Notes under the pieces: model-generated
Told to the model about the DNA's origin: nothing
Database searches by the model: none
What the model saw: the letters and a program-made list of their open reading frames with translations, nothing else
Translations under genes and position numbers: made by a program
Shown: positions 1 through 64,000 of the stretch, one piece after another
Layout of the letters: every line of letters starts with the position of its first letter
Position numbering within the stretch: the first letter of the stretch is position 1
NCBI RefSeq assembly: GCF_019823105.1
Contig: NZ_CP081960.1
Coordinates: 62,001 to 126,000 of the forward strand
Source of the DNA: Halobaculum magnesiiphilum
Lineage (GTDB): Archaea; Halobacteriota; Halobacteria; Halobacteriales; Haloferacaceae
Direction of reading: 5' to 3'
DNA: 64,000 bases

Positions 1-2171
1 ACAAGTACCTCCGCGCCCACGAGGTCTTCGAGGACGTCGATCCGCCCGAGGGCGGCGTCGAGAAGGAGCCGAGCCACCATATCGAGGGCGACTGGGGTCG
101 GTTCGTCGTTCTCGGGGAGGACGGGGACCTTCACGCCGTTGACCGGGAGTCGGTCGGCGAGGAGACGCCCGAGACGGCCCGATTGGAGGTCGAATCCGAG
201 GTTTCGTTGGCTGATGGCTCCACCGTCGAGGTCCGTTCGGACTTCGCCCGCCAGAAGGCGAACGTGATGGAGAACTACGCGCCGGAGACCGTCGAGGAGA
301 TCACGACGGTCCCCGCCGAGAAGCTCCGACAGACCGCCCGAGAGTTCGCCGCGGCCGAGCGGGCCCAGTGGTTCACCGGCGAGGGGATCAACCACTGGTT
401 CTACGGCGCCAGCGAGGTGCAGCGGGGAATCTTCCTCGTGCAGGCGATGCTCGGGAACATCGGCGAGCGCGGCGCCGGCTACTACAACTACTCGGGCCAG
501 TACAAGATCGAACTCCTCGACGGGTACCCGACGTACGTCAACCCCGACGGCAACAGCGCCCACGGGATCTACCCGGGCCACATGTTCGCCTTCTTCGGCG
601 GGGAGACGCTCGACCCGAGCTCGATCCGCGGCGACTACGACGGCGACCTCGTCGCGCAGGACGACCTCGAGGAGCCGCTGATGCCGGAGGGGGCGTCCTC
701 GTTCAATCTCCACCGTCCCGAGGTCCTGTGGACGATGAACTGCAACCTCCTGAACCAGACCAAACACCAGGAGCACGTGATGCAGAACTTCGTCACCCAC
801 CCCGACACGGCGAACGAGCTGTTCGTCGTCTCGGACATGCACATGACCTACTCCGCGCGCTACGCGGACATCGTGCTCCCGGTTCCCTCCTGGCTGGAGT
901 GTGAGTACCCCGACATCACCGTCGGCCCGGAGAACCCCTTCGTCCACATGGACAGCGGGGTGATGGAGCCCATTTACGACACCAAACAGGACGGGGAGAT
1001 CGTCGCCCGCGTCGCCGAGAAGCTCGACGAGAAGATCCCGCCCGAGGAGCGCAACGTCGACTCCTTCCGCGACTACTTCGCGGAGTTCCTCGATGACGAC
1101 GGCGACGTGACGAACTACATTCAGGAGGCGTTCGACGCCGGGACGACCACGCAGGGGATCGACGTGGCGGACCTCCGCGACGGCCCCGAGCGCCTGAAGC
1201 TGAAGACGTATCCGCGGGTTCCCTTCTACTCGCAAGTTCACGACGACCGGCCGTTCTACACGAAGACCGGCCGCATGGAGTTCCACAAGGAGGAGGACAG
1301 GCTGATCGAGCTCGGCCGCGACGACATCCACCACTACGAGAGCGTGGAGGGGACACCGTACGACCCCGGCAAGCGCTGGGACGAGGCCAAAGACGGCACC
1401 AACGACCTGTTCGACGACGGCAACAGGTTCCACTACAACACGCCCCACCCGAAGTACCGAACCCACTCGTCGTGGGGGATGACCGACTGGAACCTCATCT
1501 GGTCCTCGCGTGACTTCGGGTCGACCAACGCCGACCCCGAGGGGACCGAGCGCCTCGTCGAGGACTTCTCGTTCCCGACCGGCGACGGCGAGACGAACGA
1601 CGCCCCGCCGCTGGGCGAGCCGTTCGTGGAGATGCACCCCAGCGACGCAGCGGACGTTGGCGTCGAGACAGGCGACTACGTCCGTATCTCCGGCGAGCGC
1701 GGGTCGATGGTCGTGCGCGTCATGGTGAGCGAGCGCCAGCGACCCACGGACGCCGGCGACGTAGGGCAGCTCACCATCTGGCACGGCTGGTGGGACCAGC
1801 AGTTCCCCGAGGACGAGGAGGCGCCCGACAAGGACGCCCACGGCTACAACGTGGCGACGAACATCTGGCTGGACCCGCTGCTGGAATCGGACGGCATGGT
1901 CCACAAGCCGACCTTCGGCGATCCCAACGTCTCCGACCTCGTCGACGAGGACATCGCCTGGCAGGGCGCCGGGTTCGCACAGGGGTACGAGGAGGCCGTC
2001 TGGGCGCCGACGGGCGTCGAGCGCGACACGCTCGTCGAGGTCGAGAAGTACGAGGAGGCCGACTGGCGCCCGGCCGACGCCCGGAAGGACGACCTGGTGA
2101 GCGACTACATCGACGGCAGCCTGCAGACGGACGCCGGAAGCGACGCCGGCGGCAGCGGAGGTGACTCCTGA
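1..2171 (+). CDS. narG: Respiratory nitrate reductase alpha subunit (3' part)
   Basis: The reading frame is open from the window edge (first full codon at 3), so only about the last 720 residues are seen; the Tat signal and N-terminal Fe-S ligands lie upstream. The visible part is the molybdopterin-bis-MGD oxidoreductase body, with segments such as WFTGEGINHWFYG and the C-terminal cofactor-binding domain (EMHPSDAADVGVETGDYVRISG). It would reduce nitrate to nitrite on the outer face of the membrane, as haloarchaeal Nar does. The call is supported by narH, narJ and a gamma subunit directly downstream. A TTG near 183 is not the real start. The stop overlaps the narH ATG by one base. Selenate or chlorate reductase relatives cannot be fully excluded from the C-terminal part, but norB and nirK nearby favour nitrate. 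Confidence 0.9.
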   Translation, partial: KYLRAHEVFEDVDPPEGGVEKEPSHHIEGDWGRFVVLGEDGDLHAVDRESVGEETPETARLEVESEVSLADGSTVEVRSDFARQKANVMENYAPETVEEITTVPAEKLRQTAREFAAAERAQWFTGEGINHWFYGASEVQRGIFLVQAMLGNIGERGAGYYNYSGQYKIELLDGYPTYVNPDGNSAHGIYPGHMFAFFGGETLDPSSIRGDYDGDLVAQDDLEEPLMPEGASSFNLHRPEVLWTMNCNLLNQTKHQEHVMQNFVTHPDTANELFVVSDMHMTYSARYADIVLPVPSWLECEYPDITVGPENPFVHMDSGVMEPIYDTKQDGEIVARVAEKLDEKIPPEERNVDSFRDYFAEFLDDDGDVTNYIQEAFDAGTTTQGIDVADLRDGPERLKLKTYPRVPFYSQVHDDRPFYTKTGRMEFHKEEDRLIELGRDDIHHYESVEGTPYDPGKRWDEAKDGTNDLFDDGNRFHYNTPHPKYRTHSSWGMTDWNLIWSSRDFGSTNADPEGTERLVEDFSFPTGDGETNDAPPLGEPFVEMHPSDAADVGVETGDYVRISGERGSMVVRVMVSERQRPTDAGDVGQLTIWHGWWDQQFPEDEEAPDKDAHGYNVATNIWLDPLLESDGMVHKPTFGDPNVSDLVDEDIAWQGAGFAQGYEEAVWAPTGVERDTLVEVEKYEEADWRPADARKDDLVSDYIDGSLQTDAGSDAGGSGGDS

Positions 2172-3352
2172 TGCCCGAGGTACACAACCCGCAGCTCGGC
2201 CGCGAGCACAGCTACCCCTACGAGCACCGCGAAGAGGAGCGCGACTGGCACTGGGGGATGGTGATCAACACGAACCGGTGTATCAACTGCAACACCTGCT
2301 CGTTCGCCTGCAAGTCCACCTGGACCAGCGGGGAGGGCGAGGAGTACATGTGGTGGATGAACGTCGAGACCGAGCCGTACGGCGGCTACCCGATGGGCTG
2401 GGACATGCGCCTGCTCGACGACCTGGGTCCCGACGAGACGATCTTCGAGGCGGCCGAGGACGGCGAGCAGGTCCGCGGCTACGTCGCCGCCAAGGAGGAG
2501 TGGGAGTACCCCGCCCTCGGGGACGACCAGTCTCACGGTGAGTACCCCGCCGGCGACGTGGTGGAGTCCGACCCCGAGAACGAGCAGTACCACGACATGT
2601 GGCAGTTCTACCTCCCGCGACTCTGCAATCACTGCAAGAACCCCGCCTGCCTGGCGGCGTGTCCGCGACAGGCGATCTACAAGCGCGAGGAAGACGGCAT
2701 CGTTTTGCTCGATCAGGAGCGGTGCCGGGGGTACCGCCGCTGCGTGAAGTCGTGCCCGTACCACAAGCCGATGTACAACCCCGAGACGGGCATCTCCGAG
2801 AAGCCCGTCGGCTGTTTCCCCCGCATCGAGGACGGCAACGTCCCGCGGTGTGTCTCCTCATGTATCGGGAAGACGCGGCTGCACGGGAACATCAACCGCG
2901 GACCGGACGCGGGTCACCCGAACGACGTCTCCTCGGCGGCCGACGGCCGTTCGCCGATCAACTACCTCGTCAAGTCCGACGAGAAGGTGGCGCTGCCGCT
3001 GTACCCGCAGTTCGGGACCCGGCCGCAGGTGTTCTACATGCCGCCGTACCACGTGCCGCCGGAGTTCCTCACGCAGATGTTCACGCCGAACGTCGACGAG
3101 AAGCGCAACGACTGGCCCGGCTCCACCTACGAGGAGTCGGTGAAGATCGTCCAGCAGCGCGCCCGCGACCCGAGCCACCACGTGCTCGGCATCCTCCAGC
3201 TGTTCGGCGCGACCACCCGGCTCATCGAGACGTACCGGGTGAAGGAAAACCGCGTGAAGGGCTGGGACCGCAAGGGGAAGAAGGTCGTCGACATGCCCAT
3301 CGAGGAGCCCATGGAGGTCCGCGAGGGCGAACAGTGGACCAACCAGCCGTGA
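2171..3352 (+). CDS. narH: Respiratory nitrate reductase beta subunit (Fe-S)
   Basis: This 393-residue ferredoxin-type subunit passes electrons from the gamma subunit to NarG. Cysteine groups are visible at C37/C40/C43/C47, C152/C155/C160/C164, C185/C191/C195 with Tyr188 in the place of one ligand (as Trp in E. coli NarH, typical of a 3Fe-4S site), and C215/C227/C231. The last group should have four cysteines (CxxC...CxxxC), but the first position is Pro212 (KPVGC), so one cluster seems to lack a ligand. It is shorter than E. coli NarH (about 510 residues). A GGAGGTGA Shine-Dalgarno lies in the end of narG and fixes the ATG start. There is no signal peptide; export would be with NarG. Confidence 0.92.
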   Translation: MPEVHNPQLGREHSYPYEHREEERDWHWGMVINTNRCINCNTCSFACKSTWTSGEGEEYMWWMNVETEPYGGYPMGWDMRLLDDLGPDETIFEAAEDGEQVRGYVAAKEEWEYPALGDDQSHGEYPAGDVVESDPENEQYHDMWQFYLPRLCNHCKNPACLAACPRQAIYKREEDGIVLLDQERCRGYRRCVKSCPYHKPMYNPETGISEKPVGCFPRIEDGNVPRCVSSCIGKTRLHGNINRGPDAGHPNDVSSAADGRSPINYLVKSDEKVALPLYPQFGTRPQVFYMPPYHVPPEFLTQMFTPNVDEKRNDWPGSTYEESVKIVQQRARDPSHHVLGILQLFGATTRLIETYRVKENRVKGWDRKGKKVVDMPIEEPMEVREGEQWTNQP

Positions 3353-3362
3353 GGTGATCACG

Positions 3363-4121
3363 ATGACCGAGCCATCACCCACTACGCCGACGGAACCGAA
3401 CGAGTTCGAGGAGCTGAAACGATACCACGGCTCCCGGGCGGCGCTGTACGCCGTCCTCGCGGGGGTGTTCTGCTACCCCGAGGAGGAGACGGTGGCGGAG
3501 TTGACCGACCCGGAGGCCAACGAGAGCATGTGCGAGGCGGCCGACCGGCTCGGCTGCGGCGACGCTGGCGACGACCTCGCGGCCGCTCTGACGGCCGCGG
3601 ATCTGGACGCCGAGACGTTCGCGGACGGCTACGACGCCCTGTTCGGGCTCCCGGGCGACGACGGCGAGTACCCGGTCGTTCCATACGAGGCCGACTACAC
3701 CGTCCGCGACGACCTGAGCGCCAAACAGCGGCGGATCGCGACCGTCTCCGGGTTACTGGACGCGTTCGATCTGGAGCGCGCCGACGACTATCACGAACGT
3801 CGCGACCACGTCGCCATCGAGCTGGAACTCATGCAGGTGCTCGCCGCCCGCCGGGCCGTCGCGGAGGCGGACCCCGACGGCGACGACGCGCGGACGCTCG
3901 AGCTCGCGGAGGCGACGGTGCTGTCCGAACACCTCGCGGACTTCCTCCCCGGCCTCGCACACGACCTCGGCGCGGCCGTCGAGGGCGAGGCGGTGCCGGA
4001 GCCGGCCGCGGAGGTGTACGTCGCCGCCGCGGACCTGGCGACCGAATTGATCGAGCGCGACCGCGCGAGCCATCCGGACCCGCCGGAGACGGAGGCCGCC
4101 AACGGGGGTGGGACAGCGTGA
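3363..4121 (+). CDS. narJ: NarJ/TorD-type molybdoenzyme assembly chaperone
   Basis: The product is an all-helical, acidic protein of about 252 residues from the TorD/DmsD/NarJ chaperone superfamily. Features include the N-terminal RAALYAVLAGVFCYPEEE segment and a central YPVVPYEADY motif. Such chaperones bind the apo-catalytic subunit and help insert the molybdenum cofactor before Tat export. ATG 3363 is preferred over the in-frame GTG at 3354 because GAGGTGATC, complementary to the archaeal 16S 3' end, sits just before it. It follows narH by 10 bases and overlaps the next gene by four bases (GTGA). The family is divergent, so the name rests partly on position in the operon. Confidence 0.82.
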   Translation: MTEPSPTTPTEPNEFEELKRYHGSRAALYAVLAGVFCYPEEETVAELTDPEANESMCEAADRLGCGDAGDDLAAALTAADLDAETFADGYDALFGLPGDDGEYPVVPYEADYTVRDDLSAKQRRIATVSGLLDAFDLERADDYHERRDHVAIELELMQVLAARRAVAEADPDGDDARTLELAEATVLSEHLADFLPGLAHDLGAAVEGEAVPEPAAEVYVAAADLATELIERDRASHPDPPETEAANGGGTA

Positions 4122-5191
4122 GCGACGCGGCCGGTCGCCCGTGGACGCGCCTCCCGGATCGCTCGGCCGTGACCGCCCGCGTCGATACCTCAGCGGCACT
4201 GGGTGCGACAGCCATCACGGCCGTCGTGTTGGCGCTGCTGCTGTCGGCGCAGGCGGCGATGGGCGCGGCCGTGACGAGCGGCAGCCAGCCGGTCGCGGCC
4301 GTCGACACCGCCCCGACCGAGCCAGGGGCGCTCGCGTGGGAGAACGCCACCGAGCGGACGGTCCAACTCAACCCCCAACAGATGGCGCTCCCGTACGGCG
4401 GCGGCAGCGTCGGCCAGCTCGCCGTCGAGACGGCGGCGAACGACACGCACGTCGCCTTCAGGCTGACCTGGGAGGATCCGACTGCCGACACGAACATCTC
4501 CGAGCCGGGCGCCTACAGCGACGCCGCGGCGATCATGGTCCGTCGGGGCGAGCAGCCGCCGATCATGATGGGCGGCGGCGACACGCCCGTCAACATCTGG
4601 TACTGGCGCGCGAGCTGGCAACACGGCGATCAGGACGTCGGCGGCGACATGTACACGTACCCGCACCCGGACGCCGAGACGAAGCCCGGACTCGCGGCCG
4701 ACAACCCGCTCTCGAAGCAGCGTTACGCCGACTACGGTCAGAACTACTACGCGAAGGGATACGGCTCGCTGAGCTACGCCGAGAACCAGCCCGTACAGGC
4801 CTCGGGCCGCCGGACCGACGACGGCTGGCAGGTCGTGTTCGTCCGCGAGCGAACGGCCAACGGCACCTACGACGCCGGGCTCACGGGCGGCGAGCCTGTC
4901 CACATCGCGTTCGCGGTCTGGAACGGCAGCGCCGACGAGGTGAACGGCAAGAAGTCGATAACCCTGCGGTTCAGCCAGCTACAGGGCGACGAGCTGTCGG
5001 TACCATCGGACTCCTCGGGCGACTCCGGCGGCTCGGGCGGTGACGGCGCCGCCGGCGACGGCGAGGGGACGGTGTCCGGCGACGACGGCCTCTGGGTCAC
5101 CCGGAGCTTCGGCAACGGGCTCGCCGGCGTCGTCGGCGTCGTCGTTGTCACGTACCTCGTCGCGTACCGGTCGATCAGACGGCGGTCCTGA
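4118..5191 (+). CDS. Haem-b type gamma subunit of the nitrate reductase (ethylbenzene dehydrogenase gamma-like)
   Basis: The start is GTG 4118 inside the narJ stop, giving 357 residues. An N-terminal hydrophobic segment (about residues 28-48) acts as signal or anchor. The body resembles the EB_dh/DdhC/SerC haem-b binding domain, with AFRLTWEDPTADTN, IMVRRGEQPPIMMGGG and VHIAFAVWNGSADEVNGKK. A Ser/Gly-rich linker and a C-terminal transmembrane helix (GLAGVVGVVVVTYLVAYRS) follow. It is predicted to lie outside the membrane next to NarGH and bind haem b, relaying electrons into NarH. Unlike bacterial NarI it is not a four-helix quinol oxidase, so quinol oxidation would need a separate cytochrome b/Rieske pair, expected upstream of this window. 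Confidence 0.75.
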   Translation: MSDAAGRPWTRLPDRSAVTARVDTSAALGATAITAVVLALLLSAQAAMGAAVTSGSQPVAAVDTAPTEPGALAWENATERTVQLNPQQMALPYGGGSVGQLAVETAANDTHVAFRLTWEDPTADTNISEPGAYSDAAAIMVRRGEQPPIMMGGGDTPVNIWYWRASWQHGDQDVGGDMYTYPHPDAETKPGLAADNPLSKQRYADYGQNYYAKGYGSLSYAENQPVQASGRRTDDGWQVVFVRERTANGTYDAGLTGGEPVHIAFAVWNGSADEVNGKKSITLRFSQLQGDELSVPSDSSGDSGGSGGDGAAGDGEGTVSGDDGLWVTRSFGNGLAGVVGVVVVTYLVAYRSIRRRS

Positions 5192-5206
5192 CACCACACA
5201 CCACTC

Positions 5207-6139
5207 ATGAACTCGGACGACTACGCGAACTGGAGCGCCCGGGGACGGGCGCCGGCTGAGGACGAACAGACGCTTCAAACTTCCTTGCGAGCGCCGGAGG
5301 CCGCGACACGCCGCGACGCCGCGCTCGGGTTGGTCGACGCGGCCGAGGAGGGCCTGGCCGGGGAGACGCTCTCTCGGCTCGCCGAGCGCGTCGAGCGGGA
5401 CGGCAACCCGGACGTGCGGCAGTTCGCCGTCGAGGCGCTCGGCGTCGCCGGCGCGGACGCGCCCGCGATCGCGCCCGCGGTCGACGACTCGAACGAGTGG
5501 GTTCGCGCGGAGGCCGTCGTCGCGCTGGCGCGGGCGGCGCCGGAGAGTGCAGGCGAGCGCCTACGGGAGGCCCTCACGGACGACTCGGGGTACGTCCGCC
5601 GAAACGCCGTCATCGCACTGGCGAAGACGGGAACCGCGGACGCGGCGACGCTGCGCGAGCGGCTCAAGGAGGATCCCCACGCCGGCGTGCGCGAGTACGC
5701 CGCGAAGTATCTCGCGACCTTCCCCGGGAAGGAGACAGAGACCGTGACCGTCCTCGCGGCTGTGCTCGCACGCGATTCCGAAGCCTTCGTTCGCGCTGGC
5801 GCAGCGACCGCGTTGGGCGAACTGGGGACTGACCGCGCGGAGGAGGCGCTTGAGTCGCAGGGCGTCACCGACCGCTCGGAGGACGTGGTCCGGGCCGCGA
5901 AGCTCGCGCTGGCGACTGCCCGCGGGGAGGACCCCGATGACATCGAGGTTCCGTCCTCGGCACCCGGCGGCGGCCCCGATCGCCCGGAGGAGACGCCCGG
6001 CGGACGACCCGGGGGCGTCGGCGCGCCCGGCGGTCCGCCGACCGACTTCTCTCGGGGGGCACCCGGCGGCCTCGGCGGCGGACCGAACGGCCCGCCGAGC
6101 GGTCCGGGCGGGCGAACCGACCGCGACGGACGGAGGTGA
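5207..6139 (+). CDS. HEAT-repeat protein of the nar operon
   Basis: This 310-residue protein is built from about six HEAT/PBS-lyase-like helical repeats (for example DGNPDVRQFAVEALGVAGAD, DDSGYVRRNAVIALAKTGTA), followed by a disordered Gly/Pro/Arg tail from about residue 245. It has no signal peptide or membrane helix. HEAT repeats are protein-binding scaffolds; with this position the simplest idea is help in assembling or maturing the reductase, but that is inference. It starts 15 bases after the gamma subunit. Its end carries a GGAGGTGA Shine-Dalgarno for the next gene. Confidence 0.7.
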   Translation: MNSDDYANWSARGRAPAEDEQTLQTSLRAPEAATRRDAALGLVDAAEEGLAGETLSRLAERVERDGNPDVRQFAVEALGVAGADAPAIAPAVDDSNEWVRAEAVVALARAAPESAGERLREALTDDSGYVRRNAVIALAKTGTADAATLRERLKEDPHAGVREYAAKYLATFPGKETETVTVLAAVLARDSEAFVRAGAATALGELGTDRAEEALESQGVTDRSEDVVRAAKLALATARGEDPDDIEVPSSAPGGGPDRPEETPGGRPGGVGAPGGPPTDFSRGAPGGLGGGPNGPPSGPGGRTDRDGRR

Positions 6140-6145
6140 CACGAC

Positions 6146-6760
6146 ATGAGCGACTACGAACTCGACGCGACCGGCGAAGAATCTGGCGAGGAGCCAGCGA
6201 CCGACGCGGGCGGTTCGGCGGCCGGGGCGGGCGAACGGCTGGGAATCGAGGTCCCCGAGGACCACGTCGCGGCGTTCGTCGCCGAGGCGTTCGAGGACCC
6301 CGAGAGCGACGCGACTTGGGAGTCGGTCGTCGACGAGTTCGTACCCGGCGACGCCCGTGACAACTGGCGTGACCTATCGATGCGCGACCGCGTCGCCGAG
6401 GTACTCTCGGCGGCAGACGACTACGATGCCCGCGCGGTCGACCTGCTCGACGAGGTTCCGTTGGACCGCGAGGAGCCGACCGACGCGATCGAGGCGACGT
6501 TCGAGGAGGCGATGCGCCTGCGGCGCAACGCCGACACGTTCCGCTCGGCCATCGCCGACGCCCACGCCGCCGGCCGGATCGACGACGACGGGCTCGTCGC
6601 GGCCGTCGAGGGCTACGGCTTCGAGACGGACGTCATCGCCGAGCGCGAGGACCTCGTCGAGGCGGTCGCCGAGCGCTACGGCTTCGGCTTCCGTCCCTAC
6701 GGCGGCACGCTGATGGACACCGACGACCCCGAGAACCGGGAGACCGGGGAGGTGTGGTGA
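6146..6760 (+). CDS. Uncharacterised acidic protein of the nar operon
   Basis: I do not recognise this 204-residue soluble protein. The first 30 residues are low-complexity and acidic. The rest looks globular and largely helical (VPEDHVAAFVAEAFEDPESD, LSMRDRVAEVLSAADDYDAR), ending in a Gly/Tyr-rich segment (YGFGFRPYGGTL). No cysteines, signal peptide or membrane helix are present. The ATG follows a strong GGAGGTGA by six bases, and the stop overlaps the next start by one base, so it is clearly translated in the nar transcript. It may be an accessory factor; no function is assigned. Confidence 0.65.
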   Translation: MSDYELDATGEESGEEPATDAGGSAAGAGERLGIEVPEDHVAAFVAEAFEDPESDATWESVVDEFVPGDARDNWRDLSMRDRVAEVLSAADDYDARAVDLLDEVPLDREEPTDAIEATFEEAMRLRRNADTFRSAIADAHAAGRIDDDGLVAAVEGYGFETDVIAEREDLVEAVAERYGFGFRPYGGTLMDTDDPENRETGEVW

Positions 6761-8337
6761 TGGTCGACGACCCGGCGCACAACTGCGACGCTCACGGCGG
6801 CGGCCGCGTCGGCGACTCCGCCGACCAGGACGCCGAGCTGGTCGAACGTGCGGCCGGCGCTCTCGCCGACGCATCGCTCCCCGACGGGCTCGCCGACGAC
6901 CCGTTCACGGCGGGCGTCGTCACGGACGTTCGCGCGGCCGACGGGACGGTCACGCTCGCCGTCTCCCTGGATTCGGCCCCGACCGTCGGGGAGATCGATC
7001 CCGAAACCGCCGATCTCGCGGTCGAGCGACTCCGGGGGGCCGTCTTCGAGGTCGCGGGCGTCGAGGAAGTCCGCGTCGAGGAGGTGGGTACCGAGGACAT
7101 GGACGCGCGCGACGAAGCACCCGGCGACGCGGGTGAGCACGACGACGTCGGCCACGGCGGCCACGGCGACGTGCACGAGCACCCCGCCCCGGCAGCCGAC
7201 CGGGCGCTCGACGGGGTCGACCACGTCGTCGCCGTCGCCAGCGCGAAGGGCGGCGTCGGCAAGACGACCGTCTCGGTCGCGCTCGCCCGTGCGCTGGCGG
7301 CCGACGGACTCGACGTGGGGCTGTTCGACGCAGACGTGTACGGCCCGAACGTGCCGGAGCTTCTCGATGTCGAGGGGCCGGTTCGCGCGACCGACGACGG
7401 CGCCGCCGCCCCCGTCGAGCGCGCCGGGATCGAGACGATGAGCGTCGGCCTCCTCGCGGACGGCGGTCCGGTCGCCTGGCGCGGGTCGATGGCCCACGAG
7501 GCGCTCTCGGAGCTGCTGTTCGACACCGCGTGGGGCCACACCGTCGACACTGCGGACGAGGCCGCTGCGCGAGACGTGGAAGTCGACGACGATGAGGTCG
7601 GCCGCCTCGACGTGCTCGTGCTCGACGTCCCCCCTGGAACGGGCGACATCCCGCTCACCATCACCCAGTCGGTCCCCGTCGACGGAACCGTGCTGGTGTC
7701 GACGCCGGCGGCGACGGCGCTGTCAGATACTGCTCGGTTCCGCGAGTTACTCGACGAGAACGGCGTCCCGACGCTGGGCGTCGTCAGCAACATGGACGGC
7801 TTCACCTGTCCGACCTGCGGCGACAGCCACGACCTGTTCGACGGAGATGTCGATGCCGGCGACACGCTGGAGTGTCCCGTGCTCGCGAGCCTCCCGTTCG
7901 ACGCGGACCTGCGCGACCGACTCGCCGTCGATCCCGCCGCGGACGGCGATGACGCCGTCCCGGACGCGGCCCGTGAGGTCGCGGCGGCCGTTCGGGAGCG
8001 GATCGGATTAGACGGCGACGACCCGGTGCCCTCGGCGGCCGTCGACGTGCGCGGGATGCCAGAGCGTCCGCGCCGCGAGCACGTCCGCGCGGAGGCCGCC
8101 GACACCGACCCCGGCGGGCGGCTGTCGGTTCTCGACTCGACGCCGCCGGACCCGCTGCTCGATGTGGTCGCCGCCGGGTTCGGCTGTCCACCGGACGCGC
8201 TCGATCCCCGCGTCCGCCGCCACGATGATGGCCGCTGGTCGCTGACGGTCGAGCGGCCGGTGGACGGGGCACCCACGGACGCCGAGCGTGCGGCTGCCGA
8301 CGCGGAATCGGGAGGGCCGGAGGTGACCGGCCGGTGA
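6760..8337 (+). CDS. Mrp/ApbC-type P-loop ATPase with N-terminal MIP18 domain and His-rich linker
   Basis: The 525-residue protein has a MIP18/DUF59-like domain (about 28-108), a His/Asp-rich linker (126-141), and an Mrp/NBP35-type ATPase with a deviant Walker A, SAKGGVGKTT (161-170), FDADVYGPN and DVPPGTGD motifs. A CPTC pair near residue 350 is typical of the Fe-S carrier function of this family. An extra C-terminal domain of about 120 residues ends it. Relatives bind and transfer Fe-S clusters to client enzymes; in this operon the clients could be NarH or NarG. ATG 6760 is chosen over GTG codons at 6754 and 6757 because it overlaps the upstream stop. The histidine-rich linker may bind metal. 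Confidence 0.82.
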   Translation: MVDDPAHNCDAHGGGRVGDSADQDAELVERAAGALADASLPDGLADDPFTAGVVTDVRAADGTVTLAVSLDSAPTVGEIDPETADLAVERLRGAVFEVAGVEEVRVEEVGTEDMDARDEAPGDAGEHDDVGHGGHGDVHEHPAPAADRALDGVDHVVAVASAKGGVGKTTVSVALARALAADGLDVGLFDADVYGPNVPELLDVEGPVRATDDGAAAPVERAGIETMSVGLLADGGPVAWRGSMAHEALSELLFDTAWGHTVDTADEAAARDVEVDDDEVGRLDVLVLDVPPGTGDIPLTITQSVPVDGTVLVSTPAATALSDTARFRELLDENGVPTLGVVSNMDGFTCPTCGDSHDLFDGDVDAGDTLECPVLASLPFDADLRDRLAVDPAADGDDAVPDAAREVAAAVRERIGLDGDDPVPSAAVDVRGMPERPRREHVRAEAADTDPGGRLSVLDSTPPDPLLDVVAAGFGCPPDALDPRVRRHDDGRWSLTVERPVDGAPTDAERAAADAESGGPEVTGR

Positions 8338-8822
8338 GCACACGGAACCACGCGCGGGCCGTCGGGGACGACGCAAGCGACGACACGGCGGCGTCGGGCG
8401 TCGCCGTGACCGTCAGCGCCGGCGACGACTATGCGGCCGTGGAGCTTGACCGCCTACGCACGATGGATCGAGAGCGCATCGAACGGGAGTACATGTGCGC
8501 CAGCGGCGAGCGCTGGGGCGGGGTGTGGCGAGGCGTTCCGATCGCAGCGGTGCTGGAGGTCGCGGACGTTGACCTCGACGGCGACGCCACCCACCTCCGA
8601 GTCGCCGCCGCGGGCGACTACGCCGTCTGCGTCCCGGTGGCGACCGCGCTCTCGGCCCACCTCGCGATCGAGCGGGACGGCGACCCGTTGCCGCCCGAAC
8701 GCGGCCCCCGGTTCCTCGCGCGGGTCGACGCCGGAAAGACGGTGAAGGCTGTTCGCGAACTCGAACTCCTCCGGCTGGACCCGTCGGACGACCCCGAGGA
8801 GTACGAGAACCTCGGATACTGA
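8334..8822 (+). CDS. Small sulfite-oxidase-fold (molybdopterin-binding domain) protein
   Basis: This 162-residue protein matches the core of the SUOX/YedY Moco domain. It has a single conserved cysteine in EYMCASGERW, then GVWRGVPIAAVLEVADV, and a C-terminal strand pair LAIERDGDPLPPERGPRFL with KAVRELELL. The usual longer N- and C-terminal parts and the dimerisation domain are missing, and there is no signal peptide, so it would be cytoplasmic. It may bind Moco and act in cofactor delivery or be a reduced enzyme. GTG 8334 overlaps the upstream stop (GTGA), placing it as the last gene of the nar operon. Family assignment is by motif only. Confidence 0.65.
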   Translation: MSTRNHARAVGDDASDDTAASGVAVTVSAGDDYAAVELDRLRTMDRERIEREYMCASGERWGGVWRGVPIAAVLEVADVDLDGDATHLRVAAAGDYAVCVPVATALSAHLAIERDGDPLPPERGPRFLARVDAGKTVKAVRELELLRLDPSDDPEEYENLGY

Positions 8823-8873
8823 TCGGCGACGAGCCTGGCGGCTCTGTCGTCGCTTCCGCCGCCAGCGCCGCCG

Positions 8874-8885
8874 GGAACATGTTCG
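8874..8885 (+). promoter_or_regulatory. NarO-type box upstream of norB
   Basis: GGAACATGTTCG differs at one base from CGAACATGTTCG, the semi-palindrome (CGAA-N4-TTCG) I recall for the haloarchaeal denitrification regulator NarO. It ends 67 bases before the norB ATG and about 40 bases before a weak TATA-like element near 8925. The same type of box occurs at 15341. Confidence 0.5.
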
Positions 8886-8951
8886 TGTCGGTCCCCGCCC
8901 CGGCGGAACGCCGGACGGACTGAAATCCCTCACGAGAGTATCCCCGACCGC

Positions 8952-11243
8952 ATGAGAGTAACGAGACGGACGCTGGCGAAGGCGCTCGTCGTGGCCTTCG
9001 TCGTGAACCTCGTCGTGATGGGCGCCGGCGCCGCGCTGGCGTACGAGGAGGCGCCGCCCATCCCCGACCGGATCGTCGGGCCCGACGGCGAGACGCTCGC
9101 GACGGGCGACGACGTACAGGCCGGCAAGGCCGCATTCCAGCGGGACGGGCTGATGAACCACGGTTCGATCCTCGGCAACGGGGCGTACTTCGGCCCCGAC
9201 TACACCGCCGACGCGCTCGACCTGAAGACCGAGGCGATGCGCGAGTACTACGCCGAGGAGCGCTACGGCGACGCGTACGACGACCTCCCCGCGGAGGAGC
9301 GCGCGGCCGTCGACTCGCTCGTGAAGTCGGACCTCGACGACGGGTCGCCCGGGGACGGGGTCATCGAGTACTCCGCCGCCGAGGCGTACGCCCACGAACA
9401 GGTGCGCCAGGAGTACGTCGAGCGCTACCACGAGGGCTCGAACGCCCGGGGCGTCCCCGTCGACATGATCGACTCCGAGGAGGACGCGCGGCGCTTCGCC
9501 GACTTCGCGATGTGGACCGCGTGGTTCTCTCACACCGACCGCCCGGGCGCCGACCACAGCTTCACGAACGACTGGCCGCCCGCACCCGCCGCCGGTAACA
9601 CTCCCGGCGCCTCGGCGATGACGTGGAGCGTCATCGCGATGGTGCTGCTCGTCGCCGGCGCGGGGGTCGGGATCTGGCTGTACTCGTCGATCGACCTGCC
9701 CGAGCCGTCGACCGAGGGCGTCGACGTGCCCCACCCCGACGACATCGACCTGCTGCCGAGCCAGTCGGCCGCGCTGTGGTTCGTCCCCGTCGCGGCGCTG
9801 TTGTTCCTCGCACAGACGTTGCTCGGCGGGTTGCTCGCCCACTACTACATCGAACGGCACGCGTTCTTCGGGATCGAGGAGGTCCCGGGCCTCGGCATCG
9901 ACGTCCTCCAGTTGCTCCCGTTCGCGATGGCGAAGACGTGGCACATCGATCTGGGGATCCTCTGGATCGCGACGCTGTGGCTGGGGGCGGGGCTGTTCCT
10001 CCCGCCGCTCTTGACGGGCTACGAGCCCGACAACCAGGCCCGGTACGTGAAGGGTCTGCTCGTCGCGCTCGTCGTCGTCGCCGTCGGCGGGCTCTCGGGC
10101 ATCTGGCTCGGCGCCCACGGCTACTTCGACGGCGACCTCTGGTGGATCCTCGGCAACGAGGGCTTGGAGTACCTGGAGGTCGGCAAGCTCTGGCAGGCCG
10201 GCCTGCTCGTCGGGTTCATCGCGTGGGCCGCCCTCGCGGCACGGGGTCTCAAGCCCCTGCTCGACCGGGAGGAGCCGTACGGGCTCGCGCACATGATCCT
10301 CTACGCCGGCGGCTCCATCGCGCTGCTGTTCACCGCGGGGTTCATGTTCACCCCGGAGACGAACATCGCGGTGACGGAGTTCTGGCGCTGGTGGGTCGTC
10401 CACATGTGGGTCGAGGGCGCCTTCGAGTTCTTCATCGTCGCCGTCGTCGCGATGACGCTGGTGTCGATGAACCTCCTGCGGCGGCGTTCGGCCGAGAAGG
10501 CCGTCCTGCTGGAGGCGCTGCTGGTGATGGGAACGGGCGTCATCGGCGTCAGCCACCACTACTGGTGGATCGGCATGCCCGACCTCTGGGTGCCCATCGG
10601 GAGCGTGTTCTCCACGCTCGAGCTGATCCCGCTGGTGTTCATCCTCTTCGAGGCGATCAACGAGTACCGGGCGCTCGTCGGCAGCGGCGAGTCGTTCCCG
10701 TACACGCTGCCGTTCATGTTCATCATCGCCTCCGGCGTGTGGAACTTCGTCGGGGCGGGCGTGCTCGGGTTCTTCATTAACCTCCCGCTGATCAACTACT
10801 ACGAGCACGGCACCTACCTCACGGTCGGCCACGCCCACGCCGCCATGTTCGGCGCGTTCGGCTTCCTCGCCATCGGGATGGCGACGTACGTGCTCCGGTT
10901 CACCGTCTCGAACTGGTCGGGACGGCGCCTCCGGTGGGCGTTCTGGCTGTGGAACGTCGGCCTCGCGCTGATGGTGTTCGTCAGCGTCCTCCCGGTCGGG
11001 TTCATCCAGCTGGAGGTGTCGTTCACGCAGGGGTACGACGCCGCGCGCTCGCTGGCGTTCTACAACCGGCCGCTCATCCAGTCGCTGTTCTGGGCGCGGC
11101 TCCCCGGGGACACGCTCATCATCCTCGGCACGGCGCTGTTCGCCTACGACGTGGCCGCGAAGCTGACCGCCCGCCGCGTCGTCGACGACCCGGACGCCGT
11201 GATCACGACCGACGGGATCCGGGCGTTCCTGGACGACGACTGA
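8952..11243 (+). CDS. norB: Quinol-dependent nitric oxide reductase (qNOR)
   Basis: The 763-residue single-subunit enzyme reduces NO to N2O using quinol. After a first membrane helix (about 9-31) comes a long extracytoplasmic domain (to about residue 215), as in qNOR, which fuses the NorC-like part to NorB. About twelve further helices carry the haem-copper oxidase pattern: HMWVEGAFEFF (His and Glu of the FeB site), SHHYWWIG (two FeB His), and VGHAHAAMFGAFGF (haem b ligands). No haem c CxxCH motif is present, which supports quinol rather than cytochrome c as donor. It is monocistronic, with its own upstream regulatory box, and detoxifies the NO produced by the NirK encoded 4 kb away. Confidence 0.93.
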   Translation: MRVTRRTLAKALVVAFVVNLVVMGAGAALAYEEAPPIPDRIVGPDGETLATGDDVQAGKAAFQRDGLMNHGSILGNGAYFGPDYTADALDLKTEAMREYYAEERYGDAYDDLPAEERAAVDSLVKSDLDDGSPGDGVIEYSAAEAYAHEQVRQEYVERYHEGSNARGVPVDMIDSEEDARRFADFAMWTAWFSHTDRPGADHSFTNDWPPAPAAGNTPGASAMTWSVIAMVLLVAGAGVGIWLYSSIDLPEPSTEGVDVPHPDDIDLLPSQSAALWFVPVAALLFLAQTLLGGLLAHYYIERHAFFGIEEVPGLGIDVLQLLPFAMAKTWHIDLGILWIATLWLGAGLFLPPLLTGYEPDNQARYVKGLLVALVVVAVGGLSGIWLGAHGYFDGDLWWILGNEGLEYLEVGKLWQAGLLVGFIAWAALAARGLKPLLDREEPYGLAHMILYAGGSIALLFTAGFMFTPETNIAVTEFWRWWVVHMWVEGAFEFFIVAVVAMTLVSMNLLRRRSAEKAVLLEALLVMGTGVIGVSHHYWWIGMPDLWVPIGSVFSTLELIPLVFILFEAINEYRALVGSGESFPYTLPFMFIIASGVWNFVGAGVLGFFINLPLINYYEHGTYLTVGHAHAAMFGAFGFLAIGMATYVLRFTVSNWSGRRLRWAFWLWNVGLALMVFVSVLPVGFIQLEVSFTQGYDAARSLAFYNRPLIQSLFWARLPGDTLIILGTALFAYDVAAKLTARRVVDDPDAVITTDGIRAFLDDD

Positions 11244-11250
11244 CGAGGGG

Positions 11251-11706
11251 TCATTCCGTCCAGAACGCCCGCTGTCGCCGTTGTATTTCATGGAGAACGG
11301 ACGCGAGCACGTCACGCCAGTCCGTGGGGTGAACGGTATCCTCGCCCGGCGTCGGCGCGTCGGGACCGGGGTGCACGTGATCCCGTGCGTTGTGATCCGA
11401 CGGGTGGCGGTCCCATCGGTGATCGAACGTGGAGGCGTCGTGGTCCTCGTGGTAGTGGAGTGAGAAGTCCCCGTTCTGGAACCACGCGACCTCGAGGCGG
11501 GCGGACCGAACCGATTCCGGATAGAACCCGAGGTCGTACAAACACGTCACACGGTCCGGTGCGAACTCGGGGCGGGAGTCCACTGATTCGAACCGGTCCT
11601 CGCCGTCGAGTCGTTCGGCGATCGTGTCCAGCCTGTCGAAATCGGCCGGTGCACCCACCCCCGCTGTGGGGTCGGTCGGATCGTCCGGGTCCGCTCCGCC
11701 GGTCAT
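11251..11706 (-). CDS. TumE-like (DUF6516) putative toxin
   Basis: The 151-residue product resembles the TumE/DUF6516 family by its central strand pattern and His/Asp/Arg-rich core: FSLHYHEDHDAS, RWDRHPSDHNARDHVHPGP, then a helix with DWRDVLASVLHEIQRR. Members are annotated as toxin components of two-gene modules; the histidine-rich core suggests a metal or nucleic-acid active site. Its ATG overlaps the stop of the HTH gene by four bases, the usual antitoxin-toxin coupling. It sits within the denitrification island and ends seven bases from the norB stop, convergent with it. The toxic role is inferred from family and layout. Confidence 0.65.
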   Translation of the reverse strand: MTGGADPDDPTDPTAGVGAPADFDRLDTIAERLDGEDRFESVDSRPEFAPDRVTCLYDLGFYPESVRSARLEVAWFQNGDFSLHYHEDHDASTFDHRWDRHPSDHNARDHVHPGPDAPTPGEDTVHPTDWRDVLASVLHEIQRRQRAFWTE

Positions 11707-12284
11707 ACGGCGCGGCGTCGGCCGGCCGATCCCTCTCCCTCAGCCTTCAGTGCCCGTTCGAGCAGGTCGATCCGTCGCCTCGACGTTCGCCACGCGCTCA
11801 CGTCCGCCCACACGTCCTCGACCGACCGGCCGTCGTCGGACGCGCGGTCGGTGATCGCCACCTCGTCGGGCGAGTCGGCGTCGAACTCCGCCGCGTACGT
11901 CTCCGCACGCTCGCGTTCGGTCCCCAAGAGGTCGACCAATTCCTCGTCGGTGTATCGTTCCCGAAGCGTCTGCACCCGGCGCCATCGCAGGTACGACGGG
12001 TTCCGGCGGTACGTCGCCGGCGAATCAGTGACACGGGTGACGATCCCCATTCGCTCGAACCACTCCAGGTACTCCCGCGCCGCGTCGGTGCCGTGTCCGG
12101 CCGCGTCGGCGACCTCGCCGACCGTCATCGGGTCGTCGGCGTCGAGGACGGCGTCAAGGAAGTCGTCGCGCGTTCGTTCGCCGCGGACGACCTCGTCGAC
12201 GGGCGTCAACTCGTCGAACGCCGGCGGTGTCGCTCGCTCGTCCGCGTCCGCGTCCGCGGTCAGTTCCGCTCGCGGCTCGTCCAT
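11703..12284 (-). CDS. HTH antitoxin/regulator paired with the TumE-like protein
   Basis: The 193-residue protein has a winged-helix domain in its first half (FLDAVLDADDPMTVGEVADA, then a recognition-helix-like stretch with AREYLEWFERMGIVTRV) and a helical C-terminal half likely to bind the partner. The start is set at ATG 12284 (MDEPRAEL) rather than further upstream, because TTTTATT lies about 25-30 bases before it, as expected for a leaderless haloarchaeal mRNA. A palindrome upstream of the TATA suggests autoregulation. It is transcribed first and overlaps the toxin gene by ATGA. It could instead be a general transcription regulator. Confidence 0.65.
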   Translation of the reverse strand: MDEPRAELTADADADERATPPAFDELTPVDEVVRGERTRDDFLDAVLDADDPMTVGEVADAAGHGTDAAREYLEWFERMGIVTRVTDSPATYRRNPSYLRWRRVQTLRERYTDEELVDLLGTERERAETYAAEFDADSPDEVAITDRASDDGRSVEDVWADVSAWRTSRRRIDLLERALKAEGEGSAGRRRAV

Positions 12285-12320
12285 ACGGACGGAACGAGGT
12301 CTGACGGAATAAAACTTTTC

Positions 12321-12340
12321 TAGACGGACTAACCCGTCTA
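12321..12340 (-). promoter_or_regulatory. Palindromic operator at the toxin/antitoxin promoter
   Basis: TAGACGG-N6-CCGTCTA is a perfect 7-base inverted repeat. On the minus strand it lies directly upstream of AAAAGTTTTATT, the probable TATA region of the HTH/TumE operon. Further CCGTC copies lie between the TATA and the ATG. A regulator bound here would block or recruit TBP/TFB, so the HTH protein is the obvious candidate ligand. Confidence 0.5.
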
Positions 12341-12472
12341 CGACGGTGTCGACACCAGCACGTCCGGCAGTGCCCTCGTTGTCGTCGGCCGAGCCGGACT
12401 CGCCCGACCGAATGCCGTCCCTTTTATCCCGGCCGGTCCGTTGCGGCCGGTGTCTCTCGAGGAGGCCGTCGC

Positions 12473-13690
12473 ATGGACCCGACCGAACACGGATCACGAC
12501 CGGACGACCGCGCATCGCAACCGGGCGACGGGAACGGCGACCCCGCCCGAGGAGCGTCCTCACCGGGGGGCGTCGTGGACGCGATCGAGACGTTCGACCC
12601 CGCGTATTTCGGGCTCGTCATGTCCACGGGGATCGTCTCGATCGCGTTCCGCGAACTCGGCGTCGGCGCGGTCGCGTCGCCGCTGGCGATCTTCAACGTC
12701 GCTTGCTATGCACTGCTCGTGTGCGTCCTCGGGGTCCGTGTCGGCCTCTTTCCGAAACGGGTGCTCGCGGACCTCCGCGACAGGGACCGGCACTGGGGTT
12801 CGCTGACGTTCGTCGTGGGGACGAACACGGTCGGCGTCCAACTGCTGACGTTCTTCGATGCGGTGGGTGCGGCGGCGGTATTGTGGGTGTCGATGACCGC
12901 CGTGACACCGGCGCTGTTGTACTACCTGTTCGTCACCGAGTTCGTCGGCGCCGGCAAGCCCGCGGTCAGCGAGCGCATCGACGGGGCGTTCCTGCTCGTT
13001 ATCGTCTGTATGCAGTCGCTCGCGATCCTGGGTGGGTCGCTCTCGGGCGCCGTCGACGGGTACACGACCGAGATCGTCCTGGTGAGCATGAGCTACTTCG
13101 GCGCCGGGTACGTTCTCTATTTCGTCGTCGTGACAGTCGTCACCTACCGACTCCTTGAGGGTGCGGTGCGCCCCGAGGACTGGACCGGCCCCTACTGGAT
13201 CACGATGGGCGCTGCGGCGATCACGACGCTCGCGGGGGCGACGCTGGGCCCGCGGCTGGAATCCGTCGTCGCCTGGGAACCGTACGCGCCGGTGATCCTC
13301 GGGATCACCTTCCTCGCGTGGGCGATCGCCTCGTGGTGGATCCCGCTATTGCTCGCGCTCGACGTGTGGGCGTTCCTGACCGAGGGGATCGAGGACCGTC
13401 CGCCAGCGTGGGTGCTGTTCGTTCCGTGGGCCAGGCTGGGGTTCGGGCGTCGATTACACACGTACGCGCCGACGGCGTGGGGCCGGGTGTTCCCGATGGG
13501 GATGTACACGGCAGCCACGCTGAACCTGGCCGGTATCGGGACGTTCAGCTTGCTTTCGGTCGTCCCCGCCTACTGGGGCTGGTTCGCCCTGGTCGTGTGG
13601 GCGCTCACACTCGTCGGCGCGGCGCGGGCGCTCGTACGGGTACTCCTCGGGAGTCGGTTCGTGCCGGCGGGGCCGTCCGAATCGGGATAG
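12473..13690 (+). CDS. TDT/SLAC1-family anion channel or dicarboxylate transporter (TehA-like)
   Basis: The 405-residue protein has about ten hydrophobic helices after a 40-residue acidic, low-complexity N-terminus. The first helix carries the family signature DPAYFGLVMSTGIVSIAFRE, typical of TehA, Mae1 and SLAC1. Family members carry C4-dicarboxylates, sulfite, chloride or nitrate. Lying between norB and the nirK locus, it may move nitrite, nitrate or another small anion, but nothing in the sequence fixes the substrate. A TTTTAT element near 12422 gives a short leader before ATG 12473. Confidence 0.78.
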   Translation: MDPTEHGSRPDDRASQPGDGNGDPARGASSPGGVVDAIETFDPAYFGLVMSTGIVSIAFRELGVGAVASPLAIFNVACYALLVCVLGVRVGLFPKRVLADLRDRDRHWGSLTFVVGTNTVGVQLLTFFDAVGAAAVLWVSMTAVTPALLYYLFVTEFVGAGKPAVSERIDGAFLLVIVCMQSLAILGGSLSGAVDGYTTEIVLVSMSYFGAGYVLYFVVVTVVTYRLLEGAVRPEDWTGPYWITMGAAAITTLAGATLGPRLESVVAWEPYAPVILGITFLAWAIASWWIPLLLALDVWAFLTEGIEDRPPAWVLFVPWARLGFGRRLHTYAPTAWGRVFPMGMYTAATLNLAGIGTFSLLSVVPAYWGWFALVVWALTLVGAARALVRVLLGSRFVPAGPSESG

Positions 13691-13747
13691 CGAGACGAGG
13701 CAGGGCGGGTCGCGGCTTGCTCGGTCAGTTCGGGGCGGATAGTCGGG

Positions 13748-15274
13748 TCAGATATCCGCGCTGTTGGGGTAGTAGTGGAGCACGTCGTCGCGCCAGCCGC
13801 CCTTCCCCTTGCCGACGTCCTCGAAGTCCTCGACGAACTCGATGCCTGTCACCCACTTCGCCATCTTGTAGCCGAGTTGGCTCTCGATGCGCAGCCGGTA
13901 GGGCGCGCCGTGGGCGACGGGAAGGTCGTCGCCGTTCATCTCGTACGCGAGAATCGACCTGGGCTCCCTCGCTTTCGAGAGCCGGATCGCCTCGTAGTAG
14001 TACTCCGGTACCTCGGGGTCGACCGTCTCGAACGGTCCCTCCTCGGAGTACTCCCACTTCTCGTCAAGCGTGTGGAACACGAGCCACTCCGCGTCCTCGT
14101 GGGGCTCACAGCGATCGATGATCTCCGTCAGCGGGACGCCGCCCCACGACGCGTAGTACGTCCAGCCCTGAATGCAGTCGTGGCGGGTGAGCTGTTCGCG
14201 TTTGCCCATCTCCCGGATGTCCTCGTGTGACAGCTCCAGTTCGTTCTCGACCAGCCCGTCGACCGTGACTGTCCAGTCCTCGAACCCGTCCTCGTGGTGG
14301 CGCCGGTACTCCTCGTTGCGGGGTGGGCGGCCGTTGACCCGCGCGAACTCCGACTCCACCTCGCGGTCGTCGTCCTCGACGGTGGACACCTGATGGAACA
14401 GTCCCTTCAGAAGGGGATCGACGCCGATCTCCAGCGTGTTCTGCGTGAGGTACGGCCGCTTCAGCGAGATCCACGTCGCGGCGGCGGCGAACCCGAAGAC
14501 GATCGCCACGCCGAGGACCGTCAGCGCCATCGTCAACTCGACCGGCGCCGTCTCGCTCCCGAGCACGATCTTCCCCATTTCGGACCAGAAGCCGTGGGCG
14601 GCCACGAGCGCGACGTGCCCGAACAGGAAGACGTTGAACGCGACGAACCCGATGAAGTGGACGCTCCTGTTGAGCTGTCGGTTGCCGTCGAAGTACTTCG
14701 GGAAGTGTGCGCGGAAGGCAGGCGCCTGGAAGATCCCCGTGAGGATCATCACCGGCGAGAGCACGAAGATCACGCCGAAGTACGTCAACTGCTGGAGCGC
14801 GTTGTACCCCTCGGCGGGAGGGATCTGCAACTGAGCGTACACCAGCAGATCGCTCCACGCTTGCGCGAAGATCGCCGGCGAGGTAGGGACTAATCGTGTC
14901 CACTCCCCGGAGAGGAACAGGCCGCCGACGTACAGCAGGCCGCAGACGGTCCACCCGAGCGCCCCCCAGAAGTGCCAGTGGCGACCCATCCCGACGGCGT
15001 CGCGACCGGGGAGCGAGACGAGGGCCGACGGCGGGTCGATCTCGTCCTCGGCGACCCAGAGGTCCTCCCCCTCGATCGCCTCCTTGTCGAAATCGGTGTC
15101 GCGCTCCTCGTCGCCAACCCTGAGCCACTCGTCCCCGGGCGTCGCGTCGTCGCTCCAGTATAGCTTCGGGTGCGACATCAGGATCTCGTAGCCGCTCCGG
15201 AACAGGAGGATGATGAAGAAGAAGTTGAACCAGTGGGTGATGCGAAGCCACCACGGGAACGAGAGTCCGGCCAT
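13748..15274 (-). CDS. Cytochrome b561-type membrane domain fused to a sulfite-oxidase-fold Moco domain
   Basis: The 508-residue protein joins two modules. Residues about 1-275 are a membrane cytochrome b561-like domain with several His-bearing helices (LRITHWFNFFF, MGRHWHFWGALGW, VHFIGFVAFNVFLFGHVAL). Residues about 315-500 are a YedY/SUOX Moco domain with the cysteine in RHDCIQGW, GVPLTEIID, and AYEMNGDDLPVAHGAPYRLR with KMAKWVTGIEF near the end. This resembles bacterial MsrP-MsrQ collapsed into one chain, but with no Tat signal, so the Moco domain may face the cytoplasm. Substrate unknown. A TATATAA element at about 15298 sits 25-30 bases before the ATG, and the promoter region is shared with nirK. 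Confidence 0.8.
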   Translation of the reverse strand: MAGLSFPWWLRITHWFNFFFIILLFRSGYEILMSHPKLYWSDDATPGDEWLRVGDEERDTDFDKEAIEGEDLWVAEDEIDPPSALVSLPGRDAVGMGRHWHFWGALGWTVCGLLYVGGLFLSGEWTRLVPTSPAIFAQAWSDLLVYAQLQIPPAEGYNALQQLTYFGVIFVLSPVMILTGIFQAPAFRAHFPKYFDGNRQLNRSVHFIGFVAFNVFLFGHVALVAAHGFWSEMGKIVLGSETAPVELTMALTVLGVAIVFGFAAAATWISLKRPYLTQNTLEIGVDPLLKGLFHQVSTVEDDDREVESEFARVNGRPPRNEEYRRHHEDGFEDWTVTVDGLVENELELSHEDIREMGKREQLTRHDCIQGWTYYASWGGVPLTEIIDRCEPHEDAEWLVFHTLDEKWEYSEEGPFETVDPEVPEYYYEAIRLSKAREPRSILAYEMNGDDLPVAHGAPYRLRIESQLGYKMAKWVTGIEFVEDFEDVGKGKGGWRDDVLHYYPNSADI

Positions 15275-15340
15275 GGGATCGGATCCCTCGACAGCCGGTT
15301 ATATATGGCCCCGAACACGACGCTGTCGTTCCATCTCGTG

Positions 15341-15352
15341 TGAACACGTTCG
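15341..15352. promoter_or_regulatory. NarO-type box in the nirK / b561-Moco divergent promoter
   Basis: TGAACACGTTCG fits the GAA-N4-TTCG pattern seen upstream of norB. It lies 67 bases from the start of the b561-Moco gene, the same spacing as at norB, and about 100 bases upstream of the nirK ATG. It could serve both divergent genes. Confidence 0.42.
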
Positions 15353-15452
15353 GGGTCACCCTCCGCGCGTAAGAACCGGTCTCCGCGAGTGAGAACCACG
15401 AAGCCGGTTGATTGGGAGACGGCCCGTACGTCCGACTGCGAGGTACCCACTG

Positions 15453-16547
15453 ATGCCCACGACGCGACGCACGACGCTGAAGGCACTCGGAACCGGCGCC
15501 GGCGGTGCCGCACTCGCCGGTTGCGCGGCCGAGGCGCCGACCGACGCACAGACCGAGACCGCGCGGCAAACGACCGAGAAGACGAGCGGGAAGCCGACGA
15601 GCAGCCGCGTCGCGGCCGACCCGACCGACGTGCCCGAGCCGATCGACCGCGACACGTCGGAGACGGTCGAGGTCGAGTTGACCGCCCGCGAGGTGCGCGC
15701 GGAGATCGAGGACGGCGTCGTCTACGACTACATGACGTTCGACGGGCAGATCCCCGGCCCGATGGTCCGGGTCCGACGCGGCGACACCGTCCGGGTGACG
15801 CTGATGAACGCCGAGGAGAACGCGATGCCGCACAACGTCGACTTCCACGCGTGCTACGGGCCGGGCGGCGGCGCAGAGGACACGACCGTCGCGCCGGGCG
15901 AGTCAGCGACGATCAAGTTCAGGGCGGAGTACCCCGGCGCGTTCATCTACCACTGCGCCGTCGCGAACATGGACTACCACATCGCCTCGGGGATGTTCGG
16001 GATGATCCTCGTCGAGCCCGAGGACGGGCTCCCGGCGGTCGACCGTGAGTTCTACGTCGGCCAACATGAGATCTACACCGACAAGCCCGCCGGCGAGAAG
16101 GGCCGCCACAGCTTCGACCTGGAGTCGATGAAGGCGGAGAATCCGACGTACGTCGTGCTCAACGGGCAGAAGTACGCCCTCACACCCGACGGCTTCGGCG
16201 CGATGGCCGCCGAAACCGACGAGACCGTGCGGGTGTTCATGGTCGATGGCGGGCCGAACCTGAACAGCAACTTCCACCCCATCGGCAACGTCTGGACCGA
16301 CGCTTACCGTGACGGCGCCCTCGCAGGTGACCCCGAGCGGTACGTCCAGACGATGAACGTCCCGCCGGGCAGCTGCATGGTCGGCACGATGGAACTCCCG
16401 GTGCCGGAGGACATCAAGCTCGTCGACCACGCGCTCTCGCGGGTCGCACGCAAGGGGATGCTCGGCGTCGTCTCGGTCGACGGCGAGGAGAACCCGGAGG
16501 TGTTCGATCCGTCGCCGGGTGACGGCGCTGGCGAGGAGCAGGCCTAA
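15453..16547 (+). CDS. nirK: Copper-containing dissimilatory nitrite reductase
   Basis: The 364-residue two-cupredoxin enzyme reduces nitrite to NO. The start at ATG 15453 gives a Tat signal (TTRRTTLK) ending in a lipobox-like LAGC at residue 24, so it is exported and perhaps lipid-anchored. Type 1 copper ligands are visible as H127, C168 (YHC), H176 and M181 (SGMFG); type 2 ligands are H132, H167 and H326 (VDHALSR). The catalytic Asp130 (NVDFH) and His275 (NFHPIG) are present. The active site is therefore complete. Halocyanin, encoded 2 kb away, is the likely electron donor. A 5' extension to 15408 is open but lacks a signal-peptide logic. Confidence 0.95.
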   Translation: MPTTRRTTLKALGTGAGGAALAGCAAEAPTDAQTETARQTTEKTSGKPTSSRVAADPTDVPEPIDRDTSETVEVELTAREVRAEIEDGVVYDYMTFDGQIPGPMVRVRRGDTVRVTLMNAEENAMPHNVDFHACYGPGGGAEDTTVAPGESATIKFRAEYPGAFIYHCAVANMDYHIASGMFGMILVEPEDGLPAVDREFYVGQHEIYTDKPAGEKGRHSFDLESMKAENPTYVVLNGQKYALTPDGFGAMAAETDETVRVFMVDGGPNLNSNFHPIGNVWTDAYRDGALAGDPERYVQTMNVPPGSCMVGTMELPVPEDIKLVDHALSRVARKGMLGVVSVDGEENPEVFDPSPGDGAGEEQA

Positions 16548-16653
16548 TCAACCCAGGCTCCCGCCCCACCCGGAACGGGGGCTAGTCGTCGCACCCATCT
16601 CACTTCACCTCACCTCACCGCTTCGCACCGCACCTTCCCCGCGACCGCCGCGG

Positions 16654-17745
16654 CTACGTCGCGTCCGCAGCGGGTAGTCGAACCGTCGCCTCGCCGCCGC
16701 CGTCGGGACTCGTCCCGACCGAGAGCGTCCCGCCGTAGAACTCGATCACCCATTTCGCGAGCCAGAGCCCCATACCGCTGCTGTGGCGGAGTTGCGTCTC
16801 GACCTCGTCGTCGTTGATCAACGCCCGCTCGTTCTCCGGGAAGCCGTCGCCGTCGTCGAGGACCGTGATCTCGACCTCCCGGCCCGCACGCGTCTCCCGA
16901 ACCCGAACGTCCGCCGGGTCGCCACCGTGCTGTAGTGCGTTCTCGACCAACTCGCTGACTGCGGTCACGACGTGGTCGCCGCCGAGGACCGCCGGCTCCC
17001 CCTCGGAGTCGATTCGAACCGTGCCGTTCGGATGACCGTCGGTCAACTCGTCGTGTCGCCGGTCCAACGCCGTGCTTACGACGACGGGCGTTCGGTCGTC
17101 GACACCCTCGCCGTCGAGCAACTCGTCGATGATCTTGACGCGCGACTGCGTCTCGCTCAGGTCCCGGCCGATGGAGGCGACACGGTCGGCGAGGTCCTCG
17201 TGTCCGCCGTCGCTGTCGTCCTCGTCGACGGAATCGGAACCGTAGCTGCGAATCTCGTCACTGTACCCGATCAGCAACTGTGCTGCGTGGCGGAGGTCGT
17301 GGCGGACGAATCTGTTGACTACGGCCGCCTTCTGCCGCTGGTCGGCGACCGTCCGCGCGCGGATCCGGCGCACGTCGTTGACGCCGATCAGTACGTGCGC
17401 GAATGCGCTCACGCCGAGGATCACCGTTCCGGACAGCAGCGGTGCGGTCACACGCCCGCCCGTCGCGACCTGGAAGGCGGCGACCAGCGCGAGGACGGCC
17501 ATGGTCACGATCACCCCGAGCGCGTTCCACCCGGCGACCCGGAGGAGGTGTTCGGAGTCCACAGAGCTCCGATACAGTACCGGCCCGGCGATCGAGAACG
17601 AGACGCCGAGGACGAGCACCGCCCCGACGAGGACCCAGCCCGCTATCCCCTGAACTCCCCGGCCCAACGAACGGACCGCGACGCCGAGCAAGCCCAATCC
17701 GGTGATACCGATCGTTGCCGCAGCCGCAGTCCGTCGCGGATCCAT
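16654..17745 (-). CDS. Membrane sensor histidine kinase
   Basis: The 363-residue protein has four hydrophobic helices (about residues 8-125) and then a kinase core: H-box in RFVRHDLRHAAQLLIGYS, N-box SELVENALQHGG, and ATP lid with DDGDGFPENE and SSGMGLWLAKWVIEFYGG. No PAS or receiver domain is seen, so the membrane part is likely the sensor. Start ATG 17745 (MDPRRT) is preferred to 17772. No receiver gene is adjacent, as is common in haloarchaea; the nearest possible output is the bat-type HTH protein upstream. The position suggests sensing of a signal linked to denitrification, which is inference. Confidence 0.85.
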   Translation of the reverse strand: MDPRRTAAAATIGITGLGLLGVAVRSLGRGVQGIAGWVLVGAVLVLGVSFSIAGPVLYRSSVDSEHLLRVAGWNALGVIVTMAVLALVAAFQVATGGRVTAPLLSGTVILGVSAFAHVLIGVNDVRRIRARTVADQRQKAAVVNRFVRHDLRHAAQLLIGYSDEIRSYGSDSVDEDDSDGGHEDLADRVASIGRDLSETQSRVKIIDELLDGEGVDDRTPVVVSTALDRRHDELTDGHPNGTVRIDSEGEPAVLGGDHVVTAVSELVENALQHGGDPADVRVRETRAGREVEITVLDDGDGFPENERALINDDEVETQLRHSSGMGLWLAKWVIEFYGGTLSVGTSPDGGGEATVRLPAADAT

Positions 17746-17938
17746 TGGACGATCCACGGAAGCGATCCGCAAAACGGCGGTGGTACAGGCAGTCTGAACC
17801 GACGGCTGTTCCCGTAGCCAACCCGGAACGAAGCCCCGACGCGAAATCGGCAGTCATGCCCCACGGCCGACGCCTCGCTCGGGCCACGACTCGCGGTGGC
17901 TCTCCCTCGTCCTCCATCGGAGTCGGGATTTCCGTTCG

Positions 17939-18607
17939 CTACTGTGTCAGCGGTGAGCGCTCCGGGTCGATGTCGAGCGCGTCCTCGGCGAACCGCTTGA
18001 TGACCGTCCCCTCGGCACGGTGGAGCCGCTCGCTCGCCGTCGATTTCGCGATCCCCCGCCTGTCGGCTAACTCGGTCAGCGTCGTCTCGCGGGGGGTGTC
18101 GTAGTACCCCGACCGGATCGCCGCCGCGAGCAGCTCCCGTTGACCCTCGGTGAGGAGGTTCTCGGCGTCGATCGCGTCGTGGACGTACTCGACGGCGTAG
18201 TCCATCCCCATCGTCTCCAGCGCGGTCGCGAACGCTGAGAGCCTGTCGCGCGCTCCGGCGACCGTGAGCCGTGCGGTCCCCTCCGTGATCTCGACCGGGT
18301 ACTCCACCGGAAGCCGCGAGTCGCTCAGCGGTACCAGCAGGCGGGGATCCGTTGTCTCGACCCGGACGATCGCCTCGCGGACGTCCTCGGCGGCCCGCTG
18401 GAGTTCGACCTCGTCGACCCCATCCGCCGCCTCGATGTCCCGGACCACCTCCGGCGCGTCGTCGTCACGCAGCGCGACGAGCGCGACCCCGCCACGGTCG
18501 GTGGGTAGTACCGACAGCACAGACAGCGTCGCGTCCGGGTGTGACCGGGTCACCTGTCCGACCCAGACGTCCTCCGGGAGCGACACCTCGAGTCGCGCGC
18601 GAGCCAT
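17939..18607 (-). CDS. Bat-type (HTH_10) transcription regulator
   Basis: The 222-residue protein ends in an HTH of the bacterio-opsin-activator type: LLTEGQRELLAAAIRSGYYDT followed by TTLTELADRRGIAKSTASE and RLHRAEGTVIKRFAED. The N-terminal 150 residues form the usual alpha/beta ligand domain. Unlike DmsR and NarO it has no cysteines, so it is unlikely to be an Fe-S oxygen sensor. It starts six bases after the halocyanin stop and is co-transcribed with it, pointing to control of denitrification electron transfer. Confidence 0.85.
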   Translation of the reverse strand: MARARLEVSLPEDVWVGQVTRSHPDATLSVLSVLPTDRGGVALVALRDDDAPEVVRDIEAADGVDEVELQRAAEDVREAIVRVETTDPRLLVPLSDSRLPVEYPVEITEGTARLTVAGARDRLSAFATALETMGMDYAVEYVHDAIDAENLLTEGQRELLAAAIRSGYYDTPRETTLTELADRRGIAKSTASERLHRAEGTVIKRFAEDALDIDPERSPLTQ

Positions 18608-18613
18608 GTCGGG

Positions 18614-19417
18614 TCACCTCGCCCCGTCGTCTCGACGTTCCGCCGACTGGCTCCCGCCGTCGGCTCTGTACGCGCCCCCCGTGGCCTCTGCACTGTCCTC
18701 CCCGGACAGGAGGAGGAACAGCCCGAACACGAGCGGCGACAGCGCCGCGGCGATCCCGCCGCCGAGCACCAGCAATGCCGGCGCGTCGCCAACGCCGCCG
18801 GCTCCGCCTCCGCCGCCGCCGCCCGAACCCCCGGCGGCCGACTCGTTCGTCTCGTCGGCGGACTCGGTCGCGCTCGCCGTGCCGCTGCCGCCGTCGTCTC
18901 CGCCCGCTCCGTCGCCACTCCCGCCGTCGCCCGATCCGCCGACCTCGGCGTCGCCGACGACGACGGCGCCCTTCATCCCGAGCGCCTTGTGCGGGGTGCA
19001 GGCGTACCGGTAGATGCCGGCCTCCTCGAAGGTGTGCTCGAACGTATGTCCGGCATCGCCGACGAGTTCCGATTCGAAGGATCCGCCCCCTTCGGCGACG
19101 ACGTTGTGCGAGCTGCCGTTTCCGGTCCACTCCCACGTGACGGTGGTTCCGGGATCGACGCGGACGGCCGCGGGTCCGAACCCGTACGCGCCGCCGTTGG
19201 CCTGCGTACCGACTTCGACGGTCACCGAACTCGAGCCGGTCTCGTCGACGACGCCGTCGTAGTTGTCCACGTTCGAGAACCACTCCTCGAGCCCGCCGGA
19301 CGATTGTGCGGCCGCCGGGGCAGTCGCTGCCCCGCCAGCGGCGGCAGCGACGCCACCCGCAAGCGCTGTTCGAAGCACGTTTCGCCGCGACATCGATGAT
19401 GTTCCGGACTCCGTCAT
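18614..19417 (-). CDS. Halocyanin (membrane-anchored blue copper protein)
   Basis: This small copper protein shuttles electrons on the outer membrane face, most likely to NirK. ATG 19417 gives 267 residues with a Tat signal (SRRNVLR, residues 10-16) and cleavage near AAAQS. The cupredoxin domain has all four type 1 ligands: H104 (SSHNVV), C140 and H143 (YACTPHK) and M148 (ALGMKG). A long acidic Ser/Gly-rich linker and a poly-Gly stretch lead to a C-terminal membrane helix (about 222-248), so it is tethered from the C-terminus. A TATA-like CATTATCA is about 25-30 bases upstream. The HTH regulator follows in the same operon. Confidence 0.92.
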   Translation of the reverse strand: MTESGTSSMSRRNVLRTALAGGVAAAAGGAATAPAAAQSSGGLEEWFSNVDNYDGVVDETGSSSVTVEVGTQANGGAYGFGPAAVRVDPGTTVTWEWTGNGSSHNVVAEGGGSFESELVGDAGHTFEHTFEEAGIYRYACTPHKALGMKGAVVVGDAEVGGSGDGGSGDGAGGDDGGSGTASATESADETNESAAGGSGGGGGGGAGGVGDAPALLVLGGGIAAALSPLVFGLFLLLSGEDSAEATGGAYRADGGSQSAERRDDGAR

Positions 19418-19614
19418 ACATGTTCGAGTTGTGTTTGGGTGATAATGTGAGACTGCGCTGGATCCCAACGACTGGGAACGAGCGATAGCGGACGTTTCCG
19501 GGCCGGTCACTCGGGTCGACGTTCGGACTCGGGTCGGATCTCGCGTCGTCGAAGGAACGCCGGAGTCGGTTCCAGGACACGCGACTTTAACCCCGCCGAG
19601 CCACCAGAACCGGT

Positions 19615-19704
19615 ATGCGCGGATACGACCCCGAGCGGCGGGATCGAACGGCGGGGTATGGGGCCGGGAGCGACGGGGCGGCGGACACGGGGTGGACCCG
19701 GTGA
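19615..19704 (+). CDS. Possible 29-residue leader ORF coupled to the tetrapeptide-repeat gene
   Basis: ATG 19615 lies about 25-30 bases after GACTTTAA, the only TATA-like element here, so a leaderless mRNA would begin at or near this codon. The ORF (MRGYDPERRDRT...) ends in a TGA that overlaps GTG 19701, an in-frame start of the repeat protein (GTGA). This fits translational coupling by a short basic leader peptide. Coding by itself is unproven. Confidence 0.35.
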   Translation: MRGYDPERRDRTAGYGAGSDGAADTGWTR

Positions 19705-20576
19705 ACCCGAACCGCGTCGACTCGGTCGTCGACCTCACGTACGGGCTCCTGATCGCGTTGGCCGTCGGACTGATCCTCGTGCTCGGCACGGAGGTGGGCG
19801 TCGCGTTCGGGCTGGGCGTGATCGTCTCCTACGTTCTCCACATCGCCTGGAAGATGGCCCGATTCGACCCCCAGTGGATGACGACCGAGGTCCAGCAGAC
19901 GGTCGAGCAGACGGTCGCGGACACCGTCGACGAGACCGTTCAGGACGTCGAACGGTCGGTCGCGGAGACGGTCGACGAATCCGTCGGTGAAACGGTCGAG
20001 GAGAAGGTGGGCGAGACGGTGGAGGAGAAGGTCGGTGAAACGGTCGAGAAGACGGTCGGGGAGACGGTCGAGGAAACGGTCGCGGATACCGTGGACAAGA
20101 CGGTGGAGGAGACGGTCGACAAGACGGTGGAGGAGACGGTCGACAAGACGGTGGAAGCGAAGGTGGGCGAGACGGTAGACGAGACAGTGGGCGAGACGGT
20201 CGAGAAGACCGTCGACGAGACTGTCGAGAAGACGGTAGACGAAACGATGGAGGAGAAGGTGGGTGAAACGGTCGAGAAGACGGTGGAGGAGACGGTCGAC
20301 AAAACGGTGGAGGAGAAGGTGGGCGAGACGGTGGAGAAGACGGTGGAGGAAACGGTCGAGAAGACGATGGAGGAGAAGATGGGCGAAACGGTGGAGGAGG
20401 CGGTCGAGCGGTCGGTCGGAGAGCAACTGGGCGAGGGCGGTGACGCGGACGACGATGCCGAAAGCGACGCGGACGAAGACGTTGACGACACCGAGGGTGA
20501 AGCCGCCGACAGCGACGGGAAGGAGGACGTCGAGGGAACGGAGGACGAGGAGGACGGGTCGACTGACACGAGATAA
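19692..20576 (+). CDS. Membrane-anchored protein with about 45 tetrapeptide (E-T-V-x) repeats
   Basis: I do not recognise a named family. The protein (294 residues from GTG 19692, or three fewer from GTG 19701) has two short membrane helices (about 17-53), a short basic stretch, then from about residue 65 to 247 a nearly perfect four-residue repeat of the type ETVE-KTVE-ETVD-KTVG. It ends in a very acidic tail (248-294). Val at every fourth position between charged residues suggests a long charged helix or coiled coil projecting from the membrane. On the coding strand it is a 12-base tandem repeat. The charged, repetitive rod recalls stress or spacer proteins, but no function can be assigned. 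Confidence 0.75.
   Translation: MDPVNPNRVDSVVDLTYGLLIALAVGLILVLGTEVGVAFGLGVIVSYVLHIAWKMARFDPQWMTTEVQQTVEQTVADTVDETVQDVERSVAETVDESVGETVEEKVGETVEEKVGETVEKTVGETVEETVADTVDKTVEETVDKTVEETVDKTVEAKVGETVDETVGETVEKTVDETVEKTVDETMEEKVGETVEKTVEETVDKTVEEKVGETVEKTVEETVEKTMEEKMGETVEEAVERSVGEQLGEGGDADDDAESDADEDVDDTEGEAADSDGKEDVEGTEDEEDGSTDTR
19884..20432 (+). repeat. 12-base tandem repeat region inside the membrane-anchored repeat gene
   Basis: About 45 imperfect copies of a 12-base unit (consensus GAGACGGTCGAG / AAGACGGTGGAG) encode the tetrapeptide repeat. Codon choice varies between copies (ACG is constant; GTC/GTG and GAG/GAA alternate), so the array is not recent. The opposite strand is also open, which is a by-product of the repeat. 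Confidence 0.9.
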
Positions 20577-20621
20577 CGAGAGAGCAAGGCCTTAGGGCGC
20601 ACGACCATTAGTACAGGTAAT

Positions 20622-21803
20622 ATGGTGGAGCTACTCCTTCTCGTCGGCGTGCTCGTCGCGATGTTCGTCGGCTACAACATCGGCGGATCGACGACGGGCC
20701 CCGCGTTCGGGCCCGCCGTGGGTGCAGGTGCGGTGTCGAAGTCGACGGCGGCCGCGTTGATGACGACGTTCTTCTTCGTCGGGGCGTGGACGATCGGCAG
20801 ACGCGTCGTCGACACGCTCGGCTCGGATCTGGTCACGGCACCCGGCGTGTTCACGCTGGAGACGAGCATCGGCGTCCTGTTCTTCATCGGGCTGGCGCTG
20901 TTCGTCGGCAACGTCTTCGGCGTGCCCGCCTCGACGTCGATGACGGCCGTCGGCGCCATCGCCGGGCTGGGCGTCGCGAACAACGCCCTCGACTGGGAGG
21001 TCATGGGCGGGATCGTGATCTGGTGGGTCGTCGCCCCGGTCATCGGCTTTTGGGTGTCGCTCATCATCGGCCGCTACTTCTACGCCCGGCTCGACGGCCT
21101 GCTCGCGATGGACGAGTCCGACGGTGCGGTGCTCGACGTCGATCGGTCCGGAGGGTTCGTGCCGAGCGTGTCGATCAGCGACGACGCGAGCCGACGCGAG
21201 GTCGTCGGCGTCGCGGCCGTCATCGCGATCGGCTGTCTGATGGCGTTCAGCTCCGGCACCTCGAACATCGCGAACGCCATCGCACCGCTGGTCGGCGCGG
21301 GAGCGTTGGAGATGAATCCCGGCATCCTCATCGGCGGGCTCGCCGTCGGGATCGGCTCGTTCACGATCGCACGCCGGACGCTGGAGACCATGGGCAGCGA
21401 CATCACCGAGCTCCCGTTGACGGCCGCGATCGTCGTCGCGACGATATCCGCGGCGCTCGTGGTGTTCCTCTCGTTCATCGGCATCCCCGCGAGCTTCGTC
21501 GTCATCGCCACGATGTCGATCGTCGGCCTGGGGTGGGGGCGTGCCACCCGCCCGATCACCGTCTCGGACGCCGTCCGCGGCGAAACGGAGGAGACGCCGC
21601 CGGTGTCGGTGCACGCGCTCGCCGCCGACGGCGACGGCGAGACGGCACCCGCCATCGGCGAGGAGGACCCGGCGGACATCCCCACGCCCGGCGAACTGTT
21701 CGACCCTGCGACGACCGCTCGCGTCGTCGTCATGCAGAACGTCGTCCCGCTCATCTCGACGGTCGGCGCGTTCCTCACCTTCCGGTACGCACCGTTCTTC
21801 TGA
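20622..21803 (+). CDS. PiT-family inorganic phosphate transporter
   Basis: The 393-residue membrane protein carries the duplicated PHO4/PiT signature: GYNIGGSTTGPAFGPAVGAG near the N-terminus and FSSGTSNIANAIAPLVGAGA in the second half. About ten helices flank a central acidic loop (about 155-185), and an acidic cytoplasmic loop precedes the last helix. It would take up phosphate with a cation. The canonical ANDxANxxG motif is modified (YNIGGSTTG, TSNIANAIA), as in other haloarchaeal members. ATG 20622 is the first in frame, 45 bases after the repeat gene. Confidence 0.87.
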   Translation: MVELLLLVGVLVAMFVGYNIGGSTTGPAFGPAVGAGAVSKSTAAALMTTFFFVGAWTIGRRVVDTLGSDLVTAPGVFTLETSIGVLFFIGLALFVGNVFGVPASTSMTAVGAIAGLGVANNALDWEVMGGIVIWWVVAPVIGFWVSLIIGRYFYARLDGLLAMDESDGAVLDVDRSGGFVPSVSISDDASRREVVGVAAVIAIGCLMAFSSGTSNIANAIAPLVGAGALEMNPGILIGGLAVGIGSFTIARRTLETMGSDITELPLTAAIVVATISAALVVFLSFIGIPASFVVIATMSIVGLGWGRATRPITVSDAVRGETEETPPVSVHALAADGDGETAPAIGEEDPADIPTPGELFDPATTARVVVMQNVVPLISTVGAFLTFRYAPFF

Positions 21804-21856
21804 CTCGAATCGACAGCTTTCGGCAAGCCTAAAAACCTCCGTCGATAGCGTCCGGT

Positions 21857-22555
21857 ATGGACCAACGGTCGTACACCCTCGACGACGTGAGCGTCGTCAT
21901 GGGGGCGTACAACGAGGCGGAGGCGATCGGCCCGGTACTCGACGACATCGACGCGGCGACGGACGGACGCGCCGAGGTCGTCGTGGTCGACAGCTCCGAC
22001 GACGGCACCGCCGACATCGCCCGCGAACGCGGCGCACGCGTCGTCGACCAGCCCCCAAGCGGCTACGGCGCGGCGGTTCGTCGCGCGCTGTATGAGGCGA
22101 GCAACCCGGTCCGGATCACGACCGACTGCGACGGCACCTACCCGATGGAGCGGATCCCGGACTTCCTCGCGCTGATCAACGACGGGTACGACGTGGTCAG
22201 CGGCGACCGACTCTACCACGGCGCCGACACGATGCCGGCGATGAACCGCCTCGGCAACCGGCTGTTCGCTGGCGTCGCGAGCGCGCTCGGCGGCCACACG
22301 CTCTACGACGTGACGACGGGCATGCGCGCGTACCACGAGGACGTGATCGACTCGATCCAGTGGACGGAGAACACCGGTCTGTCCGCGGAACTGTTGATCC
22401 GTCCGGCGATGCGTGGCTACCGGATCCGCCAGGAGCCGATCGCCTACGACGAACGGCTCGGCGAGACGAAGCTCGACCCGTTCTCCGGCGGCGCCGAGAT
22501 CGGCAAGTCGATCCTGAAGTGCTGTCTCGAAGAGCGGGCCAGGCAACTCCTGTAG
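21857..22555 (+). CDS. Family 2 glycosyltransferase (DPM1/AglJ-like, soluble)
   Basis: The 232-residue protein has the GT-A fold signatures VVMGAYNEAEAIGPVLDDI, VVVVDSSDDGTADIA, and a TDCDGTYP metal-binding motif, followed by VSGDRL and GMRAYHED. Closest in layout to polyprenyl-phosphate hexose synthases, which charge dolichyl phosphate from a nucleotide sugar for N-glycosylation. It lacks the C-terminal membrane helices of longer relatives, so it would be peripheral. A CCTAAAAACC TATA-like element is about 25 bases upstream of the ATG, giving a leaderless transcript. Sugar specificity cannot be read. Confidence 0.85.
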   Translation: MDQRSYTLDDVSVVMGAYNEAEAIGPVLDDIDAATDGRAEVVVVDSSDDGTADIARERGARVVDQPPSGYGAAVRRALYEASNPVRITTDCDGTYPMERIPDFLALINDGYDVVSGDRLYHGADTMPAMNRLGNRLFAGVASALGGHTLYDVTTGMRAYHEDVIDSIQWTENTGLSAELLIRPAMRGYRIRQEPIAYDERLGETKLDPFSGGAEIGKSILKCCLEERARQLL

Positions 22556-22643
22556 GTTGGCAGGGACCCAGCGTCCGGCTTCGTCGCTCGGTGTCGGAGC
22601 CGGACCGAACGTGTCGACATCCGATCTCGATGGTGTACCCGAC

Positions 22644-22655
22644 GTGAACGTTCAC
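22644..22655 (+). promoter_or_regulatory. Palindrome GTGAACGTTCAC upstream of the 22707 gene
   Basis: A perfect 12-base palindrome lies about 20 bases before a GATAGGTATC TATA-like element and 52 bases before GTG 22707. Position fits an activator or upstream repressor site. No regulator is assigned. Confidence 0.3.
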
Positions 22656-22706
22656 TGTACGCACCGATAGGTATCTTCGTGTTGTCGAGCCGATAGGTGG
22701 TTCCGA

Positions 22707-23855
22707 GTGTCCCTGCACGCGGTCGAAGACGTCGACGACGCGTACCGTGCGACGAAAGCGCTGTTGTGGCCCGTCGATCGCAGTGCCTGGGTCAAACTCG
22801 CCGTGATCGTCCTGTTCGCGGCCGGTCCCGGAGGCGGGTTCGGCGGGGTCCAGACGTCCGCGCCGATCGAGGGCGGCGGGCCAGGGGGCGGTCCGGGGGT
22901 GGAACTCCCCGGCGGTGTTCAGCTCCCGGCGACGATCGGCGGGGCGGAGTGGCTCGTCATCGCCACGATCGTCGTCGTCGGCTCGGTTATCGTGCTCGGA
23001 ACGCTGTTCATCGGTTCGGTCATGGAGTTCGTTCTCGTGGAGTCGTTACGGAAGGAGACGGTCTCCCTGCGCGAGTACTGGGGGCGTCGGTGGCCACAGG
23101 GGGTGCGGCTGTTCGGGTTCCGGCTGCTGCTCGGCCTCGTAGGACTCGGGAGCCTCGCGGTCGCCGCTGCGCTGGTCGTCGCCCCGTTCGTGTTCGACGG
23201 CGGGGATGGGCTCGCGGTCCCGATCCTCACGGTTCTGGCGGTGGTACCCTTCATCGGTGCGCTGGGACTCCTCACCGGCCTGATCGACGGCTTCACGACC
23301 GTGTTCGTGGTCCCGATCATGATCCGCGAGGAGCGGACGCTGCTGGGTGCTTGGGGGCGGCTCTGGTCGACGATAACCGCCAACCCGTGGCAGTATCTCG
23401 CGTACGTCGGAGTGAGCGTCGTGTTGTCCGTCGTCGGCGGGGTCCTCGCGTCGGTGGCCGTCGGCGTCGGCGCGGTGGCGCTGTTGATCCCGTTCGGGCT
23501 GCTCGCGGCCGTCGGGGTCCTCGTGGCGACGGCGAGCGAGCTGCTGGGCATCGGGATCGTCGTGTTCGCTGCGCTGCTGTTCGGACTCGCCCTGATCGCG
23601 GTCGCCGCCCTCGTGCAGGTGCCCCTCGTCGTCTACCTCCGCTATTACGCGCTGCTCGTCCTCGGGGACATCGAGGAGTCGCTCGACCTGATCGCCGACC
23701 GGCGCGCGGCCGTCCGGGCCGCCGGCGGTGGCGGTACCGTTGCCGAGGGTGGTGGCGGTACCGTTGCCGAAGGCGGTGGCAGTACCGTTGCCGAGGGCGG
23801 CGACGACGCCTCCGACGACACGGAAAACGGAACGGCCGACACCGACGAGAACTGA
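22707..23855 (+). CDS. Polytopic membrane protein (DUF7544-like), repeat-tailed
   Basis: The 382-residue protein starts at GTG 22707 with an amphipathic segment (AVEDVDDAYRATKALLWPVD) typical of a haloarchaeal membrane family I associate with DUF7544. About six hydrophobic helices follow, with a Gly-rich loop in the first 70 residues. The C-terminus after residue 335 is a cytoplasmic-looking tail with three copies of an eight-residue Gly-rich repeat and an acidic end. No catalytic motif is visible and function is unknown. Confidence 0.65.
   Translation: MSLHAVEDVDDAYRATKALLWPVDRSAWVKLAVIVLFAAGPGGGFGGVQTSAPIEGGGPGGGPGVELPGGVQLPATIGGAEWLVIATIVVVGSVIVLGTLFIGSVMEFVLVESLRKETVSLREYWGRRWPQGVRLFGFRLLLGLVGLGSLAVAAALVVAPFVFDGGDGLAVPILTVLAVVPFIGALGLLTGLIDGFTTVFVVPIMIREERTLLGAWGRLWSTITANPWQYLAYVGVSVVLSVVGGVLASVAVGVGAVALLIPFGLLAAVGVLVATASELLGIGIVVFAALLFGLALIAVAALVQVPLVVYLRYYALLVLGDIEESLDLIADRRAAVRAAGGGGTVAEGGGGTVAEGGGSTVAEGGDDASDDTENGTADTDEN
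23724..23795 (+). repeat. Three tandem 24-base units (GGGGTVAE)
   Basis: Three head-to-tail copies encode GGGGTVAE with one Ser substitution in the third copy. They differ by only a few bases, so the expansion is fairly recent. They lie in the tail of the polytopic membrane protein. Confidence 0.85.
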
Positions 23856-23899
23856 GCGGGAAGCCGATCGTCCATCAGGGCGATCCGGGCCACGAACGT

Positions 23900-24706
23900 C
23901 TACGCGACGACGAGCGCCAGCGAGACGGCGACGAACACGACGTGCGTCGCAGCGTGTCCGACCATCGCGGCTTCGAGGCTGTGGCGCCAGTACAGCCAGC
24001 CGTAGGCGATCCCGCCGAGCGAGTTGCCGAGCACGACGAACGCGATCACGGACGGCGTCAGCGACCCGTACAGCGTCGCGGCCGTCGGGAGGTGGCCGAC
24101 ACCGAAGAGGACGGCCGACGCGAGGATCGCCGCCCACGCGACGCCGGGGGTCAGTTCACCTCGCGCGCCACCGGTCATCCACCGTCCGATCGCCGCCAGC
24201 GCCGACATGAGTCCCCACCGGAGCAGCAGCTCCTCGGCGATCCCGCCGTATAGGAACCGCAACGGCACGGCCGCGAGCACGCTTCGAACCGTCGCGCCCT
24301 CGCCGGAGACGGAGCCTGCGGGGCCGAGCAGCCACCCGGCGAGAAGCAGCGCAACGCCCGCGATTCCGCCCAGCCCGAGTGCGGGGCGAAGCTCGGATCG
24401 GAAGCCGGCCCACGCGCCGTCTCCGCCGTCGGCCCACTCGCGGACGCGCGACTTGAGGCCGACGCGCGGGGCGGCGACGAGCCCGACCGCAACCGCGACG
24501 CCCAGGAGGACGGCCGGCTGGATGGACACGAGCGCCAGTGCGACGACGGGGGACAGCTCCGACAGCGGCGCCGGTAGCCCGCCGCCGGCGACCGCGGTGG
24601 CCGAGGCCGCGATCACGCCGACGAGACCGAGGCAGAACAGCGCGCCGAACCGCCGGTGAGCGCCGGCGTCGGGACGGAGTGACGAGCGGGTGGGCAACGG
24701 GAGCAT
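23900..24706 (-). CDS. CPBP-family intramembrane metalloprotease (CAAX protease-like)
   Basis: The 268-residue membrane protein has about seven helices. It carries the three CPBP/Abi motifs: GGIAEELLLRWGLM (paired Glu and Arg), FGVGHLP (His) and HAATHVVF (His), which form the intramembrane catalytic site in family members. Roles range from prenyl-protein processing to bacteriocin immunity and sigma-factor release; in haloarchaea most are uncharacterised. It stands alone, convergent with the repeat-tailed membrane gene. Confidence 0.85.
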   Translation of the reverse strand: MLPLPTRSSLRPDAGAHRRFGALFCLGLVGVIAASATAVAGGGLPAPLSELSPVVALALVSIQPAVLLGVAVAVGLVAAPRVGLKSRVREWADGGDGAWAGFRSELRPALGLGGIAGVALLLAGWLLGPAGSVSGEGATVRSVLAAVPLRFLYGGIAEELLLRWGLMSALAAIGRWMTGGARGELTPGVAWAAILASAVLFGVGHLPTAATLYGSLTPSVIAFVVLGNSLGGIAYGWLYWRHSLEAAMVGHAATHVVFVAVSLALVVA

Positions 24707-24807
24707 GGCCGAACGACCGCCGGTCGGGAACGTAAAACCACCACCGAGATGTCACGGCTTCCGACGCCCCGGCTCGGCGTCCCGAGCGCGCGGCGAACGT
24801 TCGACGA

Positions 24808-26691
24808 TCACTCGGAGTTGACGGGTTTGGCGGCTGCCTCAGTCGGTTGCGGCAACTGTATCTCGAAGGTCGAATCGTCGGTGTCCACGACGAGGTCGCC
24901 GTCCGATTTGTTGACCGTCCACTCAAGACACCAGAGCGCGAGCCCTTCCGCGTGCTTCTTCGGCGTCACCTCCCCCCGCATGACGGCCTCAGCATCCATG
25001 TCGGGAAGCCCGTCCCGGTTGTCGGTGACCTCGAGAACGACGGGGTTTCGACCGGACCCGTTCGGGTTTCGATCGGGTCCGTCCGTCGACTCGCGTGTGA
25101 TCTCGACTTCGATCTCGACACGTCCGTCGTTGTGTTCGATCACCTCCTCGACGACGTCGGCGACGGCCGTCGGGAGCGTTGGCACCCCCGCAACCGTCGG
25201 CGACGAGTCGTCGACCTCGAGCACGACGGCGGAGTCGGGCCAAGCCGCACGGAGTCCATCAAACTCGACGGATAGCTTCGCCGCGATGTCGATCGACCGT
25301 CGTTCGGCGTCTCCCGCCGCGACCAGGTTCTTGATACGCTTTGTTCTGTCCGAGAGCGTCGCGAGAGCCCACGCCGTCTCGTGGACCTTCTCGAGTTCGG
25401 CCCGCGTCTGCTCGTCGTCGACGTCCTCCGCGACGGACCTCACGCGACCCGCGATCACGTTGACGTCGTTGCGAACGTTGTGTCGGAGCACTCGATTCAG
25501 TACGTCGATCATCGTCGACCGCTCCGCGAGTTCCTCGTTCGACGCCTCGAGCGCCCGCTTCGTCGCCTGTATCTCCTCGAACTGCCGGTTGAGGGTGTCT
25601 CGCGTCGACGCGAGCCGCCTGTTGAGGTCGCCGAACTCGTCGCGACGCTCGGTGTCGAAGCGTACGTCGTAGTTCCCCCGTTCGAGTTCCTTCGTCCGCG
25701 TGCCGAGGCTCGACAGCGCACTGGTCACGTCGGCCCCGAGCACGAGGATCACGGTCGATACCCCGCCGACCGCGATCAGCCCGACGACGCCGATCCACGT
25801 TCTCGCCCGTCTGGTTATCGCGTACGCCTCGGCGGCGGGCGCGTGTTCGATCACGACCCAGTCGGTGTTCGCCACCGGCGCGTACGCGGCGACGTACTCC
25901 CCCCGGCCGTCCGGTCCTCGGTACGTCGAGCTACGGACGAACCCGTTCTCGCCGTCGAGACCGCTGTTCACTACCGGGGCCCGAAGTACCTGATCCCGAT
26001 ACTGTCGTAGCGTCGCGGACCGATCGTCGGCGAACACAACCGTCCCGTTGGAGTCGACGACCCGCGTGAACCCGCCGTCAACCGGGTGATCGAACCGTTC
26101 GAACACGCCCGAGGTGTCGATCGTCACCACGAGGACGTGCCCCGGGTTGTGTCTGATCGGCGTGAGGTAGCCGATCACGGTCGTCCCGTTCGACGAGCGG
26201 TACGGCTCCGTAGTCCGCACGTCTTCGAAGCCGTCGAACGCGAACTCCTCCTCCCACGGCAACGACCGAACGGCCGTCCCCTCCAACTCCCGATCCGCGT
26301 CCACCTCGACGGTGAGGCTGCGCCTATCGATCACGTACACGTCGACGATTCGGGTTTCCTTCGTGTCCGCGCGTTGCTTGAGGAGGTATCCTCGAACGGC
26401 GTGATCGCTCCCGTTCGCGAACACCGAGTCGGCGGAAACCACCCGTGTCACCAGTCGGTTCTGTCCGTTCCACTCGGCGAGCTCGCCCGCCTCGGCATCC
26501 GCCGCAGCGGTCATCGACCGTTCGACGTTCTCGTCCAGCACCGCCCCGAGTTGGACGTACAGTCCCAGGATGACGACGCCGACGATGACGAGCACGGTGA
26601 TGAGGGCGGTAGCCAGCTTTCGCCGATACGAGGCGCGAACCAGCCCGACGACGTGACGGATCCCGGGCACCGAGCGGATCGACTCACGCAT
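24808..26691 (-). CDS. Transmembrane sensor histidine kinase (dCache-HAMP type)
   Basis: The 627-residue protein has a membrane helix at about 25-47, an extracytoplasmic domain of about 250 residues in Cache style (FDGFEDVRTTEPYRSSNGTT, ANTDWVVIEHAPAAEAYAI), a second helix (about 298-320) and a HAMP linker (RTKELERGNYDVRF). A coiled-coil leads to the H-box (NRVLRHNVRNDVNVIAG) and an ATPase domain with VEEVIEHNDG and VTDNRDGLPD. The GL motif near the end (GLALWCLEWTV) is degenerate. It is downstream of an orphan betaine-type binding protein gene on the same strand, so the binding protein may deliver its ligand to this sensor. No receiver domain is nearby. Confidence 0.87.
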   Translation of the reverse strand: MRESIRSVPGIRHVVGLVRASYRRKLATALITVLVIVGVVILGLYVQLGAVLDENVERSMTAAADAEAGELAEWNGQNRLVTRVVSADSVFANGSDHAVRGYLLKQRADTKETRIVDVYVIDRRSLTVEVDADRELEGTAVRSLPWEEEFAFDGFEDVRTTEPYRSSNGTTVIGYLTPIRHNPGHVLVVTIDTSGVFERFDHPVDGGFTRVVDSNGTVVFADDRSATLRQYRDQVLRAPVVNSGLDGENGFVRSSTYRGPDGRGEYVAAYAPVANTDWVVIEHAPAAEAYAITRRARTWIGVVGLIAVGGVSTVILVLGADVTSALSSLGTRTKELERGNYDVRFDTERRDEFGDLNRRLASTRDTLNRQFEEIQATKRALEASNEELAERSTMIDVLNRVLRHNVRNDVNVIAGRVRSVAEDVDDEQTRAELEKVHETAWALATLSDRTKRIKNLVAAGDAERRSIDIAAKLSVEFDGLRAAWPDSAVVLEVDDSSPTVAGVPTLPTAVADVVEEVIEHNDGRVEIEVEITRESTDGPDRNPNGSGRNPVVLEVTDNRDGLPDMDAEAVMRGEVTPKKHAEGLALWCLEWTVNKSDGDLVVDTDDSTFEIQLPQPTEAAAKPVNSE

Positions 26692-26811
26692 TCGCGATCA
26701 CCCCGCACGTGTGGCCGGCTCGTGCGACTGTCCGCCGAGCCCGTATGACCCCGTCGTCGCCCGGCGAGTCACGCACGGCGCTCGGTCCGCGACCGTCCGA
26801 ACGTCGTCCGC

Positions 26812-27780
26812 TCATCCGACGACCCCGATCTCGTTCAGGTACGAGCGAGCGACGGTGCTCGGCGATTCGTCCTCCATGATGACCCGCCGGGTCAACCGTC
26901 TGATCGTCGGTTTGTCCAACGCGGACACGATCGGCCGGAGGTGATCGAATATACCCGGGTGCTCCTCGATGGTCGGTGCGTGGGCCGTTGGCGACGGCTG
27001 ATACGGAAGGAAGTACTCGCGGTCGTCCCGGAGCGTGACGAACGACCGACTCTCCAGTTGGGGGTCGGTGTCGAACCCGCTCGCGACCTGGACTCGGTCG
27101 TCACTCAGCAGCTCGTAGGTGATACCTACCGACGTGATGATGAACGTTCCGGACTCCAAGGTCTCCTTGGATTCGGACCCGATCCCGTAGTATTCGACCA
27201 GCCCGGACCACCCGTCCGACCGGTGATAGAAGTCCTCGTTGAGGGCCACTCCGAAGTCGGTGTCCCCCGATCCGACGTGCGTCGCGAACTCACTGATCGT
27301 CGTCACGCCGGTCCGTTCGCTCCAGTCGCGGTCGGCGATCAGGACGTACCCGTTGGAGAACGGGGCGGGAGGGGCCATCCGCACACCCTGTGACCGAGCG
27401 TCCTCGCTCACGAGCCGGTACAGCCGGTCCGGATCCGTTATCCGTTCGTCACGGCGCGGCGGGAGCCGACTCCACGCCGTTCCCGTGTACTCCCAGTAGA
27501 GGTCCTTGATCCCGGTCCTTGTCGCCTCCCAGTTCTCACGAGAGTTCCCGTAGCCGATCTCGTTGACGACCTGTATTCCCTCGACCGACTGAAGCCCGTG
27601 GTACGCCAGATATCCCAGTACTCGTTGTTCCGGGAACGACTTCGATCCGACGCGAACGTTAGACGGCTCCTCGGTTCCTCGACCCACTCCACGTCCCAAG
27701 CAGCCACCGGACACGCCGACGCCGACTGCACCGACCAACCGTATCGACTCCCGGCGTGTCTGTCGCACGATACCGGCCAT
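26812..27780 (-). CDS. Orphan OpuAC/ProX-type substrate-binding protein (betaine/choline type)
   Basis: The 322-residue exported protein begins with a Tat-like signal (RRESIRL) and a cysteine in a lipobox-like SGGC near residue 27. The mature part has the family start VRVGSKSFPEQRVLGYLAYH, WEYTGTAWS, and the hinge region IVSALDKPTIRRL followed by the C-terminal SPSTVARSYLNEIGVV. Members bind quaternary amines such as glycine betaine or choline. No permease or ATPase gene is adjacent; the next gene is a histidine kinase. This suggests ligand sensing rather than uptake, or use of a transporter elsewhere. Start ATG 27780 keeps the signal peptide compact. Confidence 0.82.
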   Translation of the reverse strand: MAGIVRQTRRESIRLVGAVGVGVSGGCLGRGVGRGTEEPSNVRVGSKSFPEQRVLGYLAYHGLQSVEGIQVVNEIGYGNSRENWEATRTGIKDLYWEYTGTAWSRLPPRRDERITDPDRLYRLVSEDARSQGVRMAPPAPFSNGYVLIADRDWSERTGVTTISEFATHVGSGDTDFGVALNEDFYHRSDGWSGLVEYYGIGSESKETLESGTFIITSVGITYELLSDDRVQVASGFDTDPQLESRSFVTLRDDREYFLPYQPSPTAHAPTIEEHPGIFDHLRPIVSALDKPTIRRLTRRVIMEDESPSTVARSYLNEIGVVG

Positions 27781-27885
27781 CAGTCGCTGAGATAACAAAT
27801 AACCCTGTGTCGGTGACGCGTGTCGGTTCGAGACCGTCGATCGGAGGGGGGCGCCGGTCGGAGACGTCAGTCGCTTTGGCCCCGG

Positions 27886-30135
27886 TCACGTCGCCCTCGT
27901 CAGCGTCACCTCGATCCCGCGGTCCGGTGGGGATTCGCCCACGCCCTGCGGGACACACCGCGTCGGCACCGGACACCGCTCGGCGGTCGCCGTCAGCGCC
28001 CGGGCCGTCCCGTCGATCCGCTCGTACGGGAACGACAGCCGGTAGCTGTACCCGGTCGCCGGTCCGGTGGAGACGAACACCTCCACGTCGATCTCGTCGC
28101 CGTCGTCGAGCGGCAGCACGGCCCCCTCGGCCTCGCCGCCCTCGCCGCCGCTGACGACCAGATCCTCACCGCTCACGGTGAGCTCGCCGTCCTCGACGAC
28201 CATCGATAGCGACAGGGGGCCGCCGGAGTCGGTCGCCACGAGGTACGTCGACCCGCGGTCGCCGGTCACGCGCACGGTCGTTCCCTCGACCGACTCGGGA
28301 CGCTGGAGCGTCGCGTTCAGGTAGAGCCGGTCGCCGGCGACGCGTTCGACCTCCCGGAGCCCGCCGCGGACCGTGGAGTCGTCGGTCGGCACCCACGATC
28401 CGGCGTACACGTAGCGGTAGAGGTCGCGGTTGGGGTATTCGCGGGCGACCTCCAGTTCCCGCGTGTCGCCCAGGGCGTACACCCGCGGACCGTCGTGGCC
28501 GGGGTCGTTGCGTAGCGCCTGGAACGGGTGGTTGAGCCACGGCCCGTACGGCGTCGGGAGGAACAGGACCGAGTCCTCCGGGACCGCCGCGCCGGGGTCG
28601 CCGTCGGCGACGAGCGGCCCGTAGCCGGCGCGCAGCTCCTCGGTCACCGCCTCGTTCCGCTCGACGGTGTCCTCGACGGCTCCGGCGGCGACGCCACCCG
28701 CGGCCGCGCCGCCGACGAGGAGTGCGACCGTCGCGACCGCGCGGGCGTGGCGCGCGTCGATCCGGCCCGCCCGTTCGGCGAGTTGGGTCGCGGCCCCGCG
28801 CAGGCCGTCCGCGAGGGCGACGCACGCCACCGCTGCGAACACGGCCGTCGGGACGATGAGGTCGTAGTGGTAGTACGGACCGAGGTAGTAGATCAGGCCG
28901 TCTGTGCGCACCTCAAGCGCGCCGAGGACGTTGAAGTTGCCCCAGAAGGCGACGTTGCCGGCGGCGACGCTCGCGAACGTCGCCGCGAGCAGTCCCCGAC
29001 GGACCCGTTCGCCGAGCGCGCCGTCGCCGGCCTCGTCGTCGCCCGGGAGCCCCCGCCCGACGAGCGCGAGTGCGACGCCGGTTGCGGCCGCGGCGGCTCC
29101 CAGTGACCCCGCGACGACCCAGTCGGTGAACAGCGTGTCCAACACCAGCCGGTTTGCCTCGATCCCGAGTTCGGGCGTGTAGTCCACCACGTGCCCGAGG
29201 ATGGCGCGCTCGCCGAAGCCGACGCCGTCCTCGGGGGCGAACGCGAGATACGGGAACAGGAACGGGTCGCCGGTGACGACGGCGTTGTATCCGAGTGTGG
29301 CGAGCACCCCAGCGGTTCCCAGCGCGGCGGTGATCAGGCGGCGGGCGAACAGCCCCCGCGCCTGTTCGTCGGTAGGTTCATCGACGAGCTCGGCGGCTGC
29401 CGGCGGTACGCGCCACGCGCCAGAGGCGGTGAGAGTCACGACCGCGTGGAGCACGAACGGGGTCGCGAACAACACCGCGGTGTACGGCCGTGCGAAGAAG
29501 GCGAGGCCGACGGCGACGCCGGCGAGCGTCGCGTCGCGCCGGCTCTCGCGTCGTTCCCCGCGGAGGTACCAGACGGCGAACGCGACGTTCAGCGCCGCCG
29601 TCAGGGCGTAGGGAAGGAACACGCCGCTGTGGACCACGAACAGCGGCGTCGCGAGCAGCAGGACGCCCGCGAGTGCACCGACGCGCGCGTCGAACAGTTC
29701 ACGCCCGAGCGCAACGGTGCCGGCGACGAGGCCGGCGGCGATCCCCGCGAGCGCGACCGTGTACCCGCCCAGCAGCTTCCCGAGCGCGAACACCGTCGAC
29801 GGGACGGGCGCGTACTTCGAGTAGAGGCCGCGCTCGCTGTCGACGAAGAACCACGGCCGAAACGCGTCCTCGACCGGCGGACGCAGGAACACCTGCCCGG
29901 ACAGCAGCATGTCGGCCTGCTGGAGATACACGCCTTCGTCGTGGTTGAGCGACCGGAACGGAAACACGCCGGTGGCGACCACGACCGCGACGGCTGCGCC
30001 GATCGCGGCGAGCACGATCGCGGCGACGCGGCCGGCGTCGAGTCGCGAGCGGACTGCCGCGACCGCTCGGTCGGCGGTCCCGTCCTCGCTGCCGGCACTC
30101 TCGTCGCGCTCGTGTTCGGTGGACGCGCCCGTCAT
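27886..30135 (-). CDS. GT-C fold membrane glycosyltransferase-like protein (PMT/ArnT type)
   Basis: The 749-residue protein has an acidic N-terminus, about 11 membrane helices and a C-terminal extracytoplasmic beta-rich domain (about 500-749). In the first external loop is NHDEGVYLQQADMLLSG, the acidic motif of the PMT/ArnT GT-C class, and near it YSKYAPVPS. Such enzymes transfer sugars from polyprenyl-phosphate to lipids or proteins on the outer face. It abuts the ATPase gene of the iron-type ABC operon and shares its transcript. Acceptor and donor are unknown. Confidence 0.75.
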   Translation of the reverse strand: MTGASTEHERDESAGSEDGTADRAVAAVRSRLDAGRVAAIVLAAIGAAVAVVVATGVFPFRSLNHDEGVYLQQADMLLSGQVFLRPPVEDAFRPWFFVDSERGLYSKYAPVPSTVFALGKLLGGYTVALAGIAAGLVAGTVALGRELFDARVGALAGVLLLATPLFVVHSGVFLPYALTAALNVAFAVWYLRGERRESRRDATLAGVAVGLAFFARPYTAVLFATPFVLHAVVTLTASGAWRVPPAAAELVDEPTDEQARGLFARRLITAALGTAGVLATLGYNAVVTGDPFLFPYLAFAPEDGVGFGERAILGHVVDYTPELGIEANRLVLDTLFTDWVVAGSLGAAAAATGVALALVGRGLPGDDEAGDGALGERVRRGLLAATFASVAAGNVAFWGNFNVLGALEVRTDGLIYYLGPYYHYDLIVPTAVFAAVACVALADGLRGAATQLAERAGRIDARHARAVATVALLVGGAAAGGVAAGAVEDTVERNEAVTEELRAGYGPLVADGDPGAAVPEDSVLFLPTPYGPWLNHPFQALRNDPGHDGPRVYALGDTRELEVAREYPNRDLYRYVYAGSWVPTDDSTVRGGLREVERVAGDRLYLNATLQRPESVEGTTVRVTGDRGSTYLVATDSGGPLSLSMVVEDGELTVSGEDLVVSGGEGGEAEGAVLPLDDGDEIDVEVFVSTGPATGYSYRLSFPYERIDGTARALTATAERCPVPTRCVPQGVGESPPDRGIEVTLTRAT

Positions 30136-31389
30136 CTATTCGGAGGGGTACCACGCGAGGGCGTGGTCGGCGACGAGCGTGACCGCGACGGGCTCGCCCA
30201 CCTCGAACTCCTCGGTGTGGTTGTGGAGACAGCGCAGGACGGTGCCGTCGTCGAGCTTCACGTGGTAGACGAACGAGGGCCCGGTGTACTGCCGGCGGAT
30301 CACCTCGCCGTCGGCGTCGCCCTCGGCGACCGGGGTGGCCCTGAGGTCGTCCGGGCGCACCAGCACGTCGACGTGGCTGCCGACGTAGCCGTCGCCGAGC
30401 CCCTTCAACAGGTCCCGGTCGTACGAGCCGACGCTCGTCTCGATCCCGCTCTCGCTGACGCGCGCCGGGAGGAAGCTCGCCTGCCCCAGGAAGGAGGCGA
30501 CGAACCGTGAGGTGGGATGCTCGAACACCTCCCCGGGGTCGCCGATCTGTTCGACCGTGCCGTCGTTGACGACGGCGACGCGGTCGGAAATCGACAGCGC
30601 CTCCTCCTGGTCGTGGGTAACCGAGACGGCCGTCACGCCCGCCTCGTCGAGAATGCGCTTCACCTCCTCGCGCATCCGCACGCGGAGGCTCACGTCGAGG
30701 TTCGAGAACGGCTCGTCGAGCAGCAATACCTCCGGTTCCGGAGCCAGCGAGCGCGCGAGCGCCACCCGCTGGCGCTGCCCGCCCGACAGCTCGGTTACCG
30801 AGCGGTCGCCGTAGTCGCCGAGACCGACCAGATCCAGCAGTTCAGCCACCCGCTCGTCGGCGGTCTCGGAGTTCGGGTCGTCGAGCCCGAACGCGATGTT
30901 CTCCGCGACCGTGAGGTGCGGGAACAGCGCGAACTCCTGGAACACGAGCCCCACGTCGCGTTCCTCGGGCGGGGTGGCCGCGCCCTCACCGGCAACAACG
31001 TCGCCGCCGACAGCGATTTTACCCTCGGAGGGGGTCTCCAGCCCGGCTATCATGCGAAGCGTCGTGGTCTTCCCGCACCCGGACGGGCCCAGAAGGGTGA
31101 CGAGTTCGCCCTCGCGGACGGTCAGATCTAGGCCGGAGACGGCCGTCTCCGAGCCGTACCGCTTGACCACGTCCTCGAGTTCCAACACCGCCTCGCCCGT
31201 CGGCTCGCCCGCGTCGCCGCCGAGGCTGTCGCCGACTGTCGCCGCCGACTCGACCCGGTCGCGATCCGTTGCGCTGCCAGCGGTCTCGTCGACGGCCGTC
31301 CCGCCGTCGGTGGCCGGACCGGCCGCGTCGGCGTCGGCTCGAACGGGCCGATTTGCGTCGCGGTCTGGGTGGGGTGTGTCGTCACACAT
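30136..31389 (-). CDS. ABC transporter ATPase (Fe(III)/FbpC type)
   Basis: The 417-residue ATPase has a long acidic N-terminal extension (about 70 residues). It then shows Walker A GPSGCGKTTT, Q-loop VFQEFALFPHLT, signature LSGGQRQRVALARSL, Walker B VLLLDEPFSNLD, and the H-loop TAVSVTHDQEEAL. The C-terminal region is a TOBE-type domain. It matches the Fe(III)/spermidine/sulfate group of importers and pairs with the permease (overlap of eight bases) and the binding protein upstream. Iron as substrate is supported by permease type and by the DtxR-like box at the head of the operon. Confidence 0.88.
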   Translation of the reverse strand: MCDDTPHPDRDANRPVRADADAAGPATDGGTAVDETAGSATDRDRVESAATVGDSLGGDAGEPTGEAVLELEDVVKRYGSETAVSGLDLTVREGELVTLLGPSGCGKTTTLRMIAGLETPSEGKIAVGGDVVAGEGAATPPEERDVGLVFQEFALFPHLTVAENIAFGLDDPNSETADERVAELLDLVGLGDYGDRSVTELSGGQRQRVALARSLAPEPEVLLLDEPFSNLDVSLRVRMREEVKRILDEAGVTAVSVTHDQEEALSISDRVAVVNDGTVEQIGDPGEVFEHPTSRFVASFLGQASFLPARVSESGIETSVGSYDRDLLKGLGDGYVGSHVDVLVRPDDLRATPVAEGDADGEVIRRQYTGPSFVYHVKLDDGTVLRCLHNHTEEFEVGEPVAVTLVADHALAWYPSE

Positions 31390-33040
31390 CGTCGGAACGG
31401 GTGAGCAGCGGAACCATCGAGAGGCCGGACACGGCCACTAACACGAGCGCCGGCAGGGCGGCGCGGCCGTAGTACCCGGCCTCCTGAACACGCCAGATGT
31501 AGGTCACTATCGTTGTAAACCCTGTCGGATGGAGGATGAGCGTCGTGTCCAGCTCCTTCATCGTCGTGAGGAACACGAGCGCGGCCCCCGCGACCAGGCC
31601 CGGCGAGATGAGCGGCAGCGTCACCCGCCGGAACGCGCCGCGCGGGTTCTCGCCGAGCAGGCGGGCGGCGCCGACCAGATCGCGGTCCACGCCGAGCACG
31701 GACGACTTCGTCGAACCGACCGCCTGCGGGAGGAACCGGACCACGTACGCGAACACCAGAAGCGGCAGCGACTGGTACACCACCCGGGCCGCGTCGGCGC
31801 CGAACGTCTCCAGCAGCCACCGGCTGGAGAAGAACACGAGCGCCAGCCCGAGGACGACGCCGGGCATCGCGTACCCGAGGTACGTCGCGCGGTCGACGGC
31901 CTTCGCCAACAGCGAGTTCGACCGTCCGGCGTAGTAGGCGACCGGGAGCGCGAGCACCACAGTCGCGGCCGCCGTCAACACGGCGACGTACGCCGAGTTC
32001 ACTGCGAACTCGGGTCGGAACGCGAGCCCGCCTCCGCTGTACCCCGGCCCGGAGCGCACGAGCCACATCGTGAGGATCCCCACGGGCAGCGCCAGCGTGA
32101 ACAGGCTCACGAACGCGGGGACGGCCGCCGCGAGCCAACGGAACGGGCCAAGCGAGACGACCGTCCGCACCGACGAGGGCGTCCCGTACCCCGCGGCGGT
32201 GTCGCCGCTGACGCGCGATTCGAGCGAGAGGATCACCGCAGTGACGGCGAGCAGCTGGATCGACAGCAGCGTCGCGTTCGACCGCCCCACGCCAAAGCTG
32301 TTCAGCTCGACGTAAATGACGCGCGTGAACACGTCGAGGCGCATGATCGCGGGCGTCCCGAAGTCCGACAGCGTGTACAGCGCGACCAACAGCGCGCCCG
32401 CGGTCACACCCGGCGCGATCTGTGGAAGGATCACCCGCCGGAACGCCTGCGGATAGCTGTGGTTGAGCGTTCGCGCCGCCTCCAGCTGTGTCGTGTCGAA
32501 CGAGAGCAGCGACGCGCGCGTGGTCAGGAACACGTACGGATACGTGAACAGCGTCAACACGAGCGTCGTCCCGCCGAGCCCGTATACCGTCGGGATGTAG
32601 GGGTTCACGAACCCGAACCCGTACTGGGCGAAGAGATCCGGCAGCGCGCCGCTGGGACCGAACGCGGAGACGTATGCGAACGCGCCGATGTAGCTGGGGA
32701 CGACCAGGGGAAGCGCCGCGAGCACGGTCCAGAACCGCCTGAATGGGAGGTCCGTCTGGACGGTCAGCACCGCAAGCGGCACACCCAGCGCGATCGACGC
32801 GCCGGTCACTAGGCTGACGAGCGTGAGACTGTTGACGAGTACCTCCGTCGTCGTCTCCGAGGTCAACAGCGAGACGGCGTCGGCGACGGCCAGCTCCGAT
32901 GCGCTGACGAACAACCACAACAGCGGCGAGAGCACGGCGGCCGCGACGCCCGCAGCCAGGAGGACGACCGCCACGCTCGGCTGGCCGTCGTCGCTGGCGA
33001 GCAGTCCGCGGACCCGACCGACGCCCTCGCCGGGGGCCAT
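31382..33040 (-). CDS. Fe(III)-type ABC transporter permease (FbpB type, fused)
   Basis: The 552-residue permease has about 12 helices and two copies of the EAA loop, as in FbpB/ThiP: EAARTLNHSYPQAFRRVILP in the first half and GAARLLGENPRGAFRRVTLP in the second. It would form both halves of the channel with a dimer of the ATPase. It starts 18 bases after the binding-protein stop. The architecture fits ferric iron or thiamine; context suggests iron. Confidence 0.87.
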   Translation of the reverse strand: MAPGEGVGRVRGLLASDDGQPSVAVVLLAAGVAAAVLSPLLWLFVSASELAVADAVSLLTSETTTEVLVNSLTLVSLVTGASIALGVPLAVLTVQTDLPFRRFWTVLAALPLVVPSYIGAFAYVSAFGPSGALPDLFAQYGFGFVNPYIPTVYGLGGTTLVLTLFTYPYVFLTTRASLLSFDTTQLEAARTLNHSYPQAFRRVILPQIAPGVTAGALLVALYTLSDFGTPAIMRLDVFTRVIYVELNSFGVGRSNATLLSIQLLAVTAVILSLESRVSGDTAAGYGTPSSVRTVVSLGPFRWLAAAVPAFVSLFTLALPVGILTMWLVRSGPGYSGGGLAFRPEFAVNSAYVAVLTAAATVVLALPVAYYAGRSNSLLAKAVDRATYLGYAMPGVVLGLALVFFSSRWLLETFGADAARVVYQSLPLLVFAYVVRFLPQAVGSTKSSVLGVDRDLVGAARLLGENPRGAFRRVTLPLISPGLVAGAALVFLTTMKELDTTLILHPTGFTTIVTYIWRVQEAGYYGRAALPALVLVAVSGLSMVPLLTRSDDV

Positions 33041-33058
33041 CTCAGACCGCCTCCGCCA

Positions 33059-34312
33059 TCACAGCACCCCGACGTCGCGCATCAACTCGAGGGTCGGCTG
33101 GATGTTCGACAGCTCGCGCAGGTCGATGCTCGGCGGGTCCAGCTCCGACACCGGCGGCAGCCCGCCCACGGGCGGGATGTCCCCGACCATCGGGTAGCCG
33201 TACGTCCGGGTGGCGAAGAACTCCTGGGCCTCCGCCGACAGCAGGTGGCGCACGAAGTTGAACGCGAGCTCCTTGTTCTGGCTCGCCGACAGCACCGACG
33301 CGCCCGCGACGTTGATCAGTCCGCCGGCGTCGCCGCTGGTGAACGCCAGGTCGATGGGGGCGTTCGGCCGGGCGGCCTGCACGCGCAGCGCGTAGTAGTG
33401 GTTCGCGAACCCGCCGTTGAGTGCGCCGTCGGCGACGGCGTTCGACACGAGGAACTCGTTGTTGAACTCGGTGACGCCCGCGTCGAGCATCCCCTGGAGC
33501 CACTCGCGGGTGGCCTCCTCGCCCTCGATCAGCCGCATCGCGGTGATGAACGACTGGAAGGCGCCGTAGGTGGGGGCCCACCCGATCGCGTCCTGGAACC
33601 CCTCGAACTCCGGGAACTCCATCACGTCGTCCGGGATGTCGTCCTCCGACAGCTCCTCGGTGTTGTACGGGACCGCGCGGGCCCGCCCGGCGGTGCCGAC
33701 CCACGTGTCGTCGGGGTGGAACTCCTCGGGGACGGGGTCGACGACCTCCGAGGGGAGCTCCGCCGAGAGTCCCTCGGCGGAGACGGCCGCCAGCGACCCG
33801 GCGTCGACCGACCAGAACACGTCCGCCGGCGTCGCCGGGCCCTCGCTGATGATCGTGTTCGCCGCGTCGGCGGTTCCCGACTCCCGAGGCGTCGCGGTGA
33901 AGTCGGGGTAGATGTCCTCGAACTTCGCGAGCAGGTCGCGGTAGAGGCCGCCCTCGCCGCCGCCGAGGTAGATCGTCAGCTCGCCGCTGAGATCCTCGAG
34001 GTCGCCGATGCGCGTGCCGCCGATGTCGGAGCGTCCCTGCGCCAGCGGGCCGGAGCCGCGGAAGTCGTCGAACGCGGCGTCGATCCGGTCGTCGCTGCCG
34101 GTTCCGCCGCCGCCTCCGCCGCCACCGCCGTCGTCGCCGCCACCGCCGCCGCCGCTGTCGCCCTCGCCGTCGCCGCCGAGGCCGCCACAGCCCGCGAGCC
34201 CGGCCGCGCCGGCCGCGCCCAGTCCCGCGAGTACCTTCCGCCGCCGATACGTCCGCCGTCCGTCCGTCGTGTCGTCTTCGGTCATCTCGGTGTGTGTCTC
34301 TCGATCAGTCAT
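33059..34312 (-). CDS. Fe(III)-type ABC substrate-binding lipoprotein (FbpA-like)
   Basis: The product has a Tat signal (TYRRRKVLAGLG) with a lipobox LAGC, then an acidic Gly-rich linker. The mature domain reads as an iron-binding periplasmic protein: LTIYLGGGEGGLYRDLLAKF, SGTADAANTIISEGPATPADVFW, and YNTEELSEDDIPDD. ATG 34312 overlaps the GT75-like stop by eight bases; a second start at 34285 would leave a shorter signal peptide. It delivers substrate to the permease downstream. FbpA relatives use Tyr pairs for Fe(III); these could not be confirmed here. Confidence 0.83.
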   Translation of the reverse strand: MTDRETHTEMTEDDTTDGRRTYRRRKVLAGLGAAGAAGLAGCGGLGGDGEGDSGGGGGGDDGGGGGGGGGTGSDDRIDAAFDDFRGSGPLAQGRSDIGGTRIGDLEDLSGELTIYLGGGEGGLYRDLLAKFEDIYPDFTATPRESGTADAANTIISEGPATPADVFWSVDAGSLAAVSAEGLSAELPSEVVDPVPEEFHPDDTWVGTAGRARAVPYNTEELSEDDIPDDVMEFPEFEGFQDAIGWAPTYGAFQSFITAMRLIEGEEATREWLQGMLDAGVTEFNNEFLVSNAVADGALNGGFANHYYALRVQAARPNAPIDLAFTSGDAGGLINVAGASVLSASQNKELAFNFVRHLLSAEAQEFFATRTYGYPMVGDIPPVGGLPPVSELDPPSIDLRELSNIQPTLELMRDVGVL

Positions 34313-35486
34313 CAGCAAGCACCTCCGGTGCGTCCGCCGCCGTCGTACGCGTTCCCGCGCCCTCGACGCGGTCGAGGCAGTCGATCCAGTCGCGCATGTA
34401 CTCGCCGCAGTGGTTGAGGAACGCCCCGTTGTTCCACTCCTCGAAGTCGCCCTCCGCGAGCGCGTCGGCCATCTCCGCGAACGCCGCCTCGAAGGAGTCG
34501 GCGTCCTCGGCGACGCCGTCGAGCACCTCCCAGACGTGCTCGTTCAGCTCAAGGCCCGCGACCTCGTTCGCGAGGTCGTCGAACGTCGACCGGGGCGCCT
34601 TGTTGTGCTCACACAGCGGGCCGCCATTGTACACCTGCTTGCCGAGCACGTCCGCGGCGCGCTTGAGGAACAGCCCCGACCAGATGTCGTCGAACCGGCC
34701 GACCTCCCACTCGTTGTCGTCCATCGGGAGCTGATAGAACGCGGGGACGACCTCGCGACGGAACCCGAGGTTCATCGAGCAGACCGTGAGGTACTGCCCC
34801 TCGGCGGCGACGAAGTCGCGCCGGAAGTCGCTCGACTCGGTGAGCGTCTGGGCCTGCCCCTGCAGGTCGCCGTCCATCAGGATCCGGACGGCGTCGAGGT
34901 CGGGCACGTTCGTCCACAGTCCTTGGGAGGCGACGACTTCGTCGACGTGCTCGGTGTCGGTTTCGACGGTCTCGTCCATCGCGGCGTACGGGTAGCCGCG
35001 GGGGTAGAGGTCGGTGTCGGACTGGTAGAGGACGTTCACCCACGACTCGTCCGAACGGACTGACTCGATCTCTCCCTCATGCGCGAGGTTGCGCATGTGG
35101 GTGCCGAAGAAGTCCTCCTCGGCGTGCGGGAGCGTGTCGTCGTCGATGAAGACGCCGTACTCGAAGCGCTCGTGGGCCCACATGTACAGCAGCCCAAACG
35201 ACGTCTGGGCGTGGCTCGCGGCGGGGATCAGGTGTGAGAACTCGGCGGCGTCGTGGTCCTCGAACCACTCCTCGCGCGCGGTGCCGTCGAAGACGACGCC
35301 GTCGACGCCCTCCTCGTCGAGCATCGACTCCATCGCGTCGGTGTCACAGAAGTCCTCGGTGACGAGGACGAAGAACAGCCTGTCCGTGTCGAAGCCGTGT
35401 TCGCGAGCGTTCGCGACGTACTCGCGGACGCACTCGTACTCCCGGATCGTCGGGATGATGACACAGATGTCCTGCGGTGAACTCAT
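34305..35486 (-). CDS. GT75-like protein (reversibly glycosylated polypeptide / UDP-arabinopyranose mutase type)
   Basis: The 393-residue soluble protein has a GT-A-like start (ICVIIPTIREYECVREYVAN), a FIDDDTLPHAEEDFF triple-Asp motif and LYPRGYPYAA, which match the DxD and RGYP motifs of the plant RGP/UAM family. These bind UDP-sugars and can self-glycosylate at an Arg; here the Arg in PRGYP is kept. In archaea the family is reported but poorly characterised. It is the first gene of the iron-type ABC operon, behind a GGAGG Shine-Dalgarno and a DtxR-type palindrome. The link between sugar chemistry and iron is unexplained. Confidence 0.7.
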   Translation of the reverse strand: MSSPQDICVIIPTIREYECVREYVANAREHGFDTDRLFFVLVTEDFCDTDAMESMLDEEGVDGVVFDGTAREEWFEDHDAAEFSHLIPAASHAQTSFGLLYMWAHERFEYGVFIDDDTLPHAEEDFFGTHMRNLAHEGEIESVRSDESWVNVLYQSDTDLYPRGYPYAAMDETVETDTEHVDEVVASQGLWTNVPDLDAVRILMDGDLQGQAQTLTESSDFRRDFVAAEGQYLTVCSMNLGFRREVVPAFYQLPMDDNEWEVGRFDDIWSGLFLKRAADVLGKQVYNGGPLCEHNKAPRSTFDDLANEVAGLELNEHVWEVLDGVAEDADSFEAAFAEMADALAEGDFEEWNNGAFLNHCGEYMRDWIDCLDRVEGAGTRTTAADAPEVLADD

Positions 35487-35503
35487 TCGTTCCTCCGATC
35501 TGA

Positions 35504-35517
35504 TTAGGGCGACCTAA
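35504..35517 (-). promoter_or_regulatory. DtxR/Idr-type iron box at the ABC operon promoter
   Basis: TTAGG-GCGA-CCTAA is a perfect 5-base inverted repeat with the half-site of DtxR-family operators. On the minus strand it lies 18-31 bases before the GT75-like ATG and includes the TTTAGG element, so a bound repressor would mask the TATA region. The family regulates iron uptake in haloarchaea. Confidence 0.65.
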
Positions 35518-35646
35518 AGAGTGTCGATGTTTCGGGCGGCCAAAAACCCCGGTCCGATCGGGCGGTGTGTCCGATCCCGGTGTGTTCGATCTCGGGTCGA
35601 TTCTGCCCGCAGGCCTCCGTTATGACGAGCTTTCGGCGGGTCCCGG

Positions 35647-38085
35647 CTACGAGTCGACCCGTTTCTCGATTCGATCCTCGTGTTCTCGGATCAGTTCCTC
35701 ACCGGCTCGCGTCGTGAAGTATCCCCTGTCGGTCTGTTGGAGGTACCCCCTCCGCGTCAACTGTCGGAGGGCGGGATCGACTCCGGCCTCGGCCGTCGGG
35801 TCGTCGTGCAGATCCACCATCCGTTCTTTGATCTCGACTCCCGTGTTCCCTTCTCCCCGATCGATGCCGTACAGCAGCGTGAGTTGGAAGTCGTTCAGTC
35901 GGTCCGTCGAACCGTTCGACCCGGTCGCCCCCGTCGGTCCGCGCGACTCGACGGGTTCGCGCGACTGGGCGGGTTCGCGTGACTGGGCCAAACCCTCCGG
36001 ATCGACGGACCCGCGTGAGTCCGTCGACCGGCGGCTCCGGGGTTCGGTATCGGGGTCCAGGTCCGCTTCAGGATCGCCCTGGATGAACCTCCCGAGGGCG
36101 AGCACCGACAGTGAAGCCGTCGCGACGAGCGCGGTCGCCGCGGGTACCACGAGTACTGTCCCGAACCCGACGTACTCGAGGAGAAGGTTCCCCCCGCCGA
36201 CGGCCCCGAGCGCCAGAAGGCCCGCGACCCAGACGTTCGCGCCAAACCCGACGGTGACCACCAGACTGCTAACACGGTCGAGCAGATCGCCACTCGGCAC
36301 GGGCTCGGGGCTCGGAAGCAGGTCGGCGAGCCCGAGCGCGGCCACCTCGGAGGGCCGGCCGTCGAGTGTGTTCTCGAGGAACGTCCGCCGCTGTCGGACC
36401 CGGTGCTCGACGCGGGCTCGCTCGAACGCCAGTCGATCGGCCACCCGCCTGCTCCAGAGCGCGGCCGCAAGCGCGATCGCGAGGAGCCCGGACGCGGGGC
36501 CGACAACGCCTTGGATCGTTGCTCCGACGGCTGCGACACCGAGAATCGCCGGCGCGAGGAGACCGCCGCCGTTGGACGCCGTCGCGATGGCGTCGTCGCT
36601 GGCACCGGTTCGGCGGGCGTACCACAACGCGGCCATCCCGGCCGCTCCGACGCCGATCGCGTCCTGGAGTCCGTCGCCGATCGGAACCAGTGTCGTCGCC
36701 AGCCCGACGCCGAGAAGTACGACCGAGGCGAGCAGCACGCCCGCAGTGATGCGGGCGGCGTCCCCCACGAGCGCCCCCGGGGCCGCGCGAACGGTCTCGC
36801 CGAACGACCGGCCGGAGTCGTACTCGAAGACCCCCGTATCGACCGCGTGTTCGATCTGTGCGTGAATGTTCTCCGCCGGCTTGGGGGCGTCGTCGTACCG
36901 GAGGGTTCCGTCGACGATGGCGGCCTCGTACTCGCCACCGGCGTGCCGGTAGGTGATCGTCACCGCCGGGATCTCCTCCCGCTCGATGACGCGGCGGTAC
37001 ACTCCCCCTTCGTTCTCGGGGTCCTCTCGCTCCCGGTCGACGACCGTGCCGTCCTGACTGGAGATCCAGTCGCGGGGAACGCGTTCGGTGTCGAGTTCGA
37101 CGGTCGTGTCCACGTCGAACACGAGTTCGCCGCTCACCGCGTGAACCACCTCGCCCACGCCGTCGCACTGCCCACACGTTACCGTTCCGTGCTCGTCGCA
37201 GTCGGTACAGCGGACGACGCCGGACTCGTCACAGTTGTCGCAGGGTTCGGTTCCCGACCCGTTACACGCGTCACACGAGAGCGTAGTCGTCCCGCCGCAC
37301 GTGTCGCAGGGCTCGGTTCCGGTCCCGTCGCAACTGCTACAGCCGAGCGACTTCCGGCCGCCACACGTCGAACAGTCGATCCACGTGTCGTCGACGCCGT
37401 CGCCGTCACAGCGCGGGCAGTCGACGGTCGACTCGCCCCCACAGGTGTCGCACTCGCCGCCTTCGCCGTCGCAGTCCTCGCAGTTGATCCAGCCGTCGCC
37501 CGCACAGCGTGGACACTGCCCGGTTTCGGTGTGCCCGCCCGTTCCTCCGCACTCCGGGCAGTCCTCGGACGCGCTTCCGCCACACGACGAACAGGGCTGG
37601 GTGCCGTCCTCGCATGCGTCGCACTCGGTGACCGGGTCCCCGTCACAGGCCGAGCACGTCGTCTTCCCGTCACCGTGGCAGGTACGACAGTCCGCCTCCT
37701 TGTCGCCCCCGCATCTGGAACAGGTCGTGCGTTCGGTGCCGTCACAGCCGGGACAGGTCTGGACCGGTTGGCCCGTCTCGACGTACGGGACGCGCTTCGT
37801 CTCCAGGCCATCCGGCGCGGCGTCGTATCGGTCAGCGTACGCGACTCGGTCGTCGCACTGTCGCTCGTACGTCCCGGGGAGGATCCAGCTCCGCTTCGCG
37901 CTCCCGTCGGTGGCCGTGAGAATTCGCTCCGATCGACGCTGCGCACGTTCCCGGTGTGTCTCGACCACCGTCGCGTCCGCGACACTGTCGTCGACGCTGG
38001 CTTTGGCGGCCAACTGCTCAAGCACGTCGTCGGCGTCCGGCTGAGAGTCGGCTCCCCAGTCGTCGCTGTCGGGGTCGCTACTCAT
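35647..38085 (-). CDS. DnaJ-like zinc-array membrane protein with C-terminal winged helix
   Basis: This 812-residue protein has an unusual order of parts. Residues 111 to about 315 hold 18 CxxC motifs, many as CxxCxGxG (CPECGGTGG, CPRCAGDGW, CDACNGSGT), as in the DnaJ cysteine-rich domain but several times longer, enough for about nine zinc sites. A globular beta-rich region (about 315-430) follows, then about six hydrophobic helices (about 440-670). A basic, Ser/Arg repeat linker (EPAQSREPVESRGP) leads to a C-terminal winged helix (about 725-812; DFQLTLLYGID, LRQLTRRGYLQQ). Zinc binding is family knowledge; a role in chaperoning or signalling is inference. It has its own promoter. Confidence 0.8.
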   Translation of the reverse strand: MSSDPDSDDWGADSQPDADDVLEQLAAKASVDDSVADATVVETHRERAQRRSERILTATDGSAKRSWILPGTYERQCDDRVAYADRYDAAPDGLETKRVPYVETGQPVQTCPGCDGTERTTCSRCGGDKEADCRTCHGDGKTTCSACDGDPVTECDACEDGTQPCSSCGGSASEDCPECGGTGGHTETGQCPRCAGDGWINCEDCDGEGGECDTCGGESTVDCPRCDGDGVDDTWIDCSTCGGRKSLGCSSCDGTGTEPCDTCGGTTTLSCDACNGSGTEPCDNCDESGVVRCTDCDEHGTVTCGQCDGVGEVVHAVSGELVFDVDTTVELDTERVPRDWISSQDGTVVDREREDPENEGGVYRRVIEREEIPAVTITYRHAGGEYEAAIVDGTLRYDDAPKPAENIHAQIEHAVDTGVFEYDSGRSFGETVRAAPGALVGDAARITAGVLLASVVLLGVGLATTLVPIGDGLQDAIGVGAAGMAALWYARRTGASDDAIATASNGGGLLAPAILGVAAVGATIQGVVGPASGLLAIALAAALWSRRVADRLAFERARVEHRVRQRRTFLENTLDGRPSEVAALGLADLLPSPEPVPSGDLLDRVSSLVVTVGFGANVWVAGLLALGAVGGGNLLLEYVGFGTVLVVPAATALVATASLSVLALGRFIQGDPEADLDPDTEPRSRRSTDSRGSVDPEGLAQSREPAQSREPVESRGPTGATGSNGSTDRLNDFQLTLLYGIDRGEGNTGVEIKERMVDLHDDPTAEAGVDPALRQLTRRGYLQQTDRGYFTTRAGEELIREHEDRIEKRVDS

Positions 38086-38125
38086 CCGAGATCACCCGAC
38101 TCGGTCCGTGTCTGTACCAATACAT
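38078..38125 (-). CDS. Possible 15-residue leader ORF before the zinc-array gene
   Basis: ATG 38125 begins MYWYRHGPSRVISDE and its TAG overlaps the zinc-array start (ATGAGTAG). It lies about 30 bases after CTTTATTACC, the only TATA-like element upstream, so it would be the first start codon on the mRNA. Coding is unproven. Confidence 0.25.
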   Translation of the reverse strand: MYWYRHGPSRVISDE

Positions 38126-38232
38126 GTTGGCTGCCCGCGAATTCTTCGGGAGGGTAATAAAGCTACCACACGGCGTCCAAACCGTACGGAACCGATCGAC
38201 AACGGGAAGCCGATATGGACACCGTCGACGGC

Positions 38233-39876
38233 CTACAACCGCTCGTCGATGTGGTCGGCCGCCTTCAGCGACAGCGCCGCGATCGTGAGCGTCGGGTTCA
38301 TCGCGCCGCCGGTGACGAACACCGAACTCCCGGCGAGCGTGAGGTTCGCGAGGTCGTGCGTCCGCAACTGGGGGTCCACGACGCTCTCGGCGGGGTCGGT
38401 GCCCATCCGGGTCGTCCCCATGTGGTGATACGCGGGGCCGGTGTTGTCGGGGCCGACCGTCCAGCCGATGTCGACGCCCAACTCTTTCAGCACCTCTCGT
38501 TGGATCTCGTTGGCGCGCTCGATGGTCCGGCGCGTCGTCGCGTCGAGGCTCCACACCACGTCGGGGACGGGGTTCCCGTGGTCGTCCGTCCGCGAGGGGT
38601 CCAGCCGGATCCGGTTCTCCCTCCGGGGCAATTGCTCGACGAGTGCGCCCATCGCGACGTGCTGGCCGTATCCCTCGCGGATCTCCTCCAGCAGATCGTC
38701 GCCGAAGCTGTCCGCGCCGAGGGCGATGTCCGCCGGCGACGGACCGGCGTAGTTGAGGAACTCCAGCTTGATCGCTGTGCGGGAGCCGTCCGGTCGGTCG
38801 TAGAACTGGTGGCTCTCGGTGGTGTTGAAGCCGACGTGCTTCTGGCGGGTCGGCTCGTCGAGCGTGCCGCCCATCCCCGCGAACAGGTGGTCCATGAAGT
38901 ACCGCCCCACGAGTCCCGAGGAGTTCGCGAGCCCGTCCGGGAACGACTCGCTCCGGGAGAGCAGGAGGAGCCGCGGCGTCTCCACCCCGCCGGCGGCGAC
39001 GACGAACTCGCGAGCCTCCTGACGGTACTCCTCGCCGTCAGGCGTCGCGTACACCGCTGCGGTCACGCGTTCTCCGCGGTCGTCGTGTTCGAGCCGCTGG
39101 ACGGGAACCCGGTCGAGCACGCGCGCGTCGTTCGCCTCGGCGACATCGATGTGGCGCGTCGCGTCGTACTTCGCGCCAGACGGGCAGACGGGTCTGCAGG
39201 TGCCATAGCCGACGCACGCGCTCGCCTCGTCGGTCGGCTCGGAGTTCCTGGCGTTCGGCACCGAGTGGGTCGCGAGGCCGACCTGCTCACACGCCTCCGC
39301 GAACAGCGAGTCCGAGTATGACGGCGGGAACGCCGGCAGCGGGTGCGGCTCCTCCCGCGGCGGCGCGAAGGGGTTGTCCGAGGCGCCCGACACGGACAGT
39401 TCCTCCTCGGCGTCGGCGTAGTACGGGCGGAGGTCGTCGTACTCGATCGGCCAGTCGGCGCCCATCCCGGTCGCCGACGCGAGCTCGAAGTCCTGCTCGT
39501 GCATCCGCATCACCATCCCCTGCCAGTGGAGCGTGCTCCCGCCGATCCCCTTCACGCGGGCGGCGTTGAGCGGGTAGTACCGATCGCCGGTGCTGCTGTA
39601 GGCGTCGCGCTCGGGGTCGGTGTCCCAGACCGGGGCGTCAACGCCCGGCCGGAGGTGCCGTTCCATCCGCTCGGTGCGGTCCTCGGGATCGAACCGAGGA
39701 CCGGCGTCCAGCACGACCACGTCGTGGCCGGCCGCCGACAGCTCCGCGGCGACGAGTCCGCCCGCCGGTCCCGCGCCGACGACGCACACGTCGACCCGCG
39801 GCGACGGCGTCCGGTCGATGTCGGCGACGCCGGAGCCGTCCACGCGCTCGGTGCCGTCGGTTTCGGTCGAGGTCAT
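38233..39876 (-). CDS. GMC-family FAD oxidoreductase (gluconate 2-dehydrogenase large-subunit type)
   Basis: The 547-residue protein has an N-terminal FAD dinucleotide fold (DVCVVGAGPAGGLVAAELSA, residues about 29-50), a glycine-rich GIGGSTLHWQGMV segment, a cysteine-containing stretch CVGYGTCRPVCPSGA, and the C-terminal GMC-type DTRR-like end with AYHHMGTTRMGTDP and SVFVTGGAMNPTLTIAALSLKAADHI. Such enzymes oxidise sugar acids or alcohols to feed the respiratory chain. It overlaps the small subunit gene by four bases. No Tat signal is seen; export could depend on the partner. Substrate unknown. Confidence 0.85.
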   Translation of the reverse strand: MTSTETDGTERVDGSGVADIDRTPSPRVDVCVVGAGPAGGLVAAELSAAGHDVVVLDAGPRFDPEDRTERMERHLRPGVDAPVWDTDPERDAYSSTGDRYYPLNAARVKGIGGSTLHWQGMVMRMHEQDFELASATGMGADWPIEYDDLRPYYADAEEELSVSGASDNPFAPPREEPHPLPAFPPSYSDSLFAEACEQVGLATHSVPNARNSEPTDEASACVGYGTCRPVCPSGAKYDATRHIDVAEANDARVLDRVPVQRLEHDDRGERVTAAVYATPDGEEYRQEAREFVVAAGGVETPRLLLLSRSESFPDGLANSSGLVGRYFMDHLFAGMGGTLDEPTRQKHVGFNTTESHQFYDRPDGSRTAIKLEFLNYAGPSPADIALGADSFGDDLLEEIREGYGQHVAMGALVEQLPRRENRIRLDPSRTDDHGNPVPDVVWSLDATTRRTIERANEIQREVLKELGVDIGWTVGPDNTGPAYHHMGTTRMGTDPAESVVDPQLRTHDLANLTLAGSSVFVTGGAMNPTLTIAALSLKAADHIDERL

Positions 39877-40460
39877 CGATCCGGCCCCTCCTGATACGAC
39901 CGGGTGCCGCCGGGATGCCCCGGGGGGTTCTCCAGTCCCGCCAGCGACGCGCCGGTCGGCGAGGCGTACAGCGCGTACAGCAGTTCGTTCACGAGGTAGT
40001 GGCGGACCCGCTGGGGGTCGGTGCCGTCGGGGTCCGGGTCGACCACGTCGACGCTCATCACGTCCAGCGCCTCGGCTCGTTCCTCGTCCCCGAGGTCGGC
40101 GTACCGGACCCCATACAGGTTCTCCGTGTAGTCGTCGAGCGTCTCCACCGCCTCGGCGACCCCGCGGGCGTACGCGCCGTCGCCGTCGACGCGGCCCCCG
40201 GTGTAGGTGCGGACGAACTCGTCCACCCCGTCGACGGCGGAGGGATACACCGCGTGCGCGACCGCGATCAGCGTCGACAGTTCGTGGTCGCCGACTGCGT
40301 CGCCGCCCGCTCCCCCGTTCTCGTCGTCGGTGGCGTCGTCGTTGTCGGTGGTGGTGCCGTCGCCGGGGCCGTCGCTCGCAACCGGCGCGCCACAGCCGGC
40401 CAGCGATCCGACGCCCGCTGCCGACAGCGCGAGCATCGCGTCGCGACGGGAGAGCTGCAT
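39873..40460 (-). CDS. Gluconate 2-dehydrogenase subunit 3-like Tat lipoprotein
   Basis: The 195-residue protein carries SRRDAMLAL and a lipobox LAGC at residue 23, then an acidic linker, and a small helical domain (LSTLIAVAHAVYPSAVDGVD; VRHYLVNELLYALYASPTG; LENPPGHPGG) of the gluconate 2-dehydrogenase subunit 3 type. It likely carries the GMC subunit through the Tat pathway as a partner. It is the first gene of the pair and lies behind a DtxR-type palindrome. Confidence 0.83.
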   Translation of the reverse strand: MQLSRRDAMLALSAAGVGSLAGCGAPVASDGPGDGTTTDNDDATDDENGGAGGDAVGDHELSTLIAVAHAVYPSAVDGVDEFVRTYTGGRVDGDGAYARGVAEAVETLDDYTENLYGVRYADLGDEERAEALDVMSVDVVDPDPDGTDPQRVRHYLVNELLYALYASPTGASLAGLENPPGHPGGTRSYQEGPDR

Positions 40461-40471
40461 TCGCGAACCGA

Positions 40472-40485
40472 TTAGGCCAACCTAA
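40472..40485 (-). promoter_or_regulatory. DtxR/Idr-type iron box at the GMC oxidoreductase promoter
   Basis: TTAGG-CCAA-CCTAA has the same half-sites as the box at 35504. It lies 12-25 bases before the small-subunit ATG. Reading on the minus strand, TTTAGG again acts as the TATA-like element, so the site should control initiation. Confidence 0.62.
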
Positions 40486-40676
40486 ACAAGAGGGTTGCGC
40501 TCTCGATCCGGGCGACGCTCGGCGCCCGCTCGTCTTCGAATCGGGGACGGCCGCGGGTGATCTGACACGAATGGCGGACTTACTGCGGCAGGGACCACGT
40601 CGGGCGGCGACCCGAACATGCCCGGTAAGGCGACTGTACGTGTCGGCAGCGATCGCGGGCTCGACAGTCGAATCCG

Positions 40677-40700
40677 GTTACTTTCAGTAACAGACCTATA
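40677..40700 (+). promoter_or_regulatory. Inverted repeat GTTACT-N3-AGTAAC and TATA of the 40734 gene
   Basis: A perfect 6-base inverted repeat (40677-40691) lies just before CCTATAG (about 40694-40700), which is 34 bases upstream of ATG 40734. The layout is that of an operator beside the TBP/TFB site. The 248 bases between the iron box and this gene hold no other feature I can support. Confidence 0.4.
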
Positions 40701-40733
40701 GCAAAACCCGCAGACGCGTTTCGGAATCACCAC

Positions 40734-41840
40734 ATGTTCGAGAGCGCAACGGGCGGATCCGCCGGTGATTCCTCCCGTCTTGAGTCCACGACCTGTCGCA
40801 GTATCGAGGAAATCCGCGAGAACCAGTTGAACAACCTCGTGACGCAGTCGGAGGGCGGAACGCTGTTCCACCGATACGGCTGGCTGGCGGCCGTCGAGGA
40901 GGGTCTCGACGTCGAGCCGCGGCACGTCACCGTGCGCAAGGGCGACAACCCCGTCGGATTTCTCCCGAACTTCGCGGCCGACCTCCCGCTACCGGGCGAG
41001 GTCGGCGATCGGGTCGCGGACGCGCTTCCGCTCGAGATCGTGCAACCGCCGCCTCCCGGCTACGGGGGCCCGATCGTGACGAGCGACAAGCTCGAGATCC
41101 TCGCCCGGCTCTTCGATCCTGCCGCGTTGACGAACGGTCCCAGAACGGTCTCCCACTACGTTCAGACGTTCGATCCCGACGCCGTCCGGTACGGGCGATT
41201 CCTCGAATCGTTGGGATACACTCCGAAGATCACCGAATGTACGTTCGTTCTCGACCTCGACGACGACTGGGAAACCGTCCTCGAGAACATGGACAAGGGA
41301 CGGCGCCGCGGGATACGCCGCGCGCTCGAACAGGACTACGAGGTCGAGATCCGTCCGTTCGGCGACGAACTGAACCGGACGCACGACGAGTACGTCTCGA
41401 ACATCGAACGGGTTGGTGGAAACCGACTCCCGCTGCGGTTCTTCGAGGCGATCGCGGCGCGGATCCCCGAGCGCGTCAGGCTGTTCAAGGCGGTCGTCGA
41501 CGGCGACGAGGTCGGACGGTACGTCTATCTCCTCGACGACGAGAGCTCGGTACTCCACCACTGGCTGTCCGCCATCGGCGACAGCGATGACTTCGATCGC
41601 TACCCCTCGGAGCTTCTCCACCAGCGGGCGATCAAGTGGGGGATGCAGGAGGGGTACGACCGCTACTCGTTCGGGCCTGTCTCGCCGCACTTCTCCAACT
41701 CCGTGTTTCGGTTCAAGGAGAAGTACGGCGGGACGCCGGTCCAGTTGTGCCGCTGGGAACGCGGCACGCTTCCGGGGGCGTCGACCGTCTACGACCTCGC
41801 ACGTACGCGGTATCGTCGGTCACAGATCGACACGGAGTAG
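40734..41840 (+). CDS. FemAB/GNAT-like acyltransferase, paralogue 1
   Basis: The 368-residue soluble protein has the double-GNAT layout of FemAB-like enzymes: an N-terminal GTLFHRYGWLAAVEEGLDV with PVGFLPNF, then LENMDKGRRRGIRRALEQDY (basic helix before the second domain), and the C-terminal GYDRYSFGPVSPHFSN and FKEKYGGTP. FemAB-type proteins transfer amino-acyl or acyl groups to cell-wall precursors or amino sugars. Two related genes lie at 48659 and 61279. It is alone here, with a leaderless-type promoter. Substrate unknown. Confidence 0.72.
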   Translation: MFESATGGSAGDSSRLESTTCRSIEEIRENQLNNLVTQSEGGTLFHRYGWLAAVEEGLDVEPRHVTVRKGDNPVGFLPNFAADLPLPGEVGDRVADALPLEIVQPPPPGYGGPIVTSDKLEILARLFDPAALTNGPRTVSHYVQTFDPDAVRYGRFLESLGYTPKITECTFVLDLDDDWETVLENMDKGRRRGIRRALEQDYEVEIRPFGDELNRTHDEYVSNIERVGGNRLPLRFFEAIAARIPERVRLFKAVVDGDEVGRYVYLLDDESSVLHHWLSAIGDSDDFDRYPSELLHQRAIKWGMQEGYDRYSFGPVSPHFSNSVFRFKEKYGGTPVQLCRWERGTLPGASTVYDLARTRYRRSQIDTE

Positions 41841-41874
41841 CGCCCCGCCGCGGCGCTTACCCAAGTCAGCCCGC

Positions 41875-42360
41875 TCACTCGTCGACGAGCGCCTCGACGA
41901 GCGAATCCGTCGAGTACGACGAGAGCGCGCGTGCGTCGTCGTACAGCGTCTCGATGACGTACGTGGAGTTGGTCCGCTCGACGGCGGGGATCCGCTCGAA
42001 CTCCCGGAGCAACCGCCCGACCGCCTTGTCGTCGGGTAAGTGCGCGACCGCGACGAAGTCGGTCTCGCCCATCGTCGACAACAGCGTCGTCACCCCCTCG
42101 ATCTCGGTGATCGTCGACGCGACGTCCGCGTGCTCGCCGGCGTAGTCGGCGAGCACCTCGACGAGCACCGTCACGCCCAATCCGAGCGCCTCGAGGTCCA
42201 GGTCGTACAGGTCGTTGGTGATCACGCCGGCCTCCCGGAGGTTGTTCAGCCGGTAGTGCACGGTCGAGACGGGGATCCCGGTCTCCTCGTTGATCCGCTC
42301 GGGGCTCCCGGTCCCCAGGTCGGCGATCGCCTTGAGGATGCGAACGTCGCGCTCGTCCAT
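41875..42360 (-). CDS. Lrp/AsnC-family transcription regulator
   Basis: The 161-residue protein (ATG 42360, MDERDVRILK) has an N-terminal HTH (ETGIPVSTVHYRLNNLREAG) and a C-terminal RAM-type effector domain (VEVLADYAGEHADV, TLLSTMGETDFVAVAHLP). These regulators sense amino acids or related ligands. It is divergent from an EamA transporter gene, which is its likely target, perhaps with itself. Confidence 0.88.
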   Translation of the reverse strand: MDERDVRILKAIADLGTGSPERINEETGIPVSTVHYRLNNLREAGVITNDLYDLDLEALGLGVTVLVEVLADYAGEHADVASTITEIEGVTTLLSTMGETDFVAVAHLPDDKAVGRLLREFERIPAVERTNSTYVIETLYDDARALSSYSTDSLVEALVDE

Positions 42361-42427
42361 ACCGACTCCCCCGACGGCGAGCCTGATAGTTCCATCCGCT
42401 CCGAGGATCACGGCTCGATCCGAACCT

Positions 42428-42450
42428 CATTCGAAGAGAATGAACATTCG
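42428..42450. promoter_or_regulatory. CATTC/GAATG repeats in the Lrp / EamA divergent promoter
   Basis: CATTC-N5-GAATG is an inverted repeat (42428-42442) followed by a third half-site (CATTC at 42446). They lie between the two divergent starts. Multiple half-sites at such spacing fit Lrp-type binding. TATA-like CTTATCAAC near 42491 belongs to the transporter. Confidence 0.4.
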
Positions 42451-42527
42451 TGAGAGACACGTCTGATCACACTCGGCAAAAGTAGAAGTGCTTATCAACT
42501 CTACTCTCTTTTGTTGGAATAGAATCA

Positions 42528-43469
42528 ATGAATCTCCGTTCTGTTTGGAGAACCGCGCCGACGACCGGCGTGTTGTTCGTTATCCTTGCGACGCTGTGGG
42601 GCGGGTCGTTCGTCGCCATCGAGGCCGGCGTGAAGGAGTGGCCGCCGTTGCTGTTCGCGGCGATCAGGTACGACCTCGCGGGCGTGCTCGTGCTCGCGGT
42701 CGCGGCCGTTGGGGGTGGACGCGTGCTGCCGCGGACACGAGGGGACCTCGCCGCCGTCGCGAGCCTCGCGGTATTCGTCGTCTTCGCACACCACGCGCTG
42801 TTGTACGTCGGACAGGGGACGGTCCCCGGGGCGGTCGCCTCCGCGGTCGTCGCGCTTTCGCCAGTCCTGACTGCGCTGATCGCGCCGTACGTGCTCGGCG
42901 CGGGGGAACTCGGTCGAGTCCAGTATCTGGGGGTCGCTCTCGGGTTCCTCGGCGTCGTCGCGGTGACGGATCCCGGATCAGCAGGCGGTATCCCGGCGAC
43001 CGGCACGCTACTCGTGTTCGGGGCGACCGTCGCGTTCGCCGTCGGGACGGTCCTGTTGCGGCGGGTTCGGCCGACGATCTCGGCGGCGGCACTGCAGGGG
43101 TGGGGGATGCTGGTCGGGGCCGTCCTGCTTCACGGCGGGAGCCGTGCACTCGGCGAGGCCCAGACGGTCGTCGTCTCGACGACGGGGGTGGCGACGCTCG
43201 CGTTTCTCGTCGTCGGGCCAGGCGTGATCGCGTTCCTCCTGTACTTCCGGCTGCTCGACTCGGTGGGGGCGACGCGGACGATGCTCGTCGGCTATCTCGA
43301 ACCCATCGCCGCCGCCGGGCTCTCGTTCGCGCTGTTCGGCTACGTGCCGACCGACGGCGCCGTGATCGGCTTTCTCCTCGTGCTCGGCGGCTTCGCGCTC
43401 GTCGAGGGGAACGCCCTCAGAGACGCCGCGGGCGGTGCGGTCGGACGGCTCCGCGCGGCGCTTCCGTGA
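42528..43469 (+). CDS. EamA/DMT-family transporter
   Basis: The 313-residue protein has ten membrane helices in two EamA repeats; the first begins LFVILATLWGGSFVAIEAGV and the second ATVAFAVGTVLLRRV. YLEPIAAAGLSFALFGYVPT near the end is typical. Family members export amino acids or metabolites. Divergence from an Lrp-type regulator suggests export of an amino acid or a similar ligand. Confidence 0.87.
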   Translation: MNLRSVWRTAPTTGVLFVILATLWGGSFVAIEAGVKEWPPLLFAAIRYDLAGVLVLAVAAVGGGRVLPRTRGDLAAVASLAVFVVFAHHALLYVGQGTVPGAVASAVVALSPVLTALIAPYVLGAGELGRVQYLGVALGFLGVVAVTDPGSAGGIPATGTLLVFGATVAFAVGTVLLRRVRPTISAAALQGWGMLVGAVLLHGGSRALGEAQTVVVSTTGVATLAFLVVGPGVIAFLLYFRLLDSVGATRTMLVGYLEPIAAAGLSFALFGYVPTDGAVIGFLLVLGGFALVEGNALRDAAGGAVGRLRAALP

Positions 43470-43568
43470 GGGATCGATCGGCCGGACCGCGCAGTAGGCC
43501 GACCGATGTTTCGAGAGGCCGACGCGAAGCGTGGTTATAACTTTGGGACCGACCTCCGACTGGGAAGT

Positions 43569-43775
43569 ATGGACACTGCCGACCGCCCGATCGAGTTCCC
43601 CGACGGCGGAACGGGACTTCCGAAGCTGGAGCGGTCGCTACGGCGTGCGCTCGCGACGACCGAGTCCGACGAAGCCCGCTACCACATCCGAACCGCGCTC
43701 CAGTACCTCGATGTCCTTCGTGTGCAACCGGGGGACGATTCCCAGTCGTCACGGCGTCGTCTCGAACGACGGTAA
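43569..43775 (+). CDS. Small haloarchaeal protein of unknown function
   Basis: The 68-residue protein (MDTADRPIEFPDG...) is a short helical protein, with LPKLERSLRRALATTESDEA and HIRTALQYLDVLRV. TTATAACT lies 28 bases upstream of the ATG, a good leaderless promoter. No cysteines or membrane helix. The HalOD1 gene follows 38 bases later. Confidence 0.55.
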   Translation: MDTADRPIEFPDGGTGLPKLERSLRRALATTESDEARYHIRTALQYLDVLRVQPGDDSQSSRRRLERR

Positions 43776-43813
43776 CAGATTCGCCGTCGATCGAACAGAT
43801 CCTGTACCCGACC

Positions 43814-44119
43814 GTGTTGACCCCGAGCATCCAGGAGCGGTCACCCATCGCCGTCGACCCGCGGAGCCGGTGGCTTACCGTGTCCGAACAACTGGTGTTA
43901 CTGTTCGCACGGCTCGGGATCGATCCCGATACCCAGCCATCCGTGTTGCATGATTCCGTCGAGACCGACGCATTGAACGCCCTCGCGGAGGCGCCGACCG
44001 CGACGGTGTCGTTCGCGCTGTGGGGCCATTGGGTCCGGATCACCCCTGACGTGATCGAGGTGTACGCGCCGGTCACCGAGTTCACCTCGGATACGGGGGT
44101 CGAAGAACCGCGGACGTGA
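43814..44119 (+). CDS. HalOD1-domain mini-protein
   Basis: The 101-residue protein fits the HalOD1 output domain: a helix pair (VSEQLVLLFARLGIDPDTQP), SVETDALNALAEA and a strand pair (TVSFALWGHWVRITPDVIEV). HalOD1 is normally a halobacterial signalling output domain; stand-alone copies have no known role. GTG 43814 is the best start; the frame is open further upstream without an ATG. Confidence 0.6.
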   Translation: MLTPSIQERSPIAVDPRSRWLTVSEQLVLLFARLGIDPDTQPSVLHDSVETDALNALAEAPTATVSFALWGHWVRITPDVIEVYAPVTEFTSDTGVEEPRT

Positions 44120-44150
44120 TGGTGTCGGAGAACCGCGGACGTGGTGGTGT
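44105..44150 (+). repeat. Two 21-base copies at the HalOD1 gene end
   Basis: GAACCGCGGACGTGATGGTGT (21 bases; 44105-44125) recurs at 44130-44150 with one base changed, 25 bases apart. The first copy includes the HalOD1 stop; in the second the stop triplet reads TGG. The 265-base gap after it holds no gene I can support. Confidence 0.75.
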
Positions 44151-44385
44151 GGCAGACGCCCGGGTCGACCCGTCGCGGCCGAACATGCGGCCGGAAGCGG
44201 CCGACGTTCGGCATTCGGCGGTCGGCGAACACTGACGAAGGGAGACGGCGGCGAGCGGGGTCGATCCGGAGGGCGTGGAGGGGGGTCGCGTCAGCGTATC
44301 GGTGGGGGGTCAACTCGCCCCACCGGTGAGGGGACTGCGGCTCGAGATCGAGTCTGTTCGGCGGAACCGAGGCCGTCCGACGGGA

Positions 44386-44604
44386 TCAGGCCCGGTCGGA
44401 CAACTCCGTCACGCTCCTGCGGTCGGCGACGATGAACGCGTCCTCACGGAGCAGGTCCTCGTCCGTCGGGAGCACGAGCACCTCCTCCCCGCCGCTCGTC
44501 GAGGTGGGGATGAAGTCCAACTCGATCAGGTCGTAGCCCAGGTCATCGAGCGGGTCCGGGTTCGGGGGAAGCTCTCGCCAGGCGTCGGTCATCGATCGAG
44601 GCAT
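44386..44604 (-). CDS. Small acidic protein coupled to the beta-helix gene
   Basis: The 72-residue protein (MPRSMTDAWREL...) starts at ATG 44604, overlapping the stop of the secreted beta-helix gene (ATGA). It has a Pro-rich start, then IELDFIPTSTSGGEEVLVLP and a charged end. No signal peptide, so it stays in the cytoplasm. Not recognised. Confidence 0.55.
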   Translation of the reverse strand: MPRSMTDAWRELPPNPDPLDDLGYDLIELDFIPTSTSGGEEVLVLPTDEDLLREDAFIVADRRSVTELSDRA

Positions 44605-46589
44605 CAGGCCCCTCGTTCGATCGTGAGGTCCGCCTCGCCGTCGACGGTGACTCCCGTGAGGGTGCCGCTGAACCGGTACGCGTCCACGCCGGACCCGACG
44701 ACTCCGATGACCTTGCCGTCGCGCGCGAAGTCCTCGACGCGGTCCCAGTCGGTGCCGTCCTCCGTCTTACTGCTCGCCTCGGTGTCTCGGACGACCTCGC
44801 CGGAGACGGTGAACGTGTAGTTCGTCGGACTGCCGTTGTCGGCGCCGTTGACCACGACCTGGTTCGACAGGTCGTCGTCGTACGTGCGGTCGCCGTCGTC
44901 CGTGGACCCGTCGTCGGTGGATCCGTCGTCCGTACTCCCGTCGTCCGTGGACCCGTCGTCGGTGGATCCGTCGTCCGTACTCCCGTCGTTCGATCCACCA
45001 TCGTCGGTGGATCCGTCGTCCGTGGACCCGTCGTCGGTGGATCCGTCGTCCGTACTCCCGTCGTTCGATCCACCATCGTCGGTGGATCCGTCGTCCGTGG
45101 ACCCGTCACCGGACGAGTCGTCGCCCGACCCGTCGTCGGTCGGCACTTCCCCGTTGACGAGTTCCTCGAAGGTGGTCGTGGTCCCGTTCAGCGAGACGGA
45201 GTACTCGTAGCCGTCGTCGACGACGTAGTCGACGACCTCGCCGTTGAAGCGGAACGAGTCCAGTTCGTCCGGCTGGAGGTCTTGGACTTCGATCAGCGTG
45301 TTCCCATCGCTGGTAGTGGTGATGGTGTCGGAGCCGGGCTCGGCCTCGTCTCCGTACGTCGCTTCCCCAGTCACCACGATGTCCATGTCGAAGTCTCCGG
45401 GCGTGGCGCTGTCCGTTTGCGGGTTGTCAGCGTCGGCGTGGAGGACCAGCGTGTGGTCGTACTCGGCGGGGTCTGGTTCGACGGGAACCGAACCGTCGCC
45501 CCACGGACCAACGCCCGGCTCGATCCCTTCGATCTCGTCGGAGACCGCGTAGCCGGTGATGTCCGAGGGCAGCGGGAACTCCGGGGAACCGGCAACGATA
45601 CCGTTCCCGTCGTAGTCCGGCTCGATCCCGTCGCTGCCGGAGCCCTGGAACGTACAGTTCTCGACGGTCACGTCGATGTCGCCGCCGGTCTTGTCGCGAA
45701 TGATGTCCCCACTGGAGTCGTTGTAGAAGTGACAATTGCGGACCGTGAGCGTCGATCCCGCGGCACCGTCGTGCGCGACGATCGGGTTGCCGACGCCGTC
45801 GACGTCCATCGCGACGAAGTAACAGTTCTCGACAACGAAGTTACCCGGGTGGCGCATACGGAGCCCGCGACCGTTTCTCACGTTGGTGTCGTCGGTGCGC
45901 ACCGGGTCGGTCACCGCGATCAGGCAGTTACGCACGTACGTCGTCTCGTTGACGTCGGTGCCGCGCCGGTGACCGATCCGGATGTTCGAGATGTTGCTGT
46001 TGGCCGCAACACAGTTCTCGAATGTCATCGGGAGCTTGTCGGTATAGGCACCGTTGTTGCCCATCCACGCCCACGAGGAGTTTCGAACGACCGCACGTTC
46101 CCCCCCCTCCGGATTGTACATCGCACGGTCTCGCGACTGGTTCCCGCCCTCGGGCCAATGGAATCCGTCTATCTCACAGCCGGACACGACGTACAGTCCA
46201 GCACGGGCCTCATTGTTGCGTCCGCGGACGACGATGTTCTCGAGCCGTCCCTCGATCCAGCCGTCCATCGTGCCTCCCTCGAGGTTCACGACGACGTCGC
46301 CGGGGTTGCCCTCGCCGATCAGGGCGTCGCCCGAGCCGATGTCGAGGTCGTCGTCGTTCCAAGTGTACTCGCCGGCCGGAATCCTGACCTCGCCGCTGGG
46401 CGAGCTGTACTCGCCGAAGTCGCCAGCTGCGGTGGCCGCCTCGCTCGCCAGCGCGCCGGCGCCGCCGACGGTCGCGAACGCGCCGATCCCCTTCAGCAGC
46501 GTTCGGCGGCTCGCGGAGGCGGTATCCTCCGACTTCTGTTCAGTAGTCGACTCCTTCTCGTCTGCGTCCCCAGTATGGCTGTCTGCCAT
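44604..46589 (-). CDS. Tat-exported right-handed beta-helix protein with Asp-rich linker
   Basis: The 661-residue protein (ATG 46589, MADSHTGD) has a Tat signal (SASRRTLLKGIG) with cleavage near ATAAGD. Residues about 45-330 are a right-handed beta-helix (RIPAGEYTWNDDDL, IVVRGRNNEARAGLYVV, TVENCTFQGSGSDG), as in pectate lyase-like enzymes and surface polysaccharide-binding proteins. A long linker of Ser-Thr-Asp-Asp-Gly repeats (about 495-570) leads to a C-terminal beta domain. Catalytic residues were not identified. It may act on or bind cell-surface glycans; a second member lies at 50840. Confidence 0.75.
   Translation of the reverse strand: MADSHTGDADEKESTTEQKSEDTASASRRTLLKGIGAFATVGGAGALASEAATAAGDFGEYSSPSGEVRIPAGEYTWNDDDLDIGSGDALIGEGNPGDVVVNLEGGTMDGWIEGRLENIVVRGRNNEARAGLYVVSGCEIDGFHWPEGGNQSRDRAMYNPEGGERAVVRNSSWAWMGNNGAYTDKLPMTFENCVAANSNISNIRIGHRRGTDVNETTYVRNCLIAVTDPVRTDDTNVRNGRGLRMRHPGNFVVENCYFVAMDVDGVGNPIVAHDGAAGSTLTVRNCHFYNDSSGDIIRDKTGGDIDVTVENCTFQGSGSDGIEPDYDGNGIVAGSPEFPLPSDITGYAVSDEIEGIEPGVGPWGDGSVPVEPDPAEYDHTLVLHADADNPQTDSATPGDFDMDIVVTGEATYGDEAEPGSDTITTTSDGNTLIEVQDLQPDELDSFRFNGEVVDYVVDDGYEYSVSLNGTTTTFEELVNGEVPTDDGSGDDSSGDGSTDDGSTDDGGSNDGSTDDGSTDDGSTDDGSTDDGGSNDGSTDDGSTDDGSTDDGSTDDGSTDDGSTDDGDRTYDDDLSNQVVVNGADNGSPTNYTFTVSGEVVRDTEASSKTEDGTDWDRVEDFARDGKVIGVVGSGVDAYRFSGTLTGVTVDGEADLTIERGA
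44941..45090 (-). repeat. Perfect 75-base tandem duplication in the Asp-rich linker
   Basis: Bases 44941-45015 are repeated without change at 45016-45090. They encode 25 linker residues (repeats of DDGST). Shorter, imperfect 15-base units flank it. Identity over 75 bases points to very recent duplication. Confidence 0.9.
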
Positions 46590-46860
46590 GGACGGTAAGG
46601 GAGCGAATACACACAAGTAGGATCTGACGAATTCCCTCCCGATCGGCGGTAAGATACGGTTACTTACGGTCGAACGCGGGTACGTTCCCCGTACCGTTTG
46701 TTTCGAGTAACTACCGAATAACTACGAAATGGATTCACGATCGGCGGGTCCGCGCCGGCGTGCCGGTGGAGGCGGTACGTTCGTCCTTCTGATTTGACAG
46801 CAACGAGCGCGCGTCAGTAATCGACAACAAACGAGCGGTAGGGACGATAAAAACCCGAGA

Positions 46861-46881
46861 ATCGCTATCTCACGTAGCGAT
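46861..46881 (-). terminator. Hairpin with T-run, minus strand
   Basis: ATCGCTA-N7-TAGCGAT is a perfect 7-base stem. On the minus strand it is followed by TCTCGGGTTTTTAT, the shape of an intrinsic terminator. It overlaps the stop codon of the possible gene remnant just upstream. Confidence 0.4.
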
Positions 46882-46995
46882 CTCTAGGGTGTACGACCCG
46901 GCCGCCTCGAACGTCCCTTCGACGAAGTACGCCGAGCCGACCGTGAGTTCGCCGTGACTACCGGTTAGGAGGAGCCGTACCCGGTCGACGTTGGG
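46870..46995 (-). pseudogene. Possible C-terminal remnant of a secreted protein gene
   Basis: A 41-codon open stretch on the minus strand ends in TGA and reads VDRVRLLLTGSHGELTVGSA, continuing with a strand pattern to YTLEIAT. It looks like the end of a beta-sandwich domain, but an in-frame stop and no start codon lie right before it. The 462 bases between the beta-helix gene and the next plus-strand gene (46590-47051) otherwise hold only AT-richer promoter-like DNA. Confidence 0.35.
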
Positions 46996-47051
46996 TCACC
47001 CTACGGGTGGCGCTCATCATAACAAAGGTCGGACTCGACCCAGGTTCGGCC

Positions 47052-48662
47052 GTGAGCGACCGAGACCAAACCGAGCTACGGACCCTTCTGATCGGGATCG
47101 ACGGAGCCTCGTGGTCCGTGCTCGATCCGTTACGTGCGGAGGGAATACTCCCGACGCTCGGATCGCTGTTCGATCGGGGTGCCGTCGGCGATCTGGCGTC
47201 GCAGCTTCCCCCGTGGACGCCCAGCGCGTGGCCGTCGCTGTACACCGGTGTTAACCCTGGTAAGCACGGCGTATTCGACTTCCTCAGCTTCGACGGGTAC
47301 GACTGGGACCTCGTCGACCGCGGCGACGTACACGAGCACGCCCTGTGGGAGCTGCTGGATCAACGGGGGCTTCGAAGCGTCGTCGTGAACGTCCCGGTGA
47401 CCGACCCCCCGCGACCGTTCGACGGCGCGCTCGTGCCCGGGTACGTCGCCCCCGAGGAGCCGACCTGTCACCCGGCGGGCCTCCTGGACGACCTCCGCGA
47501 GGAGATCGGCGAGTACCGCGTGTACGCGCCAGAGGACGCGACCGACGAGGAGGAGATCGACTGGTACGAGCGGCTCGTCCGGATGCGCGGGGACGCCTTC
47601 CGCCACCTGGCCGACGAGTACGACCCGCACTTCGGGTTCGTCCAGTTCCAACAGACGGACACCGTCTTCCACGAACGGCCGACTGACGACCGCGCCGTCG
47701 AGCGGGTGTTCTCCGCCGTCGACGACGAGATCGGACGGATCCTCGACGTGTGTGATCCCGACACGGTGATCGTCGCGAGCGATCACGGGATCGGTCCCTA
47801 CGAGGGACACGAGTTCCGCGTGAACTCCTTTCTCCGCGAGTCCTCGTACGTTCGAACGACCACCGGCGAGGGTGGAATGCCGTCGTGGGGGGAGGTAGCT
47901 CGCGACGGCGACGCGTCACCGTCCTTCGCCAGCCGGGCCGTCAAGGCCGCTGCGACCGTCGGCATCACCAGCCAACGGATCAACAGGCTGCTGTCCGCGC
48001 TCCGGATCGACGGGTTCGTTCTCGATCGCGTCTCGACGGAGACGGTCCGGGCGGCGACCGAGCGGGTCGACTTCCCCGCGTCCGCGGCGTACATGCGCTC
48101 GCGGACGGAACTGGGAGTCCGGATCAACAAGGCGGGGCGCGACCCGCAGGGTGTGGTCTCCCCGAGCGAGTACGCCTCGGTCCGCGAGGACCTGATCGAG
48201 GCGTTGGAGGCCGTCCGGACGCCGGACGGCGAACCGGCGTTCGAGGCGGTCGTCCCGGCGGAGGACGTGTTTCACGGCCCCCACGTCGACGACGCGGTCG
48301 ACATCGTCACGGTCCCGCGGGAGTTCGACGTGTACCTCTCGGCGTCGGTCCGCGACGAGCAGTTCGGCCCGCCCTCGGAGCCGTGGAACCACAAGCCCAC
48401 GGGAGTCGTCTCGGTGACGGGAATGGGCGTCGACGCCGACGAACCGCTGGAGGACGCCCACCTGTTCGACGTCGCGCCGACGGTGCTGTCCGCCCTCGGG
48501 GTCCCTCCGAGCGACCGGATGGACGGCGGGACGCTCCCGCCGGTGGCGTCAGTGCCCCCGGCCGAGTACGCGCCGTTCTCGCCGCGGGACACCGAACGAA
48601 CGAGCACCGGAACCGTCGAGGATCGGCTCTCGAACCTCGGGTATCTGGAGGGAGAACGATGA
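47052..48662 (+). CDS. Alkaline-phosphatase-superfamily protein, paralogue 1
   Basis: The 536-residue soluble protein (GTG 47052, VSDRDQTELR) has the type I phosphodiesterase/AP fold: LLIGIDGASWSVLDPL (metal Asp), PSAWPSLYTGVNPGKHGVFD (nucleophile region), VQFQQTDTVFH and VIVASDHGIGP. No signal peptide, so it acts in the cytoplasm, perhaps as a phospho- or sulfotransferase or phosphodiesterase on glycan intermediates. Its stop overlaps the FemAB-like gene by ATGA, so the two work together. A longer start at 47007 is possible. Confidence 0.8.
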   Translation: MSDRDQTELRTLLIGIDGASWSVLDPLRAEGILPTLGSLFDRGAVGDLASQLPPWTPSAWPSLYTGVNPGKHGVFDFLSFDGYDWDLVDRGDVHEHALWELLDQRGLRSVVVNVPVTDPPRPFDGALVPGYVAPEEPTCHPAGLLDDLREEIGEYRVYAPEDATDEEEIDWYERLVRMRGDAFRHLADEYDPHFGFVQFQQTDTVFHERPTDDRAVERVFSAVDDEIGRILDVCDPDTVIVASDHGIGPYEGHEFRVNSFLRESSYVRTTTGEGGMPSWGEVARDGDASPSFASRAVKAAATVGITSQRINRLLSALRIDGFVLDRVSTETVRAATERVDFPASAAYMRSRTELGVRINKAGRDPQGVVSPSEYASVREDLIEALEAVRTPDGEPAFEAVVPAEDVFHGPHVDDAVDIVTVPREFDVYLSASVRDEQFGPPSEPWNHKPTGVVSVTGMGVDADEPLEDAHLFDVAPTVLSALGVPPSDRMDGGTLPPVASVPPAEYAPFSPRDTERTSTGTVEDRLSNLGYLEGER

Positions 48663-49660
48663 GCATCGAGGTTCGGCCGGTCGACGACGACGAACGATGG
48701 AACGGCTACCTCGAACACGCCCCGACGCCGACGCCGTTTCACTACGCGGAGGTGCTGGACGTGCTCGCGTCCGCGGCGGGCGCGACGCTCCACCGCCTCG
48801 GCGGATTCAAAGGACAGGAGCCGGTGGGGCTGTTTCCGGTGTTCGAGGTGGACCGCGGCCCGGTCTCGGGTGTGTTCTCGCCGCCGCCGGACCTGAAGGT
48901 ACCGTACCTCGGCCCCACGCTCGTCGTCCGCGGCGACGCGCCGAAGCGTCGTCGCCTCGACCGCCAACACCACGAGTTCGTCGAGCGGACCGTCGAGCAT
49001 CTGTCGGCCTCGATGGACCCCGGGCTCGTCAACGTCCGCACACCCCCGGGGTACGACGACGTTCGCCCGTTCTCATGGAACGAGTACGAGGCGGATCCGC
49101 GCTACACGTACGTGGTCGACATCACGAGGTCCGAGGAGGAACTGCTCGACAGCTTCAGCTCGGACGCCAGACGCAACGTCACCGACGACTACGACGTGGA
49201 CTACGAGATCCTTCCGGGCGACGCCGCGGACATCGAGCGGATCGTCGAACAGACCAGGCGGCGCCACGCCGAGCAGGGGGAGCCGTTCCCGATCGACTCC
49301 TCGTTCGTGGTCGACCTATACGAGGCGGCGCCGAAGGGGGTTGTCCGTCCCGTCGTCTGTCGGATCGACGGCGAGTTCACCGCCGGAACTGTCTGCCTCG
49401 AAGCCCACGGCGCCGCGATCCGGTGGGTGGGCTCGGCGAAGCCGCCCTGTGACCTCCCCGCGAACGACCTGATCGACTGGGAGTACTGCCGACGCGCGGC
49501 CGGTCGAGGGGTGCGCTCGTTCGACCTCGCGGGCGCGAACACCCCCCGGATCGCCGAGTACAAGGCGAAGTTCGCCCCCGACCTCGTGCCCTACTACCGG
49601 GTAAAGCACGCCTCCCGAACGATGGACGTAGCCGTGTCGTTATATAATAAACTGCGGTGA
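48659..49660 (+). CDS. FemAB/GNAT-like acyltransferase, paralogue 2
   Basis: The 333-residue protein has the two-domain FemAB layout: PTPTPFHYAEVLDVLASAA, SGVFSPPPDLKVPYLGP, SFSSDARRNVTDDYDVDYE and the conserved end SFDLAGANTPRIAEYKAKFA. It likely transfers an acyl or aminoacyl group to a sugar or lipid precursor. It overlaps the AP-type gene by four bases. Its C-terminal motif (AEYKAKFAPDLVPYY) is nearly the same as in the 61279 paralogue. Confidence 0.75.
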   Translation: MSIEVRPVDDDERWNGYLEHAPTPTPFHYAEVLDVLASAAGATLHRLGGFKGQEPVGLFPVFEVDRGPVSGVFSPPPDLKVPYLGPTLVVRGDAPKRRRLDRQHHEFVERTVEHLSASMDPGLVNVRTPPGYDDVRPFSWNEYEADPRYTYVVDITRSEEELLDSFSSDARRNVTDDYDVDYEILPGDAADIERIVEQTRRRHAEQGEPFPIDSSFVVDLYEAAPKGVVRPVVCRIDGEFTAGTVCLEAHGAAIRWVGSAKPPCDLPANDLIDWEYCRRAAGRGVRSFDLAGANTPRIAEYKAKFAPDLVPYYRVKHASRTMDVAVSLYNKLR

Positions 49661-49711
49661 ACCTCCCCACCGCGTTCGATCGCCGATCCGTCCCGTTCGA
49701 CCCCGTCGACG

Positions 49712-49999
49712 CTACCGGAGCGACTCCACGTCGAGCCGCCCGTCGGACGACGCTCGAACGGTGACGGTGTCGTACTCGAACGACACCTCAACGCCGGCGT
49801 TCGACCGCCGGAGAAGCGTGTCGAGGGCGTCCCCGTCGACGTACTCGTTGAGCACCGGGAGCTGATCCGCCTCGACGCCGATCGCCTCCGCGACGGCGAC
49901 CACAACGGCGGTACTCGGGCGCTCGAACTCCGTCCAATCGGTTCGGTAAGTCGGGGTCTCCATTTCCATCCCCCCCGTAGTGCTATTGTCAACCGTCAT
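49712..49999 (-). CDS. HalOD1-domain mini-protein, second copy
   Basis: The 95-residue protein has a short N-terminal tail and the HalOD1 domain: TAVVVAVAEAIGVEADQLPV, DGDALDTLLRRS and the strand pair VEVSFEYDTVTVRASSDGRL. No other domain. AAATAG about 24 bases upstream is its likely TATA element. It is convergent with the FemAB-like gene. Confidence 0.7.
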   Translation of the reverse strand: MTVDNSTTGGMEMETPTYRTDWTEFERPSTAVVVAVAEAIGVEADQLPVLNEYVDGDALDTLLRRSNAGVEVSFEYDTVTVRASSDGRLDVESLR

Positions 50000-50435
50000 A
50001 TATACACAACTGCTCGGGTCAGTCTATTTGGTTTTTATTCATAAAAGCTCCGATACGCCTCCACCGTGTATCAACGATCGGGAACATTCCGCCGGACGAG
50101 TAGACTACCGCTTCGAGCCCGCTCACACCCGTTCTCACAACTCTCCGACGTGAACGGGTGATAGTATACGGGAATATTACATACCTGATCACGACGGCCT
50201 GGAGTATATAAATAACGGTATCGGTCGTTCGTATCGGTCGGGCCACTGTCAGAATAGACTTTTTCATCACGAACAATACTGGCCGTCCAAGCCACTCACC
50301 CCGGGGGAACCGCGTCCCAGTGAAACTCGTCGGGCCCCCTCCGATCGGGGAGCCGGTCGAACCGAGAATGTGAAAACCGAACGTCGCGTGTTCGGCCGCG
50401 CAGTCCCTCGGTTCCACGTCGTCAGCCGACGTCCC
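50000..50435. other. Gene-free AT-richer stretch
   Basis: This 436-base stretch is lower in GC than its surroundings and carries several TATA-like runs (TATATAAATAACG near 50205, GTATACGGGAATATTACATACC near 50166). A minus-strand frame of about 130 codons is open across it, but its composition and lack of recognisable motifs argue against coding. It may hold promoters of the flanking genes. Confidence 0.45.
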
Positions 50436-50618
50436 TCAGCTCCAGGTCGTCAACGGTTGCTCCTCGATCGCGTGGTCACGCTCGTCGCGAGCGGGACTCT
50501 CGTCGAGGTCCGCCGCCCGCGAGCATCCGATACACCGCCGAACCACGTTTCTGTTGTCCCCGAACACCCGTGCGAACCGTTCCGTGACGTGGTTTCCGCA
50601 GGTCACACACTCTGGCAT
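50436..50618 (-). CDS. Small zinc-finger-like protein (DUF7563-like)
   Basis: The 60-residue protein begins MPECVTCGNHVTERFARVFG and has a second pair CIGC, giving two CxxC motifs (C4, C7, C29, C32) for one zinc site. The layout matches a family of small haloarchaeal proteins I associate with DUF7563. The tail is charged. Function unknown; such proteins are often single-gene units. Confidence 0.7.
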   Translation of the reverse strand: MPECVTCGNHVTERFARVFGDNRNVVRRCIGCSRAADLDESPARDERDHAIEEQPLTTWS

Positions 50619-50839
50619 ACACGCTCACGGGGGACGGAATTGGTATTGTTATACTCCGACATCCAGTGAATAACTCCCGACTGTGTCGTTTACGTCGAAA
50701 TTACTCTCGCGTTGCTCACCCGACAACACTGTCACGTGGCTTTCGTGTCGCCCGACGGACCTCCGGTAGGATCGGTTTACTGGCACAAGTCCGTCTGTGT
50801 GGACTTAATAACTATCCTGCGTGCACCGACAGAATCGGT

Positions 50840-52240
50840 GTGAAGCACACTCGGCGATCAATCCTCAAAGGGTGCATCGCCGTCCAAGCAGCGGGGCTCG
50901 CCGGCTGTAACGGTCGCTCGCCACAGACCGAGACGGTGGAGACGACTGATCGCGACCGGACGCCGCCGGCGACGGAGGAAACAGAGTCGCAACTCGAACG
51001 GATCGCGTCCCGATGGGGGTTCGAAGACGTGTTGGATCTCTCGTCGGTCGGCGCAGACCCGACCGGTGGATCCAGCATTCACGGCTTGCTCGCGGAGCAC
51101 CTGGGTCCCGACACGCTGGTGTACCTACCACCTGGTGAGTTTCGCCTCTCGGATACCGTCACCGTGAGCGATGTCGATCGGGTCGGTATCGTAGGTCCGG
51201 AAGCGTCGATTATGCCTGACGAAGGAAACACCGAACAGTTGTTGATGTTCGGGTGGCCGGACCCAGTTGGCACGGCATTGTGCATCGGGGTCGACTTTGA
51301 CTACCTCGCCGACAACACCGGCGGGCGTCCGATATTGGCACGGGCGTCCGACTCGGTGCTGCTCGAATCGGTCTCCGTGACGGGCGAGGCTGACGTGGAC
51401 GAGGACCTCATCCGCGTCGACGTGCTGAACCCATCGGGCCGTGGGATAGTCCGCGACCTTCAGATGCTCGACGGCGCCCCCGCCGACACGAGAGTGACTG
51501 GCTGTCAGGTTGGTGATAACCGTGGCGACCTCTGGTTCGTCGACTGTCGGATCGATGGCTTCCCCGACAACGGGTTGTACGCTGATCCTCCGGAGGGCAG
51601 CGTCCACGTGATCGGCGGCCGGTATCGGAACAACGGCGTGGCGAACGTCCGTATCGAAACATCGGACCGTGCCGTCGTGCGCGGGGTCCACGTTCGATGC
51701 GACGATGCGACCGGCGGCGGCGCCAACATGCGTGGAATCCGACTGCGTGCCGGCGAATCGATCCTAGTCGAGGACTGCTTCGTCGAACTATTGGAGGTCA
51801 CCACCAGTGACGGGGCGATCGTGTTCTCATCGGAACTCAGTTCGGCGACGGTTCGCAACTGCCGCATCCGTGTCGATGCCGACGGAGTGAACGCTATCCG
51901 CCTGAAAAGCGCTGCGGATGAGCGGCACATCGACGGACCGTTCACCTGTGAGGGCGTCTCGATCGAGGGCCAAGCCAGCGGCGGTGCAGTAGTCCAGGCT
52001 GCTAATCGGAGCGGCGTTTCCTTCTCGGATCTGTGCATCAGACAGATGGGCACGGACCGCGACGGCTTTAAACTCCAGAATATCGTCGGTGAAGTCCGGG
52101 ACACGTCCATCAGTGTCACTGGCATTCCGTTTGATTTGGAAGGATCGACGCTCGAACGACAGAACGTGACCGTCGGGTCTCCATCCGATAATGGTACGAC
52201 CGCAGACTTTCACTGTGTCAGGGACGAGGACACCGACTGA
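50840..52240 (+). CDS. Tat-exported beta-helix lipoprotein
   Basis: The 466-residue protein starts at GTG 50840 with HTRRSILKGC and a lipobox LAGC at residue 22. A short acidic linker is followed by a right-handed beta-helix (about 80-430): VYLPPGEFRLSDTVTVSDVD, LLESVSVTGEADVDEDLIRV, GVHVRCDDATGGGANMRG, and VRNCRIRVDADGVNAIRL. It is like the 44604 gene but shorter and lacks the Asp-rich linker. ACTTAATAACTA at about 50804 is its TATA element. It lies between the AP/FemAB pair and the glycan operon, so a role in surface glycan handling is plausible. Confidence 0.75.
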   Translation: MKHTRRSILKGCIAVQAAGLAGCNGRSPQTETVETTDRDRTPPATEETESQLERIASRWGFEDVLDLSSVGADPTGGSSIHGLLAEHLGPDTLVYLPPGEFRLSDTVTVSDVDRVGIVGPEASIMPDEGNTEQLLMFGWPDPVGTALCIGVDFDYLADNTGGRPILARASDSVLLESVSVTGEADVDEDLIRVDVLNPSGRGIVRDLQMLDGAPADTRVTGCQVGDNRGDLWFVDCRIDGFPDNGLYADPPEGSVHVIGGRYRNNGVANVRIETSDRAVVRGVHVRCDDATGGGANMRGIRLRAGESILVEDCFVELLEVTTSDGAIVFSSELSSATVRNCRIRVDADGVNAIRLKSAADERHIDGPFTCEGVSIEGQASGGAVVQAANRSGVSFSDLCIRQMGTDRDGFKLQNIVGEVRDTSISVTGIPFDLEGSTLERQNVTVGSPSDNGTTADFHCVRDEDTD

Positions 52241-52465
52241 TGAACGCCGACTGAGCCGATCCCCGACGACGCGGGTACAGGTTACCCTCATCCGACGCAT
52301 CGGGTCGAACGGATGGGATACGTGTCCCGTTGAACCCACGGCATTCGAGGTGTTCGGGGCGGAGCCGTCATCCGATCAGACCGTTTCTAACGCCCCATAA
52401 GCGCGTTTATAACAATGAGTTGACCGGGCCATCGACAGACAACCGCCACCGGCGGCAGATGCAAC
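52241..52465 (+). promoter_or_regulatory. Promoter region of the glycan operon
   Basis: TTTATAA at 52406-52412 is the clear TATA-like element, predicting transcription from about 52435. That leaves an untranslated leader of about 30 bases before a small ORF, and about 135 bases before the first enzyme gene, long for haloarchaea. The DNA before the TATA holds nothing I can assign. Confidence 0.45.
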
Positions 52466-52576
52466 ATGTCCACACTCAGAACAGTCGAGCGGAACGTCGC
52501 ACAGCAAACGAAGACGGATCGGCGATGTCGTGACTCGGGCCGGTCCGCGATAGCTGTGGAGGGTAACGCGGAATGA
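52466..52576 (+). CDS. Possible 36-residue leader ORF of the glycan operon
   Basis: ATG 52466 (MSTLRTVERNVAQQTK...) reads through 36 basic codons and ends in a TGA that overlaps the next gene's ATG (ATGA), the same four-base coupling used by the seven genes after it. It is the first ATG of useful length after the predicted start site. Coding is unproven. Confidence 0.35.
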   Translation: MSTLRTVERNVAQQTKTDRRCRDSGRSAIAVEGNAE

Positions 52577-53166
52577 CCGACGTGTACGGTCACGCACAGA
52601 CGGACGGTGGAACTTCCGCATCGGACATCCACTCTGACGCAATCCTCAAACGCGAGGGCGGACGCGGGCCGACGTTCGGCGCCGACCCGACGATCCGCGA
52701 GGGAACCGTGGTCTACGCCGACGTGGTCGTCGGCGACCGGTTCACGACGGGCCACCACGCGATCGTCCGAGAGGGGACGAGAGCCGGCGACGACGTGCTC
52801 GTCGGCACGCAGGCCGTCCTCGACGGCGACTGCACCGTCGGCGACGACGTGAGTATTCAGACCGGCGTGTACTGTCCGACCGGCACCACCCTCGGCGACC
52901 GGGTGTTCCTCGGTCCCCACGCGGTGCTCACGAACGACCCGTACCCGCTTCGGACGGACGCGGACCTGGACGCCCCGACGCTCGAGGACGACGTCTCCGT
53001 CGGCGCGAACGCGACGATCCTCCCAGGTGTCACCGTCGGCGAGGGCGCGTTCGTCGCCGCCGACGCGCTCGTCACCGAGGACGTTCCCCCGCGGACGCTC
53101 GCGGTGGGATCGCCCGCGGAGTTCCGTCCGCTTCCCCCGGAGCTCGAGGGGGGGAACGACCAGTGA
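52573..53166 (+). CDS. WbpD-like hexapeptide N-acetyltransferase
   Basis: The 197-residue left-handed beta-helix protein (REGTVVYADVVVGDRFTTGH, HAIVREGTRAGDDVLVGT, GDDVSIQTGVYCPTGTTLGD, ending GVTVGEGAFVAADALVTEDV) matches UDP-2-acetamido-3-amino-2,3-dideoxy-glucuronate N-acetyltransferases. The conserved His-Ala loop (GPHAVLTNDPYP) is present. It would acetylate the 3-amino group made by the next gene product. It starts the chain of four-base overlaps. Confidence 0.83.
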   Translation: MTDVYGHAQTDGGTSASDIHSDAILKREGGRGPTFGADPTIREGTVVYADVVVGDRFTTGHHAIVREGTRAGDDVLVGTQAVLDGDCTVGDDVSIQTGVYCPTGTTLGDRVFLGPHAVLTNDPYPLRTDADLDAPTLEDDVSVGANATILPGVTVGEGAFVAADALVTEDVPPRTLAVGSPAEFRPLPPELEGGNDQ

Positions 53167-54287
53167 TCCCCCTCGCGAGTCCCGACGTCGGAGCCGACGA
53201 GCGCGAGCGCGTCCTCGACGTGCTCGATTCGGGCCAGCTCGCCGACGGCGAGGAGGTCCGAGCGTTCGAGCGGGAGTTCGCCCGGTACTGCGGGACCGAG
53301 CACGCGGTGGCGACGACCAACGGGACGACGGCCCTCCATGCCGCCTTCGAGGCGCTCGGGATCGGCGAGGGCGACGCGGTGGTCACGACGCCGTTCTCGT
53401 TCATCGCGAGCGCGAACTCCATCGTCCACGCCGGCGCCGAACCGGCGTTCGCCGACGTGGAGCCAACGACGCTCACGCTCGATCCCGCTCGCGTCGAGGA
53501 GGTACTCGCCGAGCGCGACGACGTGGCCGCGATCCTCGCGGTCCACATCTACGGCATGCCCGCCGACATGGACCGGTTGCGCGCGCTCGCCGACGAGTAC
53601 GACGTGGCGCTCGTCGAGGACGCCGCGCAGGCTCACGGCGCGACCTACGAGGGAGAACCCGTCGGAAGCCTCGCCGACGCCGCTTGCTTCTCGTTTTACC
53701 CGACGAAGAACATGACCAGCGGGGAGGGCGGGATGATCACCACCGACGACGGGGCGCTCGCCGAGCGCGCCGCCCGCTTCTGTGACCACGGACGAACCGT
53801 CGAGTACCGCCACGGCGAGGTCGGGCACAACTTCCGGATGACGAGCCTGTGTGCGGCCATCGGCCGCGCGCAACTGGAGAAGCTCCCCGAGTACAACCTC
53901 GCGCGCCGCGGCAACGCCGCCTACCTCACCGAGCACTTCGCGGGCACGTCCGTCGAGACGCCCGCCGAACCGGACGGACGCACGCCGGTGTATCACCAGT
54001 ACACTGTCCGCTCGGATCACCGCGACCTGCTGGAGTCGCACCTGGCGGACCACGGCGTCTCCTCGGCGGTGTACTACCCGCTGCCGATCCACGAGCAGCC
54101 GGCGTATCCGGACGTCGACGTGTCGCTTCCCGTCGCCGAGCGCGCGGCCGAGCGCGTCCTCTCGCTGCCGGTCCACCCCGACCTCTCGGTGGCCGACCTG
54201 GAGGCCGTCGTCGACGCGGTCGAGCGCTTCGACCACAGCGAACGGGTACCCGAGGCGGCCGCGGACGAGGGGAGGGTGGACTCGTGA
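53163..54287 (+). CDS. WbpE-like DegT/DnrJ/EryC1/StrS sugar aminotransferase
   Basis: The 374-residue PLP enzyme shows TNGTTALHAAFEALGIGEGD, VEDAAQAHGATYEG and the PLP lysine in SFYPTKNMTSGEGG (K182). In the Wbp pathway it puts an amino group on C3 of the 3-keto sugar from the oxidoreductase encoded next. GTG 53163 overlaps the WbpD-like stop by four bases. Confidence 0.9.
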   Translation: MIPLASPDVGADERERVLDVLDSGQLADGEEVRAFEREFARYCGTEHAVATTNGTTALHAAFEALGIGEGDAVVTTPFSFIASANSIVHAGAEPAFADVEPTTLTLDPARVEEVLAERDDVAAILAVHIYGMPADMDRLRALADEYDVALVEDAAQAHGATYEGEPVGSLADAACFSFYPTKNMTSGEGGMITTDDGALAERAARFCDHGRTVEYRHGEVGHNFRMTSLCAAIGRAQLEKLPEYNLARRGNAAYLTEHFAGTSVETPAEPDGRTPVYHQYTVRSDHRDLLESHLADHGVSSAVYYPLPIHEQPAYPDVDVSLPVAERAAERVLSLPVHPDLSVADLEAVVDAVERFDHSERVPEAAADEGRVDS

Positions 54288-55303
54288 GCGCCGCCAACGA
54301 CGCCGCCGAGGAGGCGGCCACGGACGGACCCGTTCGGGTGGGTGTCGTCGGTGTCGGGAGCATGGGGCGCAACCATGCCCGGGTCTACCGCGAGCTCGCC
54401 GATGTCGAGTTGGTCGGCGTCGCCGACATGGACACCGAGGCGGCCGAGCGCGTCGCCCGCGAGTACGGCACGGTCGCGTACGACACCGACGACCTCCTCG
54501 GGGTCGCAGACGCGGTGAGCGTCGCGGTCCCGACGAGCGCGCACGCGCCGGTGCTCGAACGGTGTATCGACGCCGGCGTGCACGCGCTCGTCGAGAAGCC
54601 GTTCGTCGACGACCTCGCGACCGGACGCGAGCTGGCGGCCCGGGCCGAGGAGGCCGGGGTCACCGTTCAGGTGGGACACGTCGAGCGGTTCAACCCGGCG
54701 GTACGGACGTTGATGCGGATCCTCCCGAACCTCGACGTGCTCGCGGTCGACGCGCGTCGACTCGGTCCGCCGACGGACCGCGAGCTGGACGGCACCGTCG
54801 TCTCGGACCTGATGATCCACGACATCGACGTGATCAACGCGGTCATCGACGCCCGTCCCGGCACGCTCGGCGCGACCGGCGCGGCCGACGGCGACTACGC
54901 CACCGTCCAGTGCGTCTACGAGGACGGCACCGTCACGACGTTCACGGCCAGTCGGGTCACCCGTCGGAAGGTCAGACGGCTCGAGATCACCGCCCGCGAG
55001 TGTTTGGTCGTCGTCGACTACCTCGCACAGACCGTCGAGATCCACCGCAGCGAGGTGCCCGAGTACGTGGAGTCGAACGGCACGGTCCGCCACCGCACCG
55101 AGAGCGTCGTCGAGCGACCGTTCGTCGAGACGGGCGAGCCGCTGAAGGCCGAACTCGGTGCGTTCGTCGAGGCGGTCCGCGAGGGGAGCGAGCCGATGGT
55201 CACGGTCGAGGACGGCCTCGCGGCCGTCGAGTTCGCCCGGCAGGTCGAGGGCGTGATCGGAATGGAGGACGAACTCGCCGCGCGACAGGAGGCGACGCGA
55301 TGA
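54284..55303 (+). CDS. WbpB-like Gfo/Idh/MocA sugar 3-dehydrogenase
   Basis: The 339-residue NAD-dependent oxidoreductase has GVVGVGSMGRNHARVYREL (Rossmann), ALVEKPFVDD with the catalytic-site Lys105, and GHVERFNPAV with DLMIHDIDVINAV in the C-terminal domain. It would oxidise C3 of the UDP-N-acetylglucuronate, giving the 3-keto substrate for the aminotransferase. Start GTG 54284 overlaps the previous stop. Confidence 0.87.
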   Translation: MSAANDAAEEAATDGPVRVGVVGVGSMGRNHARVYRELADVELVGVADMDTEAAERVAREYGTVAYDTDDLLGVADAVSVAVPTSAHAPVLERCIDAGVHALVEKPFVDDLATGRELAARAEEAGVTVQVGHVERFNPAVRTLMRILPNLDVLAVDARRLGPPTDRELDGTVVSDLMIHDIDVINAVIDARPGTLGATGAADGDYATVQCVYEDGTVTTFTASRVTRRKVRRLEITARECLVVVDYLAQTVEIHRSEVPEYVESNGTVRHRTESVVERPFVETGEPLKAELGAFVEAVREGSEPMVTVEDGLAAVEFARQVEGVIGMEDELAARQEATR

Positions 55304-56664
55304 GCGAACGCGCCGAGCTCGCCGCGCCGCTGTACGGGAGCGACAGGTCCGAATCCGCCCAACGCGAGGCGTTCACCCGCGGCGAGTACCCGGTCACCGT
55401 CTACGGCCTCGGAAAGATGGGCCTCCCCATCGCGACCGTCTTCGCCGAGACCACAGGAACCGTCACCGGCGTCGATATCGACGAGTCGGTCGTCGACCGC
55501 GTCAACGACGGGGACTGTCACGTGCGAAACGAGCCCGGCCTCGACGAGGCGGTCGCCGACCTCGTCGCCGACGGGGCGCTGCGCGCGACCACCGACGGCG
55601 CCGCGGCCGCAGAGGGCGCCCGGATCCACGTCGTCATCGTCCCGACCCTGATCACCGAGGACCACCAGCCCGACACCTCGGTCGTCACGAGCGTCGCGCG
55701 CGACATCGCGGAGGGGCTGGCGCCGGGCGATCTGGTCTGCGTCGAGTCGACGCTCCCGCCGGGCACCTGTCGGGATGTGCTCGCGCCGCTGTTGCGGTAC
55801 GAGAGCGGACTCGACGACGGCGAGTTCGGGATCGCGTTCTGTCCCGAGCGCACCTCCAGCGGTCGAGCGCTCGCGGACGTGCGCGGGAGCCACCCGAAGG
55901 TCGTCGGCGGCGTCGACGCCGAGAGCACGCGCGCGGCGGCGCTGGCGTACGACGAGCTGACGACGAACGAGGTGATCCCCGTCTCGGACACGACGACCGC
56001 GGAGGCGGTGAAGGTGTTCGAGGGACTGTACCGCGACGTGAACATCGCGCTGGCGAACGAGTTGGCGCGGTTCACGGGGGAACTCGGGATCGACGTGCGC
56101 GAGGCGATCGACGTGGCGAACACGCAGCCGTACTGCGACATCCACGACCCCGGCCCGGGCGTCGGCGGCCACTGCATCCCGTATTACCCGTACTTCGTGC
56201 TCAACTGGCTGGAGACGCCCGCGCCGCTGCTCGCGACCGCCCGCGAGGTGAACGACGCGACGCCGGTCCACGTTGTCGACCTCCTGGAGGCTCGGATCGA
56301 AGAGCGGGGGGACTCGCTCGCGGGGTCGACGGTCGTCGTCCTCGGGATCACCTACCGCGCCGGCGTCGCGGAGACGCGTGCGAGCCCGGCGATCGACATC
56401 TGTCGGACGCTCGACGACCGCGGCGCGACCGTGTACGCCAGCGACCCGCTCGTCGACGCCGAGGGGATCCCCGCGACGTGGGTTCACCCCGAGGAGGTCG
56501 GCGCCATCGACGCCGACGCGGTCGTGCTCGCGACCGACCACGAGGAGTTCGACGCCATCGACTGGGACGCCTACCCGTCGTCGACGGTCCTGATCGACAC
56601 GCGCGACGCGCTCGACGACGACGGGCTCGAACGCGACGTGTACGTCGTCGGGAGGGGACCGTGA
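55300..56664 (+). CDS. WbpA/WecC-like UDP-HexNAc 6-dehydrogenase
   Basis: The 454-residue enzyme has VTVYGLGKMGLPIATVFAET, VESTLPPGTC, AFCPERTSSGRAL and the catalytic cysteine C292 in GPGVGGHCIPYYPYF, with the C-terminal ITYRAGVAETRASP domain. The GGHCIPxxPYF form is that of UDP-N-acetylhexosamine dehydrogenases rather than UDP-glucose dehydrogenase. It would make UDP-GlcNAcA, the first step of the four-gene pathway. Overlaps its neighbours by four bases at both ends. Confidence 0.9.
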   Translation: MSERAELAAPLYGSDRSESAQREAFTRGEYPVTVYGLGKMGLPIATVFAETTGTVTGVDIDESVVDRVNDGDCHVRNEPGLDEAVADLVADGALRATTDGAAAAEGARIHVVIVPTLITEDHQPDTSVVTSVARDIAEGLAPGDLVCVESTLPPGTCRDVLAPLLRYESGLDDGEFGIAFCPERTSSGRALADVRGSHPKVVGGVDAESTRAAALAYDELTTNEVIPVSDTTTAEAVKVFEGLYRDVNIALANELARFTGELGIDVREAIDVANTQPYCDIHDPGPGVGGHCIPYYPYFVLNWLETPAPLLATAREVNDATPVHVVDLLEARIEERGDSLAGSTVVVLGITYRAGVAETRASPAIDICRTLDDRGATVYASDPLVDAEGIPATWVHPEEVGAIDADAVVLATDHEEFDAIDWDAYPSSTVLIDTRDALDDDGLERDVYVVGRGP

Positions 56665-57470
56665 TCGCGGACGGCTTCACCACCGAGGCGTACGTCGACC
56701 TCCTCGATGCGGCCGACGACGGGGGATACGAGTTCCTCACTGTCGCCGACTACCTCGCCACCCCGGCCGAGGACCGCCCCGCGCGGTTCCTCCTCCTCCG
56801 TCACGATGTGGACCGGAAGGTCCGCAACGCCGCGCGAATGGCTCGCATCGAGGCGGACCGTGGTATCGAGGCGACCTACTACGTCCGAACCGGAACGTTC
56901 GACCCGGGGTTCGTCCGCACCCTCGAATCGCTCGGTCACGAGGTCGGCTACCACTACGAGGACTACGTCCGCGCGGACGGCGACCTCGGGGAGGCTCACG
57001 ACCGGTTCGCGCGACACCTCCACCTGTTCCGGCGCTACTGCGACGTGGAGACCGTCTGCATGCACGGCAACCCGCTATCGCCCCACGACAACCGCGACAT
57101 GTGGACCGCCCCGGACGCGCCGGCGTTCGGCGCGTACGACCTCCTCGGCGAGGCGTACCTCTCGATGGACTTCGTCGACGTGACGTACTTCTCCGACACC
57201 GGCCGCACCTGGCGCGACGGCGCGTTGAAGATCAAGGACCACACCGTCGGCGACAGCGCCAAGGCGGTTTCGGTCGGCGAGACGGCGGAACTGGCGGCGC
57301 TCCTCCGTGAGGGCGCCGTCGACCGCGGCTGCCTGCTCGTCCACCCCGAACGGTGGGCCGACTCGGTCCCCGAACTGCTCGTCGAACGCACGAAAGACGG
57401 CGCGATCAACGCCGTGAAACGCGGACTGCGGCTCGTCCGCCCGCCGGCAACCCCTTCATCCACATCATGA
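56661..57470 (+). CDS. Polysaccharide-deacetylase-like protein, copy 1
   Basis: The 269-residue protein (GTG 56661) resembles carbohydrate esterase family 4-type proteins found in glycan clusters: RFLLLRHDVDRKVRNAARMA (HDVD, metal Asp/His region), HEVGYHYEDYVR and VCMHGNPLSPHDNRDMW. The end VDRGCLLVHPERWADS is also typical. It probably removes an acetyl group from a sugar intermediate in the cytoplasm. Four-base overlaps on both sides. Confidence 0.75.
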   Translation: MIADGFTTEAYVDLLDAADDGGYEFLTVADYLATPAEDRPARFLLLRHDVDRKVRNAARMARIEADRGIEATYYVRTGTFDPGFVRTLESLGHEVGYHYEDYVRADGDLGEAHDRFARHLHLFRRYCDVETVCMHGNPLSPHDNRDMWTAPDAPAFGAYDLLGEAYLSMDFVDVTYFSDTGRTWRDGALKIKDHTVGDSAKAVSVGETAELAALLREGAVDRGCLLVHPERWADSVPELLVERTKDGAINAVKRGLRLVRPPATPSSTS

Positions 57471-59035
57471 CGACGATCACCATCGGCCTCGACGGCGCGA
57501 ACTGGGACCTGATCGGCGACTGGCTCGACGACGGCGACCTCCCGAACCTACAACGGCTCATCGACGACGGGGTCGGCGGCGTCTCCGAGAGCTGTCTGCC
57601 GCCGATCACCGTCCCCAACTGGAAGTGTTATTCGACCGGCAAGAACCCCGGGAAGCTGGGGGTGTACCGGTTCGACCGGATCGACACCGAGAGCCGGACG
57701 CACGTGTTCCACGACGCGACCGACTTCGAGAGCGCGGAGCTGTGGGACTACCTCAACGACGAGGGGATCTCCGCCGGGGTGATCAACAAACCCTCGACGT
57801 ACCCGCCGAAGGAGCTCGACGGGTTCGTCGTCGCCGGCGGCCCCGACGCCTCCGAGACGGAGTACCGATCGCTCGAACGCGGGTTCGCGACGCCCGAACG
57901 CGTCGAGTCGTTCCTTCGCGAGGAACTCGACTACCGGGTCCACCCGAGCCCGATGATCTCCCCGAGCGAGACCGGCGAGGCCGAGGTCGAGGCGGTCCTC
58001 GACCTGATCGACCTGCGATTCGAGGCCGCGAAGGCGCTCATGGAGCGTGAGGACCCGGACTTCCTCCACCTCACGGTGTTTTACAGCATGGCGCTGCAGC
58101 ACTACTTCTACGACGGCGAGCCCGTCGAGCGCGCGTGGCAGCGCATCGACGCCCACCTCGGCGACTTCCTCGACGAGGGACACGACATCCTCGTGATGTC
58201 GGATCACGGAACCTGCTACGTCGACGCGGTGTTCTACGTGAACGTCTGGCTCCAGCAGCAGGGGTATCTCGCCGTCGAGAACAACATCGACGGCGCGCTC
58301 CGGAAGGCGGGGATCACCCGGGAACGCGCGCTCTCGGTCGCGAAGCGCCTCGGCATGGTCGAGACCCTGAGCCGGGTCGTGCCCGAGGGGATCCAGAAGG
58401 TCATCCCGTGGGACGAGGGCGTCAAGCGCGACCGCGTGCTGTCGATCCTCGACTGGGACGAGACGGAGGCGGTCGCCAGCAACCAGGGACCCATCTACCT
58501 CACGCGCTCGCGCGACGACCCCGGCTACGAGGAGCTACGCACCGAGCTGATCGAGGGGCTGGAGTCGCTTCGCCACCCCGAGACGGGGACGCCGCTGGTT
58601 CGGGCGGTGTACCGCGGGGAGGAACACTACACCGGGCACGCGGCCGACCGCGCGCCGGACCTCATCCTCGACCAGGGCGAGGGCGTCCACACGAGCGACG
58701 CGATCGGTCCCGACGAGCCCGTCGCCGACTCGGGCGTCTGGCTCGGCGGCAACATGCCCGACGGCGTGTTCCTCTTTTCGGGGCCCAGCTTCCGGTCGGA
58801 CGGCCTCACCGAGCGCGCCCGCATCGTCGATCTCGCGCCCACCCTGCTGCACGCGATGGGCGCGGCGGTCCCCGATGACCTCGACGGCGAGGTGCTCGAC
58901 GTGTTCGCGCCCGGATGTGACCCGGCGGAGCACCCGATCCGGACGCGTGAACCGCTCTCCGGGGATCGGGCCGGCGGGGAGACCGACGACGCCGAGGTCG
59001 AGGCCCGGCTCGCGGACCTGGGCTACCTGGAGTGA
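57467..59035 (+). CDS. Alkaline-phosphatase-superfamily protein, paralogue 2
   Basis: The 522-residue soluble protein is related to the 47052 protein: TIGLDGANWDLIGDWL, PITVPNWKCYSTGKNPGKLG, LHLTVFYSMALQHYF and LVMSDHGTCY, ending in LGYLE like its paralogue. No signal peptide. In place of the FemAB-like partner it is followed by a DUF354 gene. Likely a phosphotransferase or phosphodiesterase on a glycan intermediate. Confidence 0.8.
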   Translation: MTTITIGLDGANWDLIGDWLDDGDLPNLQRLIDDGVGGVSESCLPPITVPNWKCYSTGKNPGKLGVYRFDRIDTESRTHVFHDATDFESAELWDYLNDEGISAGVINKPSTYPPKELDGFVVAGGPDASETEYRSLERGFATPERVESFLREELDYRVHPSPMISPSETGEAEVEAVLDLIDLRFEAAKALMEREDPDFLHLTVFYSMALQHYFYDGEPVERAWQRIDAHLGDFLDEGHDILVMSDHGTCYVDAVFYVNVWLQQQGYLAVENNIDGALRKAGITRERALSVAKRLGMVETLSRVVPEGIQKVIPWDEGVKRDRVLSILDWDETEAVASNQGPIYLTRSRDDPGYEELRTELIEGLESLRHPETGTPLVRAVYRGEEHYTGHAADRAPDLILDQGEGVHTSDAIGPDEPVADSGVWLGGNMPDGVFLFSGPSFRSDGLTERARIVDLAPTLLHAMGAAVPDDLDGEVLDVFAPGCDPAEHPIRTREPLSGDRAGGETDDAEVEARLADLGYLE

Positions 59036-59040
59036 GTCCC

Positions 59041-60072
59041 ATGCGCGTTCTCGTCGACGTGAGCCACCCCGCGCACGTCCACCTCTTTCGCAACGCGATC
59101 GCGGAGCTCGACGACCGGGGACACGCGGTCCGCGTCGTCAGCCGCGAGAAGGACGTGACCACGGATCTGCTCGACGCGTACGGCATCGATCACGTCCCGC
59201 TGTCCGCGAAGGCCGGCGGCGCCGCCGGCGTCGCCCGCGAGTGGACCGCCCGCGGGGCCCGGCTCCTCCGGCAGGTTGCCGGGTTCCGCCCCGACGTGGT
59301 CCTCAGCAGGCTCAACCCGACCGCGGCGTACGTCTCCCGGCTCGTCGGCGCGCCGAACGTCGTCTTTCACGACACCGAACAGGCGGGACTGCTCGATCGC
59401 GCGACGACGCCGTTCGCGTCGGTCGTCTGCACGCCGGCGGAGTTCGCCCGCGACGCGGGAACCCACCAGATCCGGTATGAGGGGTACCACGAGCTGGCGT
59501 ACCTCCACCCCGCCCGGTTCGATCCCGATCCGCGACGGCTCACGGACGCCGGCGTCGACCCCGACGAGCCGTTCTCGGTCGTCCGACTCGTCGAGTGGAG
59601 CGCCCATCACGACGCCGGCGCCGCCGGCTTCGACCCCGACACTGTCCGCGAGCTGGTAGATCGGCTTGGGGAGTCCGGCGCGGTGTACCTCTCCAGCGAG
59701 GGAGCCCTCCCCGACGACCTCGCTCCGTACGAGGCGCCCGTCGCGCCCGACGCGGCCCACGACCTGCTGGCGTACGCCGACTGCTACGTCGGCGACTCGG
59801 GGACGATGGCGACGGAGGCGGCGTTGCTGGCGACGCCGACGGTCCGGTACGACCCCTACGAGTCCAGCATGGGGAACTTCGAGACGCTCGCGGAGCTGGG
59901 GCTCGTCGACTCGATCGCTGACGAGCGCGCGGTCGTCGAGCGAGCCGTCGAGCTCGCGGCCGATCCCGACGCCGCCGACCGCTGGCGCCGCCGCCGTCGC
60001 CGCCTCCTCGGGGAGAAGATCGACGTGACGGCGTTCATGGTCGAACTCGCGGAGGAGGTGGGTACGTCGTGA
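59041..60072 (+). CDS. DUF354-family glycosyltransferase-like protein
   Basis: The 343-residue protein starts MRVLVDVSHPAHVHLF, the family opening, with a GT-B-like two-domain fold: FRPDVVLSRLNPTAAYVSRL, VFHDTEQAGLLDRATTP, and a C-terminal ADCYVGDSGTMATEAALLAT motif typical of nucleotide-sugar binding. ATG 59041 is chosen because GGAGTGAGT lies just before it; GTG 59032 is possible. It may transfer the diacetamido sugar or a related unit. Confidence 0.78.
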   Translation: MRVLVDVSHPAHVHLFRNAIAELDDRGHAVRVVSREKDVTTDLLDAYGIDHVPLSAKAGGAAGVAREWTARGARLLRQVAGFRPDVVLSRLNPTAAYVSRLVGAPNVVFHDTEQAGLLDRATTPFASVVCTPAEFARDAGTHQIRYEGYHELAYLHPARFDPDPRRLTDAGVDPDEPFSVVRLVEWSAHHDAGAAGFDPDTVRELVDRLGESGAVYLSSEGALPDDLAPYEAPVAPDAAHDLLAYADCYVGDSGTMATEAALLATPTVRYDPYESSMGNFETLAELGLVDSIADERAVVERAVELAADPDAADRWRRRRRRLLGEKIDVTAFMVELAEEVGTS

Positions 60073-61136
60073 GCCGCTCGGGCGACGCGGGGCGACCGGC
60101 GTTCCTCCCCGGCAACGACGACATCACGTGGCCCGACGGCCGCGAGCCCCCCGAGGAGCGCCCCGTCCCCGACGGCCACGAGTTCAGCCTCCTGCTCACC
60201 CACGACATCGACCGCCCGTACAAGACGTACCAGTCGTTGTACTACGCGGCGACCGAGTCGGACCGCCGCGCGTACCACCTCTCGACGCTGGTCCCCGGCG
60301 TCAACCCCTACTGGCGCTTCGAGGAGCTGATGGCGCTCGAGGACGATCTCGGCGTTCGCTCGGGGTGTTACATGCTCGACGAACAGCGGCTGTTCCGCGA
60401 CCGCCCGGCCGCGGAGTGGCCGACGATGGAGGGCTGGCAGCTGTTCGCCGGCCGGTACGATCCCACGTCCCCCGAGATCCGCGACGCGTTCCGCGCGCTC
60501 GACGACGGCGGCTGGGAGATCGGCCTCCACGGCTCCTACGAGTCGTTCGACGACCGCGAGCGCATGCGCGACGAGAAGGAGACGGTCGAGTCGGTCGTCG
60601 GCCACGCGGTCGCCGGCGGCCGCCAGCACTACCTCAACCTCAAGACGCCCGACACGTGGGAGCACCAGCGCGCGCTCGGACTGCGCTACGACTGTAGCCT
60701 CGGGACGAGCGCCGAGCCCGGTTTTCATCACGGGCACGGGATCAGGCGCCCGTTCGGCGCCGACGACGGGTTCGTCGTGTTCCCGCTGACGATCATGGAG
60801 CAGTCGATCCCCGACCCCGGCGAGGACTTCGACGCCGCGTGGGCCGTCTGCGAGGCCCTTCTGGAGGAAGCACGCGAGGAGGGCGCGGTGATGAGCGTGC
60901 TGTGGCACCTGCGCCACTTCGCCCCCGACGAGTTCCCGGGCTACGATCGGATCTATCGGAAGCTGATCCGCCGGGCTCAGGAGCTCGGCGCGTGGGTCGG
61001 GTCGCCCGGACAGTTCTATGAGGAGATTGGTCTGGGTGGCGCTGATGGGACGGGGGGCGTCGCGGCGGCGGCCACTTCCGCGGCGACGAGGACGCCGGCC
61101 GACTCGACGGCGCGAGACCAGTCTGAGGGGCGGTAG
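60069..61136 (+). CDS. Polysaccharide-deacetylase-like protein, copy 2
   Basis: The 355-residue protein has LLLTHDIDRPYKTYQSLYYA, GWEIGLHGSYESFDDRERM and the C-terminal SVLWHLRHFAPDEFPGYDRI, a CE4-like metal-site layout, with a low-complexity Ala/Thr tail after about residue 320. It ends the run of four-base overlaps (GTG 60069). It may act with copy 1 on the same glycan. Confidence 0.75.
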   Translation: MSRSGDAGRPAFLPGNDDITWPDGREPPEERPVPDGHEFSLLLTHDIDRPYKTYQSLYYAATESDRRAYHLSTLVPGVNPYWRFEELMALEDDLGVRSGCYMLDEQRLFRDRPAAEWPTMEGWQLFAGRYDPTSPEIRDAFRALDDGGWEIGLHGSYESFDDRERMRDEKETVESVVGHAVAGGRQHYLNLKTPDTWEHQRALGLRYDCSLGTSAEPGFHHGHGIRRPFGADDGFVVFPLTIMEQSIPDPGEDFDAAWAVCEALLEEAREEGAVMSVLWHLRHFAPDEFPGYDRIYRKLIRRAQELGAWVGSPGQFYEEIGLGGADGTGGVAAAATSAATRTPADSTARDQSEGR

Positions 61137-61241
61137 CGACCGAACACCGACCGCCTGCACACCCGTCGCTTCCCGCCCGTTTCGCCGTTCGGTGCCTCGC
61201 GCCGTTTCGACGGATCGCCGTCGTCTCCGGTGGTACCCTCC

Positions 61242-61249
61242 GTATAACA
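61242..61249 (+). promoter_or_regulatory. Internal promoter TATA (GTATAACA)
   Basis: GTATAACA lies 30-37 bases before ATG 61279, the expected distance for leaderless transcription. It marks a new transcript after the 142-base gap following the deacetylase gene. Confidence 0.5.
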
Positions 61250-61278
61250 ATCCCCCGCTCGACCCCCCCTCTCCGTAC

Positions 61279-62286
61279 ATGGATATCCGACGGCTCTCAC
61301 TGGCGGAGTGGGACGAGGCACTCCCGAACGAGGGGTTCGAGGTGTTCCACACGCCCGAGGCGCTCGAAACGCTCGACGCGCACGCGAGGGGGGAACTGCG
61401 ACTCTACGGCGGGTACAAGGGCGAACAGGCGATCGGCCTCGCGCCGGTGTTCGTTCGCGAGCAGGCGTTCGGCACGGCCGCGTTGTCGCCGCCGCCCGGG
61501 TTCGGGATCCCCCGGCTCGGGCCGCTCGTCATGCCGACCAGCCCCAAACAGCGCAAGCGCGAACGCGTCAACGGCCGGTTCGCCGAGGGGCTACTGGAGG
61601 AGTTCGATGTCGACGCGTCGACGACGCTGTTCCGGATGGTGTGTCCGACCAGCTACGCGGACCCGCGTCCGTTCGGGTGGTCGTCGCTGTCGGTCGAGCC
61701 GACGTTCACCTACCACCTCCCGGTCGACGAGGACACCGACGCGATACTGAAGTCCTTCTCGAAGAGCCTCCGGCGGGAGATCCGCGACGCCGAGGACGTA
61801 GACTGCTCGTTCGAGGTCGGCGACCGCGAGGACGTGCGTCGGATCTACGAGCAGGCGCGCGACCGCTACACCGAGCAGGACCGCGGCTTCACGATGACGT
61901 GGCCCTACGTGCGCGACCTCACCGACGCGCTCTCGGCGGTCGACCGCTGTCGCCCGTACGTCGTCCGCGACGCCGACGGCGACTTCGTCAGCGGGATACT
62001 CGTGTTGTACTCAAACGACGCCGCGTACTTCTGGCTCGGCGGCGCGGTCGCGACGTTGGAGGGGACGACGGTCAACAGCGCGCTCCACTGGCGGATCGTC
62101 CGCGACATCGCCGCCGATGAACCCCTCGGATCGGTCGATACGTACGACCTGATGGGCGCCAACACCGAGCGACTCTGCCGGTACAAGAGCAAGTTCGGCG
62201 CCGACCTCGTGCCGTACTACACGGTCGAGTCCGAGGGCGCGGGAATGCGCGCTGCCAAGACAGCCTACCGGCTCATGAGCAGGTGA
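61279..62286 (+). CDS. FemAB/GNAT-like acyltransferase, paralogue 3
   Basis: The 335-residue protein has the same layout as the 48659 protein: NEGFEVFHTPEALETLDAHA, SPPPGFGIPRLGPLV, KSFSKSLRREIRDAEDVDCS and YDLMGANTERLCRYKSKFG. It starts at ATG 61279 with its own TATA element. A glycosyltransferase gene follows four bases after the stop, with AGGTGA as Shine-Dalgarno. It likely modifies an amino sugar or lipid in the glycan pathway. Confidence 0.75.
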   Translation: MDIRRLSLAEWDEALPNEGFEVFHTPEALETLDAHARGELRLYGGYKGEQAIGLAPVFVREQAFGTAALSPPPGFGIPRLGPLVMPTSPKQRKRERVNGRFAEGLLEEFDVDASTTLFRMVCPTSYADPRPFGWSSLSVEPTFTYHLPVDEDTDAILKSFSKSLRREIRDAEDVDCSFEVGDREDVRRIYEQARDRYTEQDRGFTMTWPYVRDLTDALSAVDRCRPYVVRDADGDFVSGILVLYSNDAAYFWLGGAVATLEGTTVNSALHWRIVRDIAADEPLGSVDTYDLMGANTERLCRYKSKFGADLVPYYTVESEGAGMRAAKTAYRLMSR

Positions 62287-62290
62287 CCTG

Positions 62291-63223
62291 ATGCGGGTGC
62301 TCAACCTGGTCACCAACGAACGCGCGCGCTTCTTTCGAAAACAACGGGCCACGCTCACGGATCTGGGCGTGGAGGAGACCACGCTGACCGTCCCCGGCGA
62401 CCACTCCTACGACAACGGCTCGACGAACGAGCGGTCCGCGGTCGACTACCTCAGGTTTCTCCCGCAGGTCGTGCGTCGCTCGTTCGGGGAGTTCGATCTC
62501 GTTCACGCGAACTACGGGCTGACGGCGCCGCACGCGCTCGCGCAGCTTCGACTCCCGGTGGTGCTGTCGCTGTGGGGGACCGATCTGATGGGCAGGTACG
62601 GCCCGATCACGAAGGCGTGCGCCCGTCGCGCGGACGAGGTCGTCGTGATGTCCGACCGAATGGCCGCGGCGCTCGATCGCCCGTGTCACGTCATCCCACA
62701 CGGCGTCGACCTCGACCTGTTCGAGCCGATGCCGACAGACGATGCCCGCGCCGAGCTGGGATGGGACGCCGACGCCGACCACGTGCTGTTTCCGTACCCG
62801 CCCGCACGCGGGGTGAAGGACTACCCGCGCGCCGAGCGCGTCGTCGACCGCGTCCGCGACCGCCTCGAGGGGGAGGTCGCCTTCCACACCGTCACCGGCG
62901 AGCCGCACGAGCGGATGCCCGTGTACATGAACGCGGCGGACGTGCTGCTGCTCACCTCTCGCCACGAGGGCTCGCCGAACGCCGTGAAGGAGGCGCTGGC
63001 GTGCAACCTCCCGGTCGTCTCCACCGACGTGGGTGACGTGCCCGAGCGCCTCGACGGCGTCGCCCACTCGCGAGTCGCCCGCAGCGACGCGCAACTCGTC
63101 GACGGCGTCGTCGCGGCGCTCCGCGCCGGCGAACGCTCGGACGGTCGGGCGGCCGCCGAGGAGGTGTCGGCCGAGGAGACCGGCGCTCGACTGTTGGCCG
63201 TCTACGAGGAGGTGCTCTCGTGA
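62291..63223 (+). CDS. Family 4 glycosyltransferase
   Basis: The 310-residue GT-B enzyme has VVLSLWGTDLMGRYGPIT, HVIPHGVDLDLFEPMPTD and the C-terminal donor motif RHEGSPNAVKEALACNLPVV with TDVGDVPE, typical of GT4. Slightly short for the family because the N-terminal acceptor domain is reduced. It would add a sugar to the surface glycan made by the operon. Confidence 0.88.
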   Translation: MRVLNLVTNERARFFRKQRATLTDLGVEETTLTVPGDHSYDNGSTNERSAVDYLRFLPQVVRRSFGEFDLVHANYGLTAPHALAQLRLPVVLSLWGTDLMGRYGPITKACARRADEVVVMSDRMAAALDRPCHVIPHGVDLDLFEPMPTDDARAELGWDADADHVLFPYPPARGVKDYPRAERVVDRVRDRLEGEVAFHTVTGEPHERMPVYMNAADVLLLTSRHEGSPNAVKEALACNLPVVSTDVGDVPERLDGVAHSRVARSDAQLVDGVVAALRAGERSDGRAAAEEVSAEETGARLLAVYEEVLS

Positions 63224-63320
63224 CCGCTCGCCTTCGAGTCCGTGTTCGCGCCCACCCCCACGTCGAACAGTACCCACTTCATAACTATTCACGGAGGCGC
63301 CAGACCTCCGCTACTCGGTG

Positions 63321-64000
63321 ATGTCTGTAATGTCCGCATCGAAACGCCGCTTGGCCGGATTCGGGCTTGCGATCGGGTACGCGGGGCTGCTCGGCGCCGT
63401 GGTGGCGGCACACAACGCGCCAGCCACCGCCTACGAGCTGTCGCTGTACGCCGAAACGCCTGTGGCAGTTTGGGTCGGCTTTGGCGTTGCCGCCGTGGCC
63501 GGGCTGTTCATCGCGCTGTCGACACGGCCCGAGAGCCGGATCCACCACGCGAGCCTCGGACTCATCGGTCTGTCAGCTCTCACGCTCACCGCGATGCCGA
63601 TCCTTCGTGGCTACCGCTTCTACGGCGCCGGCGACTCGCTCACGCATCTCGGCTGGGCTCGCGAGATCGCTGCCGGTTCCCTCCCGGCGACGGACCTCCT
63701 GTATCCAGGAATCCACACGTTCTCGGTCGCCATTACCATGCTGACCGGCGTTCCGCTCTCCCGGGCGATGCTCTACGTGACGCTCGTCGCCTTCCCGCTG
63801 GTCTTCCTCGTCACTGTCCCGCTGATCGTGAAGCTGGTCGCCGATACACCGTGGGCGTACAGCTTCGGACTCGTCACTGCGGCGATGTTCGTCCCCATAA
63901 ACAACATCAGCGTCCACCCGGTCGCCCACCCCACGAGCCAGGCGATCCTGTTGGTCCCGTTGTGGATTCTGGTCACGCTTGCATACACGTACAGGCTCGA
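63321..64000 (+). CDS. Polytopic membrane protein, GT-C-like (3' end outside)
   Basis: The frame from ATG 63321 runs off the window edge with at least 226 residues and about six membrane helices so far (AGFGLAIGYAGLLGAVVAAH, WVGFGVAAVAGLFIALS, LIGLSALTLTAMPIL). An external loop has YGAGDSLTHLGWAREIAAGS, an acidic motif like those of GT-C transferases. CATAACTA about 30-40 bases upstream is its TATA element. It may be the flippase- or polymerase-like membrane part of the glycan region, but this is open. Confidence 0.6.
   Translation, partial: MSVMSASKRRLAGFGLAIGYAGLLGAVVAAHNAPATAYELSLYAETPVAVWVGFGVAAVAGLFIALSTRPESRIHHASLGLIGLSALTLTAMPILRGYRFYGAGDSLTHLGWAREIAAGSLPATDLLYPGIHTFSVAITMLTGVPLSRAMLYVTLVAFPLVFLVTVPLIVKLVADTPWAYSFGLVTAAMFVPINNISVHPVAHPTSQAILLVPLWILVTLAYTYRL

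Follow-up and report, generated by a model that had tools for sequence, protein, structure and literature searches.

What could a haloarchaeal protein do that carries 18 CxxC motifs on the same chain as a set of membrane helices and a winged helix? Its gene lies in the window, which is the whole 64,000-nucleotide stretch of Halobaculum magnesiiphilum DNA analyzed here and is carried by a 487-kb replicon (Table 1). The orthologs WP_222923734.1 and WP_284063458.1 are both annotated as "hypothetical protein," and no Pfam or NCBIfam model scored above its cutoff on the window protein. Whole-gene dN/dS against the H. roseum ortholog was 0.22 (Nei-Gojobori), as it was for the array alone; values in the folded parts were near 0.2 (0.16 to 0.27), with the winged helix at 0.16, while the linker, at 0.36, evolved fastest. 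All array cysteines (36/36) are invariant across the five Halobaculum copies, which share 40 to 92% identity. The dN/dS of 0.22 excludes chance and indicates that the gene is real and under selection.

The motifs, which are non-overlapping, number exactly 18 and span residues 111 to 307 (first residues 111 to 304), in agreement with a preliminary description of this DNA that had counted 18 in about 200 residues. The full CxxCxGxG form occurs in 8 of the 18, and the only cysteine outside the array is C77. PF00226, which models the J domain with its HPD motif, had no match in the window protein, confirming the absence of a J domain reported earlier. The about six membrane helices described previously were a fair estimate: strict hydropathy gives five in the window copy, and a sixth, borderline candidate lines up with an unambiguous helix in two relatives. 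The proposed C-terminal winged helix was borne out by profile matches to haloarchaeal winged-helix proteins (6ez1, E = 1e-5; hsRosR 6qfd, E = 2e-5) and by PadR (PF03551), which is above its cutoff in the G006 copy (2.2e-9), just below it in the G005 copy (5.6e-5), and unlisted for the window copy. A domain does follow the array (residues 313 to 425), although its supposed beta-rich character is suggested by composition and low-confidence models only. AlphaFold2 was uninformative both for the full window protein, modeled with one ortholog as input (pLDDT 33), and for residues 166 to 253 alone (pLDDT 41), a fragment that lacks the first cysteine of motif 6.

Table 1. Features of the array gene and its surroundings (window coordinates)
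Feature	Coordinates	Strand	Basis
Array gene, 812 aa	35647..38085	(-)	Orthologous to Halobaculum roseum WP_222923734.1 and H. halobium WP_284063458.1
TATA-like TTTATTA upstream of array gene	38155..38161	(-)	Kept in H. roseum and H. halobium
N-terminal base segment, residues 1-105, family-conserved (RYDxAPxGF... motif)	37771..38085	(-)	Alignment
CxxC array (18 motifs; residues 111-307), predicted to be a zinc hairpin with nested pairs (motif i to 19-i)	37165..37755	(-)	Motif scan, spacing, DnaJ cysteine-rich match
Long spacer, 15-residue step, motifs 7 to 8	37516..37548	(-)	Mirror of motif 11-12 spacer
Predicted tip of the hairpin, made of the four central motifs (8-11), residues 191-226	37408..37515	(-)	Spacing patterns 7|4|7, 8|4|8, 5|4|5
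Long spacer, 15-residue step, motifs 11 to 12	37375..37407	(-)	Mirror of motif 7-8 spacer
Base domain after the array, residues 313-425, with YxYxGxxYxxxxVDGxxxxxxxP as family motif	36811..37149	(-)	Alignment
Membrane region, residues 443-670, 5-6 predicted helices	36076..36759	(-)	Hydropathy
Low-complexity S/R/E linker, residues 671-728	35902..36075	(-)	Sequence
PadR/RosR-like winged helix, residues 729-812	35650..35901	(-)	6ez1 and 6qfd matches; PadR in orthologs
ABC ATPase with TOBE_2 domain	30136..31389	(-)	Domain match
ABC permease, "iron ABC transporter permease" in orthologous loci	31382..33040	(-)	Domain match and annotation
ABC solute-binding protein	33059..34318	(-)	Domain match
Reversibly glycosylated polypeptide/alpha-1,4-glucan-protein synthase-like protein	34305..35486	(-)	Domain match and annotation
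Palindrome TTAGGGCGACCTAA upstream of RGP-SBP-ABC operon	35504..35517	.	Perfect TTAGGNNNNCCTAA match
GMC-family FAD oxidoreductase	38233..39876	(-)	Domain match
Gluconate 2-dehydrogenase subunit 3-like protein	39873..40460	(-)	E = 2.4e-4, just under family cutoff
Palindrome TTAGGCCAACCTAA upstream of G2DH3-GMC operon	40472..40485	.	Perfect TTAGGNNNNCCTAA match

The array protein is a variant of the DnaJ-type zinc domain and belongs to a previously unnamed haloarchaeal family; such arrays were not described in the open-access literature searched. A 19-member profile of the array family matched the cysteine-rich domain of DnaJ (1exk, E = 1e-8) and BSD2 (6ekb, E = 2e-5), and one relative with canonical-form motifs (L081) passes the PF00684 cutoff; an eight-sequence alignment was too divergent to serve as a search query. 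With the cysteine-rich domain of DnaJ and other type I Hsp40 proteins (PF00684), the protein shares, besides the 1exk match, CxxCxGxG motifs, their even number, and a predicted nested antiparallel hairpin. Unlike DnaJ, it carries 18 motifs rather than four (two zinc), has neither a J domain nor a recognizable C-terminal client domain, and includes membrane helices and a winged helix. The post-array domain, though conserved, gave no sequence or profile match to the DnaJ client-binding domain. Among plastid proteins, BSD2, ZnJ2, ORANGE, and PSA2 also possess a DnaJ-type zinc domain without a J domain, and ORANGE, like the array protein, has membrane helices. However, BSD2 and ZnJ2 have four motifs each, and the plastid J-less zinc proteins show no array, no winged helix, and no close sequence relation to the array protein.

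The arrangement of the motifs is best read from their spacing, measured as the step between successive CxxC motifs. In the window copy, the steps are 11,11,11,11,10,11,15,11,10,11,15,11,11,11,11,11,11; in three relatives, they are 11x4,17,11,10,11,17,11x4 (L013), 11,11,15,17,18,17,15,11,11 (L016), and 11,11,15,12,15,11,11 (L033). Sixteen distinct arrays, drawn from about 15 genera of haloarchaea, all have an even motif number (range, 4 to 20). Overall, 20 of the 21 arrays examined are even, the exception (L081) being an array clipped by the script, and all 20 long, delimitable arrays are even, with L008, L017, and L020 being so only if one degenerate CxC is counted. Asymmetry summed over the 16 distinct spacing patterns was 22, versus a shuffle mean of 141 and minimum of 86 (20,000 shuffles), in a test that treats related arrays as independent and was repeated with distinct patterns only. 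With the central gap fixed, the same value of 22 compares with a shuffle mean of 96 and a minimum of 52. Within the closest group, the four-motif center is constant (8|4|8 in G006, 7|4|7 in the window, and 5|4|5 in L013), and both long spacers shift jointly from 15 to 17.

In the DnaJ zinc domain, pairing is nested, with motif I joined to motif IV and motif II to motif III. Nested pairing of motif i with motif N+1-i predicts an even motif number, palindromic spacing, and symmetric length changes alike, whereas no such expectation follows from pairing of neighboring motifs, from a series of independent fingers, or from a loosely organized store like metallothionein. We are thus fairly confident that the array forms one nested hairpin, which would contain nine Zn(Cys)4 sites and extend the DnaJ rule. 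The preliminary description had missed this structural point, namely that even number and palindromic spacing indicate a single predicted hairpin and not independent fingers. Two other accounts of the array were rejected. Its origin by tandem duplication gave a two-halves score of 114, no better than the center-fixed shuffle mean of 96, and a row of complete four-motif DnaJ fingers is excluded because many arrays have 6, 10, 14, or 18 motifs.

Full-length orthologs are present in H. roseum (92%), H. halobium (84%), H. saliterrae (57%), and, as a chromosomal copy, G006 (about 40%). The gene was not found, at the search sensitivity used, in five other Halobaculum genomes that are all at least 93% complete (G001, G002, G004, G008, and G010); thus, it is accessory within the genus. 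An unbiased scan at the DNA level for three 11-residue motifs in succession had matches in 21 of the 392 genomes of the order, and two of these matches (G192 and G017) resemble low-complexity cysteine runs. A single-protein search of the genome contigs retrieved no related loci, an alignment-based search of the same contigs retrieved H. saliterrae only, and a search of viral contigs retrieved none. A broad phylum profile search matched mostly ordinary DnaJ (316/393 genomes) and was left out of the distribution. On Halobacterium salinarum pNRC200 and pHS2 (L029 6001-6987 and L030 5001-6197), an unannotated array gene directly follows an ISH6 transposase; it is apparently truncated, with 12 motifs left, and is probably a broken relative.

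Where the array would sit relative to the membrane is suggested by its more distant relatives. Several of these (L006, L014, L007, and L017) have a single helix at the extreme C terminus, which suggests a cytoplasmic array. Three 16-motif relatives have no helix, and beside one of them, the neighboring J protein ends in a hydrophobic helix. The parsimonious reading of these sequences is that the array is cytoplasmic and is held at, or recruited to, the membrane. An odd number of helices (five) would place the winged helix outside the cell, which counts against the explanation favored below.

The function of the array may be approached through the genes beside it. In three species of one genus (L075, L076, and L077), a J-domain gene adjoins the array gene, the two facing each other; the encoded protein has two J domains (PF00226, E = 3e-18 in L075) and a C-terminal helix. 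A homolog of this protein without the HPD motif adjoins arrays in two further genera from two other families (L074 and L117; E = 1e-12). Three to four genes from the L078 array lie genes for a membrane protein with a J domain and for a divergent, additional Hsp70 (E = 2e-155), in a genome (G023) with one other Hsp70. The membrane part fused to the L008 array (G053) is related to that of this J-domain protein (E = 4e-9). In G268 (L073/L027), the array shares its chain with a degenerate J domain, whose score (E = 1.2e-5) is just under the cutoff. Because the genomes checked have only 1 to 8 J-domain genes each, the repeated adjacency is unlikely to reflect chance. Client binding is known for the zinc domain of DnaJ and for ZnJ2, which has no J domain (PMC4428491, PMC5818400), and ZnJ2 prevents aggregation (PMC5818400). 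Relatives that adjoin or are fused to J-domain proteins, together with the one extra Hsp70, lead us to read the array protein as a J-less Hsp40-type client-binding arm, a chaperone role that we regard as about as probable as its absence.

We note two further observations at these loci. The locus of the fused J-domain array (L073 1231-10382) also encodes Ser/Thr kinase-FHA, PP2C phosphatase, and vWA proteins, suggesting a phosphorylation-linked module. In two families (L067 5365-6510 and L068 4975-6114), an unannotated protein of 379 to 381 aa is encoded with a 4-base overlap with the array gene; this operon partner of the L014/L015 arrays resembles Hsp70-type ATPases weakly (Pfam HSP70, E = 0.053; hhalign, E = 0.12), and clear copies of its gene are confined to the two genomes in which it accompanies an array.

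In Halobaculum, no J-domain or Hsp70 gene was found beside any copy, and the chaperone link would extend to this genus from relatives with different membrane parts. The suggestion of a membrane-bound folding factor made in the preliminary description is supported at the family level, through J/Hsp70 neighbors and a J fusion, but finds no such neighbors in Halobaculum. The neighbors there (metal uptake and redox) point away from folding and count against the chaperone reading. The GMC/G2DH3 genes upstream and the RGP-SBP-ABC genes downstream are kept in all five species, including around the chromosomal copy, and the promoters of both flanking operons carry perfect TTAGGNNNNCCTAA palindromes in 5/5 species. 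With 3 to 9 such sites per genome, 2 of the 3 in G003 and in G006 flank the array gene. The palindromes resemble DtxR-type sites and are "iron boxes" by that resemblance; DtxR-family iron regulators are known in haloarchaea (PMC11349517). The earlier placement of the gene between two iron-box operons is upheld, with perfect boxes at the corresponding sites of all five species. Both flanking operons have a genuine metal-handling context, but the array gene carries its own TATA-like promoter element and no TTAGGNNNNCCTAA box. Relatives outside Halobaculum mostly lack the boxes. In another family, a GMC-G2DH3 operon bearing a TTAGGNNNNCCTAA palindrome (L068 11392-13541) and an array of 10 motifs are 4 kb apart.

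This setting invites the reading of the protein as a membrane-bound one-component regulator, with the array as a putative cytoplasmic sensor of zinc, iron, or redox state and the winged helix as the DNA-binding output that would control the flanking metal-box operons. Regulators of the CadC/ToxR type likewise combine a sensor, a membrane helix, and a DNA-binding domain on one chain; unlike these, the array protein has a multispanning anchor, a sensor predicted to be cytoplasmic, and a putative DNA-binding domain at its C terminus. The last 84 residues match haloarchaeal PadR/RosR regulators (6ez1/6qfd, and PadR in orthologs), whereas tethering behind membrane helices and a disordered linker sets this winged helix, with its putative DNA binding, apart from them. 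The domain is kept in all five Halobaculum copies (dN/dS of 0.16 versus H. roseum), the gene is flanked by two of the few palindromes in each genome, and the L013 array has a PadR gene of its own locus 1.3 kb upstream, encoded separately (L066). However, arrays combined with a PadR-like winged helix, the architecture singled out in the preliminary description, occur in the five Halobaculum copies only, whereas the nearest relatives, L013 and L116, share the membrane part and end without a winged helix. This restriction makes the winged helix, most likely, a late addition, and the earlier idea of a zinc sensor reporting to DNA is weakened accordingly: the winged helix is real but would be at most a lineage-specific addition. 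DtxR-type boxes already account for control of both operons, and nine identical tetracysteine sites are unneeded for sensing. We consider the regulator reading rather unlikely; that the winged helix controls its own gene or the neighbors is plausible, if doubtful.

A zinc or iron reservoir, or a metal-loading platform at the membrane whose thiolate sites store and pass on metal, would account for the 36 conserved cysteines and suit an adjoining ABC transporter annotated as iron type beside DtxR-type palindromes. Palindromic spacing and even parity, however, indicate a precise fold and not a metallothionein-like store, and the relatives adjoin chaperone genes, mostly without boxes, so this alternative appears improbable. 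A membrane thiol-disulfide oxidoreductase or isomerase acting through the CxxC motifs finds precedent in the weak thiol-reductase activity of the DnaJ zinc domain (PMC4428491) and company in the redox-type GMC and G2DH3-like neighbors, but all 36 cysteines (36/36) fit metal ligation in paired tetrads and J-less ZnJ2 had no reductase activity in an insulin assay (PMC5818400), leaving it very improbable. Equally so is a passive rigid rod that only sets the distance from the membrane to a partner at its tip, which agrees with a conserved base and an arm length that changes by a single motif on each strand (between 4 and 20 motifs overall) but leaves the J/Hsp70 neighbors unexplained.

The best overall explanation remains a J-less Hsp40-type membrane arm consisting of a zinc hairpin with the winged helix as an add-on, to which we assign an even chance. 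The 18 CxxC motifs would fold into one antiparallel hairpin, motif i and motif 19-i meeting around a metal ion, and about nine stacked Zn(Cys)4 sites would produce a stiff arm. Metal binding itself calls for caution, as 5 of 14 tested predicted zinc-finger proteins of Haloferax volcanii did not bind zinc (PMC11241148). Both ends of the arm would meet at a globular base (residues 1-105 and 313-425), which five to six membrane helices would keep at the cytoplasmic face. There, the arm may serve as a J-less Hsp40-type surface for binding or holding clients at the membrane, which would be passed to Hsp70/J partners in trans; other lineages encode such partners next door or fused. In Halobaculum only, the added PadR-like winged helix probably makes transcription respond to the condition of the anchor or arm, with its own gene or the flanking metal-box operons as candidate targets. 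The length of such a ladder would evolve by gain or loss of one motif per strand. The more general idea of a "zinc ladder," a hairpin stapled by up to 10 metal sites that acts as a length-variable chaperone arm at the membrane of archaea and was wired in one genus to a DNA-binding domain, we rate slightly better than even.

If the arm folds in this way, the two-zinc finger of DnaJ would be the short end of a symmetric zinc-hairpin series with 2 to 10 metal sites. Sequence spacing alone would then reveal the pairing, and the rule (palindromic and even) would recognize such folds anywhere, giant phages included. The family would also point to an archaeal membrane-surface Hsp70/Hsp40 system in which the J domain and zinc arm often reside on separate proteins, a separation that would let the zinc domain's own role be asked experimentally.

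Uncultured phage genomes of about 640 kb encode proteins with 20 CxxC motifs (L083 481-2436) and 10 CxxC motifs (L084 445-1854), and the spacing of the latter is palindromic, as in the haloarchaeal arrays. Elsewhere in the window, positions 19889-20408 repeat a 12-bp unit (GGTCGAGGAGAC) about 44 times, read in a minus frame as a Thr/Val/Ser repeat, and positions 44893-45107 hold tandem repeats of 15/45/75 bp within a 670-aa minus-strand open reading frame (44604-46616).
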